This document shows, piece after piece, positions 1-64,000 of a stretch of 64,000 bases of DNA. Within the stretch, counting starts at the first letter, position 1, and each line of letters opens with the position of its first letter. This DNA is from a virus, in IMG/VR virus record IMGVR_UViG_3300034068_000566, positions 31,290-95,289 of that record; one strand, 5' to 3'. The notes beneath the pieces were generated by a model that saw nothing but the letters and a program-made list of their open reading frames with translations, was not told where the DNA came from and ran no database searches. The position numbers were made by a program, and so were the translations under genes.

Positions 1-188
1 CAAGCGAAATTCTTGTAACAGTAGACGGAGCAAACAATGTATATATTACAGAGTATGCCAATGTAATTAGTAATGCTGCCCTTGGAACAATTACTGCAGC
101 CTATAGCGCTGGAAATGTTGTTCTTACAGTTGCTGCAACAGCAGCAGATACTTCAGTTAAGTTACACAAGACTTACGTTGAAGCATAA
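1..188 (+). CDS. C-terminal end of a tail/fibre-like structural protein (5' truncated)
   Basis: The reading frame is open from the window start (first full codon at position 3) to a TAA at 186-188, giving 61 residues. The fragment is rich in Thr, Ala and Val and alternates short beta-strand-like stretches (ILVTVDGANNVYI, NVVLTVAATAADTSVKL). This style is common at the C-termini of phage tail-fibre and minor tail proteins, and the next two genes are fibre-like. The exact function cannot be judged from the tail end alone. It reads straight into the fibre cluster, so the window begins inside a late structural operon. Confidence 0.6.
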   Translation, partial: SEILVTVDGANNVYITEYANVISNAALGTITAAYSAGNVVLTVAATAADTSVKLHKTYVEA

Positions 189-222
189 TTTAAAAATACA
201 GTAAAAAGAAAAGAGGACGGGA

Positions 223-675
223 ATGGCAACTACTACTAAAGACTTTAAAGTTAAACACGGTTTATCCGTAGTCAATGGAGGTTCCTTTGGTGGAACGGTA
301 GTAGTTGCTACCCCAACCGAAAATACACATGCAACAACAAAAGCATATGTTGATGGTCTTGCTGGGATAACAATAGCAACAACAGCACCAGCAATAACAA
401 GAAATGGACAGTTCTACTTTAATCCAGATACCTACCACTTATCAGTCTCTTATGACAGTGAGTGGTTAGTTTTGGCAAATTATATGGACACTGTAAATCT
501 TCCACAGCACATCCACGACACCTCTATTGGTGGAAATGGCTTACTAACTACAATTTTCCAGGATGCAGGATTCTATTATGAAGTCCCACTATCATTTAAT
601 GATGCTAGTTTTTATAATAATGCTATCTGGGAAATTCTTTTTGACGGCGGTATGGCAGTAGATAACTTCAACTAA
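223..675 (+). CDS. Small tail-fibre-like structural protein
   Basis: This 150-residue protein starts at an ATG preceded by a purine-rich ribosome site (AAGAGGACGGG). The N-terminal part (MATTTKDFKVKHGLSVVNGG) and the segment NTHATTKAYVDGLA are typical of phage fibre or collar-associated proteins, in which a short repeat ends in an AYVDG helix before a trimeric beta region. I see no catalytic motif, signal peptide or membrane segment. It sits between the truncated upstream structural gene and the long repeat fibre at 729. A role as a small fibre or fibre-attachment subunit is inferred from composition and neighbours. Confidence 0.55.
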   Translation: MATTTKDFKVKHGLSVVNGGSFGGTVVVATPTENTHATTKAYVDGLAGITIATTAPAITRNGQFYFNPDTYHLSVSYDSEWLVLANYMDTVNLPQHIHDTSIGGNGLLTTIFQDAGFYYEVPLSFNDASFYNNAIWEILFDGGMAVDNFN

Positions 676-680
676 ATTGA

Positions 681-689
681 TGTTATAAT
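681..689 (+). promoter_or_regulatory. Extended -10 promoter for the fibre gene at 729
   Basis: TG-T-TATAAT is a perfect extended -10 motif in the 53-base gap upstream of the fibre gene. It is followed by a leader of about 33 bases with a good ribosome site (AAAAGGAG, 713-720). The same TGnTATAMT form recurs at many gaps in this window. Confidence 0.6.
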
Positions 690-728
690 AATATAAGTAA
701 TGGGTAGCACCCAAAAGGAGAACTAAAT

Positions 729-2942
729 ATGGCAACTAGAATGCAACAGCGCAGAGGAACTGCAGCTCAGTGGATATCTTTAAATGATGGAGATGGCCCA
801 ATTCTTGCTGCTGGCGAAATTGGTTTTGAGAGCGATACTGGTCAGTTTAAGATCGGTAATGGAGTCAGCCATTGGACAGATCTTTCATATTTTAAAGACT
901 TTGGCGATCTAGGCGGATCATTAGACGACTATATTGAACTTACAGCTAAAGGAGCAGCATCTGGAGTTGCAGAACTCGATGCTACATTTAATGTTTTAAC
1001 AAAGACTGGCGTTGTTTTTGAAGGCGCTACAGCAAATGATTTTGAGACAACTTTACAGGTAACAGAGCCAACAGCTGATCGGGCTATCACACTTCCAAAT
1101 GCTACAGGAACAGTTGTTCTTGCAGATGGCAGCGGTAACGTAACAGTATCAGGAGACTTAACAGTATCAGGTACAACTACTATCATTGACAGCACAACAA
1201 TTAATGTTCAAAATAACATTAGATTTGAAGGAACAACACCAAATGATTTTGAGACAAGCTTAACAGCAGCAGATCCAACTGCAGACAGAACTATCACACT
1301 TCCAGATGCCACAGGAACAGTTGTTCTTGAAGATGGAACTCAAACACTATCTAATAAGACAATTAATTTAAATGCAAACACTTTAAACACTACTCTTGCT
1401 CAATTAAATACAGCAGTATCTGATGCCGATGTTGCTTCACTTGCTGGATCAGAAACATTAACTAATAAAACTTTAACATCTCCAAATGTTAATGAAGCAG
1501 TTGCTCTTACAGCAACATCTACAGAGTTAAATATTCTTGACGGAGCAACCGTAAGTGCTGCAGAACTAAATATTCTTGATGGCGTAACATCTTCAACCGC
1601 AGAACTAAATATTCTTGACGGTGTTACATCAACAGCTGCAGAATTAAACGTACTTGATGGAATTACTTCATCTACTGCAGAACTAAATATCCTTGACGGA
1701 GTAACAGCAACCGCAGCACAAATAAATGTTCTTGGAAGCCTAACTGCTACTGCAGCAGAATTAAACATTCTTGACGGTGTTACATCTACTACAGCAGAGA
1801 TAAACAAACTTTCTGGAGTAACCGCTACATCGGCTGAAATTAATACTTTGTCTGGAATTACTTCCACTGTTGCAGAATTAAATATTCTAGATGGTGCACT
1901 TTTATCTGTAACAGAATTAAACTATCTAGATGGTGTTACTTCTGCAATTCAAACACAGATTGATGCTAAAGCAGATACTGCTGCCCCTACATTTACAGGA
2001 ACAGTTGTTCTTCCATCTACAACATCAATTGGAACAGTAACCTCAACAGAATTAGGATATATTAGTGGAGTAACCTCAGCAATTCAAACTCAGATATCTG
2101 GAAAGCAATCAGTTGTTGCTAATGTTTCAGATGTTGAGATTGGATATTTAGATGGCGTTACTTCTCCAATTCAAACTCAATTAGGAAATAAGCAAGCAGT
2201 TGTTGCCAATGTTTCAGATACTGAAATAGGATACCTTGATGGAGTTACATCCGCAATTCAGACCCAACTTGACGCTAAACTAGCATCTGCAACAGCAGCA
2301 TCAACTTATGCCCCTCTAGTATCTCCAGCACTTACTGGAACACCTACAGCACCATTGGCAGTAACTGGAACTAATACAACGCAGGTTGCTACAACAAGTT
2401 TTGTACAGCAAGAACTTGCCGTATTAACAACTGGCGCACCAGCAGCACTAAATACGCTTGATGAACTGGCAGCAGCCCTAGGTGATGATGCTAACTATGC
2501 AGCTACAATTACAACAGCACTTGGAAATAAGGCTCCACTTGCCTCTCCTACATTTACAGGAACAGTTACTCTTCCTGCAGCAGGAATTGTATTTACAGAT
2601 GGCACACAAGCAAAAGAAGGTGTTCCTTCTCGTACACCAATTATTGCAAAGACAGATTCTTACACACTGTCAGCATTAACTGAAAGAGATTCATTGATTG
2701 AAGTTGCAAAAGCAACAGCAACAACAGTTACAATCCCAACAGATGCAACTCTAAACTTCCCAATTGGAACATCTATTGATATTCTTCAAACTGGAGCGGG
2801 ACAAGTAACGATTGCCCCAGTATCAGGAACAGTTACAGTCAATGCTACACCTGGATTAAAGCTTCGTACAACTTGGTCATCTGCAACTCTTCTTAAAAGA
2901 GCAGCAAATACTTGGGTTGTATTTGGCGATCTAACAGCGTAA
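729..2942 (+). CDS. Long tail fibre with 13-residue repeats
   Basis: This 737-residue fibre protein is probably receptor-contacting. Residues 1-55 (MATRMQQRRGTAAQW...AAGEIGFESDTGQFKIGNG) match the N-terminal fold seen in the major tropism determinant and many fibre proteins, where an RRGT-W-L-x-AGEIG signature leads into a GNG turn. Two GTVVL/NDFET modules follow (about 90-200). Residues 267-409 hold about eleven 13-residue units of the form AELNILDGVTSTT. Three to four longer units with GYLDGVTSxIQTQ follow (to about 520), then a C-terminal beta-rich domain ending in a WVVFGDL motif. Such repeats form trimeric beta-helical shafts in phage fibres. The start is clear from the AAAAGGAG ribosome site. 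Confidence 0.85.
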   Translation: MATRMQQRRGTAAQWISLNDGDGPILAAGEIGFESDTGQFKIGNGVSHWTDLSYFKDFGDLGGSLDDYIELTAKGAASGVAELDATFNVLTKTGVVFEGATANDFETTLQVTEPTADRAITLPNATGTVVLADGSGNVTVSGDLTVSGTTTIIDSTTINVQNNIRFEGTTPNDFETSLTAADPTADRTITLPDATGTVVLEDGTQTLSNKTINLNANTLNTTLAQLNTAVSDADVASLAGSETLTNKTLTSPNVNEAVALTATSTELNILDGATVSAAELNILDGVTSSTAELNILDGVTSTAAELNVLDGITSSTAELNILDGVTATAAQINVLGSLTATAAELNILDGVTSTTAEINKLSGVTATSAEINTLSGITSTVAELNILDGALLSVTELNYLDGVTSAIQTQIDAKADTAAPTFTGTVVLPSTTSIGTVTSTELGYISGVTSAIQTQISGKQSVVANVSDVEIGYLDGVTSPIQTQLGNKQAVVANVSDTEIGYLDGVTSAIQTQLDAKLASATAASTYAPLVSPALTGTPTAPLAVTGTNTTQVATTSFVQQELAVLTTGAPAALNTLDELAAALGDDANYAATITTALGNKAPLASPTFTGTVTLPAAGIVFTDGTQAKEGVPSRTPIIAKTDSYTLSALTERDSLIEVAKATATTVTIPTDATLNFPIGTSIDILQTGAGQVTIAPVSGTVTVNATPGLKLRTTWSSATLLKRAANTWVVFGDLTA
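1527..1955 (+). repeat. Tandem 39-bp coding repeats in the fibre shaft
   Basis: About eleven imperfect 39-bp units encode 13-residue repeats beginning LNILDG. Units differ mainly at third positions, which suggests old duplication followed by drift. They remain in frame and carry no spacers, so they are part of the fibre shaft. Confidence 0.85.
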
Positions 2943-2972
2943 TAAAAATTCAATAAAAAATAGGAGATATAA

Positions 2973-3959
2973 ATGGCATCAGGTAAAAAAATAGGCAAGA
3001 AGTCTCAAGCGTCAAATGACTTCTTAGAGCCAATGGCTCCTACTGGTGTAACAGCAACAAATGTTGGAACTGGAAGAGCCTTTAATAATGGAGCAGCTAC
3101 AGTTACATTTTCTTTGCCTGCACTATCTCCTGCTGCTTCATCATTTACTGTAACCTCATCACCTGGCGGATATACTGGCACTGGAGCATCTTCTCCAATT
3201 ACAGTAGCTGGACTTCAATCTGCCACAGCCTATACATTTACCGCAACAGCTACTAATGCTGCAGGAACATCTGTAGCCTCTTCTGCTTCAGCTTCTATTA
3301 CCGCAACAACAGTTCCAGCAACTATGTCTGCTCCAACCCCAACTGCTGGAGTTAATCAAAACTCAATTGCTTTTTCAGCACCAGCAACTGGTGGATCTAC
3401 AATTACAGGATTTACCGTAACAGGCTCTGATGGTACATCTGGAACTGGAGCATCTTCTCCAATTGTTATTGCAGACACTGGTGGAACTTCTCAGACATAT
3501 ACAGTTAGGGCAACTAATGCTAACGGTACTGGTTCAGCTTCATCTGCATCTGGATCTATTACCACTACCCCGCCATTTTTCCCACCATTCTTCCCACCTT
3601 TCTTCCCGTTCTTCCCACCATTCTTCCCTCCGTTCTTCCCTCCGTTCTTCCCACCATTCTTCCCATTCTTCCCGTTCTTCCCACCATTCTTCCCTCCGTT
3701 CTTCCCACCTTTCTTCCCACCATTCTTCCCATTCTTCCCACCATTCTTCCCACCTTTCTTCCCTCCATTCTTCCCACCGTTCTTCCCATTCTTCCCATTC
3801 TTCCCATTCTTCCCACCATTCTTCCCACCTTTCTTCCCACCTTCATTCCCATTCTTCCCTCCATTCTTCACAGCACCTTCTTGCCACACTTGCAATGGCT
3901 CTGATGCCTACTGGGGCTACTATGGCTGTGGTTACCCAGGAGAAGTTGTTTGCAACTAA
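2973..3959 (+). CDS. Fibronectin-III protein with a 100-residue Pro/Phe repeat and Cys-rich tail
   Basis: This 328-residue protein has three parts. Residues about 20-110 and 115-198 form two fibronectin type III-like domains (Thr/Ser/Gly-rich, with SPITVAGLQSATAYTFTATA and TYTVRATNANG). Residues 200-299 are almost entirely Pro and Phe, alternating PPFF and PFF units. Residues 300-328 are a short aromatic and Cys-containing tail (PSCHTCNGSDAYWGYYGCGY, then a last VCN) with four cysteines. The fibronectin domains are typical of actinobacterial surface and phage tail proteins. The Pro/Phe tract is unusual; I do not recognise the family. The gene follows the fibre and precedes seven prolyl-hydroxylase-like oxygenases, so the prolines may be hydroxylated (inference). 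The ribosome site is TAGGAG. Confidence 0.8.
   Translation: MASGKKIGKKSQASNDFLEPMAPTGVTATNVGTGRAFNNGAATVTFSLPALSPAASSFTVTSSPGGYTGTGASSPITVAGLQSATAYTFTATATNAAGTSVASSASASITATTVPATMSAPTPTAGVNQNSIAFSAPATGGSTITGFTVTGSDGTSGTGASSPIVIADTGGTSQTYTVRATNANGTGSASSASGSITTTPPFFPPFFPPFFPFFPPFFPPFFPPFFPPFFPFFPFFPPFFPPFFPPFFPPFFPFFPPFFPPFFPPFFPPFFPFFPFFPFFPPFFPPFFPPSFPFFPPFFTAPSCHTCNGSDAYWGYYGCGYPGEVVCN
3570..3869 (+). repeat. 300-bp low-complexity PPFF/PFF repeat
   Basis: Nearly perfect 9- and 12-bp units (TTC TTC CCA, with CCA/CCT/CCG variants) encode residues 200-299. Phe is almost always TTC and proline third bases vary, which points to selection on the protein sequence. Period-3 C/T bias makes the opposite strand open too, but that strand encodes only a GGKNGG shadow. 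Confidence 0.9.
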
Positions 3960-3976
3960 GCAGATATCAATGATTA

Positions 3977-3985
3977 TGATATACT
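3977..3985 (+). promoter_or_regulatory. Extended -10 promoter upstream of the gene at 4008
   Basis: TG-A-TATACT lies 22 bases before the ATG at 4008, followed by a good ribosome site (AAAAGGAG, 3995-4002). The expected transcription start would be close to 3992. Confidence 0.5.
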
Positions 3986-4007
3986 TGTATAAAGAAAAGG
4001 AGAACTA

Positions 4008-4454
4008 ATGATTAAAGATATTGATATTCAACATAGTTTTAGTAGAGATAAGTTAGCAGGAGCACCATTAGTATTTGTTATTGATGGGGAGTGTCTTTAT
4101 AATTTTAATGCAACACTTCCTGGCATTGACCTATTTACAAAAAATAAAGGCATTACAGATATATCTGCTGACTACCCAGAGCACGATGGGGCTACACTTC
4201 AAATTGTTAAAGAAAATGATGAAATTGAAGTCTATCAAACTAACGAATACTTTGGTTCAGTTTTACTAAGCAATCCAACAGTTCTTGATTTAAATGATTA
4301 TCCTTATGGACATCATGTTATGTCTCCAGATGCCTCATTTGATGGAGAAAAGTTTATTATTAAAAATAAAACGGTTGCTGAACATGTACGATTAACGGAA
4401 TGGCATATTCACAATCCTAAAAATCCAAATTATGTACCCCATCCAAACGTTTAA
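4008..4454 (+). CDS. Hypothetical protein, 148 residues
   Basis: I do not recognise this family. The protein is acidic and soluble, with no signal peptide or membrane helix. It alternates beta-like stretches (APLVFVIDGECLYNF, HDGATLQIVKENDEIEVYQ) and ends in a His/Pro/Asn-rich tail (EWHIHNPKNPNYVPHPNV). It has its own extended -10 promoter and strong ribosome site, and stands between the Pro/Phe repeat protein and the small zinc protein. Position suggests either a structural accessory protein or a member of the modification cluster. Confidence that it is a real gene is high; its role is unknown. Confidence 0.7.
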   Translation: MIKDIDIQHSFSRDKLAGAPLVFVIDGECLYNFNATLPGIDLFTKNKGITDISADYPEHDGATLQIVKENDEIEVYQTNEYFGSVLLSNPTVLDLNDYPYGHHVMSPDASFDGEKFIIKNKTVAEHVRLTEWHIHNPKNPNYVPHPNV

Positions 4455-4490
4455 TTTTTTTATTATATAATTACAACAAAGGAGTTTGTT

Positions 4491-4724
4491 TTGTCAGAAA
4501 AAAGCGCATGGGAAAAATATAAAGAAAAAAATGGGGTAACTCCACTAGATATGCTTAATCCACATACAAAGCGTATACCACATGAATCTGCTCAAAAAAG
4601 ATTTGATATTTGTAAGGAGTGTCCAGAATTAATAAAACTTACTTCTCAGTGTAAAAAATGTGGTTGTTTCATGAAAGTTAAGACTACTCTTGAGATTGCT
4701 AAATGCCCACTAAATAAGTGGTAA
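4491..4724 (+). CDS. Small six-cysteine zinc-binding protein (DUF6171-like)
   Basis: This 77-residue protein uses a TTG start, chosen because a clear AAAGGAG site lies 6 bases upstream and no ATG is available before the cysteine region. Cysteines fall at about 41, 44, 54, 57, 59 and 72 (CKEC...CKKCGC...CPLNKW), a zinc-ribbon layout closing with the CPLxKW end typical of a small phage/bacterial family I associate with DUF6171. No DNA-binding helix is evident. In cyanophages and actinophages such proteins often stand next to 2-oxoglutarate oxygenase genes, as here. The function is unknown, possibly a metal-binding adaptor. Confidence 0.7.
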   Translation: MSEKSAWEKYKEKNGVTPLDMLNPHTKRIPHESAQKRFDICKECPELIKLTSQCKKCGCFMKVKTTLEIAKCPLNKW

Positions 4725-4746
4725 CACTCGCTATATATTGCTTTAA

Positions 4747-4767
4747 ATAGCACTTTTATGCTATAAT
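4747..4767 (+). promoter_or_regulatory. Extended -10 promoter overlapped by a 6-bp inverted repeat
   Basis: TG-C-TATAAT (4759-4767) is preceded by a TTGCTT-like -35 at 4738-4743 (18-base spacing). An exact inverted repeat, ATAGCA/TGCTAT (4747-4752 and 4759-4764), overlaps the -10 box and could be an operator. The leader to the ATG at 4798 is about 23 bases and has a GATAGGAA site. This is the likely main promoter of the oxygenase block. Confidence 0.55.
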
Positions 4768-4797
4768 AAAACTATACCATTAAAAGATAGGAATCAC

Positions 4798-5517
4798 ATG
4801 CAAGCATATGATGAAAACGATAATCACTGGTTTACTAAAGATAGATCAGAAACAGCCTCAACAAGAATTTCCCGATTGATGCCTCAAAGTAATATCCCGA
4901 TTAGCAATCCAGGATTAGGTTTAAATATTTATCATAATGTTTTTTCAAAAGATGATTCAGATAGATATATCAATACTCTTGAGCACAATCTTTCAGGGGA
5001 TAATAAGTATAAGTGGTCTGAAGCACAGGTAACAAACTCTACTGTTCCAATCAAAAAAGCAAGAGATGCTGTAGACTTTAAATATAAGCAAGAAAATCTT
5101 GGTCCAAGAGATGAACATAATGCTGATCTGATTGATTTGCATGAAGAGATATATCAAAAACTAAAATTGTGCATAGATGATTATGCACACTACTGGGGAA
5201 TAAATGTTACATATTATGAAGCATTTAACTTTGTAAAGTATGAAGGTGAAGGAACTCACTTTAATATACATGCTGATCATGGTCCAGCTTATAATTGTAC
5301 TGTTTCTGCAGTAATTTATATTAATGATGATTACGAAGGTGGAGAAATTAAGTTTCCAAGATTAGATAATTTTGTTCATACCCCAAAGGTTGGAGATATA
5401 GCAATCTTTCCTTCAAACTATATATATGAGCATGCTTCTTTGCCAATGAAAACAGGAACAAAATATTGTGTTGTCATTATGACAGACATTAATCTTTTAG
5501 GTCACACAGGAAATTAA
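4798..5517 (+). CDS. 2-oxoglutarate/Fe(II) oxygenase, prolyl 4-hydroxylase type (1 of 7)
   Basis: This is a predicted non-haem iron dioxygenase that couples 2-oxoglutarate decarboxylation to substrate hydroxylation. It is 239 residues long, the usual size of the catalytic domain alone. The jelly-roll core carries the facial triad H158-x-D160 and H212, with K222 ten residues further on as the likely 2-oxoglutarate anchor. YINDDYEGGEIKFP, typical of P4H-type enzymes, lies between them, and a KVGD..IFPS turn precedes the distal His. It is closely similar to the next gene, with the same YxEAFNxxKYE lead-in and FPSNxxY stretch, so the pair arose by duplication. The substrate is unknown; the adjacent Pro/Phe repeat protein is a candidate. 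Confidence 0.88.
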   Translation: MQAYDENDNHWFTKDRSETASTRISRLMPQSNIPISNPGLGLNIYHNVFSKDDSDRYINTLEHNLSGDNKYKWSEAQVTNSTVPIKKARDAVDFKYKQENLGPRDEHNADLIDLHEEIYQKLKLCIDDYAHYWGINVTYYEAFNFVKYEGEGTHFNIHADHGPAYNCTVSAVIYINDDYEGGEIKFPRLDNFVHTPKVGDIAIFPSNYIYEHASLPMKTGTKYCVVIMTDINLLGHTGN

Positions 5518-5530
5518 CATAGGAGAAAAT

Positions 5531-6202
5531 ATGAATACAGAAAATACAACATCAGCACCTTGGAGCAGCTATGAAGAGATTGCTCCAGGAATTTTTGTTT
5601 ACCACGACGTTCTGCCAACAGAATTAAACATTATTGATAGGCTGGAAGAGGTTTTGAATAATGACAGACCAAACTATAATTGGCAACCAGCCTATGTTGG
5701 TTATCAACAAAGAATGCCAGAGTATAGAGATTGCGTTGATTTTAAATTTAAGAAAACAGACATTGAAAGAGATGTATCTCCAGACTCCTTAAAACTTCAG
5801 GGCATTTGGCAAGACTGTTATGATAGACAAAAGTTAGCAGTAGAAGATTACTGCAGACGCTTTAATATTAATAACCTAAGATACTGGGAAGCTTTTAATT
5901 ACATTAAGTATGAGCCTGGTCAACACTTTATGGAACATCATGATCATGGATTTTCATATAACTGTACATTGTCTCTAGTTGCTTATATTAATGATAATTT
6001 TGAAGGCGGAGAATTATTCTTTAGACTTCAAGGAATTACGTATATTCCAAAAGCTGGGGATGTTGTATTGTTCCCATCTAACTTTATGTATCCACATCAA
6101 GCTAAGGTTGTTCATTCTGGGACAAAGTATTCTTTAGTAACAATGCTTGACTATAGCGATAAGTATCACACTCCAGAGATGTATCAAGAGACTGGATCAT
6201 AA
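5531..6202 (+). CDS. 2-oxoglutarate/Fe(II) oxygenase, prolyl 4-hydroxylase type (2 of 7)
   Basis: This 223-residue protein has the full jelly-roll signature: H136-x-D138, distal H189 and K199 as the 2-oxoglutarate-binding base. The sequence around the first metal site is His-rich (EHHDHG), so either H136 or a neighbour could bind iron, but the spacing to D138 favours H136. AYINDNFEGGELFF and PKAGDVVLFPSNF match the upstream enzyme nearly position for position, so these are tandem paralogues. A TAGGAG ribosome site sits just before the ATG, and the stop overlaps the next start (TAATG). The phage fold is intact; the substrate is unknown. Confidence 0.88.
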   Translation: MNTENTTSAPWSSYEEIAPGIFVYHDVLPTELNIIDRLEEVLNNDRPNYNWQPAYVGYQQRMPEYRDCVDFKFKKTDIERDVSPDSLKLQGIWQDCYDRQKLAVEDYCRRFNINNLRYWEAFNYIKYEPGQHFMEHHDHGFSYNCTLSLVAYINDNFEGGELFFRLQGITYIPKAGDVVLFPSNFMYPHQAKVVHSGTKYSLVTMLDYSDKYHTPEMYQETGS

Positions 6203-6915
6203 TGTCAATTATCACTGCTTATAGAAAAACACCAATGGCATTGAATATAGAGCCAATGTCTATAAAAAGAGATTGGATGGATGAAACTCCACAGGGTCAT
6301 GCCTATAGATGTCATCCAGTCACATCTGCCAATGTTATTGGCTGGAGTATATCTTCACCAGTAGACATAAAGTTCATCTGGAATGGTGTTAATGATACAA
6401 GCGGAGATAATGTTACTATACTTGAAGGAAAAGAGTATGTTTATACTGGAAGAGGACAGTCAACAGTTAGTTTTAATACTGGATTTATTTTAAGAACAGA
6501 TGAAAAAACTAGCGTATTGACAATAACTCCACAAAACTATTTTAATGAAGATGTTGAGGTTATGTCCTCTCTCATATCTACTTCTTTTTTAAATACAGAT
6601 TTTCCCTTAGCAATTAAATGCAAGGTAGCAAATAAAGAAATTACTATTAAGGCAGGTTCACCCATAGCAACCATAATTCCTATCTCTTTAACTTCTTTAA
6701 AAGATGAGTCTGTAGAGATAGTCAACTTTGTACACACACAAGAATATTCTGATGCTTTAAACTCATATGGTAAAGCAGCTCAAGAAGTAAACCAGAGTGG
6801 AGAGTGGACTGACTGGTATAGAAATGCTGTAAATGAAAAAGGCGAGTCTATTGGATCACACGAAGTTAAAAATTTAAAATTAAACGTTATTGATAATACA
6901 GGAGGCAAACAGTGA
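6202..6915 (+). CDS. DUF6065-like protein of unknown function, first of a divergent pair
   Basis: This 237-residue protein has no catalytic motif I know. N-terminal IKRDWMDETPQGHAYRC is followed by AN-x-x-GWSISSPVDIKFIWNG, a layout I associate with the DUF6065 family, although I cannot confirm that here. The second half (SVLTITPQNYFNEDVEVMSS...FLNTDFPLAIKC...AGSPIATIIPI) aligns in order with the next gene (SVLYVAPFNRYDLPIMTVSG...NLPGSFPFFVQ...AGTPYAQLLPF), so the two are distant paralogues. It is translationally coupled on both sides inside the oxygenase block, which suggests a shared process. No metal triad is present, so it is not an eighth oxygenase. Confidence 0.65.
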   Translation: MSIITAYRKTPMALNIEPMSIKRDWMDETPQGHAYRCHPVTSANVIGWSISSPVDIKFIWNGVNDTSGDNVTILEGKEYVYTGRGQSTVSFNTGFILRTDEKTSVLTITPQNYFNEDVEVMSSLISTSFLNTDFPLAIKCKVANKEITIKAGSPIATIIPISLTSLKDESVEIVNFVHTQEYSDALNSYGKAAQEVNQSGEWTDWYRNAVNEKGESIGSHEVKNLKLNVIDNTGGKQ

Positions 6916-7637
6916 AGATCATTGAGTTTATAACTAATAGGCCTTGGCTAAATAAAGATAGTAAATCAAAGCCAATACCAATTTCAAGATCAATGCCACA
7001 GTGGTATAAAGAAGCTGATAGGTTTGCTAAAAAACCAGATGGAGAATATTGGATAGGACCAGACAAAGGAAAGATCCCTACATGGAAAGCCTGTCCTGCA
7101 ATTCTTGATATTTTAACAACTGGGTATAGCCTTGTAACCCCCTGTGATATAGAATTTTTCCTTGATGGCGCAGGGCAAATTGATGTTAAAACTGAAGATC
7201 CAATGTATAAAGATTTTGCTACAAGAAGAACTCCCATGCCACAATTTCGTCATCCAGAAGGATATTATAATTATCACTTTGCATGGATGCCAGATTGGGC
7301 AGTAAAGGTTCCAGATGGCTATAGCGTTTTATATGTTGCTCCATTTAATAGATACGATCTTCCAATTATGACAGTTTCTGGAATTATTGATAATGACAAA
7401 GTTAACTTGCCTGGATCTTTTCCATTTTTTGTACAAAAAGGTTGGACTGGAGTTCTTCCAGCAGGAACTCCTTATGCTCAGTTGCTTCCATTTTTGAGGG
7501 AAGATTGGAAATCCGAAATAACTGTTCCAACTGCTTCTGAAATGATGAATCATAATATAGAAAATAGTAAAAAATATCGTGTCCCAGATGGCGGAGTTTA
7601 TCAAAAAGAAGTCTGGACTAAGAGATTCTACGAATAG
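6912..7637 (+). CDS. Protein of unknown function, second of the DUF6065-like pair
   Basis: This 241-residue protein starts at GTG, overlapping the previous stop by four bases; a GGAGG site lies just upstream. It begins with SRSMPQWYKEADRF and TWKACPAILDILTTGYSLVTPCDIEFFLDG, then a beta-rich half (SVLYVAPFNRYDLPIMTVSGIID, then GSFPFFVQ, then LPAGTPYAQLLPF). The order of motifs mirrors the preceding gene, so both probably share a double-stranded beta-helix-like fold. No iron-binding H-x-D is visible. Similar genes accompany oxygenases in some cyanophages, from general recollection. The C-terminal KKYRVPDGGVYQKEVWTKRFYE is basic and aromatic. Its role is unknown. Confidence 0.65.
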   Translation: MKIIEFITNRPWLNKDSKSKPIPISRSMPQWYKEADRFAKKPDGEYWIGPDKGKIPTWKACPAILDILTTGYSLVTPCDIEFFLDGAGQIDVKTEDPMYKDFATRRTPMPQFRHPEGYYNYHFAWMPDWAVKVPDGYSVLYVAPFNRYDLPIMTVSGIIDNDKVNLPGSFPFFVQKGWTGVLPAGTPYAQLLPFLREDWKSEITVPTASEMMNHNIENSKKYRVPDGGVYQKEVWTKRFYE

Positions 7638-7641
7638 GAAA

Positions 7642-7650
7642 TGGTATAAT
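7642..7650 (+). promoter_or_regulatory. Extended -10 promoter driving a leaderless start at 7656
   Basis: TG-G-TATAAT ends five bases before the ATG at 7656. No Shine-Dalgarno sequence lies between them. With a usual 6-7 base discriminator the transcript would begin at or next to the A of the start codon, as in actinobacterial leaderless mRNAs. Confidence 0.6.
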
Positions 7651-7655
7651 AAAAC

Positions 7656-8336
7656 ATGAAACAAAATAACGAGTCGTACACAGTAGTTAAAAGAACACCA
7701 TCTATAACTCCATCTGGTTGGTTTGGAGATAGCAAAGACATGATTGTCGAGCTAGAAAATTTTATGACCCCAGAAGAGATTGAGTTTTTAGAAAAAGCTG
7801 CTAAGTCTTTGACAATTTGGGATGTAACTGAAAGCCATATGAATGAAAATGGGACTGTTACATATGACTCAAACTATTGGAAAGACAGAGTTGCTACTAG
7901 CCCAACATTAAATAAAAATGATCCAACCATCGCACCAGTAATTGCTGGATTATTTCAAAGATTAAAACCAATTGTTGAAGAATTTTATAAGGTAGAAGTC
8001 GTTCCAACTGGAACAACTATTGTTAAATGGCTTCCTGGACAATTTCAAAAACCTCATGCGGATAAAGAGTTACATGAAGGTCCTGATGCTGGAACTCCTA
8101 ATGACTTTCCAAATTATGACCTATCTAGTCTATTTTATTTAAATGATGACTATGAGGGTGGAGAATTATACTTTCCTATACAAGGTGTACAGTTTAAGCC
8201 TAAAAAAGGAGCTGCATACTTCTTCCCAGGAGATAAAAACTATATTCATGGAGTTACTGAAATCAAAAGTGGCCTAAGATTTACATGTCCATTTTTTTGG
8301 GAAATTACTAAGCATACAGGAGATAGGCAACCATAA
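7656..8336 (+). CDS. 2-oxoglutarate/Fe(II) oxygenase, prolyl 4-hydroxylase type (3 of 7)
   Basis: This 226-residue enzyme has metal ligands H134-x-D136 and H198, and R208 ten residues later as the expected 2-oxoglutarate carboxylate anchor. KWLPGQFQKPHADKE and FYLNDDYEGGELYFP are classic P4H motifs, and PKKGAAYFFPG precedes the distal His in NYIHGV. About 20 residues separate the HAD from the core strand (GPDAGTPNDFPNYD), a small insertion compared with the first two enzymes. It seems to start a new, leaderless transcript within the block. Its stop overlaps the next ATG. Activity is likely; the substrate is unknown. Confidence 0.88.
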   Translation: MKQNNESYTVVKRTPSITPSGWFGDSKDMIVELENFMTPEEIEFLEKAAKSLTIWDVTESHMNENGTVTYDSNYWKDRVATSPTLNKNDPTIAPVIAGLFQRLKPIVEEFYKVEVVPTGTTIVKWLPGQFQKPHADKELHEGPDAGTPNDFPNYDLSSLFYLNDDYEGGELYFPIQGVQFKPKKGAAYFFPGDKNYIHGVTEIKSGLRFTCPFFWEITKHTGDRQP

Positions 8337-9223
8337 TGACATATCCTTGGCCAAACAATAATAAACTTGAGTCAATAGAAATATATCCAAATATTGTTGT
8401 GTACAAAAATCTTTTTAAAGATATTGAAAAATCTTATAAAATTTTAACAGATTCTTTATCAGAAACAGAAGATGGTTTGTTTAATCCTTGGACCACTTGG
8501 TCTGTTTTTGGGGAATACTTAAATCCAATAACTCCTCAATTTTCAATGAATGATAGATATGGAAATATGAAAGATGTAGAAACATCAACAGAAACGCAAG
8601 AAAATCATAAAAACTTTGTAATTGAAATGATGGACAATTTTTATTTAGCTACAGAAGACTATATCAAGAGCCATAATTTAGACGTAGATTTAGATGCAAT
8701 GTCTATAAATGATGATGGGAATCCTATTCCAACATGGAGATGGGCTGGTGGAACTATAGGTAAATATCATGTAAGTAATGAAGACAGTAGAGTTGGAATG
8801 AACTATCATTCAGACTATATAAGAGAGCAAGGTCATACCCCAGGTTATAAGTTTGTAATAACATCTACAATATATTTTAATGATAACTATGAGGGTGGAG
8901 AAATTGATTTTGCAATGGGAGACAAGCTTGTAAAGTATAAACCAGAAGCAGGAGATGTTTTAGTTTTTCCATCAGGGCACCCAGACTATCTGACAGAAGA
9001 AGGAAAACCATATTTACATGGAGTTATGCCATCATATAAAAATAATAAGTTTTTGTCAAGAATGTATTGGCAAAAATATCAAAAAGGAACTGATGATTGG
9101 TATGAAAAAGAAAAAGAGTTTGGAAAAGATGTTTGGGCGGAAATGCAAAAAGATTTAGACGAACAGTTTAGACTAAAGCACCCGCAAAGAGCTGTAATAG
9201 AAAATGGAGTAAGAATACAATGA
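8336..9223 (+). CDS. 2-oxoglutarate/Fe(II) oxygenase (4 of 7), longest member
   Basis: This is the longest of the group at 295 residues. The metal triad reads H158-x-D160 and H228, with K238 as the likely 2-oxoglutarate base ten residues on (R242 is an alternative). FNDNYEGGEIDF and PEAGDVLVFPSG are present. An insert between the FPSG turn and the distal His (HPDYLTEEGKPYLHGV) enlarges the active-site lid. After the core comes a charged C-terminal extension of about 45 residues rich in Lys and Glu (DDWYEKEKEFGKDVWAEMQK), absent from most neighbours and perhaps a binding helix. Start and stop overlap the adjacent genes. Confidence 0.85.
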   Translation: MTYPWPNNNKLESIEIYPNIVVYKNLFKDIEKSYKILTDSLSETEDGLFNPWTTWSVFGEYLNPITPQFSMNDRYGNMKDVETSTETQENHKNFVIEMMDNFYLATEDYIKSHNLDVDLDAMSINDDGNPIPTWRWAGGTIGKYHVSNEDSRVGMNYHSDYIREQGHTPGYKFVITSTIYFNDNYEGGEIDFAMGDKLVKYKPEAGDVLVFPSGHPDYLTEEGKPYLHGVMPSYKNNKFLSRMYWQKYQKGTDDWYEKEKEFGKDVWAEMQKDLDEQFRLKHPQRAVIENGVRIQ

Positions 9224-9978
9224 ACCTAGAGAATAAAGTTAGGCTAACAAAAGACATAGTTGTTTATAAAAATTTTATAAGCAAAGAGGATTGTCAAAAG
9301 ATGATTCAAGCATTAGATGCTCAGGCAGATAATGGTGCACTCTCTTGGATGCCTATTTCATTTTATGAATCATACTCTTCTGTCCTTCCACAAGACAATG
9401 ATCAAGAGTTGCTTGATGCTGAACTATCTCCAACTATTTTTTCAGACATTGAAAAAACAATGCCAGAGGCAATTGCTTCAGTTCATGACTTAGATCCAAA
9501 GACAATTTCTAAGATTGGATACCATACACAAAAGTGGGAGCCAGGAGCATACGCAAGAATTCACTCTGATAATACAGATGCTCAAGGAAATTCAGGAGCA
9601 TTTACAAGAAGTCGTTATGCAGGGTTCCTATATCTAAACGATGACTTTGAAGGGGGACTGCTTAAGTTTCCAAGTCATAACATAGAGATTAAACCAGAAG
9701 TTGGAATGCTTGCTGTTTTTGACGGGGGATTTAGCAACATGCACGAAGTCTCCCTAATAGAAAGTGGAGTAAGATATACCATTGGATCTTTTTGGGATGA
9801 CAGAGAAGAAGATGCTTACCCACAAGAATTAAGAGATGCCTGGGCTGCAGAAATGAAAGAGACTAGAGCAAAACAAGAAATTGAAAGAGCCGAATGGCAA
9901 GATCTTTTAAAAGAAGGATGGAAGTTGGATGCTGCTGGAAATAAATATAAGGTAGAAGATTTAGGGAATAATGTCTAA
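9220..9978 (+). CDS. 2-oxoglutarate/Fe(II) oxygenase (5 of 7)
   Basis: This 252-residue protein carries H115-x-D117 and H175 as metal ligands and R185 as the 2-oxoglutarate anchor. KWEPGAYARIHSDNTD and LYLNDDFEGGLLKFP are P4H-type signatures, with PEVGMLAVFDGG before the distal His. As in the preceding enzyme, a charged helical tail of about 60 residues follows the core (ELRDAWAAEMKETRAKQEIE), so these two genes probably share a recent ancestor or a common partner. The start overlaps the previous stop by four bases and the stop overlaps the next start by eight. The substrate is unknown. Confidence 0.85.
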   Translation: MNLENKVRLTKDIVVYKNFISKEDCQKMIQALDAQADNGALSWMPISFYESYSSVLPQDNDQELLDAELSPTIFSDIEKTMPEAIASVHDLDPKTISKIGYHTQKWEPGAYARIHSDNTDAQGNSGAFTRSRYAGFLYLNDDFEGGLLKFPSHNIEIKPEVGMLAVFDGGFSNMHEVSLIESGVRYTIGSFWDDREEDAYPQELRDAWAAEMKETRAKQEIERAEWQDLLKEGWKLDAAGNKYKVEDLGNNV

Positions 9979-10630
9979 TTTTCTAACAAGCATACTAAAA
10001 GAAAATAATTTTCAGGTTGAAGAAGTTACTGATGATATTGTTTTAGTTAAAGATTTTTTTTCTAAAGATGATCTAGATCAAGTTTTTAATATTATAGACT
10101 CAACTCCAAATGAAGAGTGGTTTATAGAATATCATGCTAACTTAAAAAACTTTTGTATGCAAAAATTTGGCAGAGATGATGTTGATAATTTAGTTGCAGA
10201 AGGTAAATTTGAAATAACTCAAAACTGGCAAGATAAAAATTTAAATATAGGACAACACCCATTTCAAAAAACCTTGTTCGATAGACTAAATAATTTAGTT
10301 CAAAATGTTGACAACACAATAGAGTTAAGTGGTTTTGCAACTATTCAAAGGATGCAAGAGGGTGTCGAGTTAAAAGCTCACACAGATCAAGATACAGATC
10401 CATCGATTAGGTACGCTGCCATTCTGTATTTAAATAATGATTATGTTGACGGAGAGTTGTTTTTTCCAAACAATGGCTTAGAGTTTAAGCCTGATCCTGG
10501 GTCAATGCTTATTTTTCCAGGCACAGCAGAATATAATCATGGAGTAAAGCATGTAGGTCCAGGACCAATTAGATATGTTTTGGTTGGATTTATTAAGGTT
10601 AAAAATTTTTATGATAACAATAAATACTAA
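9971..10630 (+). CDS. 2-oxoglutarate/Fe(II) oxygenase (6 of 7)
   Basis: This 219-residue protein has the triad H137-x-D139 and H190, plus R201 as the 2-oxoglutarate-binding arginine (one residue further than in the neighbours because of a PGPI insertion). LYLNNDYVDGELFFP replaces the usual EGGE by VDGE, a mild deviation outside the metal site. PDPGSMLIFPG precedes the distal His. The N-terminal 110 residues form an extra alpha/beta segment (DDIVLVKDFFSKDDLDQVFNII) also seen in weaker form in the previous gene. It is coupled to the upstream gene by an eight-base overlap. Confidence 0.85.
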   Translation: MSNFLTSILKENNFQVEEVTDDIVLVKDFFSKDDLDQVFNIIDSTPNEEWFIEYHANLKNFCMQKFGRDDVDNLVAEGKFEITQNWQDKNLNIGQHPFQKTLFDRLNNLVQNVDNTIELSGFATIQRMQEGVELKAHTDQDTDPSIRYAAILYLNNDYVDGELFFPNNGLEFKPDPGSMLIFPGTAEYNHGVKHVGPGPIRYVLVGFIKVKNFYDNNKY

Positions 10631-10641
10631 AGGAGAAATAA

Positions 10642-11373
10642 ATGAATAAAGAACTACTAGACCCAAAGGTATACTATTATACTGACGCAATTGAAAATTT
10701 TGACAAATTTAAACAAGTTTGGAAAGAGTTAGACACTCTTGAGCAATATGATGAGTTAGGGGTAAATGTTTGGAACCCTTGGACATCTTCTAACGATAAA
10801 ACTTTTATCTACGGAGAAACAAAAACTTTTGATGCTAATGCAATAAGCAATCTTAGTGGAGATGTAGCAGAAAAAAGTAAATATATTTATGATGCCGTTA
10901 TGACTACAATGTATAATGTTTGTAAAGACTATGCATCCTCTATGGGAGACTTTGATGAGCCAAGACTTTTTCCAACATTTAACATAAAAAAGTACAATAC
11001 TGGAATGGCTATGGGGGCGCACTTTGATCAACTCGATGGCGATAAGACATTGAGATATTCTTTGGTAATGTATTTAAACGATGACTGTGAAGGCGGAGAA
11101 ATTTCTTTTCAGTTAAAGGACTATGATGGTGGATGGACTAGCTCAGAAGGTTGGGTAAGTGGCGCACCAGCAGTAGAGTTAGACTATGATCTTGCAGTTG
11201 CAAACAAAGCTATTAGTTTTGGTGTAAAACCTAAAGAAAATAGCGTTGTAATATTTCCAGCATATGCTCCATATTTTCACACGGCACACACAGTTAAGTC
11301 TGGCGTAAAGTATATGATTCCTGGACATTGGATCCATAACAATATGGAGCTTAATCAAAGCCAGAGCATGTAA
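10642..11373 (+). CDS. 2-oxoglutarate/Fe(II) oxygenase (7 of 7)
   Basis: This is the last oxygenase of the block, 243 residues. It has H127-x-D129 and a distal histidine, most likely H213 because K223 lies ten residues later; H216 is an alternative. MYLNDDCEGGEISF is the P4H core motif. A 30-residue insertion (DYDGGWTSSEGWVSG...) follows that strand and would extend a loop over the active site. The AAAGGAG ribosome site is strong and the gene directly abuts the dehydrogenase that follows. N-terminal NVWNPWTSSND recalls oxygenase 4 (FNPWTTWS), suggesting these two form another subfamily. Confidence 0.85.
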   Translation: MNKELLDPKVYYYTDAIENFDKFKQVWKELDTLEQYDELGVNVWNPWTSSNDKTFIYGETKTFDANAISNLSGDVAEKSKYIYDAVMTTMYNVCKDYASSMGDFDEPRLFPTFNIKKYNTGMAMGAHFDQLDGDKTLRYSLVMYLNDDCEGGEISFQLKDYDGGWTSSEGWVSGAPAVELDYDLAVANKAISFGVKPKENSVVIFPAYAPYFHTAHTVKSGVKYMIPGHWIHNNMELNQSQSM

Positions 11374-12042
11374 TTGAAAACAGCAATTGTAACTGGAGCA
11401 AGTAAGGGTGTTGGATTAGCAACAGTTAAGCGCTTGTCTGAAAATGGGTATAAAGTAATTGCTGTTTCAAGAAACCTTTCAAAAGTCTCTGAACTAATAT
11501 CTGATAATGTTGAGGTATATAATCTAGACATTACAGACTCTAAAGCAATAGAAGTGTTCTTTGAAAAATACAAAGACATTACTTTAGACCTTTTAGTTAA
11601 TAATGCTGGAGGAGGGTCAGGCCCAACTCATATTATTAATGAGACTCCAGAAAACTTTAGAAAAGCTTATGATATAAATGTAACTGGCCCTATGTACCTA
11701 TCTCAACTATTTGCTCCATGTATGGAAAAGTCAGAGTCTCCAACAATTATCTTTATTACTTCTTTTGGAGGAAAGGTACCATATCGTGGTGGAGGAAACT
11801 ATACAAATGCGAAGAGAGGTGAACGTGGTCTTATTGATACAATGAGACTTGAGTTTCCTCAATTTGGGATTAAGATTACAGAAATCTGTCCAGCAACTAT
11901 TGATACCCAAGAACAAAAACGGGATCAAGCATTAACCGCAGAAGATTTAGCAGAAGCAATTTACTGGGTAGGATCATTACCAAGTCATGTTAATATAAAT
12001 GAAATTGAAATCTGTCATATTCACAGCAGCAAGTATGGTTAA
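11374..12042 (+). CDS. Short-chain dehydrogenase/reductase
   Basis: This 222-residue NAD(P)-dependent oxidoreductase has a Rossmann fold. The cofactor motif TGASKGVG spans 7-14, NNAG 76-79, and the catalytic Ser130, Tyr143 and Lys147 (YTNAK) are all in place, so it should be active. Basic residues after the second strand (VSRNLSK) favour NADP(H). The TTG start directly follows the previous stop (TAATTG); no other start is available upstream. As the last gene of the oxygenase block it may act on the same product or on a host metabolite. The protein is slightly short, missing part of the C-terminal substrate loop usual in 250-residue members. Confidence 0.85.
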   Translation: MKTAIVTGASKGVGLATVKRLSENGYKVIAVSRNLSKVSELISDNVEVYNLDITDSKAIEVFFEKYKDITLDLLVNNAGGGSGPTHIINETPENFRKAYDINVTGPMYLSQLFAPCMEKSESPTIIFITSFGGKVPYRGGGNYTNAKRGERGLIDTMRLEFPQFGIKITEICPATIDTQEQKRDQALTAEDLAEAIYWVGSLPSHVNINEIEICHIHSSKYG

Positions 12043-12056
12043 CTATTTCTTTATAA

Positions 12057-12077
12057 CACTTTTGTTATATAAAAGTG
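12057..12077 (+). other. Hairpin after the oxygenase/dehydrogenase block
   Basis: CACTTTT/AAAAGTG (7-bp arms, 12057-12063 and 12071-12077) overlaps a second small inverted repeat ATAACA/TGTTAT (12053-12058 and 12063-12068). No long U tract follows, so this is a weak or Rho-assisted terminator or an RNA-stabilising structure. Confidence 0.4.
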
Positions 12078-12115
12078 CTAACCATAAACAATAACTTTAT
12101 AGATTGAAATCAAGC

Positions 12116-12174
12116 GTAGAATTGTTTTAAATTACCTGCTATACTTAGGAGTACTTTCAATTCTACAAAGTACT
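12116..12174 (+). promoter_or_regulatory. Promoter of the ribonucleotide reductase gene with nested inverted repeats
   Basis: An extended -10 (TG-C-TATACT, 12137-12145) lies inside a perfect 9-bp inverted repeat: GTAGAATTG at 12116-12124 and CAATTCTAC at 12158-12166. A second perfect 8-bp repeat, AGTACTTT (12150-12157) and AAAGTACT (12167-12174), brackets the right arm of the first. The two cannot both form fully as RNA, because the transcript start is expected near 12152. The arrangement suggests an operator plus a leader hairpin upstream of the GAAAGGTGG ribosome site. It does not resemble a cobalamin riboswitch, which would be much longer. Confidence 0.55.
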
Positions 12175-12204
12175 AATACAATAATAGAAAGGTGGCATAC
12201 TTAA

Positions 12205-14190
12205 ATGTCAGATGTTTTTTCATTTCGTTTATCAGAGGATTTTGTAACAAAATATAGTAATACTCCAGCACCGTTTGGATTTGCAGATGCGGGGGAAAAC
12301 TCTTTAGGAGAAATTACTTTTATTCGTACCTATTCTCGTGTAAAAGAAGACGGAACAAAAGAACGTTGGCACGAAGTTTGTCGTCGTGTTATTGAAGGCA
12401 TGTATTCAGTTCAAAAAAATCATGCTAAAGATAATCGTCTAGGCTGGAATGACAATAAAGCTCAGAAGTCTGCACAAGAAGCATTCCAAAGAATGTTTGA
12501 ATTAAAGTGGACCCCTCCAGGTCGTGGTATGTGGACATTTGGAACAGCCATGACTATGGAAAAGAAAAACTCAGCAGCGCTACAAAACTGTGCAATGGTT
12601 TCTACAAAAGACCTTGACAAGAATGATCCAGGGGCTTTGTTTGCTTGGGTTATGGATGCCTTAATGCTTGGTATTGGTGTAGGGTTTGACACAATAGGAC
12701 AAGAGAAGAATTTTTCTATTTATGCTCCAACAGAACCAGCAGTTATCTTTGAAATTCCAGATACTCGTGAGGGCTGGGTAGAATCAGTACGTATACTATT
12801 AAACTCTTACCTAAGATCAAATCAACCTATCCAAAAGTTTAATTATGACCTTATCAGACCTCTAGGAGCACCAATTAAGGGCTTTGGAGGGGTCGCTAGC
12901 GGTCCAGCACCACTCATTGCATTACACGATAAGATCAATCATGTCATAGGCTCTAGAGCAGGGGAAATCCTAGATTCTCGTGCTATTACAGACATCGTCA
13001 ACCTTATTGGAACATGTGTTGTTTCAGGAAATGTCCGTCGTTCTGCAACCTTAGCTTTAGGTGCTCCAGGAGATGAAGATTTTATTAATTTAAAAAACCC
13101 AGAAGTATTCCCAGAACGTAACTCCTATGATTCAGATAATCCAGGATGGGCATGGATGTCTAATAATTCTATTGCAGCAACAGTTGGAATGGATTATGAA
13201 AAATATACAGATTTAATTGTAAACAATGGAGAGCCAGGTTTTATTTGGCTTGATGTTGCTCGTAACTATGGTCGTCTTGCAGATCCAGCGGATGGAAAAG
13301 ACTATCGTGTTATGGGCTTTAATCCTTGTGCGGAGCAGCCATTAGAATCATACGAACTTTGTACACTTGTAGAAGTGCACTTAAACCGTCATGATTCCAA
13401 GACTGTAACTCTTCTTCCAACACATTGGCAGCAAACAAACGGTATTATGCAACGCAACCGTCGTATTGGTACATCTCTTACTGGTATTGCATCATTTGCA
13501 GATCAAAATGGATTACCAATTGTTCGTGAATGGATGGACGAAGGTTATAACAAGATACGTTATTATGATAAAAAATATTCAGAGTGGTTGTGTGTTCGTG
13601 AATCAATTCGTGTAACAACTGTTAAGCCATCTGGATCAGTTTCAATTCTTTCTGGTGCAACCCCTGGGGTTCACTGGGGACCTGGAGGAAACTTCTTCCT
13701 TCGTGCTATTCGTTTTGGAAACACAGATCCAATGCTTCATTTGTTTAAAGCAGCAGGGTATAAAATTGAAGACGATCTAGTATCAGCAAACACATCAGTA
13801 GTTTATTTCCCAGTTAAATCAGGTCATCCAAGATCTGAAAAGGATGTAACCCTGTTTGAAAAGATAAACCTTGCTGCAACAGCTCAAAAGTATTGGTCTG
13901 ACAATGGAGTATCTGTAACTCTATCCTTTGATAAGGAGACAGAGTCAAAGCATGTTCCAACAGTTTTGCATATGTACGAGGGACAACTAAAGGCAGTATC
14001 ATTCCTTCCAATGGGAAATCATACTTATCCACAACAGCCATATACTCAGATCACAGAAGAAGAATATGATTACTATGTTGGTCGTATCGGTCATATTGAT
14101 TTCTCTGCTATTTATGACGGGGTAGATAATCTTGAGGCACTTGGCGAAAGCTATTGCACTACAGACTACTGTGAGATTAAAATTAAATAG
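12205..14190 (+). CDS. nrdJ: Ribonucleoside-triphosphate reductase, adenosylcobalamin-dependent (monomeric class II)
   Basis: The enzyme reduces ribonucleoside triphosphates to deoxynucleotides for phage DNA synthesis, using coenzyme B12 to form the thiyl radical. It has 661 residues, somewhat shorter than the 739-residue Lactobacillus leichmannii enzyme. Motifs agree with that monomeric type: C129 (ALQNCAMVS), the C375-A-E377 pair with C386 eleven residues on (NPCAEQPLESYELC, matching C408/E410/C419), GNVRRSA, and C-terminal redox cysteines C651 and C656 (YCTTDYCEIK). No intein or dimerisation insert is seen. Codons are biased to CGT for Arg, unlike the AGA-rich neighbours. It has its own promoter. 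B12 must come from the host or environment. Confidence 0.93.
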   Translation: MSDVFSFRLSEDFVTKYSNTPAPFGFADAGENSLGEITFIRTYSRVKEDGTKERWHEVCRRVIEGMYSVQKNHAKDNRLGWNDNKAQKSAQEAFQRMFELKWTPPGRGMWTFGTAMTMEKKNSAALQNCAMVSTKDLDKNDPGALFAWVMDALMLGIGVGFDTIGQEKNFSIYAPTEPAVIFEIPDTREGWVESVRILLNSYLRSNQPIQKFNYDLIRPLGAPIKGFGGVASGPAPLIALHDKINHVIGSRAGEILDSRAITDIVNLIGTCVVSGNVRRSATLALGAPGDEDFINLKNPEVFPERNSYDSDNPGWAWMSNNSIAATVGMDYEKYTDLIVNNGEPGFIWLDVARNYGRLADPADGKDYRVMGFNPCAEQPLESYELCTLVEVHLNRHDSKTVTLLPTHWQQTNGIMQRNRRIGTSLTGIASFADQNGLPIVREWMDEGYNKIRYYDKKYSEWLCVRESIRVTTVKPSGSVSILSGATPGVHWGPGGNFFLRAIRFGNTDPMLHLFKAAGYKIEDDLVSANTSVVYFPVKSGHPRSEKDVTLFEKINLAATAQKYWSDNGVSVTLSFDKETESKHVPTVLHMYEGQLKAVSFLPMGNHTYPQQPYTQITEEEYDYYVGRIGHIDFSAIYDGVDNLEALGESYCTTDYCEIKIK

Positions 14191-14198
14191 GTCTTCTG

Positions 14199-14207
14199 TG
14201 GTAAAAT
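14199..14207 (+). promoter_or_regulatory. Extended -10 promoter upstream of the LamG-like gene
   Basis: TG-G-TAAAAT lies in the 31-base gap after the reductase gene, 14 bases before the ATG at 14222, with TTAGGAG between as a ribosome site. It shares the GTGGTAWAAT form with other gaps. Confidence 0.45.
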
Positions 14208-14221
14208 AGGTTAGGAGAACT

Positions 14222-17200
14222 ATGACTAACCCATCTAACTTATATGCTGAAAAGATTTTTGCGGAACATCCATTGGCTTTGTGGGCACTGGATGATAAGG
14301 TTGACTATATATCTTTAATCACTGAGTCTCAAAGAAATCTATCAAACTGGACAATAACTAATGGGTCTTCAGAGTCATTCACCTTTGATTATCCAGTGTT
14401 TGATCAGCCCTTTCCAGAAAGTTATATTGGTTTATTTTCTGCCGATGTACCCTCTAACCCTATAGAGCAAATAGTTGCAATAAGCGATGACATCTTAAAC
14501 TTTAACGACTTCAGCTCTGAACTGTCAACATTTTCTGTAGGAGCTTGCTTATATTCTTTAAGTCCATATATTAATAGCGTTGAAATTGGATATGAGTATT
14601 ACGATACAACAACCTCTTCTACTGTACAACACTTAAAAAGTTTTGACATATCGTTAACAGATCAGTGGTTTTTTATTTCTGAAACCTTTGGTATTCTTCC
14701 AGAAAGCGCAACAGTTAGAATTGTTGTTAAAATAAACTATTTGTCTGGATCGTTATCTGCAGAAGACTACTTGTTTTTAATTAATGGAATTTCTTTGGGT
14801 CAATGGAGTGAAGAGTTTCAGTCGTATTCTTTAGGAATCAACCCTCAAACCTTGCCTGCTGGAATTTTTTCATCTACAACAAAAGGAATTAAAGCATATT
14901 CTTATGGATTAGAAGAAGAGTTTGGATACTACTTAACTGAGAATGAAACACTTTTATCTAAAAATTCAGGACTGCCAATTGTTTATGGATCTTCTAATGT
15001 TACGGCCTTATCGCCAAGTTCTAATGGTATGCCATCTTTAATAATTCCAGGCAAAGGCTTTTTAAATAAAATTGGTCAATACAAAGACTATACTTTTGAG
15101 ATGTGGTTAAAAGTAGCCGTAGACTCTACAGAACCTAAAAAAATATTTGGAAATCTTAGGGGAGACAACGGTCTATGGGTTGATGGTTCTTTCCTTATCC
15201 TTAAAATAGGATCAAGTCTTGGGTCTTATTTTGTTGGCGAGTGGGACAGGCCCATGCTAATCCACATAACTGTTTCAGAGAATAACTCTTCTTTATTGGT
15301 TAATGGAGAAGAAGTAATCTCTCTAACTTATCTAAGCACAGATCTAGAATTTCCAGAAATTTATTCCGACACCCTAAGTAATGACTGGCTTGGCTTTTGG
15401 TCTTATGACGACGTCTATCCTTTTCAAATTGATTGTGTTGCAATTTATCCTTACAGAGTTTCTTCTATTGTTGCAACAAGAAGGTTTGTATATGGACAAG
15501 GAGTTGAGTTTCCAGAAGGGATAAATCAGTCTTATAGCGGAACGTCTGTTTTTATTGACTATCCTTTTGCAGACTATACAAACAACTACTCTTATCCTAA
15601 TATGGCTAGTTGGAATCAAGGATCTGTTGATAACCTTACAACTAATAATGGAATTTTATCAACCCCAGAATACTTCCTGCCAGACATTGTTGTAAGTAAT
15701 AAGACTGATCAAGATTTTTATTCAGATAATGCGTCTAGTCAAAATGAATCTGACCTATTCTTTTCTTTATATCCTGGAGGTCTAGATTCTTGGGACTACT
15801 CAGAAGGATATCTTTTATTTAATAATTTAAGTTTTTTACAAGAAGAAATTAAATGTTTCTATGGAATATTTAAATCTAAGTCTCCAGCAATTAATGAAAT
15901 TCTTATTTACATTGACTCAGCAGACTCAAATGACTATTTTGAAATTTCTTTAAATGGCAGTGTAATTTCTTATAAGTTGAATTATAATGGAATCTTAGAA
16001 ACAGTATATCAATCGTATGGATATTCAACGGGAGAAACATTTGTTTCTGGAATTCATATAGACTCCTTTGTAAGTCATTTTGGTGGAAACGTAGCCTCAT
16101 TTTTTGGTAATCGTGGGAGTTTAAGACCTTATGTCGGTGGCAAAAAAGAACTAGAGAATACTTTTAAAGGAAATATCTATAATGTAGGATTCTCTAATAA
16201 TAAAAACTATCAGCAAATTAAAGATTTTTTTAACGACATTGGCGTTCCAGTAAACTATGAGAATGTTTTTAATTTATACGGTAGCCTTGTAGACTATGAT
16301 GCTGGAGAAACTTACTTTGGCAATCAGGCGTCTTATTGGCAGTTTTTATTAAACGGAGGGACTCCTTCAGGGTTTTCAACTTATATGCTTATTAACCATA
16401 CAGCAAGCTACACCCTGTCTCCAGTATTATACTTTGGCGAATATAGTTTAGATATTGATATTAATGGTTCCTGGAAAGACTATCTTCCACTTTCTTATTT
16501 TGCTCAATACGTAAAGAATGCAAAAGACGATTTTTATTACGATTTAGATTTTTTGCAATTTAATATTAACTACCCAGAACCTTCAAAGTTTGTTGAAGAT
16601 CAATCTTCTGGCACTTGGACATATCAAGAACTTAAAGAGCAATACGCAATTCCTGTACAAAGAACATATGAGTCACTAGATAATCAACTTTATACAGGGT
16701 ACAACGATTATTCAGATTTGCAAAACAAGTCAATAAAAAACTATAAGTATGACACCTCTACATCAATGGTAAAGACCCATATATCATTTGAGTACTTATC
16801 TTCTGGAGCCAATGCAATAGATGAATTTTTTACCTATGCTGAGCTAGCTCCTAAAGAAGGAGTTATTGAACCAGGGACCAATTGGATAAACACAAAGTAT
16901 GAAGTAGTTAATAATACAATCTTGTATCCTCCAAAAACTTCAGACATTTTAGATATTGCTGTAGTAACGCATGTTGACTTTACTGTTAAATCCTCTTTAA
17001 AGAAAAGGGTTAATATTAAAAGTTTACAACTTTGCTCTCAAGCCTTTAATGATGTTTCTCCAAATCCTATTGGTACAAGATTTGGAACTTCTATTTATCC
17101 ATACAAAAAGACAGGGATTTACTATGACTATAAAAGTCCAAACCCTTTTACCATATACAAAGGAAGCTCTCCATATTTATACACAACAAGGCATAGCGGT

Positions 17201-17935
17201 ATAGAGTTAAAAGGAACTTATGACCCAATAGTTAATCGTGGAGTATCAATTCCAATAAATCAAAACGCAGTAAGCTCGTTTAAGGTTATTGCAATTCAGG
17301 CAGCAATTAGATATACTCAAGACTTTTTCCCTTTTGCAGCAACAGAAATATTTGAGATTGAGTCACGGGATAAGGTAATTAAAATTTATATGGTCGCCAA
17401 TGATCCACAGGGTAGAAGAGCAAAACTCTATGCTGTTGATTCCTACAGTGGACAGATTTCAAATGATATTGGATTTTACTGGAATGGTAAGGTTGTTAAA
17501 GAGCCTATAATTACCACCAAGGATTGGGGCTTCTTAGGTCTTTCATTTATTAATGCTCTTAATTTTTCAAATATTGTGGGATCAATTAAAATAACTGGAC
17601 CAATTTTAACTAATACTATTTCTTATTATCAATCAACAAATTTACAAGAAAAGCAAAAGGTAGTAAATAGGCCATGGTTTAAAGTCAAGACAGATATATC
17701 TACTGAGCTTGACTGGAATTACTGGGATTCACCAAGCGTAACTTGGAATAATGTTTTGATTCTTGCCTCTAGCAGTTATTATGGGGTAGATCCATCAATT
17801 ATTTATAAGATTTACACAGGAACCAACAAGATCATTGTGGGAGACGGTCCAGATAAGATTTTAAAGTTTGGGTCTTACCAATATCTATTCTATCAAGATG
17901 TTTTATGGACAAGCAACACAGAGAATGCTATCTAA
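14222..17935 (+). CDS. Large LamG/concanavalin-like structural protein
   Basis: This 1,237-residue protein is predicted to be beta-rich, without a signal peptide. It opens with NLYAEKIFAEHPLALWALDD, the A-x-xLWALDE-like start of many minor tail proteins. A LamG/laminin-G-type jelly roll is visible at about 280-400 (YTFEMWLKV...KKIFGN...LLVNGEEV), and a weaker repeat of the same theme near 560-680. The C-terminal 400 residues are Tyr/Asn/Ser-rich with no motif I recognise. Such proteins bind carbohydrates and decorate phage tails or capsids. It lies apart from the main tail genes, between the reductase and the portal. A role in host-surface recognition or capsid decoration is inferred. Confidence 0.7.
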   Translation: MTNPSNLYAEKIFAEHPLALWALDDKVDYISLITESQRNLSNWTITNGSSESFTFDYPVFDQPFPESYIGLFSADVPSNPIEQIVAISDDILNFNDFSSELSTFSVGACLYSLSPYINSVEIGYEYYDTTTSSTVQHLKSFDISLTDQWFFISETFGILPESATVRIVVKINYLSGSLSAEDYLFLINGISLGQWSEEFQSYSLGINPQTLPAGIFSSTTKGIKAYSYGLEEEFGYYLTENETLLSKNSGLPIVYGSSNVTALSPSSNGMPSLIIPGKGFLNKIGQYKDYTFEMWLKVAVDSTEPKKIFGNLRGDNGLWVDGSFLILKIGSSLGSYFVGEWDRPMLIHITVSENNSSLLVNGEEVISLTYLSTDLEFPEIYSDTLSNDWLGFWSYDDVYPFQIDCVAIYPYRVSSIVATRRFVYGQGVEFPEGINQSYSGTSVFIDYPFADYTNNYSYPNMASWNQGSVDNLTTNNGILSTPEYFLPDIVVSNKTDQDFYSDNASSQNESDLFFSLYPGGLDSWDYSEGYLLFNNLSFLQEEIKCFYGIFKSKSPAINEILIYIDSADSNDYFEISLNGSVISYKLNYNGILETVYQSYGYSTGETFVSGIHIDSFVSHFGGNVASFFGNRGSLRPYVGGKKELENTFKGNIYNVGFSNNKNYQQIKDFFNDIGVPVNYENVFNLYGSLVDYDAGETYFGNQASYWQFLLNGGTPSGFSTYMLINHTASYTLSPVLYFGEYSLDIDINGSWKDYLPLSYFAQYVKNAKDDFYYDLDFLQFNINYPEPSKFVEDQSSGTWTYQELKEQYAIPVQRTYESLDNQLYTGYNDYSDLQNKSIKNYKYDTSTSMVKTHISFEYLSSGANAIDEFFTYAELAPKEGVIEPGTNWINTKYEVVNNTILYPPKTSDILDIAVVTHVDFTVKSSLKKRVNIKSLQLCSQAFNDVSPNPIGTRFGTSIYPYKKTGIYYDYKSPNPFTIYKGSSPYLYTTRHSGIELKGTYDPIVNRGVSIPINQNAVSSFKVIAIQAAIRYTQDFFPFAATEIFEIESRDKVIKIYMVANDPQGRRAKLYAVDSYSGQISNDIGFYWNGKVVKEPIITTKDWGFLGLSFINALNFSNIVGSIKITGPILTNTISYYQSTNLQEKQKVVNRPWFKVKTDISTELDWNYWDSPSVTWNNVLILASSSYYGVDPSIIYKIYTGTNKIIVGDGPDKILKFGSYQYLFYQDVLWTSNTENAI

Positions 17936-17937
17936 TA

Positions 17938-17946
17938 TGGTATACT
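17938..17946 (+). promoter_or_regulatory. Extended -10 promoter driving a leaderless start at 17954
   Basis: TG-G-TATACT ends seven bases before the ATG at 17954 and only one base before another in-frame ATG at 17948. Transcription would begin at about 17953, so the second ATG is the usable start. There is no ribosome site. Confidence 0.55.
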
Positions 17947-17953
17947 TATGGTT

Positions 17954-18358
17954 ATGAATATTGAAAATCAAAAGAAAAAGCGTAAACCAGCCCCTAAGAT
18001 GAAGGGACAAGTTGGTGAGTCCAAGGTAAAAGTTATTGAAAAGCATTACGATTGGGGCTTGTATGTCTACAAAAAGGCTAGCGGTAAATGGTTTACAGAC
18101 GGAAATGGCTCAGTTCTAAACATCCCCTCAATGAAGGGTGACCTTTCTAAAATTTCTGAACTCAAAACAGCAGCAAAGCATTATGGTGATGAAGGAGATG
18201 GAACGTGTGTATTTGTTCCAGGACTTACTAGAATTTCAGAAGAAGAGTATTCTGAGCAAAAGCAAAGAATGTCAGAAGGCTTAATTCCTTCTTTAAACGA
18301 TCTTGGTGCAGTCCAGGCAGCAAAAGATACAATTGCAAAATATGGAAGTGATGACTAA
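17954..18358 (+). CDS. Conserved head-region protein of unknown function
   Basis: This 134-residue protein immediately precedes the portal gene. It opens with a very basic stretch (KKKRKPAPKMKGQ) and then a small alpha/beta domain (DWGLYVYKKASGKWFTDGNGSVLNIPSM) followed by an alpha-helical C-terminus. The basic tail could contact DNA. I chose the ATG at 17954 rather than 17948 because a -10 box ends at 17946. The stop overlaps the portal start (TAATG). It may be a small accessory factor in packaging or head assembly; nothing in the sequence proves this. Confidence 0.6.
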   Translation: MNIENQKKKRKPAPKMKGQVGESKVKVIEKHYDWGLYVYKKASGKWFTDGNGSVLNIPSMKGDLSKISELKTAAKHYGDEGDGTCVFVPGLTRISEEEYSEQKQRMSEGLIPSLNDLGAVQAAKDTIAKYGSDD

Positions 18359-19974
18359 TGTCAGATACAAACGATTATGTGATTGGTGCAAGAATTGATA
18401 AGGCAATTGCAGCCGACGACACATTTGAAAAACAAGATCCATTTAATAAATCTTGGGATGATTTAAAAAACCTTAGCGGTTTAGATAATAACTTTAAACG
18501 TCGAAGCTCTCGTGTAGTCAAATCATTAGAGACAGATTTATCTAAAGTTGACGCATCACAAGGATATATTGATGCAGCTCGTGCTGTTAGCTCTGGTATT
18601 AACGGGGCACAATCAAAAGAGATAAATCCTGGATTAATTTATCGCAATGGATACGGACTATTTGATGTAATTACTCCACCTTGGAATATGTATGAGCTTG
18701 CTAATTTTTATGATACTTCATTTGCCAATCATGCTGCTATAGACGCAAAGGTAGAAAATATAGTTGGTCTAGGATATGACTTTGAAGTATCCCCAAGAAC
18801 AATGTTAAAGCTTGAGTCTTCTTCAGATGCAGCCTCAATAGATCGTGCAAGAAAACGAATTGAAAGAGCAAAGATTGAAGTTAGAGACTGGTTAGAAAGT
18901 CTAAATAGCGATGACTCTTTTACAACATCTATGGAAAAGGTTGAGACAGATCTACAAGCAACGGGTAATGGTTACCTTGAAGTCGGCAGAACCGTAAAAG
19001 GAGAAATTGGCTACATTGGTCACATTCCTTCTACAACGGTTCGAGTTCGCAGACTGCGTGATGGTTTTGTTCAGGTAATTGCAAACAAGGTTGTCTACTT
19101 CCGTAACTTTGGAGCAACAAATCCAAACCCATTAGGCACTGACGCTAGACCAAATGAGATTATTCACTTTAAACAATACTCACCGCTAAACACTTTTTAT
19201 GGTGTTCCAGATATTATTTCGGCTATCAATTCTTTATATGGTGATAGCCTTGCTTCTCAATACAACATTGACTACTTCCAAAACAAAGCTGTTCCAAGAT
19301 ATGTCGTGACTCTAAAAGGTGCAAAGCTTTCCTCAGATGCAGAAGACAAAATGTTTAGATTCCTTCAAACTGGGCTTAAGGGTCAATCACATAGAACCCT
19401 TTACATTCCACTTCCAGGAGATTCAGAAACCAACAAGGTTGAGTTCAAAATGGAGCCAATTGAAAACGGCGTTCAAGAAGGATCATTTGAAAAGTATCGC
19501 AAACAAAACCGTGATGATATTCTAATAGCTCATCAAGTTCCTTTGTCTAAGTTAGGTGGCAGCGACGCCTCTGGCATTGCAGCAGCACTTTCTCAAGACA
19601 GAACATTTAAAGAGCAGGTAGCAAGACCAGCACAAGATAAATTAAACAAAATGATTAGCAAGATTATTCGTGAAAAAACAGACATCCTAGACTTTAAGTT
19701 TAACGAGCTTACTCTAACTGATGAGATCACACAGTCTCAAATTCTTGAGAGATATGTTAAGACTCAAATTATGGTTCCAAATGAAGCTCGTACAATTTTG
19801 GGTATGCCACAAAGAGATGGTGGAGACGAACCTTTAGAGATGAAGCCAGAACAAGCAGCAGATGCTACTGCCAATAGAGCAAGAGATTCACAAAGAACCA
19901 ACAATAATTCTGACAGCCCGTCAACTGTTGCTGGAAGAAACCCAAAAGGCGAAGGCCGTAAATTTGATGAATAA
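18358..19974 (+). CDS. Portal protein
   Basis: This 538-residue protein forms the dodecameric vertex through which DNA enters and leaves the head. The central region shows the HK97/PBSX-type portal pattern: ATNPNPLGTDARPNEIIHFKQYS...YGVPDIISAINSL, then QYNIDYFQNKAVPRYVVTL, and the IAHQVPLSKLGGS...AALSQDRTFKEQ segment that forms the crown and wing in this family. The last 60 residues are disordered and Asn/Gly/Glu-rich. The size is slightly above the 400-480 usual for HK97 portals because of the N-terminal 80 residues. It is coupled to the upstream gene and followed by the protease/scaffold gene, the classical order. Confidence 0.9.
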   Translation: MSDTNDYVIGARIDKAIAADDTFEKQDPFNKSWDDLKNLSGLDNNFKRRSSRVVKSLETDLSKVDASQGYIDAARAVSSGINGAQSKEINPGLIYRNGYGLFDVITPPWNMYELANFYDTSFANHAAIDAKVENIVGLGYDFEVSPRTMLKLESSSDAASIDRARKRIERAKIEVRDWLESLNSDDSFTTSMEKVETDLQATGNGYLEVGRTVKGEIGYIGHIPSTTVRVRRLRDGFVQVIANKVVYFRNFGATNPNPLGTDARPNEIIHFKQYSPLNTFYGVPDIISAINSLYGDSLASQYNIDYFQNKAVPRYVVTLKGAKLSSDAEDKMFRFLQTGLKGQSHRTLYIPLPGDSETNKVEFKMEPIENGVQEGSFEKYRKQNRDDILIAHQVPLSKLGGSDASGIAAALSQDRTFKEQVARPAQDKLNKMISKIIREKTDILDFKFNELTLTDEITQSQILERYVKTQIMVPNEARTILGMPQRDGGDEPLEMKPEQAADATANRARDSQRTNNNSDSPSTVAGRNPKGEGRKFDE

Positions 19975-20007
19975 GCATGGTTTTTAAATAAACGAATAAA
20001 AAGGGAT

Positions 20008-20018
20008 TATAATATAAT
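20008..20018 (+). promoter_or_regulatory. Tandem -10 boxes driving a leaderless GTG start at 20020
   Basis: Two overlapping TATAAT boxes (20008-20013 and 20013-20018) lie just before the GTG at 20020. The first is six bases away, the spacing expected for a leaderless transcript. No ribosome site is present. Confidence 0.5.
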
Positions 20019-20019
20019 A

Positions 20020-21405
20020 GTGAATAGTATATCAAAAGCCCACTGGGATACAGATGGGGAAAATGTTCGTCTATCAATGCCACTTACTAAGGTTGATAAG
20101 GAACGACGCATCGTTTCAGGCTTTGCATCACTAGATAATGTTGATAAACAAGATGACATCGTAACAGCAGAAGCATCAATGGATGCCTTTGCAAAGTTTC
20201 GTGGGAATATTAGAGAAATGCATCAACCTTTAGCAGTAGGCAAAATGGTATCCTTTAAATCAGATAAGTACTTCGATCCAGAAACAAAGAAATTCTATAA
20301 TGGAGTTTTTGTCTCTGCCTATGTTTCTAAGGGCGCACAAGATACTTGGGAAAAGGTTCTTGACGGAACCCTACAAGGTTTTTCAATTGGCGGAAGAATG
20401 AACAAGTGGGATGACGCATATGATGAGAAAGCAGATAAGACAATTAGAGTTATTAAGCAATATGATTTGGTAGAGTTGAGCCTTGTTGATTCCCCTGCTA
20501 ATCAGTTTGCAAACATTGTATCTGTTGAAAAAGTAGATGGCGTAGATGTTATTAAGGGCGATGAGACATTGCTCGAAAATGTATTTTGGGACAAAGAGTC
20601 TGGCCTTGTAATGGTTTCAGAAAATGAATCTGAGACAAGCCCAGTCAATGGCAATGAGATGTCAAATATAGGTTTCGTTGAAAAAACGGATAATGAAAAA
20701 ACAAACATGATAAAGTTCTTAGTTGATAGTGCTAAAGGCATTAATACTTCTAAGATTAACAAGGAGGCAAATCCTATGGCAAAAACAACAAAAAACGTAA
20801 CAGAAGAAATCGTTGAGAAATCAGAAGTTGCAGTTGAAGCAGTAGAGGTCGCTCCAGAGGCAGTTGCAGTTGCGGAAGCAACAGAAGCAGTCGAAGCAGC
20901 AGTAGCAAAATCTGATACAGAGAAGGCAGTAATGCCATCTAATGGTAAAGAAGATGCTGAAGAAGATGCAGAAGAATCAACAGAAAAAGCTGAAAAGCCA
21001 ATGACTGATGAAGAAATTGCAGCTGCTAAAGAGGCTGAGGCAATGAAGCCAATGGCTCCTAAGTCAGATGAAGTTGCTGCAGATGCAGACAACTCTGTCG
21101 ATCTTAACCAAGCCTTTAGCGATCTAGTATCAACAGTCAAATCTTTACAAGCAGAAGTAGAACTTCTTAAGTCTTCAAAGGTAGATGTAGATGAAGTAAA
21201 AAACTCATTTGAAGCGGTAGCAAAAGATATTGCAGCAGCATCAAATGTATTCAATGAATTTGGTAAGAGAGTAGATGCTGTAGAAGCAGATACTGCTTTC
21301 CGAAAGTCTGGCGATCTCGGCGAGATAGTACAGAATCAACCTGAAACGGTTGAAAAATCCCTATGGGGCGGTAGTTTCCTCAAAACAGCCGACTTATTCA
21401 ATTAA
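20020..21405 (+). CDS. Prohead serine protease fused to scaffold
   Basis: This 461-residue protein has two parts. Residues about 15-170 form an XkdF/prohead-protease-like domain: GFASLDNVDKQDDIV at 34-48, REMHQP with catalytic His68, and GTLQGFSIGGR with Ser122; VELSLVDSPAN (about 151-161) supplies the third strand and probable acid. Residues 250-400 are Ala/Glu/Val-rich and acidic, ending in a coiled coil (DLVSTVKSLQAEVELL), typical of scaffolds that fill procapsids before digestion. The start is GTG, chosen because of the leaderless promoter; no ATG lies upstream. A strong internal ribosome site allows the scaffold to be made alone. The capsid gene follows. Confidence 0.85.
   Translation: MNSISKAHWDTDGENVRLSMPLTKVDKERRIVSGFASLDNVDKQDDIVTAEASMDAFAKFRGNIREMHQPLAVGKMVSFKSDKYFDPETKKFYNGVFVSAYVSKGAQDTWEKVLDGTLQGFSIGGRMNKWDDAYDEKADKTIRVIKQYDLVELSLVDSPANQFANIVSVEKVDGVDVIKGDETLLENVFWDKESGLVMVSENESETSPVNGNEMSNIGFVEKTDNEKTNMIKFLVDSAKGINTSKINKEANPMAKTTKNVTEEIVEKSEVAVEAVEVAPEAVAVAEATEAVEAAVAKSDTEKAVMPSNGKEDAEEDAEESTEKAEKPMTDEEIAAAKEAEAMKPMAPKSDEVAADADNSVDLNQAFSDLVSTVKSLQAEVELLKSSKVDVDEVKNSFEAVAKDIAAASNVFNEFGKRVDAVEADTAFRKSGDLGEIVQNQPETVEKSLWGGSFLKTADLFN
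20776..21405 (+). CDS. Nested in-frame scaffold protein (internal start)
   Basis: An in-frame ATG at 20776 (codon 253 of the protease-scaffold) is preceded by AAGGAGG at 20761-20767, a far better ribosome site than the parent gene has. It would yield a 209-residue Ala/Glu-rich acidic protein with a C-terminal coiled coil and no protease domain. This mirrors lambda C/Nu3, where an internal start supplies excess scaffold. Translation from this site is inferred from the sequence only. Confidence 0.65.
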   Translation: MAKTTKNVTEEIVEKSEVAVEAVEVAPEAVAVAEATEAVEAAVAKSDTEKAVMPSNGKEDAEEDAEESTEKAEKPMTDEEIAAAKEAEAMKPMAPKSDEVAADADNSVDLNQAFSDLVSTVKSLQAEVELLKSSKVDVDEVKNSFEAVAKDIAAASNVFNEFGKRVDAVEADTAFRKSGDLGEIVQNQPETVEKSLWGGSFLKTADLFN

Positions 21406-21441
21406 AAAATCGATAAGTAAAAATCACTAGGAGGTGACAAT

Positions 21442-22590
21442 ATGTCGGAACAAAATATAGAAAAGAACCAGCCAGGTACTTCAGGTAACATTGGCGGAAC
21501 AACTCCAGGACTCTATCAGGGTCAGGGAGCATTTGCATCAGGTTCAGATGCAGCAGTTAACACACCAGGCAATTACACTGATGGCGGAGTATTAAACAAT
21601 ATCCCAACAGCACTATCAGGTATTACATCAGGTGCCAACGCAGTAAACCCTTCAGGTGAGGCTGGATCAGGTATCCTACGCCCAGAGCAAGCACGTCGTT
21701 TTATTGACTACGTGTGGGATGCAACCATTCTCGCCCAAGATGGCCGTCGTGTTACTATGAGAGCCAACACAATGGAACTCGAAAAGGTAAACGTCGGAGA
21801 GCGTGTAATTCGTTCTGCAACACAATCACTCGGAGAGTACACAAACGCTGGAGCAACTTTTACAAAGGTTGAATTGACTACAAAGAAGATTCGTCTTGAC
21901 TGGGAAGTAACTTCAGAAGCACTAGAAGATAACATCGAAGGTGCAGCACTTGAAGATCACATCGTTCGTCTTATGACAAACGCATTCGGTAATGACATTG
22001 AAGACCTTGCCATTAATGGTGTAGGTTCAGGCAGCGATGCTTTCCTTGGAATTATGGAAGGCTTTGTTAATAAGGTCAAAACAGAGGGTGATGCTCATGA
22101 GTCAGTTGTAACAGTCGCTAATAACGCCTGGACAACAGATGTAATGCAAGACATCATTCTAGCAATGCCACGCAAGTATCGTGCTATCAAGTCTAACTTG
22201 AAGTTCTATGCTGGTACAGATGCATTCCAGGGAATCGTTAAGAATAACGGTACTCTAGCAGACGCAGTTGCTGAAGCATTTGCTTCACAAGCTGGCGGAA
22301 CTCCAACTAATCGTCAAGCATACCTTGATGGTGGAGCACAGACATTCGGCGGAGCACGTACAACACGTGTTCTTGGAATTGACGTACAAGAAGTTCCTTA
22401 CTACCCTGCAGGATATATCGACTTGACATTCCCACAGAACCGTGTATGGGGATTCCAGCGTGACATCACTGTTAACCGTGAATACAAGCCAAAGAAGGAC
22501 ACTGTAGAATACACAGTCTTCGTTCGCTTCGGTATTACATGGGAAGAGCAAGATGCTATCGCATATGCTGATGCTGCATCAGATTCATAA
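21442..22590 (+). CDS. Major capsid protein (HK97 fold)
   Basis: This 382-residue shell protein starts at ATG behind AGGAGGTGA (21430-21438), the strongest ribosome site in the window and complementary to the 16S tail. The first 75 residues are Gly/Pro/Asn-rich and disordered, consistent with a cleaved delta-like arm. The core follows: RPEQARRFIDYVWDATILAQDGR, an E-loop region (NVGERVIRSATQS), a spine helix (ALEDHIVRLMTNAFGNDIEDLAING) and a P-domain strand set ending DTVEYTVFVRFG. Codons are strongly biased to a few choices (CGT, ATC, GGA), as for a highly expressed gene. A terminator follows directly. Confidence 0.88.
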   Translation: MSEQNIEKNQPGTSGNIGGTTPGLYQGQGAFASGSDAAVNTPGNYTDGGVLNNIPTALSGITSGANAVNPSGEAGSGILRPEQARRFIDYVWDATILAQDGRRVTMRANTMELEKVNVGERVIRSATQSLGEYTNAGATFTKVELTTKKIRLDWEVTSEALEDNIEGAALEDHIVRLMTNAFGNDIEDLAINGVGSGSDAFLGIMEGFVNKVKTEGDAHESVVTVANNAWTTDVMQDIILAMPRKYRAIKSNLKFYAGTDAFQGIVKNNGTLADAVAEAFASQAGGTPTNRQAYLDGGAQTFGGARTTRVLGIDVQEVPYYPAGYIDLTFPQNRVWGFQRDITVNREYKPKKDTVEYTVFVRFGITWEEQDAIAYADAASDS

Positions 22591-22612
22591 TCTGTAAACA
22601 GTAAAATTTTAG

Positions 22613-22647
22613 GGGGAGTAGGAGTTAATTCTCTTACTCCCCTTATT
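22613..22647 (+). terminator. Rho-independent terminator after the capsid gene
   Basis: A 12-bp stem (GGGGAGTAGGAG, 22613-22624, pairing with CTCTTACTCCCC, 22631-22642, with one G-U pair) closes a TTAATT loop and is followed by a short U-rich run. It should limit read-through from the capsid gene. Confidence 0.8.
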
Positions 22648-22656
22648 AACTTATAA

Positions 22657-22665
22657 TGATATAAT
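22657..22665 (+). promoter_or_regulatory. Extended -10 promoter after the capsid terminator
   Basis: TG-A-TATAAT lies just beyond the terminator and 18 bases before the ATG at 22684. AGGAGG (22673-22678) is the ribosome site. It restarts transcription for the connector genes. Confidence 0.6.
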
Positions 22666-22683
22666 ACTATTTAGGAGGAAATA

Positions 22684-23106
22684 ATGGAAAATATAAATGA
22701 AAACTCAACTGTAGAAGAAAATATTGAAACTCCAGTTGTTGAAGAAACACCAGAGGTTGCTGAAACCCCTGTAGTAGAAGCACCAGTTGTTGAACAAGAA
22801 CCAACAGCAATTGATACATCAGATTTTGGGAAATCAACTTCTGAGGTACAAGCAGTTGGTCAAGTAGATAATGGTGCAATTGGAGTTACAGCAGCACCAG
22901 TAGCACCTAAGCAATCCAAGAAGTCAAAGATGGATGCAGAAGAAAAAGTTGCTATTAGATCAACAAAAAATGTTTCTTGGTCAGAAGTTGGTAAAGTCTA
23001 TGTTGGTATCAACATTGTGCCAGCATCTGCAGCTGAAAAATGGCTAACTAGATCACACATTTCACTTGCTACACCAGAAGAAGTTGCCAAGGAATTTGGT
23101 AAGTAA
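22684..23106 (+). CDS. Head-region protein with acidic N-terminus
   Basis: This 140-residue protein follows the capsid gene. The first 60 residues are a disordered stretch rich in Glu, Val, Pro and Thr (VVEETPEVAETPVVEAPVV). The last 60 form a compact domain (STKNVSWSEVGKVYVGIN...AAEKWLTRSHISLATPEEVAKEF). I do not recognise the family with certainty. Its location between capsid and connector genes is where head decoration or head-tail joining proteins are often found. The ribosome site is strong and a new promoter drives it, so expression is probably high. Confidence 0.6.
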   Translation: MENINENSTVEENIETPVVEETPEVAETPVVEAPVVEQEPTAIDTSDFGKSTSEVQAVGQVDNGAIGVTAAPVAPKQSKKSKMDAEEKVAIRSTKNVSWSEVGKVYVGINIVPASAAEKWLTRSHISLATPEEVAKEFGK

Positions 23107-23109
23107 TTC

Positions 23110-24024
23110 ATGGAAATATTGAGGGTTCCGCCATATGATGATATTCTTGTAAATTTTGTTGTCCCAGCAGGGTATACCGATGCAGACATCTACGCAAGAG
23201 TAACAGATATGGCGGATCTTTCAGTCCAAGATTTAGAGTTTTTAGAATGGTCTACAGGAGATAATATAAATATATATCTCCCTGGAAGATACGACAACGA
23301 CTATAGAGTTGAAATTTTTACAATTGGTGAGGGTGAAGAATTAATTCACGAAGAATATTATGAACTAATAAGACCATATGTAAACCCAAACACATTAGGA
23401 ACAACAGCATCTGAGATTACTGAGTATACAACATTAGAATTAGTAGCCAGATCAATTATTGATACTTTTGTCACAGAAGGTTTTTATAATAAAAAAATAA
23501 CAGTGGTAGGTACTGGAAATGGAACAGACTACTTTCCTTTGTGGAACAGAGTTTATAGAGTATTTAAAGTATATGAGAATAACGAACTATCTTATGACAA
23601 ATCAACTCCAGATACTAATGAATATGAATACATAATTACAGCAGATAAAACAGCTATACAAAAAGTAGTATCTGGTGGATTAAATAGATATGAATCTACT
23701 GGTCCAAATCTTATTTCTGCAAGAGGAGATCTTGGATACTACGGGTATGACGGTGTTGGATTTCCACAAGGGTATGATTATACTTTTGTTGTTGACCAAG
23801 GATATTTAACAGTTCCAGCGGACATTGAGTATGCCTCAAAACTTTTGATTGAAGATTTAAAGTGTGGCAAGTTAGATTACTATAAGAGATACGTCACAGC
23901 ATACAACACAGACCAATTTAGAATTCAATTTGATAAAACAATGTTTGATGGTACTGGTAACTTCTTGGTAGATAGGATACTGGATAAATATATTAAAACC
24001 ATTACCAAACCAGGGATAATTTAA
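23110..24024 (+). CDS. Head-tail connector/adaptor-like protein
   Basis: This 304-residue protein follows the capsid region and overlaps the next gene by four bases. The first 90 residues look like an immunoglobulin-like domain (ILVNFVVPAGYTDADIYARV...DYRVEIFTIGEG). The middle holds TTLELVARSIIDTFVTEGFYNKKITVVGTGNG, and the C-terminal half includes helical IEYASKLLIEDLKCGKLDYYKRYV. In this position an adaptor (gp6/gp15-type) that joins portal to stopper is expected, and the LVARSIID helix plus helical C-terminus fit such a protein. The assignment rests largely on gene order. Confidence 0.55.
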   Translation: MEILRVPPYDDILVNFVVPAGYTDADIYARVTDMADLSVQDLEFLEWSTGDNINIYLPGRYDNDYRVEIFTIGEGEELIHEEYYELIRPYVNPNTLGTTASEITEYTTLELVARSIIDTFVTEGFYNKKITVVGTGNGTDYFPLWNRVYRVFKVYENNELSYDKSTPDTNEYEYIITADKTAIQKVVSGGLNRYESTGPNLISARGDLGYYGYDGVGFPQGYDYTFVVDQGYLTVPADIEYASKLLIEDLKCGKLDYYKRYVTAYNTDQFRIQFDKTMFDGTGNFLVDRILDKYIKTITKPGII

Positions 24025-24470
24025 TGATATGCGAAGAGCCAGATTTTATATTCCCCATGCAAGCAGATGTCTACTATCCAATTGTTGAGCAAGGCGCATA
24101 TGGTAATGTTAAGAAGCAGTGGATTTTAGATAAAACAATTGCAGGTAGCTTTGCCTCAGCTGGTTCTGCATTTAAAGAAGAAGTAACTCCTAATGTAAAT
24201 ATAACCCAAGAATCACTATTGCTTGGAAGAGTAAAAACTGATATTAGAGTTTCAAGCAAAGATTCTAGAAACTCAATTACAAACATAGTTGTTACAAATA
24301 TTCGTGATAAAAACTGTAATGAAATTTACACCGAAACCTCTGGTCCAAGATCTGGAAAGCCAACAATATTTGAAGTAGCCACAGTAGAGCCTTTTGTAGG
24401 TCCATTTGGTGGAGTAGAGTATTATAAAATTGTTATACGCCGTTCTGAGAATCAGGCGGTAGACCTATGA
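24024..24470 (+). CDS. Head-closure/stopper-like protein
   Basis: This 148-residue protein starts at an ATG overlapping the previous stop. It is beta-rich (QADVYYPIVEQGAYGNVKKQW, VKTDIRVSSKD, IFEVATVEPFVGPFG), as are the small SH3/OB-like stoppers that close the head after packaging. Its length, order (after adaptor, before the tail-completion-like gene) and AATGA coupling all fit. No residue is diagnostic. The alternative is a generic tail-joining protein. Confidence 0.5.
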   Translation: MICEEPDFIFPMQADVYYPIVEQGAYGNVKKQWILDKTIAGSFASAGSAFKEEVTPNVNITQESLLLGRVKTDIRVSSKDSRNSITNIVVTNIRDKNCNEIYTETSGPRSGKPTIFEVATVEPFVGPFGGVEYYKIVIRRSENQAVDL

Positions 24471-25138
24471 AAATGAACATAGACTCTAGAGCATTTAGAA
24501 AAGACATGAACAACATTGTTCAATATTCTTTTGGTTTTTTAGAAGGAGCACAAAAAGGTAAAACAGTTATGTACAGAACCCTTGGAGCAGGGGTATCAAA
24601 AATAATGTATGAGTATATTGATAGTAATGCCAGAGTAAGTCCAGCTACGCTACACCATGTATATGAGTGGTCAGAAATTGGAACACCACAAGGCCGTCTA
24701 TTTGACATAGATTTTACTATTAGCAATCTAGGCCTTACCTTTAAAACCAATCTACAGCAGTCTACATCTATTAAAAATGGTTCTAGAGTTCCATTCTATG
24801 ACAAAGCAAAGATTATGGAAAACGGAATTGCTGTAACTATTACTCCTAAAAAAGCAGAAGCCTTAAGGTTTGAAATAGGTGGAGAAGAAATTTTTACTAA
24901 AGAGCCAGTAACAGTTTTAAATCCTGGAGGAGAAACACAGGGTAAGTTTGAGCAGGTTATTGATACATTCTTTAATTTATATTTTAGACAATCATTTTTA
25001 AGAATAAGTGGGCTAGAGTCACACTTTAATAATCCATCCGTATATAGAAAAAATTTACAGAGTGGAAAAAAGCAAGGAAGATCTGCTGGAATTAAAACAG
25101 GGTTTCAGTGGGTCGCTAGTGCGGGAGTTGGTATGTAA
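24467..25138 (+). CDS. Tail-completion/neck-like protein
   Basis: This 223-residue protein has two close in-frame ATGs (24467 and 24473); the first overlaps the previous stop and is preferred. The N-terminus is helical (RKDMNNIVQYSFGFLEGAQKGKTV), and a beta/turn region follows (LHHVYEWSEIGTPQGRLFDIDFTI). It resembles HK97 gp10-type neck proteins in length and in the pattern of an N-terminal helix, a mixed core and a disordered basic tail (NLQSGKKQGRSAGIKTG). Function is inferred from gene order between head closure and tail terminator. Confidence 0.5.
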   Translation: MKMNIDSRAFRKDMNNIVQYSFGFLEGAQKGKTVMYRTLGAGVSKIMYEYIDSNARVSPATLHHVYEWSEIGTPQGRLFDIDFTISNLGLTFKTNLQQSTSIKNGSRVPFYDKAKIMENGIAVTITPKKAEALRFEIGGEEIFTKEPVTVLNPGGETQGKFEQVIDTFFNLYFRQSFLRISGLESHFNNPSVYRKNLQSGKKQGRSAGIKTGFQWVASAGVGM

Positions 25139-25719
25139 TGGCAAACGATAGTTTATTAAATACTCCAGTTTTATGGATTAACAAATATCTACAAAGTAAG
25201 ATTGAGTTACTTACTGACATAGAAACGCCATTTTTCCCATCAACCCCATCAACAATAAATGATTTAACTCAATACTTTCCTGATGGTGGAGTCATGGCTA
25301 CATGGGACAGATTAATTAAAATGAATAAAAAAGGCTTTCCTCATATTAAGTGTGAGCAGCTGCTTTATTATTTTTATGCTACTGCAGAGAACAGTGTAGA
25401 GAATATGATACAAATTCAAGAGTCAGTATTAAGACTAATGGACAGGTTTGATGAAACTGCAGAAGAGATTAACGCATGGTGTGCAAATAGAAGCATAAAC
25501 ATTGGAACAACACAATCTCCAGAGATAATTGACAACCAATTCTATTTCCACAACTTTAAAGTCTATCAGCTGGAAGAAACCAGAGACATCATTGATTTTG
25601 GAACAGCTCGTACATACGGTGGAAATAAGATAATCATTGATTTTGATTATCATCAAATGCCAGATTTAATTAACACAGAAGGACCCGAAAGCCGTTTGGC
25701 TACTAAAATAATTATATAA
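25138..25719 (+). CDS. Tail terminator-like protein
   Basis: This 193-residue protein directly precedes the major tail protein, the usual place of the tail-terminator gene that caps the tube. It opens with helix-prone VLWINKYLQSKIELL and contains FPHIKCEQLLYYFYATAENSVENMIQIQESVLRLMDRFDETAEEINAW, followed by a strand pair (FYFHNFKVYQLEETRDIIDFGTARTYGGNKIIIDFDYH), consistent with the alpha/beta fold of the U/gp17-type terminators. No signature motif is diagnostic. The start overlaps the upstream stop (TAATG). Confidence 0.55.
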   Translation: MANDSLLNTPVLWINKYLQSKIELLTDIETPFFPSTPSTINDLTQYFPDGGVMATWDRLIKMNKKGFPHIKCEQLLYYFYATAENSVENMIQIQESVLRLMDRFDETAEEINAWCANRSINIGTTQSPEIIDNQFYFHNFKVYQLEETRDIIDFGTARTYGGNKIIIDFDYHQMPDLINTEGPESRLATKIII

Positions 25720-25723
25720 AACC

Positions 25724-25751
25724 CGTGTTATACTTTATATGAGGAAACACG
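25724..25751 (+). promoter_or_regulatory. Extended -10 promoter of the major tail protein gene with a 6-bp inverted repeat
   Basis: TG-T-TATACT (25726-25734) lies 53 bases before the ATG at 25788. CGTGTT (25724-25729) and AACACG (25746-25751) form a perfect inverted repeat flanking the -10 and the expected start site, so a repressor could bind here. A GAAAGAGGTGG ribosome site follows. Confidence 0.5.
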
Positions 25752-25787
25752 CCCACAATTTAATACAATCGAAAGAGGTGGAAAATT

Positions 25788-26459
25788 ATGGCATATTCAA
25801 GAGGCGACAGTACTAACATTATCGTTGGTGCAGCAGCACTTTTTACATACAATGACGGCATCCTAACTGATGCTGATCTTCCAGCGTATGCAGATGGAAA
25901 ATCTTTTAAGGATTCTCTATCTGGTTATTCAGGCCAAGTTGCAGGAGATGCTGCAAAAGCAGCAAACTTCCGTAACGTTGGTTACACAATGAATGGTTTG
26001 GAAATTCAATTCCAGCCAGATTTCGGCGAAGTTGCCGTAGATCAGGTTCTTGACGTAGCAAAGTTGTTCAAGCAAGGTATGCAGGTTAACCTAAATACCA
26101 CATTTGCTGAGTCAACATTAGAAAATCTTTTGTTTGCAATCGCAGGCAAGGGTGACGAATCAGCTAACCCAGATCTAACAACAGTTTCAGGAAATCCAAC
26201 ACTCAACCTTTCAGCAGGAGACATCGGAGAATGTCCAGTTGAGCGTGGTTTGGTAGCAGTAGGTCCAGGTACAGGTGACTGTGCAATTGGTTCAGAGTTG
26301 GAAAGAATTTATGTTGCATACCGTGCACTCTCAATTGAGAATGTTTCAGTATCAGCAAAGCGTGATGAAGCAACAATGTTTGAGGTTTCATTCCGTCTAC
26401 TTCCAAATGATGATGCATCATACGGTAAAATCGTAGATCGCACTATTCCAGAAGCATAA
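25788..26459 (+). CDS. Major tail (tube) protein
   Basis: This 223-residue protein lies between the terminator-like gene and the tail chaperones, the standard position. It has the tube-protein pattern of a long N-terminal loop (RGDSTNIIVGAAALFTYNDGIL), an NVGYTMNGLEIQFQPDFGEVAVDQVLDVAKLFKQG strand/turn region, and a C-terminal strand pair (VSVSAKRDEATMFEVSFRLLPNDD). Codon bias towards CGT, ATC and GGT resembles the capsid gene and suggests high expression. A strong UUCG-loop terminator directly follows the stop. Confidence 0.8.
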   Translation: MAYSRGDSTNIIVGAAALFTYNDGILTDADLPAYADGKSFKDSLSGYSGQVAGDAAKAANFRNVGYTMNGLEIQFQPDFGEVAVDQVLDVAKLFKQGMQVNLNTTFAESTLENLLFAIAGKGDESANPDLTTVSGNPTLNLSAGDIGECPVERGLVAVGPGTGDCAIGSELERIYVAYRALSIENVSVSAKRDEATMFEVSFRLLPNDDASYGKIVDRTIPEA

Positions 26460-26479
26460 TACAACTTAATAATACAGGG

Positions 26480-26517
26480 TTGCCCTTCATCTTCGGATGC
26501 GGGGCAATTTTGTTTTT
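26480..26517 (+). terminator. Rho-independent terminator with UUCG tetraloop after the major tail gene
   Basis: TTGCCC pairs with GGGCAA, and an inner CATC/GATG stem closes a TTCG tetraloop (26488-26499); TTTTGTTTTT follows at 26508-26517. This is a textbook intrinsic terminator and the strongest in the window. Confidence 0.92.
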
Positions 26518-26525
26518 GGTATACT
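26517..26525 (+). promoter_or_regulatory. Extended -10 promoter abutting the terminator, leaderless start at 26532
   Basis: TG-G-TATACT begins in the last T of the terminator and ends six bases before the ATG at 26532. There is no ribosome site in the gap. Terminator and promoter are fused head to tail, resetting expression between the major tail protein and the chaperones. Confidence 0.6.
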
Positions 26526-26531
26526 GTATTA

Positions 26532-27218
26532 ATGGCTACAAGAATATATAATAGTGAGTTGCTCTATTTAGTTGATGGAACACCCCTTTATATTACCCCA
26601 TTAAAAATAAAATATTTAAGACAATTTATGGTTGCTTTTGAAATTGTTAGAAAGTCTCAAGGGGATCAAGACACTATTGAAAATCTAGTAGAGTGTGCCA
26701 GAATTGCTATGCAACAATATATGCCAGAAATAAAGACGGTAGAGGATCTAGAAGACAACTTTGACCTTCCCACAATATATAAACTAATAGATATTGCAGC
26801 AGGGATTAAAGTAGATAAAGATTCAGAGCAAAGCGTTAAAGAGCAAGCAGTAGAAAGTGGATCTTCTTGGGAAACATTAGATTTAGCAAAGCTAGAGTCT
26901 GAGTTATTTTTGCTGGGTATCTGGAAAGACTACAATCAACTAGAAGAATCTTTGTCGATGCCAGAATTAATAGCAACCCTTGAAAGCAAAAGAGAGTCAA
27001 GATACGATGAACAGAAATTTTTAGCAGCAATGCAAGGTGTTGATCTTGACAAAGCAAGTAATAAGAGTACAGGCAATGCTTGGGAAGAATTAAAGGCTAG
27101 AGTTTATAGTGGCGGATCAGCAGCAAACTCAAAGGATGTTTTAGCGTTACAAGGAGCAAATGCACAAAAGGCTGGCTTTGGTATTGGTATGGGATTATCT
27201 TACGAAAGAATAGACTAA
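26532..27218 (+). CDS. Tail assembly chaperone, long form
   Basis: This 228-residue protein lies between the major tail protein and tape measure genes, where G/GT-type chaperones sit. Its N-terminal 105 residues (MATRIYNSELLYLVDGTPLYITPL...LRQFM...DLPTIYKLIDIAAGI) are clearly related to the whole of the next gene. Residues 115-228 form an extra C-terminal domain (LDLAKLESELFLLGIWKDYNQLEESLSMPELIATLESKRESRYDEQKFLAAMQG) like the T part of phages that make a fused GT protein by frameshift. Here the long and short forms are separate genes. The start appears leaderless. Confidence 0.75.
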   Translation: MATRIYNSELLYLVDGTPLYITPLKIKYLRQFMVAFEIVRKSQGDQDTIENLVECARIAMQQYMPEIKTVEDLEDNFDLPTIYKLIDIAAGIKVDKDSEQSVKEQAVESGSSWETLDLAKLESELFLLGIWKDYNQLEESLSMPELIATLESKRESRYDEQKFLAAMQGVDLDKASNKSTGNAWEELKARVYSGGSAANSKDVLALQGANAQKAGFGIGMGLSYERID

Positions 27219-27233
27219 AAATAAGCCTGCCTA

Positions 27234-27242
27234 TGGTATAAT
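27234..27242 (+). promoter_or_regulatory. Extended -10 promoter of the short chaperone/tape measure operon
   Basis: TG-G-TATAAT lies 26 bases before the ATG at 27269, with AGGAGG at 27257-27262 as ribosome site. It probably drives the short chaperone and the tape measure gene. Confidence 0.6.
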
Positions 27243-27268
27243 TAATCTACAACCACAGGAGGTTATAC

Positions 27269-27595
27269 ATGGCCACTAAGCCAATTGAAAAGAATGAGAT
27301 CGTCTTTATCGACGGAACAAAAATTGACGCACAGCCACTTAAGATTTCTCTACTTAGACCGTTTATGAAATCTTTTGAAGGACTAACAGCAGTAGCAACA
27401 GATAATGAAAAATCAATGGACATCTTAATTAATTGTGTCCACATTGCAATGAAACAATATAAAGCAGACGCAGACTACTCTGTTGCTGATTTGGAAGATC
27501 TAATTGATCTGCCAACAGTATACAAGATCATTGAAGCAGCATCAGGAATCAATCTAAACGATTCAGCATTACTTGCACTTGCTTCACAAGAATAA
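27269..27595 (+). CDS. Tail assembly chaperone, short form (G-like)
   Basis: This 108-residue protein is homologous to the N-terminal half of the preceding gene: VFIDGTKIDAQPLKISLLRPFM and DLPTVYKIIEAASGI line up with VDGTPLYITPLKIKYLRQFM and DLPTIYKLIDIAAGI. It is not followed by an overlapping T-like frame and no slippery heptamer precedes its stop. It has an excellent AGGAGG ribosome site and its own promoter, so it should be made in larger amounts than the long form, consistent with the high G:GT ratio of other phages (inference). Confidence 0.75.
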   Translation: MATKPIEKNEIVFIDGTKIDAQPLKISLLRPFMKSFEGLTAVATDNEKSMDILINCVHIAMKQYKADADYSVADLEDLIDLPTVYKIIEAASGINLNDSALLALASQE

Positions 27596-27625
27596 AAAAA
27601 TAAAATAGGGGGTCATGGCGGTTAA

Positions 27626-30600
27626 ATGGCAGATATAAATAGCAATATTTTAATTAATATTGATACAACGCAGGCTATGTCCGCACTACGTGGGCTAGAC
27701 AAGCAGATATCTGCACTTAACCGCTCCATGATCGTCGGCACTAAGGCTGCTTCATTAGCTCAAGCTGACTTTGCAAAATCACTACTTCATAATGTTAATG
27801 CCACGGGCATGTTTAATGCCTCAATGGGCAAGATGTCTACTTCTACGGATCAGTTTTCAAAACGTTTAGAAGCTGGCAAACTATCTCTTCGTGAATACTA
27901 CCGATATGGAATGGCATCAACTAAAACATTTGGAAAAAATTACGGTAGAGAATTTCAAACAATTAGCAACCTTGCTGAAAAAAGAGTTAAGGCTCTTCAA
28001 AGCCAGTATGTCCAACTAGGTAAAGACGCACAGGGCGCAATACGCTCAATGCGAATTACACCAAAAGCACTAAATTATAACGACGCACTAACAAGAATGT
28101 CAATGACTATTCAACGTCAACAGATAATGAATAAGCTGCTTGACGATGGTGCTACAAAACTTCTTAACTTTGGTAAAAATACACAGTGGGCTGGTCGTCA
28201 GCTTATGGTTGGTTTTACAATTCCATTGGCCATGTTTGCAGGATCAGCAATAAAAGCATTTAAAGAAATTGAAACTCAGGCAGTTAGATTTAAAAAGGTT
28301 TATGGCGACATCTTTACAACACAAGATGACACTGATAAAGCTCTTAAAAACATGAAGGATATTGCTAAAGAATATACAAAGTATGGACTTAAAGTTTCTG
28401 AAACAATCAAGATGGCTGCAGATGCAGCAGCAGCAGGTAACTCAGGCCAACAGCTTGAAACTGTAGTAAAGCAAGCAAGCAAGCTAGCAGTTCTTGGTGG
28501 AGTAGCACAGGACAAAGCCTTAGAAACAACAATTGCTTTACAGAACGCATTTCAAATTGGCAGTGGTGAACTTGGTAAAACGATGGACTTTCTCAACTCT
28601 GTTGAAAACCAAACTGTTTTAAGTCTTGAGGATTTATCTAATGCAATTCCAAGAGTTGCTCCAGTTATTAAACAGCTTGGCGGAGATGTAAAAGATTTAG
28701 CATTCTTCCTTACAGCAATGAAAGAAGGTGGTATCAGTGCAGAGCAAGGAGCTAACGCACTTAAGTCTGGTCTTGCATCTTTAATTAATCCATCAAAAGC
28801 AGCAACTGAAGCAACTTCAAAGCTAGGCATTAACCTTAAGGGAATTATTGAAAGCAATCAGGGTAACTTAAAAAATACTGTTGTTTCTTTTGCTCAAGCA
28901 TTACAACCACTAACAGACCTACAAAGAGCACAAACAATTGAAAAAGTTTTTGGCAAGTATCAGTTTTCAAGAATCTCAGCACTTTTAAATAACGTAACAA
29001 AAGAAGGAAACCAAGCAAGCAGAGTTTTAAAATTGGCATCTGCATCTGCAGAAGAGTTAGCGCTGTTATCTGAACGAGAATTAAAAACACAGGAATCATC
29101 TCCTATGTATAAAATGCAGGCAGCAATTGAGAAACTAAAAGCATCTATTGCTCCAATTGGTGAATTGTTTGCAAAGGTGTTAACTCCAGTTATTAATTTC
29201 TTTGTTAACCTGTTTGATAAATTTAACAATGCTCCAGAAGGCATTAAAAAAGCAGTAGCAATTATCGTAGCAGCTGTAGCTGGTATTGGTCCAGTTCTTC
29301 TTATGACTGTTGGTCTTGTTGCTAATGGTTTAGCCAACCTAATGAAAATGTTTAACCTTATTCGTAAAGGTTTTCAAGGCTTAGCTTATGGATCAAAAGA
29401 TGCAGCCCTTGGAACACAGTACCTCAGCAATGAGGAGCTAGAAAATATTGCTGTATCAAACAGTCTTGCAACAGCTCACAAATCTTTGTCTTCCGCATAT
29501 GTCCTTGAGTCGGCAAGCCTTGTTGCCTTAACTAATGCTTACAGAGAAGCAAAAGTTGCAATGTCTAGTTTTGCTAGTACAAACCCTGGAATGTTTATGC
29601 CAAGCAGGGGCAGAGTTACCCCTCCAAGACGTTTTGCTAAGGGTGTAACAAGTGTTCCTGGAACAGGTAATAAAGATACTACCCCAGCCCTTCTAACCCC
29701 TGGAGAAGCCGTTATTCCTGCTGACATGGCTAAAAAGTATGCACCATTTATTGGACAGATGATTGACGGAACCCTTCCAGGCCACATGGCTGGAAGAATG
29801 CCATTATTTTTGGGTATGCCAAAAACTATTAAAGCAGTAACAGATCAACGTAAAGCAAGAATGACAATGGAAGAGATTGCAAAAGCAACAGAAGCAAGTA
29901 GATTTGGAAAGATGGACCCTACTGATTTTGGTGTACAACTTGAGGCAACCACAGGTCGTTCATTCCCAGTACGAGGAGTTGGCGGTTTATATCAAAAGCC
30001 AGATGGGACAAAGGTATTCGTTAAACCAATGCTCGATGAGACTGCTGCTTTAGCAGAACTAAGAGCAACTACTATTGCAAGAGAAGCACACGGACTAAAT
30101 GCACCTCAACAAACAATTCGCACAATGATTGATCCGACTGATCCATTAAAGAAAAGAAAACTTATTGCATTAGAAGCACCGTACAATCCTGAGTTTGCTA
30201 AGCCAACTGGAAAGTTTTCAAAAGACGAATACTTTAGACAACTAGTTGCCTCTGGATTAAGAGGAGATAAAGATTTGCAGGTGGCCAATCTATCAGGAAA
30301 TAACCTAGTAGATGTTGGACCAGCAGGTGTATTTAGTGCAGCATCTGGTCTAAGATCATATGCAAAAACTATGCCATCTGTTGAAGATCAGGTTCGTATA
30401 AACTTACTTGGTGTAAAGGGTTCAAATACAAGAAGATTCTTTGCTGAAGAAACAACCAATATTCCAAAGGGAATGACTCCTCAAGCATACAACCAAGCAA
30501 TGGTAGACGAAATAGATTTGGTTTTGCCTAAACTTAGAAAGACAATAAAAGGCTTTGGTGATTTAAATCCAGAAGAACAAGGTATTTATCAAAACATGAT

Positions 30601-33600
30601 TAAGCGTCTAGAAGATTCTAGAGGCGCTAACTGGAGAGAACTACATGGTGTTCACTCATCAGTAATTAAAAGCACAAAGAAGCCACTAACCCCTGCAGCA
30701 ATAAAGAAAATAGAAGATGAAATTACATTAAGAGCAAGACAAAAAGGACATGGTGCATCTTTATCTGACAAAGACTTTATGGATGGCTTTGCTAAATGGG
30801 CACAAGGAAATGGTTTTGCTAAGGGTGGAGTAGTTCCAGGATACATGGCTGGAAGAACTGGCTTAACCTATGGCGCAGCAGCAGCAACGAAAGTTTCAGG
30901 GGCAAAAGAAGCAGCAACAGTTGCCAGTCTAGAATCTAGAACAAGATTACCACTAACTCCACTGCCTCCTGGCATGCCATTTAAAATTAGTAGACTTGAA
31001 TCTGGAATGTCACAAATTCAAATAGGTGGTCAATCTATGACCGCAAAAACGTCAGAAGTTTCTAAGTTTGAAGAAAGATGGAAAGAGTTTGCAGCAGCCT
31101 ATCCAGATAAAACAATTTATGCCCAAAAAGTAAAAGATTTAGAAGCAAGAATTTTAGATTATAAACTTAATCCTAGAATAGACTCTAAAACTGGTCTCGA
31201 AAAGCCATTAAGATTATCTGGAACTGGCAATAATGGTTTATTTGCTAATGTCAATCCTTGGTCAGGATCAAGAACTAGAAAAACTCCACCAGAAGTAAAA
31301 AGTAGATGGCAAAAGGTTCTTGCTGACCCTAGTAAAAATAAGCCAGCCCAAAAACTATTAAATTATTATGCAGAAGAGCTTGCTTCTGTAAAGAAGAATC
31401 TTGTTGGCAAAGGTCCTGGAAAAATTTCAGAAGCAGATGCGCTTGCTGTATTAAAAGCACCAGACTTTAAAACTGCAATAGAGAGAGTCAGATCTGGCGA
31501 AGGCGGAATCGCAGCAAGTCATATAAAAGCTACTGGTAAAAATAGAGATTTAGAGTTTTGGCCAGCAGACAATGTTGTGAGAGATCAAACAGTTGTAAAC
31601 TCTGGAATGAATGCACTTTCAAAAAGGATGGGCGCAATTCACGTAACAACTGAAAAAGAAGCATTGAGAGCAATTAGTAAATTAGAAAGTAAAAAACATC
31701 AATATAAAGGTTGGGGTGCAAAAAATAAAACAGACACTTGGACAACTACAGATATAATTACTGAACACCTGCTAAGGAAAAGAATTCGTGATGGTTATTA
31801 TAGAGATCAGAAGTTTAAAGATTCAGACTATATGCCAGCAGATACTCTTGCATTATCAAAAGGAATTTTTTCAGTTCCAGGGCCAAAGGGTGCGGGAGAT
31901 ATTCAACCAGCAATGCTATCTCCTGGAGAAGCAGTTATCCCAGCAAAGGCTGCATCTAAATATTCTTCATTAGTTTCAGGAATGATTAATGGAACAATTC
32001 CAGAACATGGAAAAGGCAAGGGTGGAGTTCCAAGACCTCTTCCTGGATACACCATGGTCGATAAGGGTGATGGTTGGGGAGCAACTCCAGTAGCAAATAC
32101 ACCAGCACCTTCAAGGGGAGCAGATGTTCTTGGAAAAGCCACAGCTCAAGTTAGCAAGTTTGGAACGGCGGTAGTAACTGGAACTAAAGCAGTTGCTAAT
32201 AATGCTAGGGTTCAATCAGCAAGTGCAAAAGCAATGGATAGAGTTAGAAAGATTGATGCTCGCCTGTCATCTATGGGTGGTCCTTCTGGTCCTGGTGGTC
32301 CAGGTGGTCCTAGCGGTCCTAAACCACATGGTGGTTATTGGACAGGGTACGGAAAAGTTGCAACCCATGATCAAGATGGTAAGGCATTAACTAAGGAACA
32401 AAGAATTAATGCAAGACAAGATTATAGAATGAAGTCATCTCAAACCATGATGGGTGTAGGAATGGCAGCCATGATGATTCCTATGCTTGCTCAAGGAATT
32501 GCACAAGGATCACCTGATTCAACATTAGGAAAAGCTGCAGCCAATAACATGCCAGCAATTATAGGAGCATCTATGCTTCCAATGATATTGCCACTTCTTA
32601 ATTCACCGCTAAAGAAATTAATTGCCACAGTAGTAGCATTAGGCGCTGCATTTAAGATGCAGAGTATGGCAATTAGAAAATCTATTTCTGATGGAGTTAA
32701 ACAGGGACAATCTATTGGAAATACCATTGAGTCTTTAGAAGGTTTTGGATCTATACTTGGATCAATGTCTGCAACACAGATCATGGACAAAAAGAGAGAA
32801 GCAAACAGACTTGAGATAACTCCAATTGATCAAACATTTGGTAAAGATTTTTCAGGTAGTGAATTTGGAAAGAAGTTTATTGCTGAGTTTAACGCCTACG
32901 CAAAATCAAACGGTAGAGGTGCAGCTAAACAACTAGGAACAAAACTTGCTTCAGCAGTAAGTCAAGGAGTATTGTCTGCAGATCAAGCAGAATCAATTAT
33001 TGTAAATCTTGCAAGAGATATGGGAGATCAATCTTTAGAGATTGAAGCTAGAGGATTTTTAAGAGAAATCATCGGCCCCGATGGAAAAGATCTAAAAGAT
33101 AATCCTATTGGTGTTCAATTAAGAATATTGAAGAATCAAAAACAACTTACTACTCAGATGCAGAATATTTTTAGTGATGTTGTTGAAAAAGAAATGGGCG
33201 GATGGTTTGCTAACCTCATGCAGAATGTGCCTGGAGCAGGGGCTGTTGGACTAAGGACTGGAATCAATAAACGTGAGGGGTTTGAGCTTGCAGGAAGCAC
33301 AGTCGGTGGCGCTCTTCTTGGCGCCCGTATTGCTAGTCAACTTGATAAAACAGGGGTTATAGCTGGGGCTAGAGCGCTACCTGCTGCAGCAACTTTTGCA
33401 AAAGAGTCACAAATAGCAGGAACTTTAGGAAAGGCAAGATTTGGCGCAGGAGTTATAAGAGGAGCAGCAGCATTAGGAACAGGTGCTTCTGCAACTGGCG
33501 CAGGAGTACTTCCTGGAGCAATTATATTAGCAACAACACTTGCTGCAGATCTAGCTCTTAGAAAGTATCAACAAGGTAGAGAGAAGAAAGCTGTAGGAGC

Positions 33601-36600
33601 AGTTGCTGGAGCAGTTGCAGGTAATTCAATTCAGTCGTTAGCCCAAGTTCAACAATCTATGGATCTACTACAGATGCAAACTGATGCTCAAATTGAAAAA
33701 CTTACTAAAGAAAAAGAGGCCGTTAAGACTGCAGAAAAAAGACTTGAAATTGAAAAGAAAATTAAAGATCTTAATGATCAGAATCTTAAAGATCAACAAG
33801 AATTAAGAAATCAAGGGGTAGCCGTTGTAGATCGAGCTACTGGTTTCTTAGACAACATTGATGGCAAAGATGCAAAGGTTAAATATGCAGAAGCATACAA
33901 GACCGCATTTGAGGATAAATATAAAGATTCCGTAGGTCCAGAAAAAATTGCAGCAACAGAACTTGGTGCATTGCTAAATCCAGATTCAGGAATGATTCCA
34001 AAAGAAGCTGGAATTTCTTCAGAAGAAAGAAAAGAATTAAAGAAACAACTAGCAGAGTCAGAAAAAAGAGTAGCAGAAATTCAAGCAAGAAGAGATTCCT
34101 ACGATAGTAATAGTGGTGAATTTACTGCAGCGCAAGCAGAATATACTGCTGAAATGATAAATCAAGTAAAGATTATTCAAGGATTAAAAGCAAAAACATC
34201 TCAAGATGTAACAAAAATTGGAGTTATGGTTCAGGCATCAGTCGTATCTGGTGACATTTCTGCTAGTTCTGCAAAAGCTTTAATTGACAACTTTATAGCA
34301 ACTGGAAAAAATATTGAAACAACCTGGAAATTAATGTTAGGAGGCCAAGGAGCTAAAGAGATGGATTCTCTTGGCTGGATTCTTCAAAATTTATCAGATC
34401 AAGAAAACATTAATACTGTAGTTAATGTTGCTGGTACTTTTAATGGCAAAGAAGGCCCTCAACAAGCTAGAGAATTCTACTCAATGTTAGAAGACTTTAT
34501 TCAATTCCCTCCAGAGTTTAGAATAGATTTAAATATAGAATCAGACCCAGATGACATTCCCGTACTCAAAAAACTTGGAAAAGAAATTGATGCCCTTAGA
34601 AAACATTTTCCAGGAGGAAAGCTTACTAAGCCAGCGCTAATTGCGTATCAAGCTGAGTTAAAGTTAAAAGGGAAAAGCCCAAATGAAGCGCTTGATCGTG
34701 CAGTAAAAAATTGGGATCTATTAAGTAGTTATGATCCAACACTACAGCTAGAGGCATCAGTTACTTTAAATCAGTTGTTGATATCAGATAACATCCAACA
34801 AGAGTTGAATGCAGAATTAATTAATGCGTTTAAGAAAAAAGGACTTTGGAAAGATGTTCCTCTTCCATTAGCAAACTCAGCAGCTCTCATACAAGCACAA
34901 ATAGATCAGTTAAGCGCAGCAAATCCAGGAATTGCTAAAGGCACTTGGGATAAGTTACTAAAAGAAAGACTGGATTCTCTCTATGGTCCAAAGACTGCTG
35001 ATCTAAAAAAGCTAGCTGCGCAAGAAGCTGCTGAAAAATTAAAATCAGCAAATTCTTTCCTAGATGATTTAGCAATGAAACTAAAGCTATTTAGAGATTC
35101 AGCCTTTAACGCTCTCAGTCCATTAAAATCTATTATGGCTGCATTTGCAAATACTAAAGATGCTGAAAACGGTCTTGGAAGAATGTTTGAAAAGTTTAGG
35201 GGTCTCCAGCAAATAATGTTGGATGGTGGCAAAGATGCAAAGGGCAATAATATATCTGGTAGTTTGGCTCCAGGACTTATGGATGCAATTTCTGGAATGT
35301 CAGCAGAAGAGTTTGAAACTTTTAAAAATCAAGATCTAAACCCAAATGTAGAAGGAACACAAAAACCATTCATCCTAGATAAAAAGGGAAACGTAATTGG
35401 GTTATCTAAAGATTTGTTAGGTCTATCTGAAGCCTTTAACTCAGTAGCTGTAGGTATGGCTCAAATGGGAGCTGCACAAAGTATAGATAATATCAAAAAA
35501 CAAAGAGAAGCTTTTGAGATTCTTAGGGCTTCAGGCATGTCTGTTACTGACGCACTTAAGGTAATTGAAGATCAATCTCTTGCTTCAGCTATTGCTGCTG
35601 GAACCCTTGGTGCTGCAGGGTCAGATGAAATGAAAAAGTTTATTAAAGATATTGCAGCTGCCAACAGCGCAATGGAAAAGATGCAGGTTATAACTGACAC
35701 CCTTACAAAGAATGCAGAGTTTGATGTATTTGCAAAAACTCCAGAAGTAGTAGGTGCAATGAAGTCTATGGGGTATTCTGTAGAGCAAATTGACGCAGTA
35801 CTTGGAAACCCTGCAATGCTTAAGCAGTTCACCCAAAACATTAAAGATGGCAAAATTGATATAGCAGCCATTGAAGGTTCAACTGGAGCAATCTCTGAGT
35901 TCCTAAAAGACATAGAGGCTAAAAAGTTAATTGATATTCAGATTAACTTTAACAAGGGAGACTATGCTCAAGTTGCTTCCTCTGGTCTTGATATGGTTAA
36001 TCAAATGTTTGCGGTACAGGAAGATCTAATCACAACAGGTGTAGATGCAAGAAGCACTAAGGATGTAGCACAACTTGCTGCAAATGAAACAAAGGTTAAA
36101 GAGTTACAAAGTCAACTCCGCCCATACGAAGCACAGATTGAACAACTACAATATAAGATTAATGATATTCAAGCAGAAGTTTCTTTAAAGATTAGTCAGC
36201 AAGTTGAAGCGTATCAAGAAGAGATTAATGACTTACAACATGAGATTGACATTCAGTTTAATGAGCCTATTCAAGCATTGCAAGACCAGGCAAGTGTTCT
36301 TTCTCATGATATGGATCTTATTTCTTATGCTGCAGACAAAGTTAATAAGCGTTACGATCAGCAGGCAGAATCTCTAACAACAATTAAAGATATTAATGAT
36401 GCAATTTTATCACAACAAGAAAAGCAGATTAGCTTATCAGATGCCCTAACTAGTGGAGATATTTCAGCAGCAGGAAAAGCAATGCAGGATATGCGAAAAG
36501 CAGACGCAGATCTATATGCTAATGCAGCACAAAAATCTTTTGACCTAGCCAGAAAAAATGAACTAGCCAGACTTGTAGGAACTCAAGGCCTTAATGAAGA

Positions 36601-38590
36601 GCAGATAAAAGAAAGACAGTATCAAATTTCTCAAGATATTTACGCTCTAGAAACACATCCTGACAAAATAAAGTATCAGAATCAGATTAAAGCCAAGACT
36701 GCCAGCATCTATGAACTTGAAGAAGCAAGAGAAGCATCTTTAAAGCAAGTCCAAGAATACGAAAATCAAATTGCTAAAATTACTAAGGATCACGTTGTTG
36801 ATAAAGAAAGAATGATTGCTGCTTTAAATACTGAAAACGAAACTATTCAAGCAAGACTTGATAAGTTGAATGCAGAAACTCTTGTTCTTGGAAAGAATAA
36901 AGCAGAATGGGCTGCGATTGAAGCTAGTATAAAAGCATACGACTTATCTCGTAAAGATTTAGACACTGCTTTTGCTGGACTATATGCAGCATCAACAGCA
37001 ATTAATGCTGAGTGGACTAAGATTATGGAAAAAATTGGAGTCTATTCTAAAACTCCTGCTGCAAATTCTAAAATAATGACTACCGCACAAACAATTGTTA
37101 CAAATTCTGGAAGTACCGCAAGTGTATCTAAGGCTGAAGCAGATGCAAAAGCTAAGGCAGATAAAGATGCTGCCGAAGCTAAAGCCAAGGCAGAAGCAGA
37201 TGCAAAGGCAGCAGCTGATGCATCAGCCAAATCTATAGCAGAGGCAGAAGCATTACTCGCAGCAGCTTTAAAGGCAGCAGCAGAGGCTACGGCAAAAGCA
37301 GAGGCAGCAGCAGCTGCCAAAGCAGAAGACAAAGCCAAAGCAGAAGCAGAGGCTAAGGCTGCTCAAGACAAAGCGGATGCTGCTACAGCAGCAGCAGCTA
37401 ACGCAGCAACAGCAGCAACAGCAGCAGCCGAAGCAGCAGCCGAAGCAGCTAACGCCGCAGCAGTAATGGCAGATGCAGCTTTAAAAGCAGCAGAGGCAAT
37501 TGCAGCTAGTGCATCCGCTGCTCAACAGGTTGCAGACACTGCTATGTCTCAAGCAATTGCTGTAGCCAATGCTGTGATGGCGGATTTATTAGCATATAAA
37601 CCTGCAGGGCTTGAACAAGCTTTAGCAAACGTTGATAATGCAAAACAGGCGTATGCTGATCTAGAAGATCGTTTTACGTTTATGGATAGAATGGATGCAA
37701 ACGCATTACAACAATTAAAAAATGCACAAGAGGAAATTACAAGAGCAGAAGATAGGTTAAACCTTGTTAAGTCAGGGCAAGCAGCAGAGCAAGATCTTGC
37801 TGCAGAGTTAAAGGCTATGGCAGAAAGAAGTTCACTTCTAACTACATCTACGGATAAATTAGCAGGAGCAAATGCATTACTAGCTGCAGCTTTAAAAGCT
37901 AAAAAAATAAAAGATGCTACCCCAACCGCTACGGCAACAGTTACACCGTCTTCTACTTCAACAGCCTCATCACCTACCTCAACATCTTCATCTTCAACAT
38001 CTTCATCTTCAACATCTTCAAGTACAACATCTTCCACAGCCACCGATCCAGAGTCCCCAGAACTATTTTTTACCCCTGGTGCACCACTTATTGGATCTTC
38101 ATCTAAGCCAAAATGGACAATATGGGGAAATGATTATAAGAATGGTCAGGTTTACACAGATACAGGAGTTGGAGCGCTTATCTATAGAAGTAAAACTGAT
38201 ACCTGGGACCCCTTTACTGGTAAGAAAGATGGAATTAATTATAAAGATGGCAAGCCAACTCTTTTTAATTTTAGCACTGACTTTTCTACTAAATCTTCTG
38301 GTGGTTTAATTCCCCAGTTCTTTGCTTCAGGTGGTTATGCTATGGGGACAGATATAGTGCCAGCAATGCTTACTCCAGGAGAATTTGTAATGAGTAAATA
38401 TGCTGTTAACACTCATGGTGCCGATAAAATGAAAGCTATTAATAATGGTGACTCAGTAGGCGACGCAGTGTATAATTATAGTATTAGCGTAAACGTAAAA
38501 TCGGATGCAAATCCTGATGATATTGCTAGAGCAGTAATGACTCAAATTAAACAGATAGATTCACAAAAAATTCGGGGGAGTAGATTTTAA
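27626..38590 (+). CDS. Giant tape measure protein with inserted domains
   Basis: At 3,654 residues this is the longest gene; it sets tail length and helps DNA passage. The N-terminal 700 residues are the usual tape measure core, with NMKDIAKEYTKYGLKVSETIKMAADAAAAG...DKALETTIALQNAF (phage tail tape measure family) and a hydrophobic helix near 540-575. Modules ending TPGEAVIPA or SPGEAVIPA (about 690 and 1430) and TPGEFVMSKYAV (about 3590) bound inserted regions: a kinase-like domain (about 765-1020) and an unassigned basic domain (about 1108-1415). Membrane-like helices follow near 1610-1690. A coiled-coil region (2800-3140), an Ala-rich helix (3168-3320) and a Ser/Thr linker precede the C-terminus. 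The ribosome site (AGGGGG) is 13 bases away, and a 7-codon overlapping reading frame starts at 27615. Confidence 0.92.
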   Translation: MADINSNILINIDTTQAMSALRGLDKQISALNRSMIVGTKAASLAQADFAKSLLHNVNATGMFNASMGKMSTSTDQFSKRLEAGKLSLREYYRYGMASTKTFGKNYGREFQTISNLAEKRVKALQSQYVQLGKDAQGAIRSMRITPKALNYNDALTRMSMTIQRQQIMNKLLDDGATKLLNFGKNTQWAGRQLMVGFTIPLAMFAGSAIKAFKEIETQAVRFKKVYGDIFTTQDDTDKALKNMKDIAKEYTKYGLKVSETIKMAADAAAAGNSGQQLETVVKQASKLAVLGGVAQDKALETTIALQNAFQIGSGELGKTMDFLNSVENQTVLSLEDLSNAIPRVAPVIKQLGGDVKDLAFFLTAMKEGGISAEQGANALKSGLASLINPSKAATEATSKLGINLKGIIESNQGNLKNTVVSFAQALQPLTDLQRAQTIEKVFGKYQFSRISALLNNVTKEGNQASRVLKLASASAEELALLSERELKTQESSPMYKMQAAIEKLKASIAPIGELFAKVLTPVINFFVNLFDKFNNAPEGIKKAVAIIVAAVAGIGPVLLMTVGLVANGLANLMKMFNLIRKGFQGLAYGSKDAALGTQYLSNEELENIAVSNSLATAHKSLSSAYVLESASLVALTNAYREAKVAMSSFASTNPGMFMPSRGRVTPPRRFAKGVTSVPGTGNKDTTPALLTPGEAVIPADMAKKYAPFIGQMIDGTLPGHMAGRMPLFLGMPKTIKAVTDQRKARMTMEEIAKATEASRFGKMDPTDFGVQLEATTGRSFPVRGVGGLYQKPDGTKVFVKPMLDETAALAELRATTIAREAHGLNAPQQTIRTMIDPTDPLKKRKLIALEAPYNPEFAKPTGKFSKDEYFRQLVASGLRGDKDLQVANLSGNNLVDVGPAGVFSAASGLRSYAKTMPSVEDQVRINLLGVKGSNTRRFFAEETTNIPKGMTPQAYNQAMVDEIDLVLPKLRKTIKGFGDLNPEEQGIYQNMIKRLEDSRGANWRELHGVHSSVIKSTKKPLTPAAIKKIEDEITLRARQKGHGASLSDKDFMDGFAKWAQGNGFAKGGVVPGYMAGRTGLTYGAAAATKVSGAKEAATVASLESRTRLPLTPLPPGMPFKISRLESGMSQIQIGGQSMTAKTSEVSKFEERWKEFAAAYPDKTIYAQKVKDLEARILDYKLNPRIDSKTGLEKPLRLSGTGNNGLFANVNPWSGSRTRKTPPEVKSRWQKVLADPSKNKPAQKLLNYYAEELASVKKNLVGKGPGKISEADALAVLKAPDFKTAIERVRSGEGGIAASHIKATGKNRDLEFWPADNVVRDQTVVNSGMNALSKRMGAIHVTTEKEALRAISKLESKKHQYKGWGAKNKTDTWTTTDIITEHLLRKRIRDGYYRDQKFKDSDYMPADTLALSKGIFSVPGPKGAGDIQPAMLSPGEAVIPAKAASKYSSLVSGMINGTIPEHGKGKGGVPRPLPGYTMVDKGDGWGATPVANTPAPSRGADVLGKATAQVSKFGTAVVTGTKAVANNARVQSASAKAMDRVRKIDARLSSMGGPSGPGGPGGPSGPKPHGGYWTGYGKVATHDQDGKALTKEQRINARQDYRMKSSQTMMGVGMAAMMIPMLAQGIAQGSPDSTLGKAAANNMPAIIGASMLPMILPLLNSPLKKLIATVVALGAAFKMQSMAIRKSISDGVKQGQSIGNTIESLEGFGSILGSMSATQIMDKKREANRLEITPIDQTFGKDFSGSEFGKKFIAEFNAYAKSNGRGAAKQLGTKLASAVSQGVLSADQAESIIVNLARDMGDQSLEIEARGFLREIIGPDGKDLKDNPIGVQLRILKNQKQLTTQMQNIFSDVVEKEMGGWFANLMQNVPGAGAVGLRTGINKREGFELAGSTVGGALLGARIASQLDKTGVIAGARALPAAATFAKESQIAGTLGKARFGAGVIRGAAALGTGASATGAGVLPGAIILATTLAADLALRKYQQGREKKAVGAVAGAVAGNSIQSLAQVQQSMDLLQMQTDAQIEKLTKEKEAVKTAEKRLEIEKKIKDLNDQNLKDQQELRNQGVAVVDRATGFLDNIDGKDAKVKYAEAYKTAFEDKYKDSVGPEKIAATELGALLNPDSGMIPKEAGISSEERKELKKQLAESEKRVAEIQARRDSYDSNSGEFTAAQAEYTAEMINQVKIIQGLKAKTSQDVTKIGVMVQASVVSGDISASSAKALIDNFIATGKNIETTWKLMLGGQGAKEMDSLGWILQNLSDQENINTVVNVAGTFNGKEGPQQAREFYSMLEDFIQFPPEFRIDLNIESDPDDIPVLKKLGKEIDALRKHFPGGKLTKPALIAYQAELKLKGKSPNEALDRAVKNWDLLSSYDPTLQLEASVTLNQLLISDNIQQELNAELINAFKKKGLWKDVPLPLANSAALIQAQIDQLSAANPGIAKGTWDKLLKERLDSLYGPKTADLKKLAAQEAAEKLKSANSFLDDLAMKLKLFRDSAFNALSPLKSIMAAFANTKDAENGLGRMFEKFRGLQQIMLDGGKDAKGNNISGSLAPGLMDAISGMSAEEFETFKNQDLNPNVEGTQKPFILDKKGNVIGLSKDLLGLSEAFNSVAVGMAQMGAAQSIDNIKKQREAFEILRASGMSVTDALKVIEDQSLASAIAAGTLGAAGSDEMKKFIKDIAAANSAMEKMQVITDTLTKNAEFDVFAKTPEVVGAMKSMGYSVEQIDAVLGNPAMLKQFTQNIKDGKIDIAAIEGSTGAISEFLKDIEAKKLIDIQINFNKGDYAQVASSGLDMVNQMFAVQEDLITTGVDARSTKDVAQLAANETKVKELQSQLRPYEAQIEQLQYKINDIQAEVSLKISQQVEAYQEEINDLQHEIDIQFNEPIQALQDQASVLSHDMDLISYAADKVNKRYDQQAESLTTIKDINDAILSQQEKQISLSDALTSGDISAAGKAMQDMRKADADLYANAAQKSFDLARKNELARLVGTQGLNEEQIKERQYQISQDIYALETHPDKIKYQNQIKAKTASIYELEEAREASLKQVQEYENQIAKITKDHVVDKERMIAALNTENETIQARLDKLNAETLVLGKNKAEWAAIEASIKAYDLSRKDLDTAFAGLYAASTAINAEWTKIMEKIGVYSKTPAANSKIMTTAQTIVTNSGSTASVSKAEADAKAKADKDAAEAKAKAEADAKAAADASAKSIAEAEALLAAALKAAAEATAKAEAAAAAKAEDKAKAEAEAKAAQDKADAATAAAANAATAATAAAEAAAEAANAAAVMADAALKAAEAIAASASAAQQVADTAMSQAIAVANAVMADLLAYKPAGLEQALANVDNAKQAYADLEDRFTFMDRMDANALQQLKNAQEEITRAEDRLNLVKSGQAAEQDLAAELKAMAERSSLLTTSTDKLAGANALLAAALKAKKIKDATPTATATVTPSSTSTASSPTSTSSSSTSSSSTSSSTTSSTATDPESPELFFTPGAPLIGSSSKPKWTIWGNDYKNGQVYTDTGVGALIYRSKTDTWDPFTGKKDGINYKDGKPTLFNFSTDFSTKSSGGLIPQFFASGGYAMGTDIVPAMLTPGEFVMSKYAVNTHGADKMKAINNGDSVGDAVYNYSISVNVKSDANPDDIARAVMTQIKQIDSQKIRGSRF
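29920..30690 (+). other. Kinase-like (HipA/PI-kinase-like) domain inside the tape measure
   Basis: Residues about 765-1020 show, in order, a glycine-rich strand (RGVGGLYQKPDG), VFVKP with a lysine that could bind ATP, ALAELRATTIAREAHG with a possible helix-C glutamate, then RGDKDLQVANL and NNLVDVGPAGVF, which resemble the catalytic D-x4-N loop and metal-binding Asp of HipA and phosphatidylinositol-kinase-like folds. Activity and substrate are not known. The match is by eye, without a profile search. Confidence 0.45.
37130..37580 (+). repeat. Alanine-rich helical repeat in the tape measure
   Basis: Residues about 3168-3320 consist almost only of Ala with spaced Lys, Glu, Asp and Gln (such as KAEADAKAKADKDAAEAKAK), like TolA-type long helices. 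Codons GCA, GCT and GCC vary freely, so the protein sequence rather than recent DNA duplication is conserved. A Ser/Thr-only linker follows at 37918-38045. Confidence 0.8.
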
Positions 38591-39213
38591 TGGCAACACA
38601 AACATACATTAATGGTAGAAGAAAGTATGCTAGACCACAAGCAATGCTTTGGGCTAACAACTCAGGCACCCTTACAAATGGCTTCTACGTTCCCAACGGT
38701 TATGAGATAAAATCTGACACTACGGGGATATCAGATCAATCTCTGTTAGATCAATTCTTAATATTATCTGATGATAATAGGGGAGAGATTAATTTTAATA
38801 ACAACAGAATTGAAAAACGTGAAAGAATGATTAATGGTCGTATGCGCTCATATCATATTGCTGACAAACTAACTATCAGTACATCTTGGAATATGCTTCC
38901 ATCTAGATCAAGTGGAGTAGCTCCAGACTTTAATTCATCTGGTAAATCAGCAGAAACATCTTATACTACTGATGGTGGAGCAGGAGGAGTAGATCTTGTA
39001 GACTGGTATGATAGTCACAAAGGTTCTTTCTGGGTATATCTTGCTTATGATAAGTATTCTAATTTTGGTAAAGATGATTTAGCTTACGCACATCTTGGAC
39101 AATATAATGAATTAATAGAAATGTTTGTTTCAGATTTTAGTTATACTGTTGTTAAGCGTGGTGGAAGTAACCATGACTTCTGGAATGTTTCTTGTACATT
39201 GGAAGAAGTGTAA
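38590..39213 (+). CDS. Distal tail protein-like (Dit position)
   Basis: This 207-residue protein directly follows the tape measure with a stop-start overlap (TTTTAATGG). Strand-rich LWANNSGTLTNGFYVPNGYEI and GMRSY-like turns are present, and the C-terminal third has FWVYLAYDKYSNFG and VSDFSYTVVKRGGSNHDFWNVSCTLEEV, where the W-N-V-S-C-T-L-E-E ending matches tail proteins that measure a beta-sandwich strand. The place after the tape measure is that of the distal tail protein that forms the ring joining tube and tip. The assignment is by position and fold style. Confidence 0.6.
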   Translation: MATQTYINGRRKYARPQAMLWANNSGTLTNGFYVPNGYEIKSDTTGISDQSLLDQFLILSDDNRGEINFNNNRIEKRERMINGRMRSYHIADKLTISTSWNMLPSRSSGVAPDFNSSGKSAETSYTTDGGAGGVDLVDWYDSHKGSFWVYLAYDKYSNFGKDDLAYAHLGQYNELIEMFVSDFSYTVVKRGGSNHDFWNVSCTLEEV

Positions 39214-42200
39214 TGTTTAAGAGTGATGAATTAAAAAACCACCTAGAAACATCATCTGTCATTAAAAGCAGATCATCAATTGTTGGTGAGTGGAATATGA
39301 ATATTGCTAATAATATTAGCCTTATTGGTAATTACAGATATAGACCTGCAGAAACTGGAACAACTTATTCAACATTACCAAACACATTTGATGCAGGAGA
39401 TGCTGGAAACTTTTATACTGGAGCAACCGATGCAGATATCTTAATTGATGGAGGAGTTGACGAGACCGAAACTCCGTTTACCCTAGTTCAAACAAAAGAA
39501 AAAAATAAATTCTTATACTCATTAGAAGATTGTTTTAAACCGTTTAGACCAAGATCTGGAATAAATAAATCATCTTTCTTTGCTGGTAAATTTTTTATAC
39601 ATAATCCCAATATGTTTATGGCCCAACGCCCAAGATACTACATGCCAGATAAAACAGATGTATTTAAATACTGGACCTCTTATAGAACTGAGAATGGTTA
39701 CTCTTATGGTGTTTCTAGTTTACACAATAACGAGTATAAAATTTCAGATAGTGTTCCTTTTATAGTTTATAAGGATGCTGTTCCGACAAACAGAATTGTT
39801 GTAAAAATGCAAACAAATGTTGGAGACATAAATCTTGGCCCATTTACAAATAGAGGTAGTTCCTTTGTTGATCCTTACTACGGAGATGTAAATAAAACTA
39901 CTCCAAAAAAATGGAAAATTCAGTATTTAAAAAACAATAGCTGGGTAGATGCTATATCTTTTAAGCCACAAGATTTAAGATCAGATGGATCTCCAATCAT
40001 TAAATCAGATGGGTATTTAGAAATTGAGTATGGACTTAAGGTTCCAAATCAATATAAAGATATCTTTGTATTTGCTGAAAAATATTCTTCTGCTAATCTT
40101 TTACCTGCAAAGTCTGTTAATGGTTATGCTTATTTAATTACAGCAAATGAAACAGACATTGGAACATTCCATATTTGGAATCAACCTAACTTAAGATACG
40201 ATACATTTACTCCAGAATATGCTTGGCAAATTCACGAAGAGACTGTTACAAGACTAACAAATTTTGTAACTGACGTAACAAGTCCACTATCATTTTTAAA
40301 TCCAACAGACAGCCTAACAAGGTACAGAGAGTTTGAGTATATCAAAGGTTTAAGAGTTGTAGTTGAATCAATGAATACAAATCAATCAACCTTTGATCTA
40401 ATTGAATTATCTCCTAGACTGGCTGTTGACCTTACAGAAAAAACTTTAAACTACTCGGTAAACAAGATTGCTTCAGATTTAGGGTCTAGTGGTTTGCCAG
40501 TTGGACAACTCTTGGCGTCTAATGGCTCAGTTGAATTCTTTGATTATGATGATGCTTTTAATGAAAACAATTCTACAAGCATTATTAGTAAATATAACTC
40601 AAGGTATATTCAGATTAAATTCTATGAAGTTATTGAAGAGGTTAATGGGTGGGACTATTTTGTACCACTAAAAACTTTATACTCTGATGGCTTTTTGGCT
40701 AACAACAACTCTAGTAAAACAGTTAGCCTAGAGCTTAGAGATTTATATTTTTATTTAGAATCAATTAAAGCCCCAGAACTTTTACTTAAAGACATATCTT
40801 TTTCTTCGGCAGTTTCTATTTTAATGGATGCAACAGGTGTGTCAAATTACACCTTTAAAAGAATTTCTGGAGAATCAGAGCATATAATTCCTTACTTCTT
40901 TGTACAACCAGACATTAGTGTTGCAGAAGTCTTACAGCAACTGGCTATTTCTACACAGACCGCAATGTTTTTTGATGAATACAATAACTTTATCTTGATG
41001 AGTAAAGAGTATATGATGCCAACCGCAACACAAAGAACAACTGATATGACCCTTTATGGTTCTTCAGATCAGGTTAAGGATGGTGCAATAAAAAATAAAA
41101 CTAATAAAGATAAGATTGCCAACATTATTGAAATATCTTCACAAGACAGCAATGTTTACAATGATGGTTTAATTAACTATACTTCTAGATATATTCAAAG
41201 AACTTTATCTTCTATAGATCAAACTAGTCAGGGTGAAGATAATGCAAAAACTTGGAGATATAAGCCAGCACTTTTGTGGGAAGTTGGAGCAAGCGAAAAT
41301 ACTCAAGCTCAAAATGAGACAGCAGGAACTCAATCATCTTATTCGTTATCAGCAATCCCACTAAACTCTGACCTTGCTAACTCTATTCCTTATGTTGTAA
41401 ACAATCAGGTTGTTAATAATATAATTGATCTAGGCGAGGGTATTAGTTTGTTGTCAAGAAATAATGGATACCTATACGCTAACGGAGAAATCATTAAATA
41501 CGATGCTGTTGAATATAACATACCTGGAGCAGAGCGACTACTTGAAACAGTGACAGCAAATGGACAAGACATTTATACTATTACTGTATCACTAAATAGT
41601 CTTGGAAATGTTTGGGTTCAAAACACTGAAGAGTATCAAAGATATTTCTCACAACTACCATTTAATGGAAAGATGTATAAAACTGGAAGATTAAGAATTT
41701 ATTCTGAGCCAAACTATGAAGAGATCAATGGCGTAACAAAACTAAAAAATGGTCCAGTGGCCAAACATGGAAGAAGACAGTTTGGAACTTTTGCTACTGC
41801 ACATACCGCTGGGCTAAATCCATACTGGTCAGATAATAAAAATGTTAGGGGCTGCACAATGCGTTCTGAATATTTATTTGGAAATCAAGATGTTGTTACG
41901 CTTACTGGAGTTACCTCAGCTGGAAATGTTATTACTACAAGTAGCACAACACTAGTTAAGGTTGGGCAAAGGGTAAAACTTACTTCAGGTTTGTCTACTG
42001 GGCTTTTAGATTTATCCGTAGTTAATAAAGTTACAGAAATTGTTGACGCAACCAAATTTAAAATAAGTCTACCTCCTCAAACGGCTTTGGTTAATGCAGA
42101 CTTAGAGTTAGAAAAATTACCAACTACAGTAATAGGTGCAGCAGGGGTTAACCCTGCTTTAGCAGTTAAAACAACAAGAAATGGAATAATAAAAAACTAT

Positions 42201-43793
42201 GCCTCTTCATTTAAAACTGCAGAATCAGAAAATAACAAAAAGACTACTCCGATAAGAGGAACAGTTCAGTCTTCTGCATTAGTAATGAATGGCCCATCTT
42301 TTAATACAACAGAAAAACCTTTAGACTTTATTTCGTATGTTTATAGGCCATTAGAGAATAAGTTTAAGCACTTCGGAACAAGAATGAGAATTGTTGGAAG
42401 AATTGAAAATGACACTAACGTTGTTCAGACTGCTGTTGGAAGTACTATAAATTATACTATTGATGGCACAACGCCAAACGAATCAATCAATGTTTCTGGT
42501 GGTTCTGGTGGTCTTGGGGTATTGCTAAATCCAACAACAAATAATGGATACTATTTTGAGATAATTGCACTTGGTACAAACAGTCGTAGTAAAAACCTAG
42601 ATGCAAATCTAAATGACGTCATTTTTTACAAAATTAAAAAAGATTCAGTAACTGGTGAAGCTATTCCAGAAATATTGTGGCAGGGCCTTCTTGGAGTTAC
42701 AGTAGATAACGGCTTGTTTACTGGGCAGGGCAGACTCATTGGAGACTCACCAACTACTGTATATGACTTATCTGTTGAGTATGAAAATTTAGGATCTAAA
42801 AAAGTTTTTTATCTTTTTATTAACGAGAATATTATAGCCAGAGTGGTTGATAATGAGCCTTTACCAGAGTACAACAACATGGCAATGTTTGTTCGTGGAT
42901 CTTCAAGAGTTATGTTTGAGCATGTTTATGCACTAACACAAAACTATAGTCAAAATTCTGGCTTTGCTTTAGATACGCCAGTAAGTTCTGCCTTTGCAAA
43001 TAAAGAAATTAATGCAAGCGAATCATTTAGAAAGTATGCTATCAGTGGGATAGTTCAAAATAGCTATCTGTCTGGTATTAGTTCTTCAGATCCGTTACGA
43101 TACAACATATTCTTTGATGAGTTTGGAACGATTATGAGAGAAGTTGCATCGTTTAATGTTAAGTATGATAAAGCGTACCCAGCACTTTTTGCTAAATTAT
43201 CTCCAACCTTTAATAGACTTAGAGGATATGTTGTTTCTGGTTTTAGAGCAGGAGCATATGGGGCAGAGTTTTTAATTTTTAATACAACAGATTCTATATT
43301 ATTTTTAGATGAAACTTCGGGGAACTATCTAAAGATTCAGGGTGTTACGTTTACCCAAGAAACAAAAAACACATTAACTGTTGATCAGTATTTTTCTAAG
43401 AATAGCAGCTTTTCTGGCCTTGAGTTTAATGGAGACAGTATTGTTACATCACCGTTAAAGTTAACAAAAGACTACGAGGATATTAAGATGAGCAGAATGA
43501 CCTATGGCAAAAAAGATTTTTCTCTTGAGGCAGAATACATTCAAACACAAGACTCTGCAAATTCATTAATGAAGTGGATTATTTCAAAAATTATGAAGCC
43601 TAGAAAATCTGTAGGCGTAAAACTTTTTGCTACCCCAACATTACAGCTAGGAGATATTGTTAATATAGACTATAATGAAAAATCTATAAATAAACTAGGA
43701 GACATGTCTAATCGATATGTAGTATACAATATCCAATACAGCAAAGGCCCAGATGGTCCTGATATGACGGTATATTTAAGTGAGGTGGCATAA
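39213..43793 (+). CDS. Large tail tip/baseplate hub protein
   Basis: This 1,526-residue protein starts at the ATG that overlaps the previous stop (TAATG, 39213); an upstream in-frame TTG at 39192 is less likely because it lies inside the previous gene. Residues 400-620 (DSLTRYREFEYIKGLRVVVESM...SNYTFKRISGESEHIIPYFFVQPDISVAEVLQQLAIS...FFDEYNNFILMS) resemble gp27/Tal-type hub domains. A concanavalin-like region lies at about 1090-1260 (NNGYYFEIIALGTNSR...LYDLSVEYENLGSKKVFYLFINENIIARV). The C-terminus returns to hub-like VKLFATPTLQLGDIVNIDY. No peptidase motif is seen. It is probably the central tail-tip spike. Confidence 0.7.
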   Translation: MFKSDELKNHLETSSVIKSRSSIVGEWNMNIANNISLIGNYRYRPAETGTTYSTLPNTFDAGDAGNFYTGATDADILIDGGVDETETPFTLVQTKEKNKFLYSLEDCFKPFRPRSGINKSSFFAGKFFIHNPNMFMAQRPRYYMPDKTDVFKYWTSYRTENGYSYGVSSLHNNEYKISDSVPFIVYKDAVPTNRIVVKMQTNVGDINLGPFTNRGSSFVDPYYGDVNKTTPKKWKIQYLKNNSWVDAISFKPQDLRSDGSPIIKSDGYLEIEYGLKVPNQYKDIFVFAEKYSSANLLPAKSVNGYAYLITANETDIGTFHIWNQPNLRYDTFTPEYAWQIHEETVTRLTNFVTDVTSPLSFLNPTDSLTRYREFEYIKGLRVVVESMNTNQSTFDLIELSPRLAVDLTEKTLNYSVNKIASDLGSSGLPVGQLLASNGSVEFFDYDDAFNENNSTSIISKYNSRYIQIKFYEVIEEVNGWDYFVPLKTLYSDGFLANNNSSKTVSLELRDLYFYLESIKAPELLLKDISFSSAVSILMDATGVSNYTFKRISGESEHIIPYFFVQPDISVAEVLQQLAISTQTAMFFDEYNNFILMSKEYMMPTATQRTTDMTLYGSSDQVKDGAIKNKTNKDKIANIIEISSQDSNVYNDGLINYTSRYIQRTLSSIDQTSQGEDNAKTWRYKPALLWEVGASENTQAQNETAGTQSSYSLSAIPLNSDLANSIPYVVNNQVVNNIIDLGEGISLLSRNNGYLYANGEIIKYDAVEYNIPGAERLLETVTANGQDIYTITVSLNSLGNVWVQNTEEYQRYFSQLPFNGKMYKTGRLRIYSEPNYEEINGVTKLKNGPVAKHGRRQFGTFATAHTAGLNPYWSDNKNVRGCTMRSEYLFGNQDVVTLTGVTSAGNVITTSSTTLVKVGQRVKLTSGLSTGLLDLSVVNKVTEIVDATKFKISLPPQTALVNADLELEKLPTTVIGAAGVNPALAVKTTRNGIIKNYASSFKTAESENNKKTTPIRGTVQSSALVMNGPSFNTTEKPLDFISYVYRPLENKFKHFGTRMRIVGRIENDTNVVQTAVGSTINYTIDGTTPNESINVSGGSGGLGVLLNPTTNNGYYFEIIALGTNSRSKNLDANLNDVIFYKIKKDSVTGEAIPEILWQGLLGVTVDNGLFTGQGRLIGDSPTTVYDLSVEYENLGSKKVFYLFINENIIARVVDNEPLPEYNNMAMFVRGSSRVMFEHVYALTQNYSQNSGFALDTPVSSAFANKEINASESFRKYAISGIVQNSYLSGISSSDPLRYNIFFDEFGTIMREVASFNVKYDKAYPALFAKLSPTFNRLRGYVVSGFRAGAYGAEFLIFNTTDSILFLDETSGNYLKIQGVTFTQETKNTLTVDQYFSKNSSFSGLEFNGDSIVTSPLKLTKDYEDIKMSRMTYGKKDFSLEAEYIQTQDSANSLMKWIISKIMKPRKSVGVKLFATPTLQLGDIVNIDYNEKSINKLGDMSNRYVVYNIQYSKGPDGPDMTVYLSEVA

Positions 43794-44320
43794 TGACTGA
43801 GGCAACGGCTAATCTAGCGTCTAGTACCCCTTCTAAGCCTTCAGTGGCGGTAAAGGTGGCAATCCCAGAGCTAATTATTTTAGAGGATTCTCTTCCACCA
43901 AAAGAAATACAGTTCTACCTTACCTTTGAAGATATAGGTGGCCAAGAGATGATTAATATTGCTAGACATGATTTAGTCAATGGGCAAGATGTAGTCTATC
44001 AGGCAATCAAAAATTTAGCTGCCATTAACTTTCAATATAATCCTCAAAACATTCTTGCATTACAAGACGCTGACTTAACCTATTTTAAAAACTTCCCAAT
44101 ATCTTTTGAGAATAAGGTTCCAGATTGTGGAACTGGATACACACTATCTGGCACATCTCCAAACATAGAGCGAGTTCCCAACTGCAAGATTGTTTATCTT
44201 GAACCTGAAACTGGAAATATAATTATTAATGTCATAAACTTACAAAAAGATGAACAGGTTGAGGTTGAAATCTTAAGTTCTGGCGTGGTATTAAATGGTA
44301 CAATATATGAGGCGGTGTAA
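43793..44320 (+). CDS. Minor tail protein, 175 residues
   Basis: This protein is coupled to the hub gene (ATAATGA overlap). It opens with a Ser/Thr/Pro-rich linker and contains PPKEIQFYLTFEDIGGQEMINIARHD and NIIINVINLQKDEQVEVEIL, a beta-sandwich pattern. The single-cysteine pair in PDCGTGYTLSG...RVPNCKIVY may form a disulphide. No motif is diagnostic. It lies between hub and the next tail protein, so it is probably a small tail-tip or collar protein. Confidence 0.55.
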   Translation: MTEATANLASSTPSKPSVAVKVAIPELIILEDSLPPKEIQFYLTFEDIGGQEMINIARHDLVNGQDVVYQAIKNLAAINFQYNPQNILALQDADLTYFKNFPISFENKVPDCGTGYTLSGTSPNIERVPNCKIVYLEPETGNIIINVINLQKDEQVEVEILSSGVVLNGTIYEAV

Positions 44321-44322
44321 TT

Positions 44323-45738
44323 ATGATAACAAATACAGGAAAAAGCATTCTGGCAAAATATTTAGTGGGACAAGCTCCCGCTTATGCTTCTTATATTGCT
44401 GTAGGTTGCGGACCAAAACCCCTCTCCTTGCTTTCATGTGATATTGTAAAAACTTCTATCACAGGAAATATAGCCACAATTACTACTGATCAGCCTCATA
44501 GATTTAACTTTAAACAAAAAATAGTAATATCAAATCCATCAAAAGGTAATATAGATCCTGTATATCTTGGTTCTCATACAGTATTGTCAGTGCCAACAAC
44601 TACAACATTTACATATGCTTTAACTAACACAAATTTGACAGAAGAAGTTATTTTCCCTGTGGGCACAGTGTCAGTAGATTTTTCAAAGCAAACATCTTTA
44701 GATTTTGAAATGTTTCGTGTTCCAATTTCTTCTCGTGGCTATGCCGTAGAAGATGTTTTGGTAGAAGGTGAGATTGTACAAGTTTCTAAAATTGTATTAA
44801 CAGCAGAGCTTCCAACAGAAGAAAGATATGATATTTCAGAAATTGGAATTTATTCTGCGGGATCAAATCCAGCAGCAGGAGCAAGAGATAGTAAGGTTGT
44901 TAATTCATTTAGAGATACAGAGCTATGGGAATACCATACCGTAACTCCAGCCCTTGCAACAGAGATTCCTTTTATTCCACAACCGCTAGATTCAAACAAT
45001 GACAACATCATTACTGGAGAATATTCTATCGGTGGTGTTCTAACTGAAACTCCAGTTTTTCAAACCAATGCTGATAACAGAATTTTTGCTACTGCAAACA
45101 GATCTGAAAGATATGAGAATTCTAGATTTTTAAATAACATGATCATGATGCGTGGTGATACTGCAACTCTTGCCCTAGATGTTGACGGAAACTTAAATCC
45201 ATCATCAGACTCTAATCATATTCACTTAACTGGAGTTAGTTTGAACTTTGATCAAAACTCATCACTGGATGAGTTACGCCTTGCATTTTCTTTAATTAAC
45301 GTTAGTGGAAACGGAACCCCAGATCAGGTTAGAGTTTTGTTTGAGTTTGCCTCAACAGATATCTCTAATACTGGTGTTTGGGCTAAATTCTCAACAGTCT
45401 TATCTGATGCAGATTATGATTTTTCAACAAACAGATATTTTGTTTCAAGTAAACAATTACAACAATTAGAAAAGAGTACTTCTTTTACTTGGACTTCTGT
45501 AAACGTTGTAAAGGTTTATGTTACAGTAGTTGAAAATATTTCAGCGCCAGTTCTTGTTGGGTCTTCAGATTATTATGTTGCCCTTGATGCCCTACGCCTA
45601 GAAAATGTAAGTTCGTCAAATTCTGTTTATGGATTGACTGGATACACGGTTATTAAAACAGACAACGCAGAAACAATAACAAAACTATCAAATACCAAAA
45701 ATTATATTGAGTTTAGGTTTGGGGTTGATGTTTTATAA
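44323..45738 (+). CDS. Tail fibre/baseplate upper-type minor tail protein
   Basis: This 471-residue protein starts MITNTGKSILAKYLVGQAPAYASYIAVGCG, a lead-in common to phage minor tail proteins that mediate fibre attachment. The middle is Ser/Thr/Val-rich with ITTDQPHRFNFKQKIVISNP and TFTYALTNTN (a beta-sandwich repeat). The C-terminal half (NSRFLNNMIMMRGDTATLALD...SNHIHLTGVSLNFDQNSSLDELRLAFSLINVSG) looks like a jelly-roll domain binding sugar or fibre. Spacing to the previous stop is two bases. The function follows from these features and from gene order. Confidence 0.6.
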   Translation: MITNTGKSILAKYLVGQAPAYASYIAVGCGPKPLSLLSCDIVKTSITGNIATITTDQPHRFNFKQKIVISNPSKGNIDPVYLGSHTVLSVPTTTTFTYALTNTNLTEEVIFPVGTVSVDFSKQTSLDFEMFRVPISSRGYAVEDVLVEGEIVQVSKIVLTAELPTEERYDISEIGIYSAGSNPAAGARDSKVVNSFRDTELWEYHTVTPALATEIPFIPQPLDSNNDNIITGEYSIGGVLTETPVFQTNADNRIFATANRSERYENSRFLNNMIMMRGDTATLALDVDGNLNPSSDSNHIHLTGVSLNFDQNSSLDELRLAFSLINVSGNGTPDQVRVLFEFASTDISNTGVWAKFSTVLSDADYDFSTNRYFVSSKQLQQLEKSTSFTWTSVNVVKVYVTVVENISAPVLVGSSDYYVALDALRLENVSSSNSVYGLTGYTVIKTDNAETITKLSNTKNYIEFRFGVDVL

Positions 45739-46166
45739 TGGCTGACTCAGGAATTAAAAAAACCACAATATATAAAAAAGATTTAGGTAAAGTAGGAAAT
45801 TCCAATGAATATATTTTAAGGTATAGAATAGTTTCAGAAGATAAAAACCGAACATCCCATTGGTCACCAACATATGCTATTCCAGCAGAAGTTTTACCAG
45901 TTCAAGGTGTTCAAGGAGATGTTCAGGTAATTGGAAATACTGTTACTGTAGTTTGGGGCAGTTTATTAGGTACATCAGCATATGATATCTTTGTTGGCTT
46001 TGATGGTGCTCCACTTACTTGGAGAGCAACATCATCTGCTAACTCTCATTCATTTGTAAAGACAGGAACATCATCTGTACAGGTTCAGATACAGGTAGAA
46101 GGAATAAGCCAAACCCTAAATGATGCACTAAAAATATACCTATCACCAATCAAGTCTCTGGTATAA
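45738..46166 (+). CDS. Single fibronectin-III-like tail protein
   Basis: This 142-residue protein is coupled to its neighbour by TAATGG. The centre has fibronectin type III features: VQGVQGDVQVIGNTVTVVWGSLLGTSAYDIFVGFDG, a W-G-S-x-x-x-x-SAYDIF pattern, then a final strand (SSVQVQIQVEG). The first 45 residues (IYKKDLGKVGNSNEYILRYRIVSEDKNRTSHWSPTYAIP) also match the start of such a domain. Fibronectin modules on phage tails bind host cell-surface polymers weakly. It lies between two fibre-like genes. Confidence 0.65.
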   Translation: MADSGIKKTTIYKKDLGKVGNSNEYILRYRIVSEDKNRTSHWSPTYAIPAEVLPVQGVQGDVQVIGNTVTVVWGSLLGTSAYDIFVGFDGAPLTWRATSSANSHSFVKTGTSSVQVQIQVEGISQTLNDALKIYLSPIKSLV

Positions 46167-46167
46167 T
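46159..46167 (+). promoter_or_regulatory. Extended -10 promoter, near-leaderless start at 46177
   Basis: TG-G-TATAAT ends nine bases before the ATG at 46177. No ribosome site is present. The expected transcript would begin two or three bases before the ATG. Confidence 0.55.
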
Positions 46168-46176
46168 AGAATTACT

Positions 46177-46620
46177 ATGGCACAAATACAAATCCCACAA
46201 GCTGGCCAGCCTTTAGATGTTTCTTATATCTCTGAAATGGCAAGTGCTTTAAATGATCTTCAAAGTTTAGTTAGCCCAAATCAGTCTAAATATTTAACTA
46301 TAGATACTTCTCAGTCTGGTACTCAAACAGCGATGGGAAAAAACTCACGCTTTATTGGCGGGTATGTAGAAATTAAACCTGGAACAGTAACTGGCGGAGA
46401 AGGTATCCCATTTACTTATTCATTTTCATCAGCTGAATTTAAGTATCCACCAATTGTAACTGCAACAGTAGTTAATAAGGGAAATACTGTAGCTGGTAAA
46501 GACACTTACGTTATACTCTATCCAGCATCTACCTCAAAGGTTGATGGCGTTGTAAAGTTTGACTCTACTGGTAATGTTATTGTTGGAGTAAATCTTATTA
46601 TCATTGGTATCACTAATTAA
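46177..46620 (+). CDS. Short tail-fibre tip-like protein
   Basis: This 147-residue protein begins with MAQIQIPQAGQPLDVSYISEMASALNDLQSLV, a helical attachment region, and continues as a beta-rich domain (SRFIGGYVEIKPG, FTYSFSSAEFKYPPIVTATVVN, VDGVVKFDSTGNVIVGVNLIIIGI). The helix plus compact beta tip pattern fits a trimeric fibre tip. It has its own near-leaderless promoter and closes the tail gene group: the stop overlaps the start of the first replication-region gene. Confidence 0.6.
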   Translation: MAQIQIPQAGQPLDVSYISEMASALNDLQSLVSPNQSKYLTIDTSQSGTQTAMGKNSRFIGGYVEIKPGTVTGGEGIPFTYSFSSAEFKYPPIVTATVVNKGNTVAGKDTYVILYPASTSKVDGVVKFDSTGNVIVGVNLIIIGITN

Positions 46621-46811
46621 TGCTAAAATGCAAAAAATGTAAAGGTAGGATGTTAATTGATAGAATTTACAGCTCTCCCACTCACCTTGAAACTTATTGC
46701 CTTATGTGTGGCAATAGGGTTTTCTTTACCCCACCCGAAAAAACATCAGAGGGTTCATGGCTACTAAAAAAGGAACAACAGAGAGCGAAGGCTACAATCT
46801 CTCGCCTATAA
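46620..46811 (+). CDS. Small zinc-ribbon protein
   Basis: This 63-residue protein has CKKC near the start (about 4-7) and CLMC in the middle (about 27-30), a two-knuckle zinc ribbon. The C-terminal third is basic (KKEQQRAKATISR). It overlaps the previous stop (AATTAATGC) and overlaps the next gene by 55 bases in another frame. Tiny zinc-ribbon proteins of this type are recurrent in this phage (see 4491, 55541 and 57104) and often bind nucleic acid or polymerase. The exact role is unknown. Confidence 0.65.
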   Translation: MLKCKKCKGRMLIDRIYSSPTHLETYCLMCGNRVFFTPPEKTSEGSWLLKKEQQRAKATISRL

Positions 46812-47299
46812 TTTCTGGCAATAAAAAAGTTTGGTTTTTAAATGGAGATTTAGTCAGAGTGCATCATTTTAATAAGTCTAATGGGATTATGTCTGTTTAT
46901 AATATTAACAAAGATCAAATTGAAAGTTGTTTAATTAGCGAGTTTAAAAAGAAAAGAGAAAAAGCATATACTGTTGGCGAGACTGCTGATTTAGTTAATC
47001 GTCATAAAAAATATATGCCAAGATTAATGAAGAAAGGTTTGATACCTTTTCCTACTGGATCACAAAAAGGCGGGGCAAGAGGATGGCAAGTACGATCATA
47101 TTATTCAGAATCGCAAGTAAAAGAGATACGTGATATACTTGCAATGAACCATATTGGCAGACCAAGAAAAGATAATTTAATAACAAATGATATTACTCCC
47201 ACTAAGCAAGAGTTGACAAGACGTATGGGAGAAGGTATACTTACATATACGAGAACTGATGATGGGAGATTTATTCCAATTTGGAATGAGTCTATTTAA
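46757..47299 (+). CDS. MerR/excisionase-like DNA-binding protein
   Basis: This 180-residue protein has a winged-helix segment at about 72-125: AYTVGETADLVNRHKKYMPRLMKKGLI followed by the wing-like GGARGWQVRSYYSESQVKEIRDIL. MerR-type regulators and excisionases share this helix-turn-helix plus wing layout. The preceding 70 residues form a small beta domain (KKVWFLNGDLVRVHHFNKSNGIMSVYNI). A basic linker follows (RPRKDN). Position at the junction between tail and replication genes suggests control of that switch (inference). A weak GAGGG site precedes the ATG at 46757; overlap with the zinc gene is 55 bases. Confidence 0.7.
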   Translation: MATKKGTTESEGYNLSPIISGNKKVWFLNGDLVRVHHFNKSNGIMSVYNINKDQIESCLISEFKKKREKAYTVGETADLVNRHKKYMPRLMKKGLIPFPTGSQKGGARGWQVRSYYSESQVKEIRDILAMNHIGRPRKDNLITNDITPTKQELTRRMGEGILTYTRTDDGRFIPIWNESI

Positions 47300-47312
47300 C
47301 GAAGGGTATAAA

Positions 47313-47519
47313 ATGGAAAACGATTTAACTAAGGTATCTGTAACATTAGGATATACATTAAACCTTGGAAACTTTCAATCACTAAGACTTGATCTTGGCA
47401 TTGTAGATTCTAAGCGTGGAGAAGAAAGCACAAACGAAGCGTTTGAGCGTGTGTATAAGTTTGTTGAAGATAAGCTTGCTGAAAAGATTAACGAAGCAAA
47501 GTCTGAAATCAACGAGTAA
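47313..47519 (+). CDS. Hypothetical protein, 68 residues
   Basis: The ATG at 47313 follows GAAGGG by six bases and is preferred over an upstream ATG at 47259 that lies inside the previous gene. The predicted protein starts with a strand-rich segment (KVSVTLGYTLNLGNFQSLRLDLGIVDSKRGEE) and continues as an amphipathic helix (NEAFERVYKFVEDKLAEKINEAKSEI). The layout is like a small DNA-binding or subunit-bridging protein. No motif is diagnostic. The stop overlaps the next start. It belongs to the replication operon. Confidence 0.6.
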   Translation: MENDLTKVSVTLGYTLNLGNFQSLRLDLGIVDSKRGEESTNEAFERVYKFVEDKLAEKINEAKSEINE

Positions 47520-47827
47520 TGGCCGAACGCAAAGACCGAATGGCTTTGCTTTCACGCTACAGTAAATACCATACTGCAAAGTATGAGCAAAAGCCATCAC
47601 TAAACTTAAATGTAGAGCAATGGGCAGCAGATGCTCTTGTAGAGTCCTATGGGGTTTCTGGGTGCTACGATATACTTGAGTACTATTTTAAGGTTGCAGA
47701 AAATCCTTCATGGAATTATTTTGCGTACAACGCAGAAAAAATTTTACAGGCACAAAAAGATAAAGGTCGAGATGACAAAGAGAGAGCAGAGCGCAGACGA
47801 ATGGCAAAGGAGTGGCTAAGTGAATAA
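47519..47827 (+). CDS. Small helical protein, possible helicase loader-like factor
   Basis: This 102-residue protein directly precedes and overlaps the DnaB gene (eight bases). It is helical and charged: MALLSRYSKYHTAKYEQKPSLN, then WAADALVESYGVSGCYDILEYYFKV, NPSWNYFAYNAEKILQAQ and a Lys/Arg/Glu-rich tail. Genes immediately before a phage DnaB often encode loaders or replication organisers, and the NPSWNYFAYNAEKI segment resembles a C-terminal motif of replication initiators. No ATPase motif is present, so a canonical loader is unlikely. Function is inferred from position only. Confidence 0.55.
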   Translation: MAERKDRMALLSRYSKYHTAKYEQKPSLNLNVEQWAADALVESYGVSGCYDILEYYFKVAENPSWNYFAYNAEKILQAQKDKGRDDKERAERRRMAKEWLSE

Positions 47828-49043
47828 TACAGAAGCAAAACTAATCTCCGCAGTTTTAAGCGATAAGCAGGTGCACGTTCTCTTACAAGCAAATGTTGAC
47901 AACCTACTTAGAACCCATAATGATGTTTGGAATTTCATTAGAAATTATTTTGAGCATAACAGTTCTGTTCCACCAGTAGAGTTAGTTGTAGAAAAGTTTA
48001 GAGACTTTCAGCCTATCTCTGGCATTGGCGCTACTAAGCATCACCTTGAAGAATTACAGTCAGAGTATCTAACTGATAGCCTAAAAGATATCATTCGCAC
48101 AGCAGCCTCAGAAATTCAAACAGGTAATGGTGGTGAAGCACTTGACCAACTAATTACTAAAACATCTGAGTTAAAGAAAAACACATCAGCAATTCGTGAT
48201 ATTGATGTAACTGATCTTGAGTCAGCAGTTGCATACTTTGAAAACTTGAAAGCTCAACAAGCAGCAGGCCACGTTGGGATCAAGACTAACTTGCCAGGAT
48301 TTGATAACTACCTTCCTTCTGGAATTATGCCAGGGCAGCTAGGAGTCTTCTTAGCATACCCAGGTATAGGAAAGTCATGGATGGCTCTATACTTTGCTGT
48401 ACAGGCTTGGAAACAGGGTAAGACACCCCTTGTGATCTCACTTGAGATGTCTGAAACAGAAGTTCGTAACCGTGTATTTACAATTATGGGCGAAGGTCTT
48501 TGGTCTCACAGAAAATTAAGTAACGGTGAAGTTGAAATGGATATGCTAAAGATGTGGCATGCCAAACATCTACAGGGAAAGCCTGAGTTTCATATTATTT
48601 CAAATGATCAAGGTGGAGAGATTAATCCTTCAGTACTTCGTGGAAAGATTGATCAGTACAAGCCAGACTTTGTAATCGTTGACTACCTTCAACTGATGGC
48701 TCCTAATCAGAAGTCAGATAATGAAACGGTACGAATGAAAAACCTTTCAAGAGAACTAAAGCTAATGGCAATTGGCGAAGAGGTTCCAATCATTGCTATC
48801 TCATCTGCAACACCAGATGATGTTAATGATCTTAGTGGAGTACCTACATTAGGTCAAACTGCTTGGTCAAGACAAATTGCCTATGATGCTGACTGGGTTA
48901 TTGCTTTAGGCCGAGCAACCAATAGTGATATCATTGAGTGCGCCTTTAGAAAGAACCGCAATGGTTTTATGGGAGACTTTCTTGTTCAGGTTGATTTTGA
49001 CAAGGGATATTACAGATATAAGGACTTTGAGGATAAAAATTAA
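47820..49043 (+). CDS. dnaB: DnaB-type replicative DNA helicase
   Basis: This 407-residue hexameric helicase unwinds the phage fork. It starts at GTG. The RecA-like ATPase core runs from about 165: Walker A YPGIGKS at about 180-186 (K185, S186), the EMSETEVRNR region at about 215-223, Walker B FVIVDYLQLMAP near 281-292 and a sensor region (ISSATPDDVNDLSG). The N-terminal 130 residues (KLISAVLSDKQVHVL...ISGIGATKHHLEELQ) are the collar domain, slightly shorter than in bacterial DnaB (about 470). No intein is present. It is coupled to the upstream gene and followed by primase. Confidence 0.92.
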   Translation: MNNTEAKLISAVLSDKQVHVLLQANVDNLLRTHNDVWNFIRNYFEHNSSVPPVELVVEKFRDFQPISGIGATKHHLEELQSEYLTDSLKDIIRTAASEIQTGNGGEALDQLITKTSELKKNTSAIRDIDVTDLESAVAYFENLKAQQAAGHVGIKTNLPGFDNYLPSGIMPGQLGVFLAYPGIGKSWMALYFAVQAWKQGKTPLVISLEMSETEVRNRVFTIMGEGLWSHRKLSNGEVEMDMLKMWHAKHLQGKPEFHIISNDQGGEINPSVLRGKIDQYKPDFVIVDYLQLMAPNQKSDNETVRMKNLSRELKLMAIGEEVPIIAISSATPDDVNDLSGVPTLGQTAWSRQIAYDADWVIALGRATNSDIIECAFRKNRNGFMGDFLVQVDFDKGYYRYKDFEDKN

Positions 49044-49053
49044 GATTAGTAGT

Positions 49054-49059
49054 TATAAT
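49054..49059 (+). promoter_or_regulatory. -10 promoter driving a leaderless start at 49065
   Basis: TATAAT ends five bases before the ATG at 49065 without an intervening ribosome site. There is no TG extension here. It may restart transcription within the replication operon. Confidence 0.45.
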
Positions 49060-49064
49060 AGGGT

Positions 49065-49391
49065 ATGGAAAACTATCACCACAAGCCTATTAAGAAGTTT
49101 TATCTGGATGGATTAATCCACGATGAGGCATCTATTGGTAGGCTTAAAATTGAATATATCAGATTAATTGTTTCAGAGATGAGACTTAGTGGATATGTTC
49201 CAAGGTTTGATATTGAGCCAGATTTTACGATAGACTATAATGAGAAGAAGAACAGTTTTTATTTTGCACTGACAGTACACGGAATATACGTAGGGAAGAG
49301 ACAAAGCGAATGGATATCAGGAATAGACGGAACCAAGGCAATACATATACAACCGAACAAATCAAAAGAGTCATCACAGGCTCAGGTTTAA
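49065..49391 (+). CDS. Small protein between helicase and primase
   Basis: This 108-residue protein is not recognised. The sequence has helix-prone RLKIEYIRLIVSEMRLSGYVPRFDI and a strand pair (FTIDYNEKKNSFYFALTVHGIYVG), then a polar tail. It overlaps the primase gene by 82 bases in a different frame, so one or both termini may be used with low efficiency, yet both frames show protein-like composition. Being sandwiched between helicase and primase suggests a fork-associated adaptor (inference). The start is the leaderless ATG at 49065. Confidence 0.6.
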   Translation: MENYHHKPIKKFYLDGLIHDEASIGRLKIEYIRLIVSEMRLSGYVPRFDIEPDFTIDYNEKKNSFYFALTVHGIYVGKRQSEWISGIDGTKAIHIQPNKSKESSQAQV

Positions 49392-50254
49392 CTATTGAGT
49401 CAGAGGTTGACTCAGACTATATTCTTTTCTGTCCATTTCATAATAATAATCGTACCCCTGCAGGAGAAGTAGATAAAAATAGTGGGATATTCTTTTGCTT
49501 TTCTTGTCATAAAGTTGCAGATCTGATTGAATTAGTAATACATACTACTGGCAGAACTTACTTTGAGTCTATTAGGTTTATTAAGAATAAAGAAACACAG
49601 ATGGATTTAGAAAAAGAAATTAACAAACAGCTTTATGTTAAACCAGAATTTGTGCCGTTTGACGAATTGATTTTAAAAAGACTTTACAATGGATTAATTT
49701 TATCAGACAGAGCAAAAGATTATTTTAAGTATCGCAAAATTGATACATCATCATGGTCAAAGTTTTCTTTAGGTTATTCAGAAAAGCAAGACATGGTAAC
49801 TGTTCCCGTACACAGCCCAGATGGAATGCCTGTTGGATTTGTTGGCAGATCCGTTGAGGGTAAAGAGTTTAAAAATACTCCAGGATTACCAAAAGCAAAA
49901 ACATTATTTAACTTACACAGAGTAAAGACAGCAGACAAAGTGTATGTAGTAGAGTCTTCTTTTGATGCGATAAGGCTTGATCAGGTTGGCTTTCCAGCAG
50001 TAGCAACACTTGGATCTAATGTATCCAACATACAAATAGAATTGCTTCAGAAATACTTTAATAACATTATTGTTATTGCAGATAATGATGAAGCGGGAGG
50101 AAATATGAAAGATAAGATAATTGAAAAACTTGGCTCTCGTGTTTCCGTTATCAAACTAGATAAACAATATAAAGACATTGGCGATATGGTAGATGATGAG
50201 ATAAAGACTTTAGAGTCTTCGTTTGACAAAACTATACAGTCTATGCTAAACTAA
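49310..50254 (+). CDS. dnaG: DnaG-like DNA primase
   Basis: This 314-residue primase makes RNA primers at the fork. The N-terminal zinc-binding domain is complete: C41-P-F-H44 and C63-F-S-C66 (CHC2 type). The TOPRIM catalytic core shows VVESSFDA near 213 with the conserved Glu, and IADNDEAGG near 256 with the D-x-D metal pair. It lacks the C-terminal helicase-binding domain of bacterial DnaG (about 580 residues), which is usual for phage primases. The ATG at 49310 overlaps the previous gene by 82 bases and has only a weak site; no later start leaves the zinc finger intact. Confidence 0.9.
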   Translation: MDIRNRRNQGNTYTTEQIKRVITGSGLTIESEVDSDYILFCPFHNNNRTPAGEVDKNSGIFFCFSCHKVADLIELVIHTTGRTYFESIRFIKNKETQMDLEKEINKQLYVKPEFVPFDELILKRLYNGLILSDRAKDYFKYRKIDTSSWSKFSLGYSEKQDMVTVPVHSPDGMPVGFVGRSVEGKEFKNTPGLPKAKTLFNLHRVKTADKVYVVESSFDAIRLDQVGFPAVATLGSNVSNIQIELLQKYFNNIIVIADNDEAGGNMKDKIIEKLGSRVSVIKLDKQYKDIGDMVDDEIKTLESSFDKTIQSMLN

Positions 50255-50280
50255 TATAAACAACACAAAAGGAGAAAAAC

Positions 50281-50934
50281 ATGAGTGTAATTAAGGGATT
50301 AAAAGATATCAACGCCCTACTCGAAAAGCCAAAATATGAAGGTACAGGACAAAAGGTTCGTTGGGTTAAGTTAGCTGACGGACAATCTGCAAAGGTTCGT
50401 TTCGTTGAAGAACTTGATCAGGATTCAGCACACTATGCAGAAGCACGTGGCTTGTCTGTTGTGGTTGCAGAACACACAAATCCAAAAGACTATAAGCGTA
50501 AGGCTGCATGTACACAAGAAGCCGAAGGTCGTTGCTTTGGTTGTGAGATGGCTCGCAAGGAACCAAAGTCAGGCTGGAGAGCAAGACTTCGTTTTTATTG
50601 CAACGTGCTAATCAATGACGGTACAGAAGATCCATACGTTGCTGTTTGGTCACAGGGTATTTCAAAGCAATCAGCATTCAATAATATTCGTGAGTATGCA
50701 CTTGACACAGGTAGTGTTTCAAATCTTGAATGGAAGTTAAAGCGTAATGGTCAGGGAACTGAAACTAATTACACACTTCTTCCATCAAAGCCAGACTCAG
50801 AGCCATTCAATTGGGAAAGCCATGAGTTTTTCAACCTAGAAAAGGTTGTTCGTGAAGTTCCATATCCAGAGCAAGAAGCTTTTTACTTTGGGTTTGATAC
50901 TCCATCTGTTACCAGCACAAATATTGACTGGTAA
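50281..50934 (+). CDS. Single-stranded DNA-binding-like protein
   Basis: This 217-residue protein stands between primase and polymerase, with a strong AAAAGGAG site. The basic N-terminus (VIKGLKDINALLEKPKYEG) is followed by an OB-like beta core (KVRWVKLADGQSAKVRFVEEL...WRARLRFYCNVLINDG). Three cysteines at CTQEAEGRCFGCEMARK recall the zinc site in gp32-type and other phage SSBs. The last third is acidic-aromatic (PEQEAFYFGFDTPS), as in SSB tails that recruit partners. The assignment is by fold style and gene order, not by a diagnostic motif. Confidence 0.6.
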   Translation: MSVIKGLKDINALLEKPKYEGTGQKVRWVKLADGQSAKVRFVEELDQDSAHYAEARGLSVVVAEHTNPKDYKRKAACTQEAEGRCFGCEMARKEPKSGWRARLRFYCNVLINDGTEDPYVAVWSQGISKQSAFNNIREYALDTGSVSNLEWKLKRNGQGTETNYTLLPSKPDSEPFNWESHEFFNLEKVVREVPYPEQEAFYFGFDTPSVTSTNIDW

Positions 50935-50937
50935 TTG

Positions 50938-53900
50938 ATGTCCTACGTAGGCTTACACGTACACACCCACTACTCGTTATTTGACGGGATCGCTACTCCA
51001 GAAGAATATGTTGACCGTGCAGTTGATTTAGGGATGACAGCCATTGCCATCACTGATCATGGTACTTTATCTGGGCATAGGGAACTGCATCGTATTGCAA
51101 AAGCGAAGGGTATTAAGCCTATACTTGGCGTAGAAGGCTATATGTGTGCTGATAGATTTGATACAAGAGATAAGTCGGAAAGAAACGGCGATCTTGATTT
51201 AGTCTACAACCATATAGTCCTTCTCGCTAAGAACCAAATTGGTTTAGAGAATTTAAATAAGATTAACGAAATTGCATGGACAGAGGGATATTTTAAAAAG
51301 CCAAGGTTTGACTTTGAAGTTCTTGAAAAGTATTCTGAAGGCATCATTGTTACATCTGCCTGTCCAAGTAGTGTTCTTGTAAAAGCCCTTGAGAATAATG
51401 AGTTTGCAATAGCAAAAGATTATATCCAATGGTTTAAGCGTGTATTTAAAGATGATTATTATATTGAGGTAATGCCACATAACGAAGCCGAAATTAATAA
51501 ACAGTTAATTGCTTTGGCAGATGAGTTTGGTGTTCAAGTAGTTGTAACTCCAGACTGCCACCACAGTCATACAGATCAAAAAGAAATCCAGGAATTTAAA
51601 TTACTTCTTAATACTCATGTCAAGATTGATAAAGAGCATACGTTTGAGAAGTCTAAAAAGCATACAAATATGATGGATCGTTTAGATTATCTATATGGAC
51701 ATGATCGTCAAATTACATTCAATAAGTTTGATATTCACCTTCTTTCCTATGAAGAGATGAAAGCTGCTATGGAAGCACAAGGTATTGATCGTCCAGACAT
51801 TTACGCCAACACAATCTCTGTTGCTGAAAAAGTTGGGGACTATGGAATTCAAGAAGGAATGGATCTACTACCAGTACAATACAAGAATCCAGATAAAGAG
51901 TTAAAGACACTTGCACTAGAAGGTTTAGCAGAGCGTGGCTTGCAAGATAACCAAGAATATCTAGATCGTCTAGATGAAGAGCTAAAAATTATTAAAGATA
52001 AAAAGTTTGGCCCTTACTTTCTTGTTGTGCGTAGTATGATTACGTGGGCAAAGAAAGAAGGGATTATGGTTGGCCCAGGTCGTGGTTCTTCTGCTGGTTC
52101 ATTACTTTGTTACACACTTGGAATTACGGACATTGATCCAATTAAACATGGGCTATTATTCTTTCGTTTTATTAACCCAGACCGAAATGACTTTCCAGAT
52201 ATTGATACAGATATTCAAGATAACCGTCGTGAAGAAGTTAAAGACTATCTTGTTAGACAATACAAACATGTTGCATCAATTGCCACTTTCCTTTCATTTA
52301 AAGATAAGGGTGTAGTCCGAGATGTTGCACGAGTATTAAATATTCCCTTAACTGATGTTAACAAGGTTTTAAAGTTAGTTGACACTTGGGATGAATATTG
52401 CAGTTCAAAAACAACACGGGAATTCCGTGAGAAATATCCAGAGGTGGAAATATATGGAGAACAACTTCGTGGTCGTATTAGAGGTACTGGCATTCACGCT
52501 GCTGGCGTTGTCACTAGTAAAGATCCTATTTTTAGGTTCGCACCAATGGAGACAAGGTCTTCTACTGGTAGCGATGAGCGTATTCCTGTTGTTGCGGTTG
52601 ACATGGAAGAAGCTGAAAAAATTGGCTTAATTAAGATTGATGCTCTTGGTTTAAAAACTTTATCAGTTTTACAAGATGCTATTCAAATTATTAAAGAACG
52701 TGATGGTAAAACAATTAAACCATTAGACATCCCTATGGATGATGCTAATGTTTATCAGATGCTTTCTGATGGTTATACAAAGGGAGTGTTTCAGTGTGAA
52801 GCAGCACCCTATACAAACCTTCTTATTAAGATGGGTGTAAAGAATCTTGCCGAACTAGCAGCTTCAAATGCTTTAGTTCGTCCAGGCGCAATGAATACAA
52901 TTGGAAAAGACTATATTGAACGCAAGCATGGTCGTCAAAATATTGGGTATACTCATCAAGTACTAAAAGAATTTACGGAGGAAACCTATGGTTGTATTCT
53001 TTACCAGGAACAAGTTATGCAAGCATGCGTATCGCTTGGCGGTATGTCCATGTCGGAAGCAGATAAAGTTAGAAAGATCATTGGAAAGAAAAAAGATGCT
53101 AAAGAGTTTGATGTATTCAAGGACAAGTTTGTCAATGGTGCTTCTGCCTATGTTAGTCCCAATACGGCTCGTGATTTATGGCATGACTTTGAAGCGCATG
53201 CGGGATACTCGTTCAACAAGTCTCATGCGGTTGCTTACTCTACGCTCTCGTATTGGACGGCGTGGTTAAAATATCATTATCCATTAGAGTTTATGTACTC
53301 ACTACTAAAGAATGAAAAGGACAAAGATGCTCGCACTGAATACCTTATTGAAGCAAAAAGAATGGGGATTAGCATTAAGCTGCCTCACATTAATGATTCG
53401 GATATCGATTTTAAAATTGAAGGAAAGGGTATTCGTTTTGGTTTGTCGGGCATTAAGTTCATATCTGACAAAATCGCCGAGAGGTATATCTCCGCAAGGC
53501 CTTTTGATTCGTATGCTCACCTGGAAGAGTTCACGTTTACAAAAGGAAATGGAGTCAATTCTAGAGCATTGCAAGCGCTACGAGTCATTGGCGCTGCAAC
53601 GTTTAATGATCAACCAAGAAATGAAAATGAGATAAAAGAAAATCTATATGAGTATTTAAATTTACCAGAGTTTAATATTTCTGTTCCATCTCACTATCAT
53701 GCTTGGATTACACAAAATGAAGACTATGAAGAAAAAGGTTCCTTTATCCTCATGGGAATGATTAAAAGTATTAAGAGATCAAAGGGTTGGTCAAGAGTAG
53801 AACTATTAGATAAAACAGGAAGCGTAGGAATATTTGATGATGAAAACACCACTATTGAAGCTGGCATATCGTATCTCATTTTGGCTAATGATAATAGGAT

Positions 53901-54210
53901 TCTTTCTGCTATCCCTGTCGACCAAATAAAAGGTTCTGACAGTGCTCTTGTAAAGTTTTTAAACTACAAGATGCTTCCATATAAAGATGATGATATGTTT
54001 GTGGTATCCTTTAAACCAAGGATTACAAAAACGGGAAAGAAAATGGCTTCGCTTACACTTGCAGACTCTTCAAGAGATTTACACTCTGTAACTGTTTTTC
54101 CTACAACATTTGCAAAAGCTTACATGAAACTTGAAGAGGGCAATGTATATAAGTTTAGTTTTGGTAAGACTAAGGATGGAACAGTTATCTTGGAGGATAT
54201 AAATGTATGA
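50938..54210 (+). CDS. dnaE: DNA polymerase III alpha subunit (DnaE-type)
   Basis: This is the replicative DNA polymerase, 1,090 residues. An N-terminal PHP domain (HVHTHYSLFDG at about 7-17, ITDHGT near 39) is followed by the palm: GPGRGSSAGS near 378, and PDIDTDIQD near 420 with the two metal-binding Asp residues, then FINPDRNDFPD-type fingers. DxxHG-type and EQ motifs (YGCILYQEQVMQ) confirm the DnaE1 subclass, and SFNKSHAVAYS ends the fingers. An OB domain follows (GSFILMGMIKSIKRSKGW) and a C-terminal TAF-like region. It is coupled by TGGTAATTGATG: ATG at 50938 preferred over TTG at 50935. It lacks an intein. Confidence 0.93.
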   Translation: MSYVGLHVHTHYSLFDGIATPEEYVDRAVDLGMTAIAITDHGTLSGHRELHRIAKAKGIKPILGVEGYMCADRFDTRDKSERNGDLDLVYNHIVLLAKNQIGLENLNKINEIAWTEGYFKKPRFDFEVLEKYSEGIIVTSACPSSVLVKALENNEFAIAKDYIQWFKRVFKDDYYIEVMPHNEAEINKQLIALADEFGVQVVVTPDCHHSHTDQKEIQEFKLLLNTHVKIDKEHTFEKSKKHTNMMDRLDYLYGHDRQITFNKFDIHLLSYEEMKAAMEAQGIDRPDIYANTISVAEKVGDYGIQEGMDLLPVQYKNPDKELKTLALEGLAERGLQDNQEYLDRLDEELKIIKDKKFGPYFLVVRSMITWAKKEGIMVGPGRGSSAGSLLCYTLGITDIDPIKHGLLFFRFINPDRNDFPDIDTDIQDNRREEVKDYLVRQYKHVASIATFLSFKDKGVVRDVARVLNIPLTDVNKVLKLVDTWDEYCSSKTTREFREKYPEVEIYGEQLRGRIRGTGIHAAGVVTSKDPIFRFAPMETRSSTGSDERIPVVAVDMEEAEKIGLIKIDALGLKTLSVLQDAIQIIKERDGKTIKPLDIPMDDANVYQMLSDGYTKGVFQCEAAPYTNLLIKMGVKNLAELAASNALVRPGAMNTIGKDYIERKHGRQNIGYTHQVLKEFTEETYGCILYQEQVMQACVSLGGMSMSEADKVRKIIGKKKDAKEFDVFKDKFVNGASAYVSPNTARDLWHDFEAHAGYSFNKSHAVAYSTLSYWTAWLKYHYPLEFMYSLLKNEKDKDARTEYLIEAKRMGISIKLPHINDSDIDFKIEGKGIRFGLSGIKFISDKIAERYISARPFDSYAHLEEFTFTKGNGVNSRALQALRVIGAATFNDQPRNENEIKENLYEYLNLPEFNISVPSHYHAWITQNEDYEEKGSFILMGMIKSIKRSKGWSRVELLDKTGSVGIFDDENTTIEAGISYLILANDNRILSAIPVDQIKGSDSALVKFLNYKMLPYKDDDMFVVSFKPRITKTGKKMASLTLADSSRDLHSVTVFPTTFAKAYMKLEEGNVYKFSFGKTKDGTVILEDINV

Positions 54211-54538
54211 CAATGTGTTTGACAACCTAGCAATTAATTTGCATAAAGCTGCAGTTGAAAAAGGATTTTGGCCTGAGCCAGAAGATGTTGATGATATCTT
54301 TATTGCAAAGCAACTCATGATGATTGTTTCTGAGGTAACCGAAGTAATGGAAGCAATTCGCAAAGATAAAGGTGAAGAAGAAATTACAAAAGAGTTTGCC
54401 GATATCTTAATTCGTACACTTGACCTATATGCTGGAGTTGTTGACGCAGGGTATACCAAGCTTTCGCTTGATCAAGCATTAAGAGAGAAAATAGATTTTA
54501 ATAAAACTAGACCAGAGAAACATGGAGTACGATTCTAA
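54203..54538 (+). CDS. MazG-like nucleotide pyrophosphohydrolase
   Basis: This 111-residue protein has the all-alpha MazG-like fold: the EVTEVMEAIRKDKGEEEITKEFADILIRTLDL segment carries the E-x2-E and E-x2-D pairs that bind magnesium. Such enzymes hydrolyse NTPs or ppGpp-like nucleotides, and phage versions are thought to prevent stringent starvation signals or sanitise the dNTP pool. It overlaps the polymerase stop by eight bases and its own stop overlaps the RecA start. It is slightly short for MazG domains but complete. Activity is inferred. Confidence 0.85.
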   Translation: MYDNVFDNLAINLHKAAVEKGFWPEPEDVDDIFIAKQLMMIVSEVTEVMEAIRKDKGEEEITKEFADILIRTLDLYAGVVDAGYTKLSLDQALREKIDFNKTRPEKHGVRF

Positions 54539-55548
54539 TGACTGTAACAATAGAAGAAGCAATGGCACAACTCGACCCAAAACTAAGAAAGAAATTGGGC
54601 ACTGGTGTAGGGATTAACTATGAATATCAACCAACCCCTAGTTATGGTTTAAACCGTGCTCTGGGCGGTGGCCTTCCGTATGGTAGGCAAGTTCTTATCT
54701 GGGGGTCAAAGTCCTCTGCAAAGTCCTCTATGTGCCTTCAAATGATTGCTTTAGCCCAAGCAGAAGGAAAGTTATGTGCATGGATTGATTCAGAAATGTC
54801 ATACTCAGAAGATTGGGCCAGAGCTCTTGGGGTAGATCCAGAAAAACTTATTTATTCACAAGCAAGAACTATCAGCGATATGGTTGATGTAGGTGTGGCA
54901 TTAATGAATGCTGGCGTTGATTTAATTGTAGTGGATTCCATTACATCGATGCTTCCTGCAATATACTTTGAAAAAGATACTGATGAGATGAAGGCTTTGG
55001 AAAATACCAAACAGATTGGAGCAGAATCTCGTGACTTTAGTAACGCATGGAAAATGCTTAACTACGCAAACAATAAGGTTAAGCCAACTTTGCTTGTTCT
55101 TATTTCTCAGTCTCGTAACAATATCAATGCTATGTATACTAGCCAGCAGCCTTCTGGTGGTCAGGCTACTAAGTTTTATTCCTCATGTATTGTTAAGCTC
55201 TTTTCTTCAGAGTCAGACAATCAAGCAATTAAGGGCAAGATTAAAGTAGGAGATAAATTAATTGAAGAAAAAATTGGTAGAACTATTCGCTGGGAATTGC
55301 AATTCTCTAAAACCTCTCCAGGGTTCCAATCTGGTGAGTATGATTTTTATTTTAGAGGTGACGATATTGGTCTTGATACCATTGGTGATCTGGTTACTAC
55401 CGCAGAACTAAACGGCATTGTAGAACGAACTGGTGCTTGGTACATCCTGCCTGACGGATCAAAGGTACAAGGTAAAGAATCTTTTATTAATCGTGTAAGA
55501 GAAGATCTTGATTTACAAAAATCAATCAAGGATAGACTAAGTGCCTAA
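54538..55548 (+). CDS. recA: RecA/UvsX-like recombinase
   Basis: This 336-residue recombinase aligns broken or replicating phage DNA with homologous DNA. Walker A at 56-63 reads GSKSSAKS, with alanine in the place of the glycine before the lysine (bacterial RecA is GPESSGKT). Walker B lies in VDLIVVDSITSM (about 124-135). ISQSRNNINAMYTSQQPSGGQATKF covers loops L1 and L2. The acidic C-terminus is short. Phage UvsX-like proteins share this size. Coupled to MazG upstream and overlapping a small zinc gene downstream (GTG at 55541). Confidence 0.92.
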   Translation: MTVTIEEAMAQLDPKLRKKLGTGVGINYEYQPTPSYGLNRALGGGLPYGRQVLIWGSKSSAKSSMCLQMIALAQAEGKLCAWIDSEMSYSEDWARALGVDPEKLIYSQARTISDMVDVGVALMNAGVDLIVVDSITSMLPAIYFEKDTDEMKALENTKQIGAESRDFSNAWKMLNYANNKVKPTLLVLISQSRNNINAMYTSQQPSGGQATKFYSSCIVKLFSSESDNQAIKGKIKVGDKLIEEKIGRTIRWELQFSKTSPGFQSGEYDFYFRGDDIGLDTIGDLVTTAELNGIVERTGAWYILPDGSKVQGKESFINRVREDLDLQKSIKDRLSA

Positions 55549-55717
55549 CTATACAGTTTATAATGGTAAGTTTCTTTGCCATACTTGCAAGGCAGAAGTT
55601 CCAACATTAAGGCTATACCCAATTACAAAAGAGATTACTTGGATGTGTAAGGAAAAACACCTTAGCAAGGTCTCTCTTGGTAAAAGAAAGAAGAGCGACT
55701 TTGACGGAGAAGAGTGA
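55541..55717 (+). CDS. Small zinc-ribbon protein (58 residues)
   Basis: This short gene was found by reading the frame after RecA. It begins GTG at 55541, inside the RecA stop region, and ends TGA at 55715-55717. The translation has a CHTC pair near 13-16 (FLCHTCKAEV) and a third cysteine near 36 (WMCKEK), then a basic tail (SKVSLGKRKKSD). It looks like a one-and-a-half-knuckle zinc ribbon. Overlap with the next reading frame is 41 bases. The RecA-adjacent zinc ribbon may bind DNA or recombinase. Small size makes certainty moderate. Confidence 0.65.
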   Translation: MPNYTVYNGKFLCHTCKAEVPTLRLYPITKEITWMCKEKHLSKVSLGKRKKSDFDGEE

Positions 55718-55982
55718 GTCTAAGAGGATAGGTGCTAAGCAGCACAAGAACTCTGGTCGCAATACTCAAAAAGGAGATGCTTCTTGGAAAAACTTTGTGG
55801 TAGATTTTAAAGAGGTTGGAAAATCTTTTACTTTAAATAAAGATGTTTGGGCAAAGGCTACCACCGATGCTATGAAGAATGGCAAAGACCCAGCCATCGT
55901 TGTCGTGATAGGCGAGGGTAACTCTAAAGTCAGACTTGCTATAATTGAGATGAGTATATTAGAAGATCTAGTGGAGGAATAA
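55677..55982 (+). CDS. PD-(D/E)XK nuclease/resolvase-like protein
   Basis: This 101-residue protein starts at TTG (AGCAAGG site six bases before). Motifs: RIGAKQHKNSGRNTQKGDASWKNFVVDFKEVGKSF, in which the glutamate-less G-D and D-F-K-E positions resemble the GD...(D/E)xK core of phage Holliday-junction resolvase-like nucleases; the second half (DVWAKATTDAMKNGKDPAIVVVIGEGNSKVRL) matches the helix and strand after that core. An alternative TTG at 55701 would shorten it by eight residues. It lies between RecA and more DNA-repair genes. Nuclease assignment is probable but not certain. Confidence 0.55.
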   Translation: MVKERRATLTEKSESKRIGAKQHKNSGRNTQKGDASWKNFVVDFKEVGKSFTLNKDVWAKATTDAMKNGKDPAIVVVIGEGNSKVRLAIIEMSILEDLVEE

Positions 55983-56287
55983 TGGAACAACAAGTAACAA
56001 CAATAGACATGGTAAATGGTTTGGTAGAAATTGCTGACTATATGGAAGATGAAGAATTAACAACAGCTTTAACAATGATTGCTAAATTAATTATAAAGCC
56101 AGACATTCCAATCAATGTTGCTCATATAGAAATTGTAAGGCTTCAAGCTATCGCAGCAAAGATGGCGTTGAAAGCAACATGGATGGCTAATGTAGATAAG
56201 TCAGACCGAGGCAAAAAGAATTTATATTATACTGCAGCAGAAGCAATTAATAATTTAGTCTCTGCTTTAAAATACATAACACGATAA
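55982..56287 (+). CDS. Small helical protein of unknown function
   Basis: This 101-residue protein is almost wholly helical: TIDMVNGLVEIADYMEDEELTTALTMIAKLIIK, then a helical AHIEIVRLQAIAAKMALKATWMAN and a C-terminal YYTAAEAINNLVSALKYI. No metal or nucleotide motif appears. It directly follows the nuclease-like gene with a stop-start overlap (GGAATAATGG) and precedes a new promoter. Such short helical genes are common companions in replication operons. I do not recognise its family. Confidence 0.6.
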   Translation: MEQQVTTIDMVNGLVEIADYMEDEELTTALTMIAKLIIKPDIPINVAHIEIVRLQAIAAKMALKATWMANVDKSDRGKKNLYYTAAEAINNLVSALKYITR

Positions 56288-56289
56288 TC

Positions 56290-56298
56290 TGCTATACT
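56290..56298 (+). promoter_or_regulatory. Extended -10 promoter upstream of the Cas4-like exonuclease
   Basis: TG-C-TATACT is part of CTGCTATACTTA (56289-56300), identical over 12 bases to the ribonucleotide reductase promoter (12136-12147). The start codon is at 56326, so a leader of about 20 bases is predicted, with only a weak ribosome site. Confidence 0.5.
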
Positions 56299-56325
56299 TA
56301 TACTAATAGAAACGAGCATAAAACA

Positions 56326-57126
56326 ATGACAAAAAGTTTATTACAGCAGGTTATGGTTAAGCAGGAAAAGCCACCAATTCATCCAATTGATGTTGCGGGA
56401 ATTACTGAAAAAATTCAGTCTGGCTATACTGTAAATCGTATTGACAAGCAAACACAGAAAAAGACTTTTGCTCCATCAACAATTGCCTATGGCCATGGCG
56501 AGTGCCCAAGATATTGGTACTTAGCTTTTGACGGACAAATGTTTGAAGATGATGCAACACCATATAGTGCAGCCAACATGACTGCAGGAACTAAGTCTCA
56601 CGAAAGAATCCAAGAAGCAATGGGCAACGTTCCAGACTTTCTTGTTGATTCAGAATTTAAAATTGTAAACAATGACCCGCCAATTTTTGGTTATGGCGAT
56701 GTTATTGTAAATTGGCAGGGAGAAGAACTCCTTGGTGAAATTAAAACAATGATGAACGAGGGCTTTGAGTACCGCAAAGCTCACATGAAACCAAAGACTG
56801 GACACTTAGTTCAGCTTCTTATTTATATGAAGATTCTCAAGAAGGCAAAAGCAGTTCTTATTTATGAAAATAAAAATAATCACGAGTTGCTTATTCTTCC
56901 TGTAGAAGTAAATGATTATTATCGTCGGTGGGTAGACCAGACGTTTGAATGGATGAGATCAGTTCGTAAGGCTTGGGTCGATAGAACCCTACCTGAAAAG
57001 AATTACCGATCCAATTCAAAGATCTGCAAATCATGTCCAATTAAAAAGGCATGTGCAGAGGCTGGTAAAGGAGACTTTAAACTAAAGTCCTTGGAGCCTA
57101 TAGATGAAGCATTGTCAATGGTGTGA
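56326..57126 (+). CDS. Cas4/RecB-like PD-(D/E)XK exonuclease with Fe-S cysteines
   Basis: This 266-residue nuclease carries H92 (SHERIQE), D125 (GYGDVIV), E138-I-K140 (LGEIKT) and Q164 (HLVQLL), the complete RecB-type active site. Four cysteines, C60 near the N-terminus (GECPRYW) and C234, C237 and C243 near the C-terminus (CKSCPIKKAC), match the 4Fe-4S layout of Cas4 and AddB-like enzymes. Its expected role is 5'-3' exonuclease for recombination with RecA, or host DNA degradation. No CRISPR genes are nearby. It has its own promoter and overlaps the next gene by 23 bases. Confidence 0.85.
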   Translation: MTKSLLQQVMVKQEKPPIHPIDVAGITEKIQSGYTVNRIDKQTQKKTFAPSTIAYGHGECPRYWYLAFDGQMFEDDATPYSAANMTAGTKSHERIQEAMGNVPDFLVDSEFKIVNNDPPIFGYGDVIVNWQGEELLGEIKTMMNEGFEYRKAHMKPKTGHLVQLLIYMKILKKAKAVLIYENKNNHELLILPVEVNDYYRRWVDQTFEWMRSVRKAWVDRTLPEKNYRSNSKICKSCPIKKACAEAGKGDFKLKSLEPIDEALSMV

Positions 57127-57379
57127 TAAAACTTTTAACACACAAATAAAATATCAGATATACTGCTCTGTAGAATGTAGAACCGAATCTACAAAAGAAA
57201 AAATAGCAGCACGATATATTATTGAGCGTCGTCAAACACGAATAGGCAAAGATAGACGGTGCAAAAGTTGTGCAGAGCCTTTGTCTATCTACAATGACGA
57301 AAACTTGTGTATTAAATGCAATGTTAATCCCAAAGACGTAATGAAAGCATTGAAAGAAATTAAGGATAACTTGAAATGA
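57104..57379 (+). CDS. Double zinc-finger protein, 91 residues
   Basis: Eight cysteines in two groups: CQWC...CSVEC at about 4-25 and CKSC...CIKC at about 53-72. Both are typical treble-clef or ribbon zinc modules. A helical, basic stretch (TKEKIAARYIIERRQTR) links them, and the C-terminus (KDVMKALKEIKDNL) is a short helix. It overlaps the exonuclease by 23 bases and the RuvC-like gene by four, so it is probably co-translated and may guide one of those nucleases to DNA (inference). The start is ATG at 57104. Confidence 0.7.
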   Translation: MKHCQWCDKTFNTQIKYQIYCSVECRTESTKEKIAARYIIERRQTRIGKDRRCKSCAEPLSIYNDENLCIKCNVNPKDVMKALKEIKDNLK

Positions 57380-57966
57380 AATTAGCAGAAGCTATAGGTT
57401 CAAAAGCACCAGAGCGTGTCTGTGCTATTGACGCAAGTACTAATAGCCTTGCTTATGCTACTTTTCATGGAGGGTATCTTAGAGAGTTTGGAAAGATTAA
57501 TTTTCAAGGCAAAGATATTTATGAAAAAGTTATTGATGCTGGAAGAAAGTCAATTGGACTCTTTAACCACATTGTAAATGTAGATGCAATTGTTATTGAG
57601 CATACTGTTTTTATGAATAGTCCTAAGACTGCTGCGGATCTTGCATTGGTTCAAGGTGCCTTACTTGGTGCTGCAGGACAGTCTGGGATTCGGATTATTG
57701 GAAAAGTTTCTCCAATCACTTGGCAAAATTATTTAGGAAACAAAAAGATGTCAAAAGAAGAGCAGGCTTTAATTAGATCTGCTCATCCAGGAAAATCTGT
57801 TTCTTGGTACAAAACATATGAAAGAAATCTTAGAAAAGAAAGAACTATTACAATGATTAACACAATCTATAATAAATCTATTACTGATAACGATGTTGCC
57901 GATGCTTGTGGCATTGGACATTGGGCAGTAAAAAATTGGGGCAAAGCAATAGGAGCTGATCAATAA
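57376..57966 (+). CDS. ruvC: RuvC-like Holliday junction resolvase
   Basis: This 196-residue RNase H-fold nuclease would cut four-way junctions left by recombination and replication before packaging. Acidic residues follow the RuvC order: D19 in CAIDAST, E75 in VIEHTVF, and D173/D176 in DNDVADACGIGHW. TAADLALVQGALLGAA is the helix after the second motif. The region NKKMSKEEQALIRSAHPGKSVSWYKTYE is longer than in bacterial RuvC and basic. Length is close to the bacterial 173. It overlaps the zinc-finger gene by four bases; the stop overlaps the next start (AATAATGCC). Confidence 0.88.
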   Translation: MKLAEAIGSKAPERVCAIDASTNSLAYATFHGGYLREFGKINFQGKDIYEKVIDAGRKSIGLFNHIVNVDAIVIEHTVFMNSPKTAADLALVQGALLGAAGQSGIRIIGKVSPITWQNYLGNKKMSKEEQALIRSAHPGKSVSWYKTYERNLRKERTITMINTIYNKSITDNDVADACGIGHWAVKNWGKAIGADQ

Positions 57967-58616
57967 TGCCAGAGCTAAATGCAAACATTCCACCAATAGA
58001 GTGCTATGTGCGTGGAAACTTTTTAAGAGATCAAGAAGATAGTCATGACCAATACTTCCCATGTGTTATCTTTGGAGTCTCAAGTATTAAGGGAAGAAGT
58101 CCGTTGTTCCATTTCTTAATGGAAGATGGTGGGCTATGGTGGAGAATGCCAATAAATGCTTTTTGTACAAAGCCAGGAGTTCCAGAAGAGCCTATCTACA
58201 ATCTTGTGCTATGGAATTCATTTTCTCCACACGTGGCTGTAACTAAATTTCAAAACCTAGTTAACATGAGAATGTCTTATCTTAATAGAGAAAAAGAAAA
58301 TGTTCCTGGAAAGTATTTGTTTACCCTTGACTGGCACAACCCAGAATCAAACATCTTAGATGATGGCTACTCTGAAAATCCAGGGCAACATAAATGTGGT
58401 CATGTAATTCAAAGAGATGATGGAAACTTTGCTATTCAGCCTAACAATAGAGTCAAACTATATGAGCCATCATTTGTAACAAAGCAAAGCTTATTGCTTC
58501 ATAGACTTGTAAATACTAATAAGTGGGACGTTGAGAGTTATGATAAGTGGATGCTAGAAGACTCTAATTCTTATGACTATGACATTTTTGAAAAAGATAA
58601 AAATGCAAACACCTAA
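57966..58616 (+). CDS. Conserved phage protein of unknown function
   Basis: This 216-residue protein has no motif I recognise. It is rich in aromatic residues and Asn (ECYVRGNFLRDQEDSHDQYFPCVIFGVSSIKGRSPLFHFLMEDGGLWWRMPINAFC). The middle has KYLFTLDWHNPESNILDDGYSENPGQHKCGHVIQRDDGNFAIQPNNRVKLYEPSF. Similar proteins accompany replication genes in cyanophages and actinophages (from memory). It is coupled to RuvC upstream. Compact beta-rich fold likely. The role is unknown. Confidence 0.6.
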   Translation: MPELNANIPPIECYVRGNFLRDQEDSHDQYFPCVIFGVSSIKGRSPLFHFLMEDGGLWWRMPINAFCTKPGVPEEPIYNLVLWNSFSPHVAVTKFQNLVNMRMSYLNREKENVPGKYLFTLDWHNPESNILDDGYSENPGQHKCGHVIQRDDGNFAIQPNNRVKLYEPSFVTKQSLLLHRLVNTNKWDVESYDKWMLEDSNSYDYDIFEKDKNANT

Positions 58617-58854
58617 TCAACTTAAGGCAGCAGCCCTTATTGAACATTTAATTTTACAAAATGCTCTTGAGATAGATGGATTTGACATTGAGACTGGAGA
58701 AACGATATACTCTATTACAGACAACTTAGAGTTTGTCAACCCAGAACTTTATGAAGATTTAAGAGAAGACTTTAATCATCAGATGTTTGAAATGGTTAGA
58801 CAAGGTCCAACAATTATGAAATGGAAAATTGACGGGAGATTCTTTAATGGCTAA
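58603..58854 (+). CDS. Hypothetical acidic protein, 83 residues
   Basis: The ATG at 58603 is chosen over an upstream ATG at 58573 that would only add ten residues inside the previous gene. The protein is helical at the N-terminus (QLKAAALIEHLILQNALEI), acidic in the middle (EDLREDFNHQMFEMV) and ends WKIDGRFFNG. No motif is identified. It overlaps the previous gene by 14 bases and the next by eight, in a dense small-gene run. Confidence 0.55.
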   Translation: MQTPNQLKAAALIEHLILQNALEIDGFDIETGETIYSITDNLEFVNPELYEDLREDFNHQMFEMVRQGPTIMKWKIDGRFFNG

Positions 58855-58999
58855 GTTATACACAAGTAACATATGGTTACGTAAACGCTACATCATAGAC
58901 AAGAAAACTCCTGAAGAGATTGCTACAGAGTGTGGAACAAGCGTTGAAACAATTTATGTTTACCTTGCTAAGTTTGGATTAAGGAAGTCAAAGCGATGA
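58847..58999 (+). CDS. Small helix-turn-helix protein, 50 residues
   Basis: Found by reading the frame: ATG at 58847, TGA at 58997-58999. The whole protein is one helix-turn-helix: LRKRYIIDKKTPEEIATECGTSVETIYVYLAKFGL, as in homeodomain-like and sigma-70 region-4 folds, where TPEEIATECGTS is the turn and ETIYVYLAKFG the recognition helix. Basic ends (MAKLYTSNIWLRKRY, LRKSKR) suit DNA binding. Overlap with both neighbours is eight and four bases. It could be a regulator or a subunit of the terminase or replication complexes. Confidence 0.7.
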   Translation: MAKLYTSNIWLRKRYIIDKKTPEEIATECGTSVETIYVYLAKFGLRKSKR

Positions 59000-59118
59000 A
59001 TAAAGCACAAAAAGTTTTTATTGGATTAGTTATAGCCTGCTCTGTTGGGTTAACCTATGCAGCAACAGTTGTTAAGGATATGCCAGATGCCTTTGATTGG
59101 GATGATGACGATGAGTGA
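58996..59118 (+). CDS. Small membrane protein, 40 residues
   Basis: Found by reading the frame: ATG at 58996 (overlapping the previous stop), TGA at 59116-59118. A single hydrophobic stretch (FIGLVIACSVGLTYAA, about 8-23) is flanked by a positive start (MNKAQK) and an acidic end (DAFDWDDDDE), a plain membrane anchor with the acidic tail outside. It has no clear cleavage site for export. Its size rules out most known holins. It might be a superinfection-exclusion or lysis-regulating peptide; this is only a guess. Confidence 0.55.
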   Translation: MNKAQKVFIGLVIACSVGLTYAATVVKDMPDAFDWDDDDE

Positions 59119-59353
59119 AAATTTAAGCATTACGGTTGATCAAGTAAATCATCCACGACATTACACAACAGATCCTTCTGGCGTAGAGTGTATTGATATT
59201 ACCAGACATCGCAATTTTAATATTGGGAATGCTTTTAAATACCTTTGGCGAGCAGGACTTAAAGATGAATCTAAAACTATACAAGATCTAGAAAAAGCTA
59301 TTTTCTATATCAAAGATGAAATAAATAGATTAGAGGGTAAGTATGTCAACTGA
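59111..59353 (+). CDS. DUF3310-like nucleotide kinase-associated protein
   Basis: The ATG at 59111 overlaps the previous stop; an upstream ATG at 59057 is in the previous genes and is not preferred. The 80 residues show VNHPRHYTTDPSGVECIDITRHRNFNIGNAFKYLWRAGLKDES, the signature of the DUF3310 family found in many phages (VNHPxHY, ECID, GNAFKYLWRAG-KD). The remainder is a helix (IQDLEKAIFYIKDEINRL). The family is often linked to nucleotide metabolism, but no reaction is proven. It precedes the terminase genes. Confidence 0.85.
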   Translation: MSENLSITVDQVNHPRHYTTDPSGVECIDITRHRNFNIGNAFKYLWRAGLKDESKTIQDLEKAIFYIKDEINRLEGKYVN

Positions 59354-59876
59354 AGAAGATTTAGTCAAGCACTTAGATCAAGTTAATGATGTAGTTGAAG
59401 AATACCTAAAAGGTAATGACCCAACTAAAATTTCTAAGGATCTTGCAATTCCACGTACTCGTGTAGTACAACTTATTAATGAGTGGAAGGTTATGGCATC
59501 AGCTAACGATGCTATCCGTGCTCGTGCTAAAGAAGCACTAGCAGCAGCCGATGCTCACTACGGGAAGTTAATCTCAAAATCTTATGAGGTAATCGATGAA
59601 GCATCTATGACTAATAACCTTAGTGCTAAAACTGCTGGTATTAAGTTAGTTATGGACATTGAGTCTAAGCGTATTGATATGTTGCAAAAAGCTGGACTGC
59701 TTGAGAATAAAGAACTAGCAGAAGAAATGGTTGAGATTGAAAACAGGCAAATAGTTTTAATGTCAATTCTTAAAGACATTGCCTCAGAACATCCAGAGAT
59801 TCGTGATGAAATTATGAAGCGACTATCTTCTATTGCTAAAAAAGATGAAGTGATTACGGTAGTACACGATGGCTGA
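59343..59876 (+). CDS. terS: Small terminase subunit-like protein
   Basis: This 177-residue protein immediately precedes and overlaps the large terminase by eight bases. Its N-terminus has a helix-turn-helix (NDPTKISKDLAIPRTRVVQLINEWK) for recognising packaging sites, followed by a long helical region (AKEALAAADAHYGKLISKSYEVIDEASMTNNLSAKTAGIKLVMDIESKRIDMLQKAGLL) with heptad spacing, as in the oligomerisation domain of small terminases. Length is typical. Identity rests on this fold and on position. Confidence 0.75.
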   Translation: MSTEEDLVKHLDQVNDVVEEYLKGNDPTKISKDLAIPRTRVVQLINEWKVMASANDAIRARAKEALAAADAHYGKLISKSYEVIDEASMTNNLSAKTAGIKLVMDIESKRIDMLQKAGLLENKELAEEMVEIENRQIVLMSILKDIASEHPEIRDEIMKRLSSIAKKDEVITVVHDG

Positions 59877-61644
59877 TTTTGGTGATTTCCTTGAGGCTTT
59901 AAAAAATAACAACTTTGCTGAGACACCAGTCAACGCAAAGACATTTGTTGAAGGTGAAGATTATTTAGGACAGCCTCCGTTATCTCAAACACAATATGAC
60001 ATTATTGAAGCAATGAGTCAAATCTATAGAAAAGAAGATTTGATTGATTTGATGGGCGAAGAAGAAGGCGCAAGATATTATAAAAAATATACTAAGAATG
60101 AAATTATTCTGCAACTTGGCAAGGGATCTGGTAAAGACTTTACCTCAACAGTAGCATGTGCATACATTGTATATAAACTATTATGTTTAAAAGAACCAGC
60201 AAGATACTTTGGCAAACCTTCTGGAGATGCTATTGATATTATTAACGTTGCCATTAACGCTCAACAAGCTAAGAACGTTTTCTTTAAAGGTTTTAAAACA
60301 AAGATTGAAAAGTCCCCTTGGTTTCAAGGAAAGTATAATCCAAAAGCCGAAAGCATTGAATTTGATCATGCGATAACTGTTTATTCTGGTCACTCAGAAA
60401 GAGAGTCACACGAAGGTTTAAACCTTATCCTTGCTGTCCTTGATGAGATCTCTGGCTTTGCTAATGATGTAGGTACTGGAAACGATCAAGGAAAGACTGC
60501 AGATAACATCTACAAGGCTTTCCGTGCCTCTGTAGACTCTCGTTTCCCTGATCTTGGTAAAGTTGCTTTGCTATCGTTCCCCCGCTATCCAGGAGACTTT
60601 ATCTCACAAAGATATGATGCTGTAATTTTAGAAAAAGAAGCACTACACAAGACTCATAAGTTTATTATTAACGATGAACTTCCAGAAGATATGGTTGGTA
60701 ACTCTTTAGAAATTGAGTGGGATGAAGATCAAATCATTTCATATAAATATCCAGGAGTCTTTGCATTAAAGAGACCTACATGGGAAGTAAATCCCACTCG
60801 TAAAATTGATGATTTTAAGATTGCTTTTATGACAGACCTTGGCGATGCTATGCAGCGCTTTGCATGTGTTCCAACATATTCTAGTGATTCATTTTTTAAG
60901 CAGGTAGAAAAAGTTAGATCCTGCATGACAATCAGAAACCCTATTGATTCATATAAAAGATTTGATGAAACATTTAAACCAGATCCAACTAAGAAGTATT
61001 ATGTACATGCTGACTTAGCCCAAAAGCATGACAAATGTGCTGTTGCTATTGCTCATGTTGATAAGTGGGTAAATATTCAGGTAATTAAAGATTACCAACA
61101 GGTAGCACCAATAGTTGTAGTAGATGCTGTAGTGTATTGGGAACCAAAGGTTGAAGGCCCAGTTAACTTATCTGAAGTAAAATTATGGATTCAGAATTTA
61201 AGAAGACAAGGTTTTGATATAGGAATGGTTTCTTTTGACCGTTGGCAATCGTTTGATATTCAGAACGAATTAAAACAGGTTGGTATAAGAACTGAGACTG
61301 TTTCTGTTGCTAAGAAGCATTATGAGGATATGGCTATGCTGATCTATGAGGAAAGGCTTGCTATGCCAGCAATAGAACTTTTGTTTGAAGAGCTAACTGA
61401 GCTAAAAATTATGAAAAATAACAGAGTTGACCACCCACGAAAATCTTCCAAGGACTTGGCAGATGCTGTTTGTGGAGCAATCTTTGGGGCTATCTCTCAT
61501 ACTCCAAAGGATTTAGATCAAGAAATAGAGATACATACGTTCAGGGATAGACCAAAAGTTGACAACCCCTTTGCCAATGTGATAGAATATAAACCTATGC
61601 CAAATGATGTAAAAGATTATTTGGATAGATTCAACTTACTATAG
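59869..61644 (+). CDS. terL: Terminase large subunit
   Basis: This 591-residue motor cuts concatemers and pumps DNA into the prohead. The ATPase has Walker A LGKGSGKD at about 83-90 and Walker B LILAVLDEISGF at about 185-196, with D-E for hydrolysis. The RNase H-like nuclease begins near 383 with HADLAQKHDKCAVAIA (first Asp) and ends with DLADAVCGAIFGA (last Asp). The coupling to the small subunit is tight. Being at 60 kb while the portal is at 18 kb means the packaging genes are split from the head cluster in this linear presentation. Confidence 0.93.
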   Translation: MADFGDFLEALKNNNFAETPVNAKTFVEGEDYLGQPPLSQTQYDIIEAMSQIYRKEDLIDLMGEEEGARYYKKYTKNEIILQLGKGSGKDFTSTVACAYIVYKLLCLKEPARYFGKPSGDAIDIINVAINAQQAKNVFFKGFKTKIEKSPWFQGKYNPKAESIEFDHAITVYSGHSERESHEGLNLILAVLDEISGFANDVGTGNDQGKTADNIYKAFRASVDSRFPDLGKVALLSFPRYPGDFISQRYDAVILEKEALHKTHKFIINDELPEDMVGNSLEIEWDEDQIISYKYPGVFALKRPTWEVNPTRKIDDFKIAFMTDLGDAMQRFACVPTYSSDSFFKQVEKVRSCMTIRNPIDSYKRFDETFKPDPTKKYYVHADLAQKHDKCAVAIAHVDKWVNIQVIKDYQQVAPIVVVDAVVYWEPKVEGPVNLSEVKLWIQNLRRQGFDIGMVSFDRWQSFDIQNELKQVGIRTETVSVAKKHYEDMAMLIYEERLAMPAIELLFEELTELKIMKNNRVDHPRKSSKDLADAVCGAIFGAISHTPKDLDQEIEIHTFRDRPKVDNPFANVIEYKPMPNDVKDYLDRFNLL

Positions 61645-61656
61645 AAAAGGAATACA

Positions 61657-63036
61657 ATGAATTCATTTAAGAAAATCTCAATTGCTACCGCTGCAGCCCT
61701 AGCAATCGTTGGACTTTCTGTCGCACCTTCTTCGGCAGCACCATTAGCCGTTACGGTTGCAGCAGCAACTAACGCAACGACTTCAGCAGCACCAGCAACA
61801 GTAGCAGTTCCATCAAGTAATGTTATTACTTCTGGAAACACTATTGCTCTTGCAGCAACAGCAGATACAGGTACAAATGTTACCTTTACTGCTTCATCAA
61901 CTGTAAAGTTGGTATCAGCACTTAACACAACAGATGCACCAAAGACAATTGCATCAGGTGTTTCAACACTTACAATTGCTTCTGCTGGATCAGCAGTAAC
62001 AGCTTATGCTTATACAACTACAACAGCAGTTGGTTCTGTGACCATTACAAATGGCTCATACTCAACAATTGTTTACATCTCTGGTATTGCTGGAGCAGCA
62101 TATAACCTAGGACTATCAGTTCCTTCTGCAACAGCAGTTGGCACAGTTCCTACAATTGCTCTTACAACAACAGATGTATTTGGAAACTCAGTTTCAGATA
62201 CAGCAACAGTAACTTTAATTGGCTCAACATTTGCTGATGGTTCTGTTACTAAGTCACTAACTACAGCAACAGCAACAAACACTTCAACTGGAGCAGTTCT
62301 TGGAACTGTAACAGCAGCACTAGCAACAGGAGTTGCTGGAGAAGTTACTGTAGTTGCTACAGGTCTTTCAACAGTAACAGCCGTAACTGGTCTTGCTGCT
62401 CCAGTAAAGTCTGTAATCACTAAGTTCACAATTTCTGATCTTTCAGGAATCATTGCAGCACTTAAGTCAGATCTTGCAGTTGCTAACGCAACCAATGCAT
62501 CTCATGTTGCAGACAAGACATCACTTACAGCAGCACTAGCAGCATCTAACAAGGCAAGAGATGATTTCTCAACAGCCCTTGCAACTGCAAATACTCAGAT
62601 TGCTAAGGCAAGTGCAGATCTTGCAGCAGCTAAGAAGGCTCTTGATGATCTAAAGACATCTTCAGATAAGGCACTTGCTGACTTGAAGACATCTTCAGAC
62701 AAGGCTCTTGCAGATGTTCAGGCATCACATGCAAAGGCTCTAGCAGATGCAAAGACTGCTTCAGATAAGGCTCTAGCAGATGCAAAGACTGCTTCAGATA
62801 AGGCTCTAGCAGATGCGATGGCATCATCTAAGGTTGCTTCAGATAAGGCACTTGCAGATGCTAAAGCAACTTCTGATTTAGCTATTGCTTTTTCAAAGTC
62901 AGCAGCGGATGCAAGCGCAGCATCAGTCAAGGCAGCAAATGACCTTGCAGCAGCAAAGGCAAAGGCCGACTATAACAAGTTGGCTGCAAAGTGGAACAAG
63001 GCTAATCCAAAGGCTAAGGTTGCACTAAAGAAGTAA
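61657..63036 (+). CDS. Secreted Ala/Thr-rich protein with hendecad repeats (host surface-like)
   Basis: This 459-residue protein follows terminase by 12 bases, with an AAAGGAA site. The N-terminus is a Sec signal peptide: SFKKISIATAAALAIVGLSVAPSSAA, cleaved near residues 24-28. Residues 35-260 form Thr/Val/Ala-rich strands (VTFTASSTVKLVSALNTTD..., VTITNGSYSTIVYISG) like S-layer or cell-wall adhesin domains. Residues 285-430 are a long helix with 11-residue repeats around SSDKALADLKT, a hendecad coiled coil. The C-terminus is very basic (KWNKANPKAKVALKK). From general memory, proteins of this style are common in low-GC freshwater actinobacteria. A host-derived origin is inferred. A terminator follows. 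Confidence 0.75.
   Translation: MNSFKKISIATAAALAIVGLSVAPSSAAPLAVTVAAATNATTSAAPATVAVPSSNVITSGNTIALAATADTGTNVTFTASSTVKLVSALNTTDAPKTIASGVSTLTIASAGSAVTAYAYTTTTAVGSVTITNGSYSTIVYISGIAGAAYNLGLSVPSATAVGTVPTIALTTTDVFGNSVSDTATVTLIGSTFADGSVTKSLTTATATNTSTGAVLGTVTAALATGVAGEVTVVATGLSTVTAVTGLAAPVKSVITKFTISDLSGIIAALKSDLAVANATNASHVADKTSLTAALAASNKARDDFSTALATANTQIAKASADLAAAKKALDDLKTSSDKALADLKTSSDKALADVQASHAKALADAKTASDKALADAKTASDKALADAMASSKVASDKALADAKATSDLAIAFSKSAADASAASVKAANDLAAAKAKADYNKLAAKWNKANPKAKVALKK
62650..62880 (+). repeat. 33-bp/11-residue tandem repeats in the secreted protein
   Basis: Seven imperfect 11-residue units occur, two of which are identical over 33 bases (62738-62770 and 62771-62803). Such recent exact duplication suggests the repeat number changes easily. 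Confidence 0.85.
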
Positions 63037-63052
63037 TTTAACTTCACAAGTT

Positions 63053-63087
63053 AGGGGGTTGGCCAAGTGCCAGCCCTCTTTCTTTTT
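63053..63087 (+). terminator. Rho-independent terminator after the secreted protein
   Basis: GGGGGTTGGC pairs with GCCAGCCCTC around a CAAGT loop (with one mismatch and one G-U), followed by TTTCTTTTT at 63079-63087. Confidence 0.8.
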
Positions 63088-63096
63088 GTAATAAAA

Positions 63097-63127
63097 TGAT
63101 ATAATAACCCTATTACACATTGTGTAA
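63097..63127 (+). promoter_or_regulatory. Extended -10 promoter with a 15-bp palindrome at the start site
   Basis: TG-A-TATAAT (63097-63105) is followed seven bases later by TTACACA-T-TGTGTAA (63113-63127), a perfect 7-bp palindrome placed at the expected transcription start. CCCTA before it can also pair with TAAGGG of the ribosome site (63129-63135), so an RNA or repressor-based control is possible. Confidence 0.55.
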
Positions 63128-63144
63128 ATAAGGGGGAACTGGAG

Positions 63145-64000
63145 ATTAAAAAATTATTACGTGTATTTTTAGTGTTATCACTAGCTTTATTTCCCCTAAT
63201 TGTAGGTATTGATAAAGCCCATGCTGCAGAAGGTTTAACCGCTCAAGTCTACAATGTACAAGGTCAAAATGCTGCTCCATATATACCACAAGGCGCTTCT
63301 CCTATACTTACTACTAATGTACCCAACATTGACTTCCAATGGGGTAGCGGTAGCGTCTTAGGTGGGCCTTCAGAGGATGTTATAGTACGGTTTACTGGTT
63401 CAGTTAGAAGCGATTCTACTCAAAACATATCATTTTTAGCAACAGCAGACGATGGTACAAGGCTATATATTGATGGAGTCTTAGTGGCAGATGACTGGGT
63501 AGACAAAGGTGGCGGAGGAACTACAACTGCCCCAATAGCCTTTACAGCAGGAGTACCTAAAACCATAGAATTAATGTACTATGAAAATGGCGGGGGGGCA
63601 AATGTATTCCTTTATTGGGATCAATCTGGATCTATGGGTATCATCCCATCATCAGCCTTTACTTCACAAGCAGCCCCAGTAGTTAAAACAATAGGGCCAC
63701 CAAGAAATTTAACGGTAGTAGATGGGGCAACAACAACAGTTTTAGATTGGGATGCTCCAGATACTGGTAACACTCAGCCAGAAAGATATGCTATAAGTTT
63801 TAATTGTTCTGGGTGTAACGGATGGGGAATTGCAACTGGAAATGTTGGTGGCGCTAATTCTTTAAACACAACAGTAACAATTGATCACTCACTACTTGAA
63901 AGTTTAATGCCAAGCGGAACTGTTTGGTCATTTCATATTAGATCAGATAATGATACATTAGCCCTATACTCTGTAAACTCAAATGTTGTTACACTTAAAA
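63145..64000 (+). CDS. Secreted PA14 and fibronectin-III protein (3' truncated)
   Basis: The frame is open to the window end (285 residues seen). A signal peptide (KKLLRVFLVLSLALFPLIVGIDKAHA) leads to a PA14 domain at about 35-165, with ATADDGTRLYIDGVLVADDW and FLYWDQSG typical of carbohydrate-binding PA14, then a fibronectin-III domain from about 180 (PPRNLTVVDGATTTVLDWDAPD) to 285. The in-frame region upstream contains no ATG, GTG or TTG. The likely start is ATT at 63145, eight bases after AGGGGG. GTG at 63172 would cut the signal peptide. Like its neighbour it is a surface-directed protein, possibly altering the infected host's envelope or receptor access (inference). Confidence 0.75.
   Translation, partial: MKKLLRVFLVLSLALFPLIVGIDKAHAAEGLTAQVYNVQGQNAAPYIPQGASPILTTNVPNIDFQWGSGSVLGGPSEDVIVRFTGSVRSDSTQNISFLATADDGTRLYIDGVLVADDWVDKGGGGTTTAPIAFTAGVPKTIELMYYENGGGANVFLYWDQSGSMGIIPSSAFTSQAAPVVKTIGPPRNLTVVDGATTTVLDWDAPDTGNTQPERYAISFNCSGCNGWGIATGNVGGANSLNTTVTIDHSLLESLMPSGTVWSFHIRSDNDTLALYSVNSNVVTLK

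Follow-up and report, generated by a model that had tools for sequence, protein, structure and literature searches.

Within the 64,000-nucleotide stretch of phage DNA that was analysed (the window, to which all coordinates refer; the genes from 2973 to 12042 all lie on its + strand), a gene at 2973-3959 encodes a 328-residue stalk protein made up of an FN3 region, a stalk of PPFF and PFF units and a small Cys-rich tip. The FN3-type N-terminal region (aa 1-199; 2973-3569) is matched by Pfam PF00041 at aa 40-106 (E 1.2e-5) and is 60-94% identical to its counterparts in relatives with and without PPFF. The stalk that follows (aa 200-299; 3570-3869) is exactly the 100-residue PPFF/PFF repeat of the first-pass annotation, composed of 53 F, 46 P and 1 S; the protein is more than this repeat, which is flanked by the FN3 region and a 29-residue tip with four Cys (3870-3956). 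The repeat units differ from one another at third codon positions (29 CCA, 10 CCT and 7 CCG codons for proline), and because of these differences the repeat must be taken to be translated in this frame. Phenylalanine is encoded by TTC at 52 of 53 positions in the repeat, whereas eleven other genes together use this codon at 58 of 426 (Fisher p 2e-37). Two of the repeat units, joined in a DNA probe, are nowhere adjacent in the genome, and a shorter motif served instead. Glycine is absent from the repeat, and with it the Gly-X-Y pattern of collagen-like proteins; the proline-dense repetitive domain of hydroxyproline-rich rod proteins is present, at 38-47% Pro in 72 stalks.

The tip is exchanged among relatives: of 237 pairs whose FN3 parts are at least 85% identical, 198 have tips with less than 40% identity. 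All 39 Cys-rich tips have an even number of Cys, and no Pfam family was matched by the Cys-rich tips. An Mtd_N fibre gene lies upstream of the stalk gene, which bears out the fibre-gene neighbourhood noted at first pass. With this neighbourhood, an FN3 base and an exchangeable tip, the protein is probably a tail-fibre-type adhesin located on the virion. The same genome encodes a second PPFF protein.

Seven 2OG-Fe(II) oxygenase genes lie downstream: ox1 (4798-5517), ox2 (5531-6202), ox3 (7656-8336), ox4 (8336-9223), ox5 (9220-9978), ox6 (9971-10630) and ox7 (10642-11373). All seven are intact, as had been claimed, and match PF13640 at 33-47 bits (41.8, 47.5, 36.9, 34.7, 33.2, 41.6 and 39.5 bits, in gene order), above the curated Pfam cut-off of 27 bits; their pairwise identity is 19-39%. 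The iron ligands HxD...H (H134, D136, H198) are invariant in all seven, and the alignment, judged by eye, places K or R at the position of R208, the basic 2OG-binding residue. The HxD...H...[KR] pattern is kept in at least 98% of the homologues of each paralogue, and dN/dS values of 0.008-0.16 relative to the homologous locus L390 indicate purifying selection on each gene. Structure prediction, proposed earlier as a check on the oxygenases, was applied to ox3 as the sole oxygenase modelled: its AlphaFold2 model (pLDDT 92) has PBCV-1 vCPH as best Foldseek match (E 3e-10), and the matches listed are mostly prolyl 3- and 4-hydroxylases (PBCV-1 vCPH, human P3H1, P4H of algae and bacteria, PHD2); a few are 2OG oxygenases of other kinds or uncharacterised ones. 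The phmmer matches of ox3 are weak; all are hydroxylases, six of seven named prolyl. The modelled fold of ox3 is that of a prolyl hydroxylase.

The oxygenase run is broken by genes for a DUF6065 protein (6202-6915; PF19541, 112.8 bits) and a phrog_7084 protein (6912-7637; PHROG E 1.7e-33), the latter without a match among PDB sequences, and is followed by an accessory gene for a short-chain dehydrogenase/reductase (SDR; 11374-12042; PF00106, E 1.4e-40). A low-confidence model of the DUF6065 protein (pLDDT 67) tentatively suggests a dUTPase-like fold: all 50 listed Foldseek matches are dUTPases or bifunctional dCTP deaminase/dUTPases, one of them below E 1e-3. Between the stalk gene and ox1 lie a small protein gene (4008-4454) whose product matched no Pfam or PHROG family, and of which a paralogue sits after the second PPFF protein, and an optional DUF6171 gene (4491-4724; PF19668, above cut-off).

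Linkage of stalk type and operon

The survey of relatives that the first-pass annotation had suggested was restricted, in its strict form, to those whose interval reads through to RNR or the next core gene (38 with PPFF, 39 with other stalks). In 38 of 38 PPFF intervals, 6-9 oxygenases and DUF6065 come after the stalk; no such cluster follows the other, F-rich but Pro-poor stalks (0/39). Relaxing the criterion to at least 7 kb of downstream sequence gives the operon with 57 of 57 PPFF stalks and 0 of 42 others. No decoupling of stalk from operon occurs in the 77 intervals; in particular, the oxygenase cluster persisting after loss of the Pro-rich protein, which had been named as a refuting case, was looked for among the relatives and not found. 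Across whole records of the same phage family, 26 without PPFF carry 0-5 oxygenases and 15 with PPFF carry 6-12; in some relatives a single oxygenase gene lies beside non-PPFF genes. The other genes of the block are tied to the PPFF stalk to different degrees: DUF6065 is found in 38/38 PPFF intervals and 0/39 others, SDR in 30/38 and 0/39, phrog_7084, which accompanies both kinds of stalk, in 38/38 and 21/39, DUF6171 in 8/38 and 2/39, and the small protein of 4008-4454 in 1 of the 38. Wherever a DUF6065 locus has enough upstream sequence, a PPFF stalk is found there (30/30, including L402 and L404).

The two classes of stalk differ in proline content (38-47% in PPFF, 3-20% in non-PPFF) and in aromatic content (55% in the PPFF stalk, 36% in non-PPFF stalks). 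FN3 occurs with both (2 changes), as do Hint-like tips (2-4 changes), and Cys-rich tips are likewise found on both sides. Since FN3 and the Hint-like tip occur on either stalk type, both base and tip were rejected as correlates of the operon, and the repeat itself is the correlate.

The core-gene tree, which carries a long-branch warning, shows 7 changes of stalk type, and with every one of them the operon changes too; 5 of these changes are forced by starred (well-supported) branches, and stalk type and operon agree in all 63 tree rows. A sign test gives p 0.0625 for the 5 starred-branch switches and 0.016 for 7/7 on the best tree. A clean recent swap, between G011 and G012, exchanges 8.5 kb of PPFF stalk and operon for 2.4 kb, between flanks that are ~81-91% identical (DNA). 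The genetic part of the originally proposed stalk-oxygenase connection is strongly supported: in this phage family the two are always found together, and they switch together. A separate record, L122 (G005), is a seven-oxygenase phage within a no-oxygenase clade; its contig stops before the stalk.

PPFF and PPYF repeats are also found on unrelated scaffolds, usually but not always accompanied by oxygenases and DUF6065; those on a PASTA-like scaffold and on a 725-residue protein adjoin ox2-like, ox3-like and DUF6065 genes. PPFF contigs of other phages with 0-3 such enzymes and without DUF6065 are G062, G065-G069, G076, G083 and G091, one of these records being 88 kb long with one PF13640 enzyme. 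In the deep relative L465, the order is FN3-PFF stalk, two oxygenases, DUF6065 (40% identical), phrog_7084 and two further oxygenases. This short phage-like contig in a MAG is the only occurrence of the PPFF stalk found in sequenced bacterial genomes, and 50,697 phage records contain no close homologue of the stalk, the core protein, ox4 or DUF6065. A contractile-tail look of L377, noted by eye, was dropped when PHROGs gave no match.

Candidate targets of the oxygenases

Because PPFF stalk and oxygenase operon co-occur and switch together, we favour, with moderate confidence, the reading that the block is a stalk-maturation cassette, whose enzymes would hydroxylate the proline-packed stalk of an adhesin on the virion. 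The main alternative starts from adjacency: neighbouring genes could be carried by one recombination block without any enzyme-substrate relation, so that stalk and operon would move together in host adaptation while the oxygenases act on a host metabolite, a surface glycan or nucleic acid. The genes are indeed adjacent and swapped as a block, the operon also includes SDR and DUF6065, and unexplained 2OG oxygenases are found in many cyanophages that lack a PPFF protein (PMC9602691). Yet tips recombine often within the stalk gene, and FN3 and tips pair with both stalks, while 0 of 77 intervals are decoupled; moreover, where unrelated scaffolds carry the repeat, it usually again adjoins oxygenases and DUF6065. 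We regard simple co-transfer as unlikely. That the repeat is a low-complexity-frame artefact, or the genes chance neighbours, has a negligible probability: although several frames are open across the repeat, the variation of its units is synonymous in this one, a codon pattern on which the artefact was rejected, and the PPFF stalk is conserved across hundreds of contigs in fixed synteny.

Two further readings keep the enzymes on virion proteins and change the target. A GXY protein is encoded at G000:22374-23129, a collagen prolyl hydroxylase ranks first among the fold matches of ox3, and the usual prolyl 4-hydroxylase site is X-Pro-Gly; the oxygenases might accordingly modify other virion proteins, above all a collagen-like fibre. 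Such proteins are present in ~20 of 26 phages without the operon and 12 of 16 with it; being equally common in both, they do not explain it, and this very improbable candidate was rejected. It is also improbable that some or all of the enzymes hydroxylate Phe or Tyr of the stalk, or the Cys-rich tip, rather than Pro. The aromatic half of the PPFF stalk, the possibility that seven diverged paralogues differ in target, and the single oxygenases beside non-PPFF genes, by which Pro density is not the sole context, speak for it; however, non-PPFF stalks are F-rich too and lack the operon, so that what differs is Pro density, Cys-rich and Hint-like tips accompany either stalk type, and ox3 has its matches, by fold as by sequence, among prolyl hydroxylases. 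Tuning of host 2-oxoglutarate/nitrogen metabolism, which has been proposed for cyanophage 2OG oxygenases (PMC9602691), is most improbable here: close relatives that differ in stalk gain or lose the entire operon, and a 2OG sink needs no seven diverged, separately selected paralogues.

A proposed route of stalk maturation and its known counterparts

In the stalk-maturation reading, the 2973-3959 protein would be a tail-fibre-type adhesin with an FN3 base, a PPFF/PFF stalk and a disulfide-stabilised, exchangeable tip that contacts the host, for which we infer an actinobacterium. The seven oxygenases and DUF6065, perhaps with SDR, would act on the stalk inside the infected cell, ahead of assembly or while it proceeds, most likely by hydroxylating its densely packed prolines. 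The paralogues may read different sites (one or the other proline of PPFF, the single one of PFF) and may differ in 3- or 4-hydroxylation, and the modification would make a strongly hydrophobic chain soluble and stiff, as a polyproline-like rod; phages with a Pro-poor stalk repeat would manage the same job without the operon. Among the points against this reading are the adjacency of the genes, the number of enzymes, seven for a single repeat, the collagen-like protein as another possible substrate, and the PPFF contigs of other phages that have 0-3 of the enzymes. A broader version is quite possible, if short of probable: a phage-encoded, multi-enzyme post-translational maturation in which 5-10 dedicated prolyl-hydroxylase paralogues and DUF6065 give the PPxF repeats the form of a poly-hydroxyproline/aromatic rod. 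This rod, novel as a structural material of virions, bears swappable host-recognition tips (fully disulfide-paired mini-domains or Hint-like) and is exchanged with its enzymes as one cassette.

The closest structural parallel, PBCV-1 vCPH (PDB 5c5t/5c5u), is likewise a virus-encoded 2OG-Fe(II) double-stranded beta-helix enzyme with HxD...H, and ox3 is 17-19% identical to it and to other prolyl 4-hydroxylases. The Chlorella virus enzyme belongs to a eukaryotic virus, however, whereas here seven diverged paralogues form one phage operon, next to a PPFF repeat without the Gly-X-Y pattern. Among cyanophages, S-SCSM1, for example, has 24 2OG-Fe(II) oxygenase genes (PMC9602691). The likeness lies in the many diverged PF13640 genes per phage, some beside tail fibre genes; the cyanophage homologues of ox2 are only 25-36% identical. 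We know of no operon in these clusters that is tied to one kind of repeat. Plant hydroxyproline-rich proteins, extensins among them, are analogous in working, being matured by several prolyl hydroxylases. They have no sequence relation to the phage stalk, which differs from extensins in being half aromatic and whose hydroxylation is proposed here; in plant hybrid proline-rich proteins, a Pro-dense rod is followed by a disulfide-rich 8-Cys domain (PMC4730328). The collagen-like tail fibres of phages, for example of Nanopelagicales phages (PMC10202952), are also repetitive, low-complexity fibre proteins of a variable tail island, but are built of Gly-X-Y repeats and are equally frequent in relatives without the operon. 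The open literature, outside which most subscription journals lie, yielded no paper that joins phage, proline hydroxylation and tail fibre, and none on DUF6065.

The repeated swaps of stalk type together with the whole operon amount to a natural experiment that names a candidate oxygenase substrate, and the linkage suggests a concrete, testable job for phage oxygenases in uncultured aquatic phages. If the stalk-maturation reading is true, these phages chemically mature an adhesin by means of a dedicated operon, which would be a bacterial-virus counterpart of the hydroxyproline-rich structural proteins; the PPxF rod might serve as a material, and the exchangeable Cys-rich tips would bear on host recognition by these phages.

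Stalk gene, operon and enzymes

The window occupies bases 31290-95289 of an IMG/VR record of 95,289 bases. Its fibre genes, one of which carries an Mtd_N domain in the domain search of the window, precede a stalk gene (2973-3959, + strand). Its 328-aa product begins with an FN3 region, continues with a PPFF/PFF repeat of exactly 100 residues and ends in a 29-aa tip that contains four cysteines. The repeat units vary at the third positions of their Pro codons and the Phe codons (3570-3869) are almost always TTC (52 of 53, versus 14% elsewhere, TTT being the usual Phe codon of the genome), which shows the repeat to be genuine coding sequence. The TTC bias, perhaps a reflection of avoidance of T runs or of repeat amplification, is also present in relatives (91%). 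Downstream lie seven 2OG-Fe(II) oxygenase genes, ox1-ox7 (4798-11373), all above the Pfam cut-off for PF13640 and all keeping HxD...H, at pairwise identities of only 19-39%; the first-pass annotation had rightly remarked on seven oxygenases beside a 100-residue Pro/Phe repeat protein after fibre genes. The operon also comprises DUF6065 and phrog_7084 genes, between ox2 and ox3, and an SDR gene 3' of the oxygenases, which the class II ribonucleotide reductase (RNR) gene follows. Comparison with locus L390 places every window oxygenase under strong purifying selection.

The window oxygenases are enzymes of an already known kind. The model of ox3, the sole one of the seven modelled (pLDDT 92), has a prolyl-hydroxylase fold; its best structural matches are the PBCV-1 collagen prolyl hydroxylase, human prolyl 3-hydroxylase 1, algal and B. 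anthracis prolyl 4-hydroxylases and PHD2; its PDB sequence matches are weak but of the same kind. The low-confidence model of DUF6065 matches dUTPases, a likeness to be taken as a lead only. An eighth 2OG oxygenase is encoded on the opposite strand outside the window (G000:C1:18993-19583, in L080; G000 is the whole-genome record of this phage).

Co-occurrence and joint switching

The stalk protein as query retrieved 79 loci, and a divergent stalk together with the next core gene (1,237-aa protein, 14222-17935) about 150 more. Relatives have stalks of two kinds: PPFF/PFF (38-47% Pro) and F-rich but Pro-poor (3-20% Pro; repeats such as FTPYSF, FAPFGAFGAF and FSPFGVFGF). The first-pass annotation had proposed a survey of PPFF repeats and oxygenase blocks. 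Among non-redundant loci (identical proteins counted once) that contain the whole interval between stalk and RNR or core gene, all 38 PPFF stalks are accompanied by 6-9 oxygenases in that interval (exactly seven in 28), whereas 37 of 39 other stalks have none and two have one. DUF6065 follows the same division (38/38 versus 0/39), and SDR nearly does (30/38 versus 0/39); phrog_7084 is found beside both kinds. Whole records contain 6-12 oxygenases in PPFF phages versus 0-5 in non-PPFF relatives. The PPFFP DNA motif was not found in 24 of 26 non-PPFF records, the other two having three copies and one copy. Locus L018 has two tandem PPFF stalk genes (8217-9182 and 9995-10972) that differ in their tips.

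On the core-protein tree, stalk type and operon agree in 63 of 63 rows; there are seven changes of stalk type, of which well-supported branches force five, and the operon is concordant in every one. The FN3 tree has two changes, both concordant. The clearest switch separates G011 and G012, two records with 81-91% DNA identity in the fibre genes upstream and 90% in the genes downstream. The segment that starts at the stalk gene and stops short of RNR comprises 8.5 kb of PPFF stalk and operon in one record and 2.4 kb, with a FAPFGAFGAF stalk and a divergent phrog_7084, in the other. A sign test confined to the well-supported branches gives p 0.0625, short of significance, and the core-protein tree carries a long-branch warning, so that the number of independent switches amounts to good but modest evidence of linkage beyond shared ancestry. 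At the genetic level, co-occurrence and joint switching support well the guess of the first-pass annotation, a possible tail-modification system with the repeat protein as candidate substrate.

The repeat as correlate, and variation of the stalk

The FN3 part occurs with both stalk kinds, as do Hint-like tips (2-4 changes). Collagen-like fibres were rejected as a correlate, being as common in phages that lack the operon. What consistently distinguishes operon from non-operon phages is the proline-dense repeat. PPFF/PPYF-type repeats are also found on a PASTA-like protein, a 725-aa protein and other scaffolds. Of 26 records with such repeats, mostly on other scaffolds, a true DUF6065 match is present in 17, nearly all of them with at least 5 oxygenases; the remaining nine (several of them short contigs, one 88 kb) have 0-3 oxygenases and no DUF6065, and show that PPFF repeats can also occur where the operon is missing or another enzyme set takes its place. 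At four loci (L276, L306, L334, L377) the repeat gene adjoins an ox3-like gene, with ox2-like and DUF6065 genes where the sequence extends far enough; their large oxygenases are not orthologues of ox4-ox7. Oxygenase clusters of this other phage type enclose proteins that by eye resemble glutathione peroxidase/thioredoxin (L334:10838-11452, L377:9026-9646, L377:10652-11251). The phage of the window has a second PPFF/PPYF protein, of 473 aa, outside the window (G000:C1:25301-26722; L081:5301-6722), with a PASTA-like N-terminus, APFFPPYFAP repeats and a 4-Cys tail; the gene after it is a paralogue of window gene 4008-4454.

Among 72 complete PPFF stalk proteins, the C-terminus is a small Cys-rich domain in 39, a Hint-like domain of at least 120 residues with weak Hint_2/intein matches in 14 and another short stretch in 7; the other 12 have no tip. 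Cysteines are even in number in all 39 Cys-rich tips, in line with full pairing; some have cystine-knot-like spacing (L003 and L020, for example), and a Pfam search of the Cys-rich tips of relatives gave no match. Tips are swapped between closely related proteins: in 198 of 237 pairs with FN3 parts at least 85% identical, the tips share less than 40% identity. Repeat length varies between otherwise identical proteins (113 versus 76; 91 versus 106), for which short-read assembly of repeats could be part of the cause. Six stalks share one Hint-like tip clade (L044, L047, L202, L206, L207, L212), all with 9-10 oxygenases, and L044 and L047 have three extra oxygenases immediately 3' of the stalk gene; since the core-protein backgrounds of the six differ, this tip type may bring its own oxygenases.

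Host and proposed function

Given 55% identity between its DNA polymerase and those of Streptomyces phages of the BillNye group, the phage probably has an actinobacterial host. A 459-aa secreted-looking protein (61657-63036) has, by eye, an actinobacterial-type signal peptide and no Pfam match. No relative of the stalk, core protein, ox4 or DUF6065 was found among 50,697 phage records and, as far as the search shows, an operon of about seven oxygenases locked to a Pro-Phe stalk is undescribed in the literature searched. The cultured cyanophage S-SCSM1 (L469:3918-12940, MK867354.2) has two tail fibre genes flanked by 2OG oxygenase genes, four immediately before them and three after; within the second fibre (SSCSM1_245) lies a FRQPRNFRQPRAARQRRSF repeat. 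The proximity of oxygenases to fibres with repeats may hold more widely.

The main alternative is that the stalk gene and operon are merely co-transferred neighbours and that the oxygenases act on another substrate. Co-transfer would account for linkage; it is weakened because no decoupled case was found in 77 intervals, although the stalk gene itself recombines often, and because PPFF/PPYF repeats also accompany oxygenases on other scaffolds. The simplest reading is that the rod of an adhesin is hydroxylated, probably on proline, by the enzymes of the operon. The phage would make an adhesin, presumably carried on the virion, with a Pro/Phe rod that a set of paralogous oxygenases would hydroxylate during infection, giving an otherwise hydrophobic chain solubility and stiffness; the operon would be dispensable for relatives whose rods are rich in Gly/Ala/Ser.
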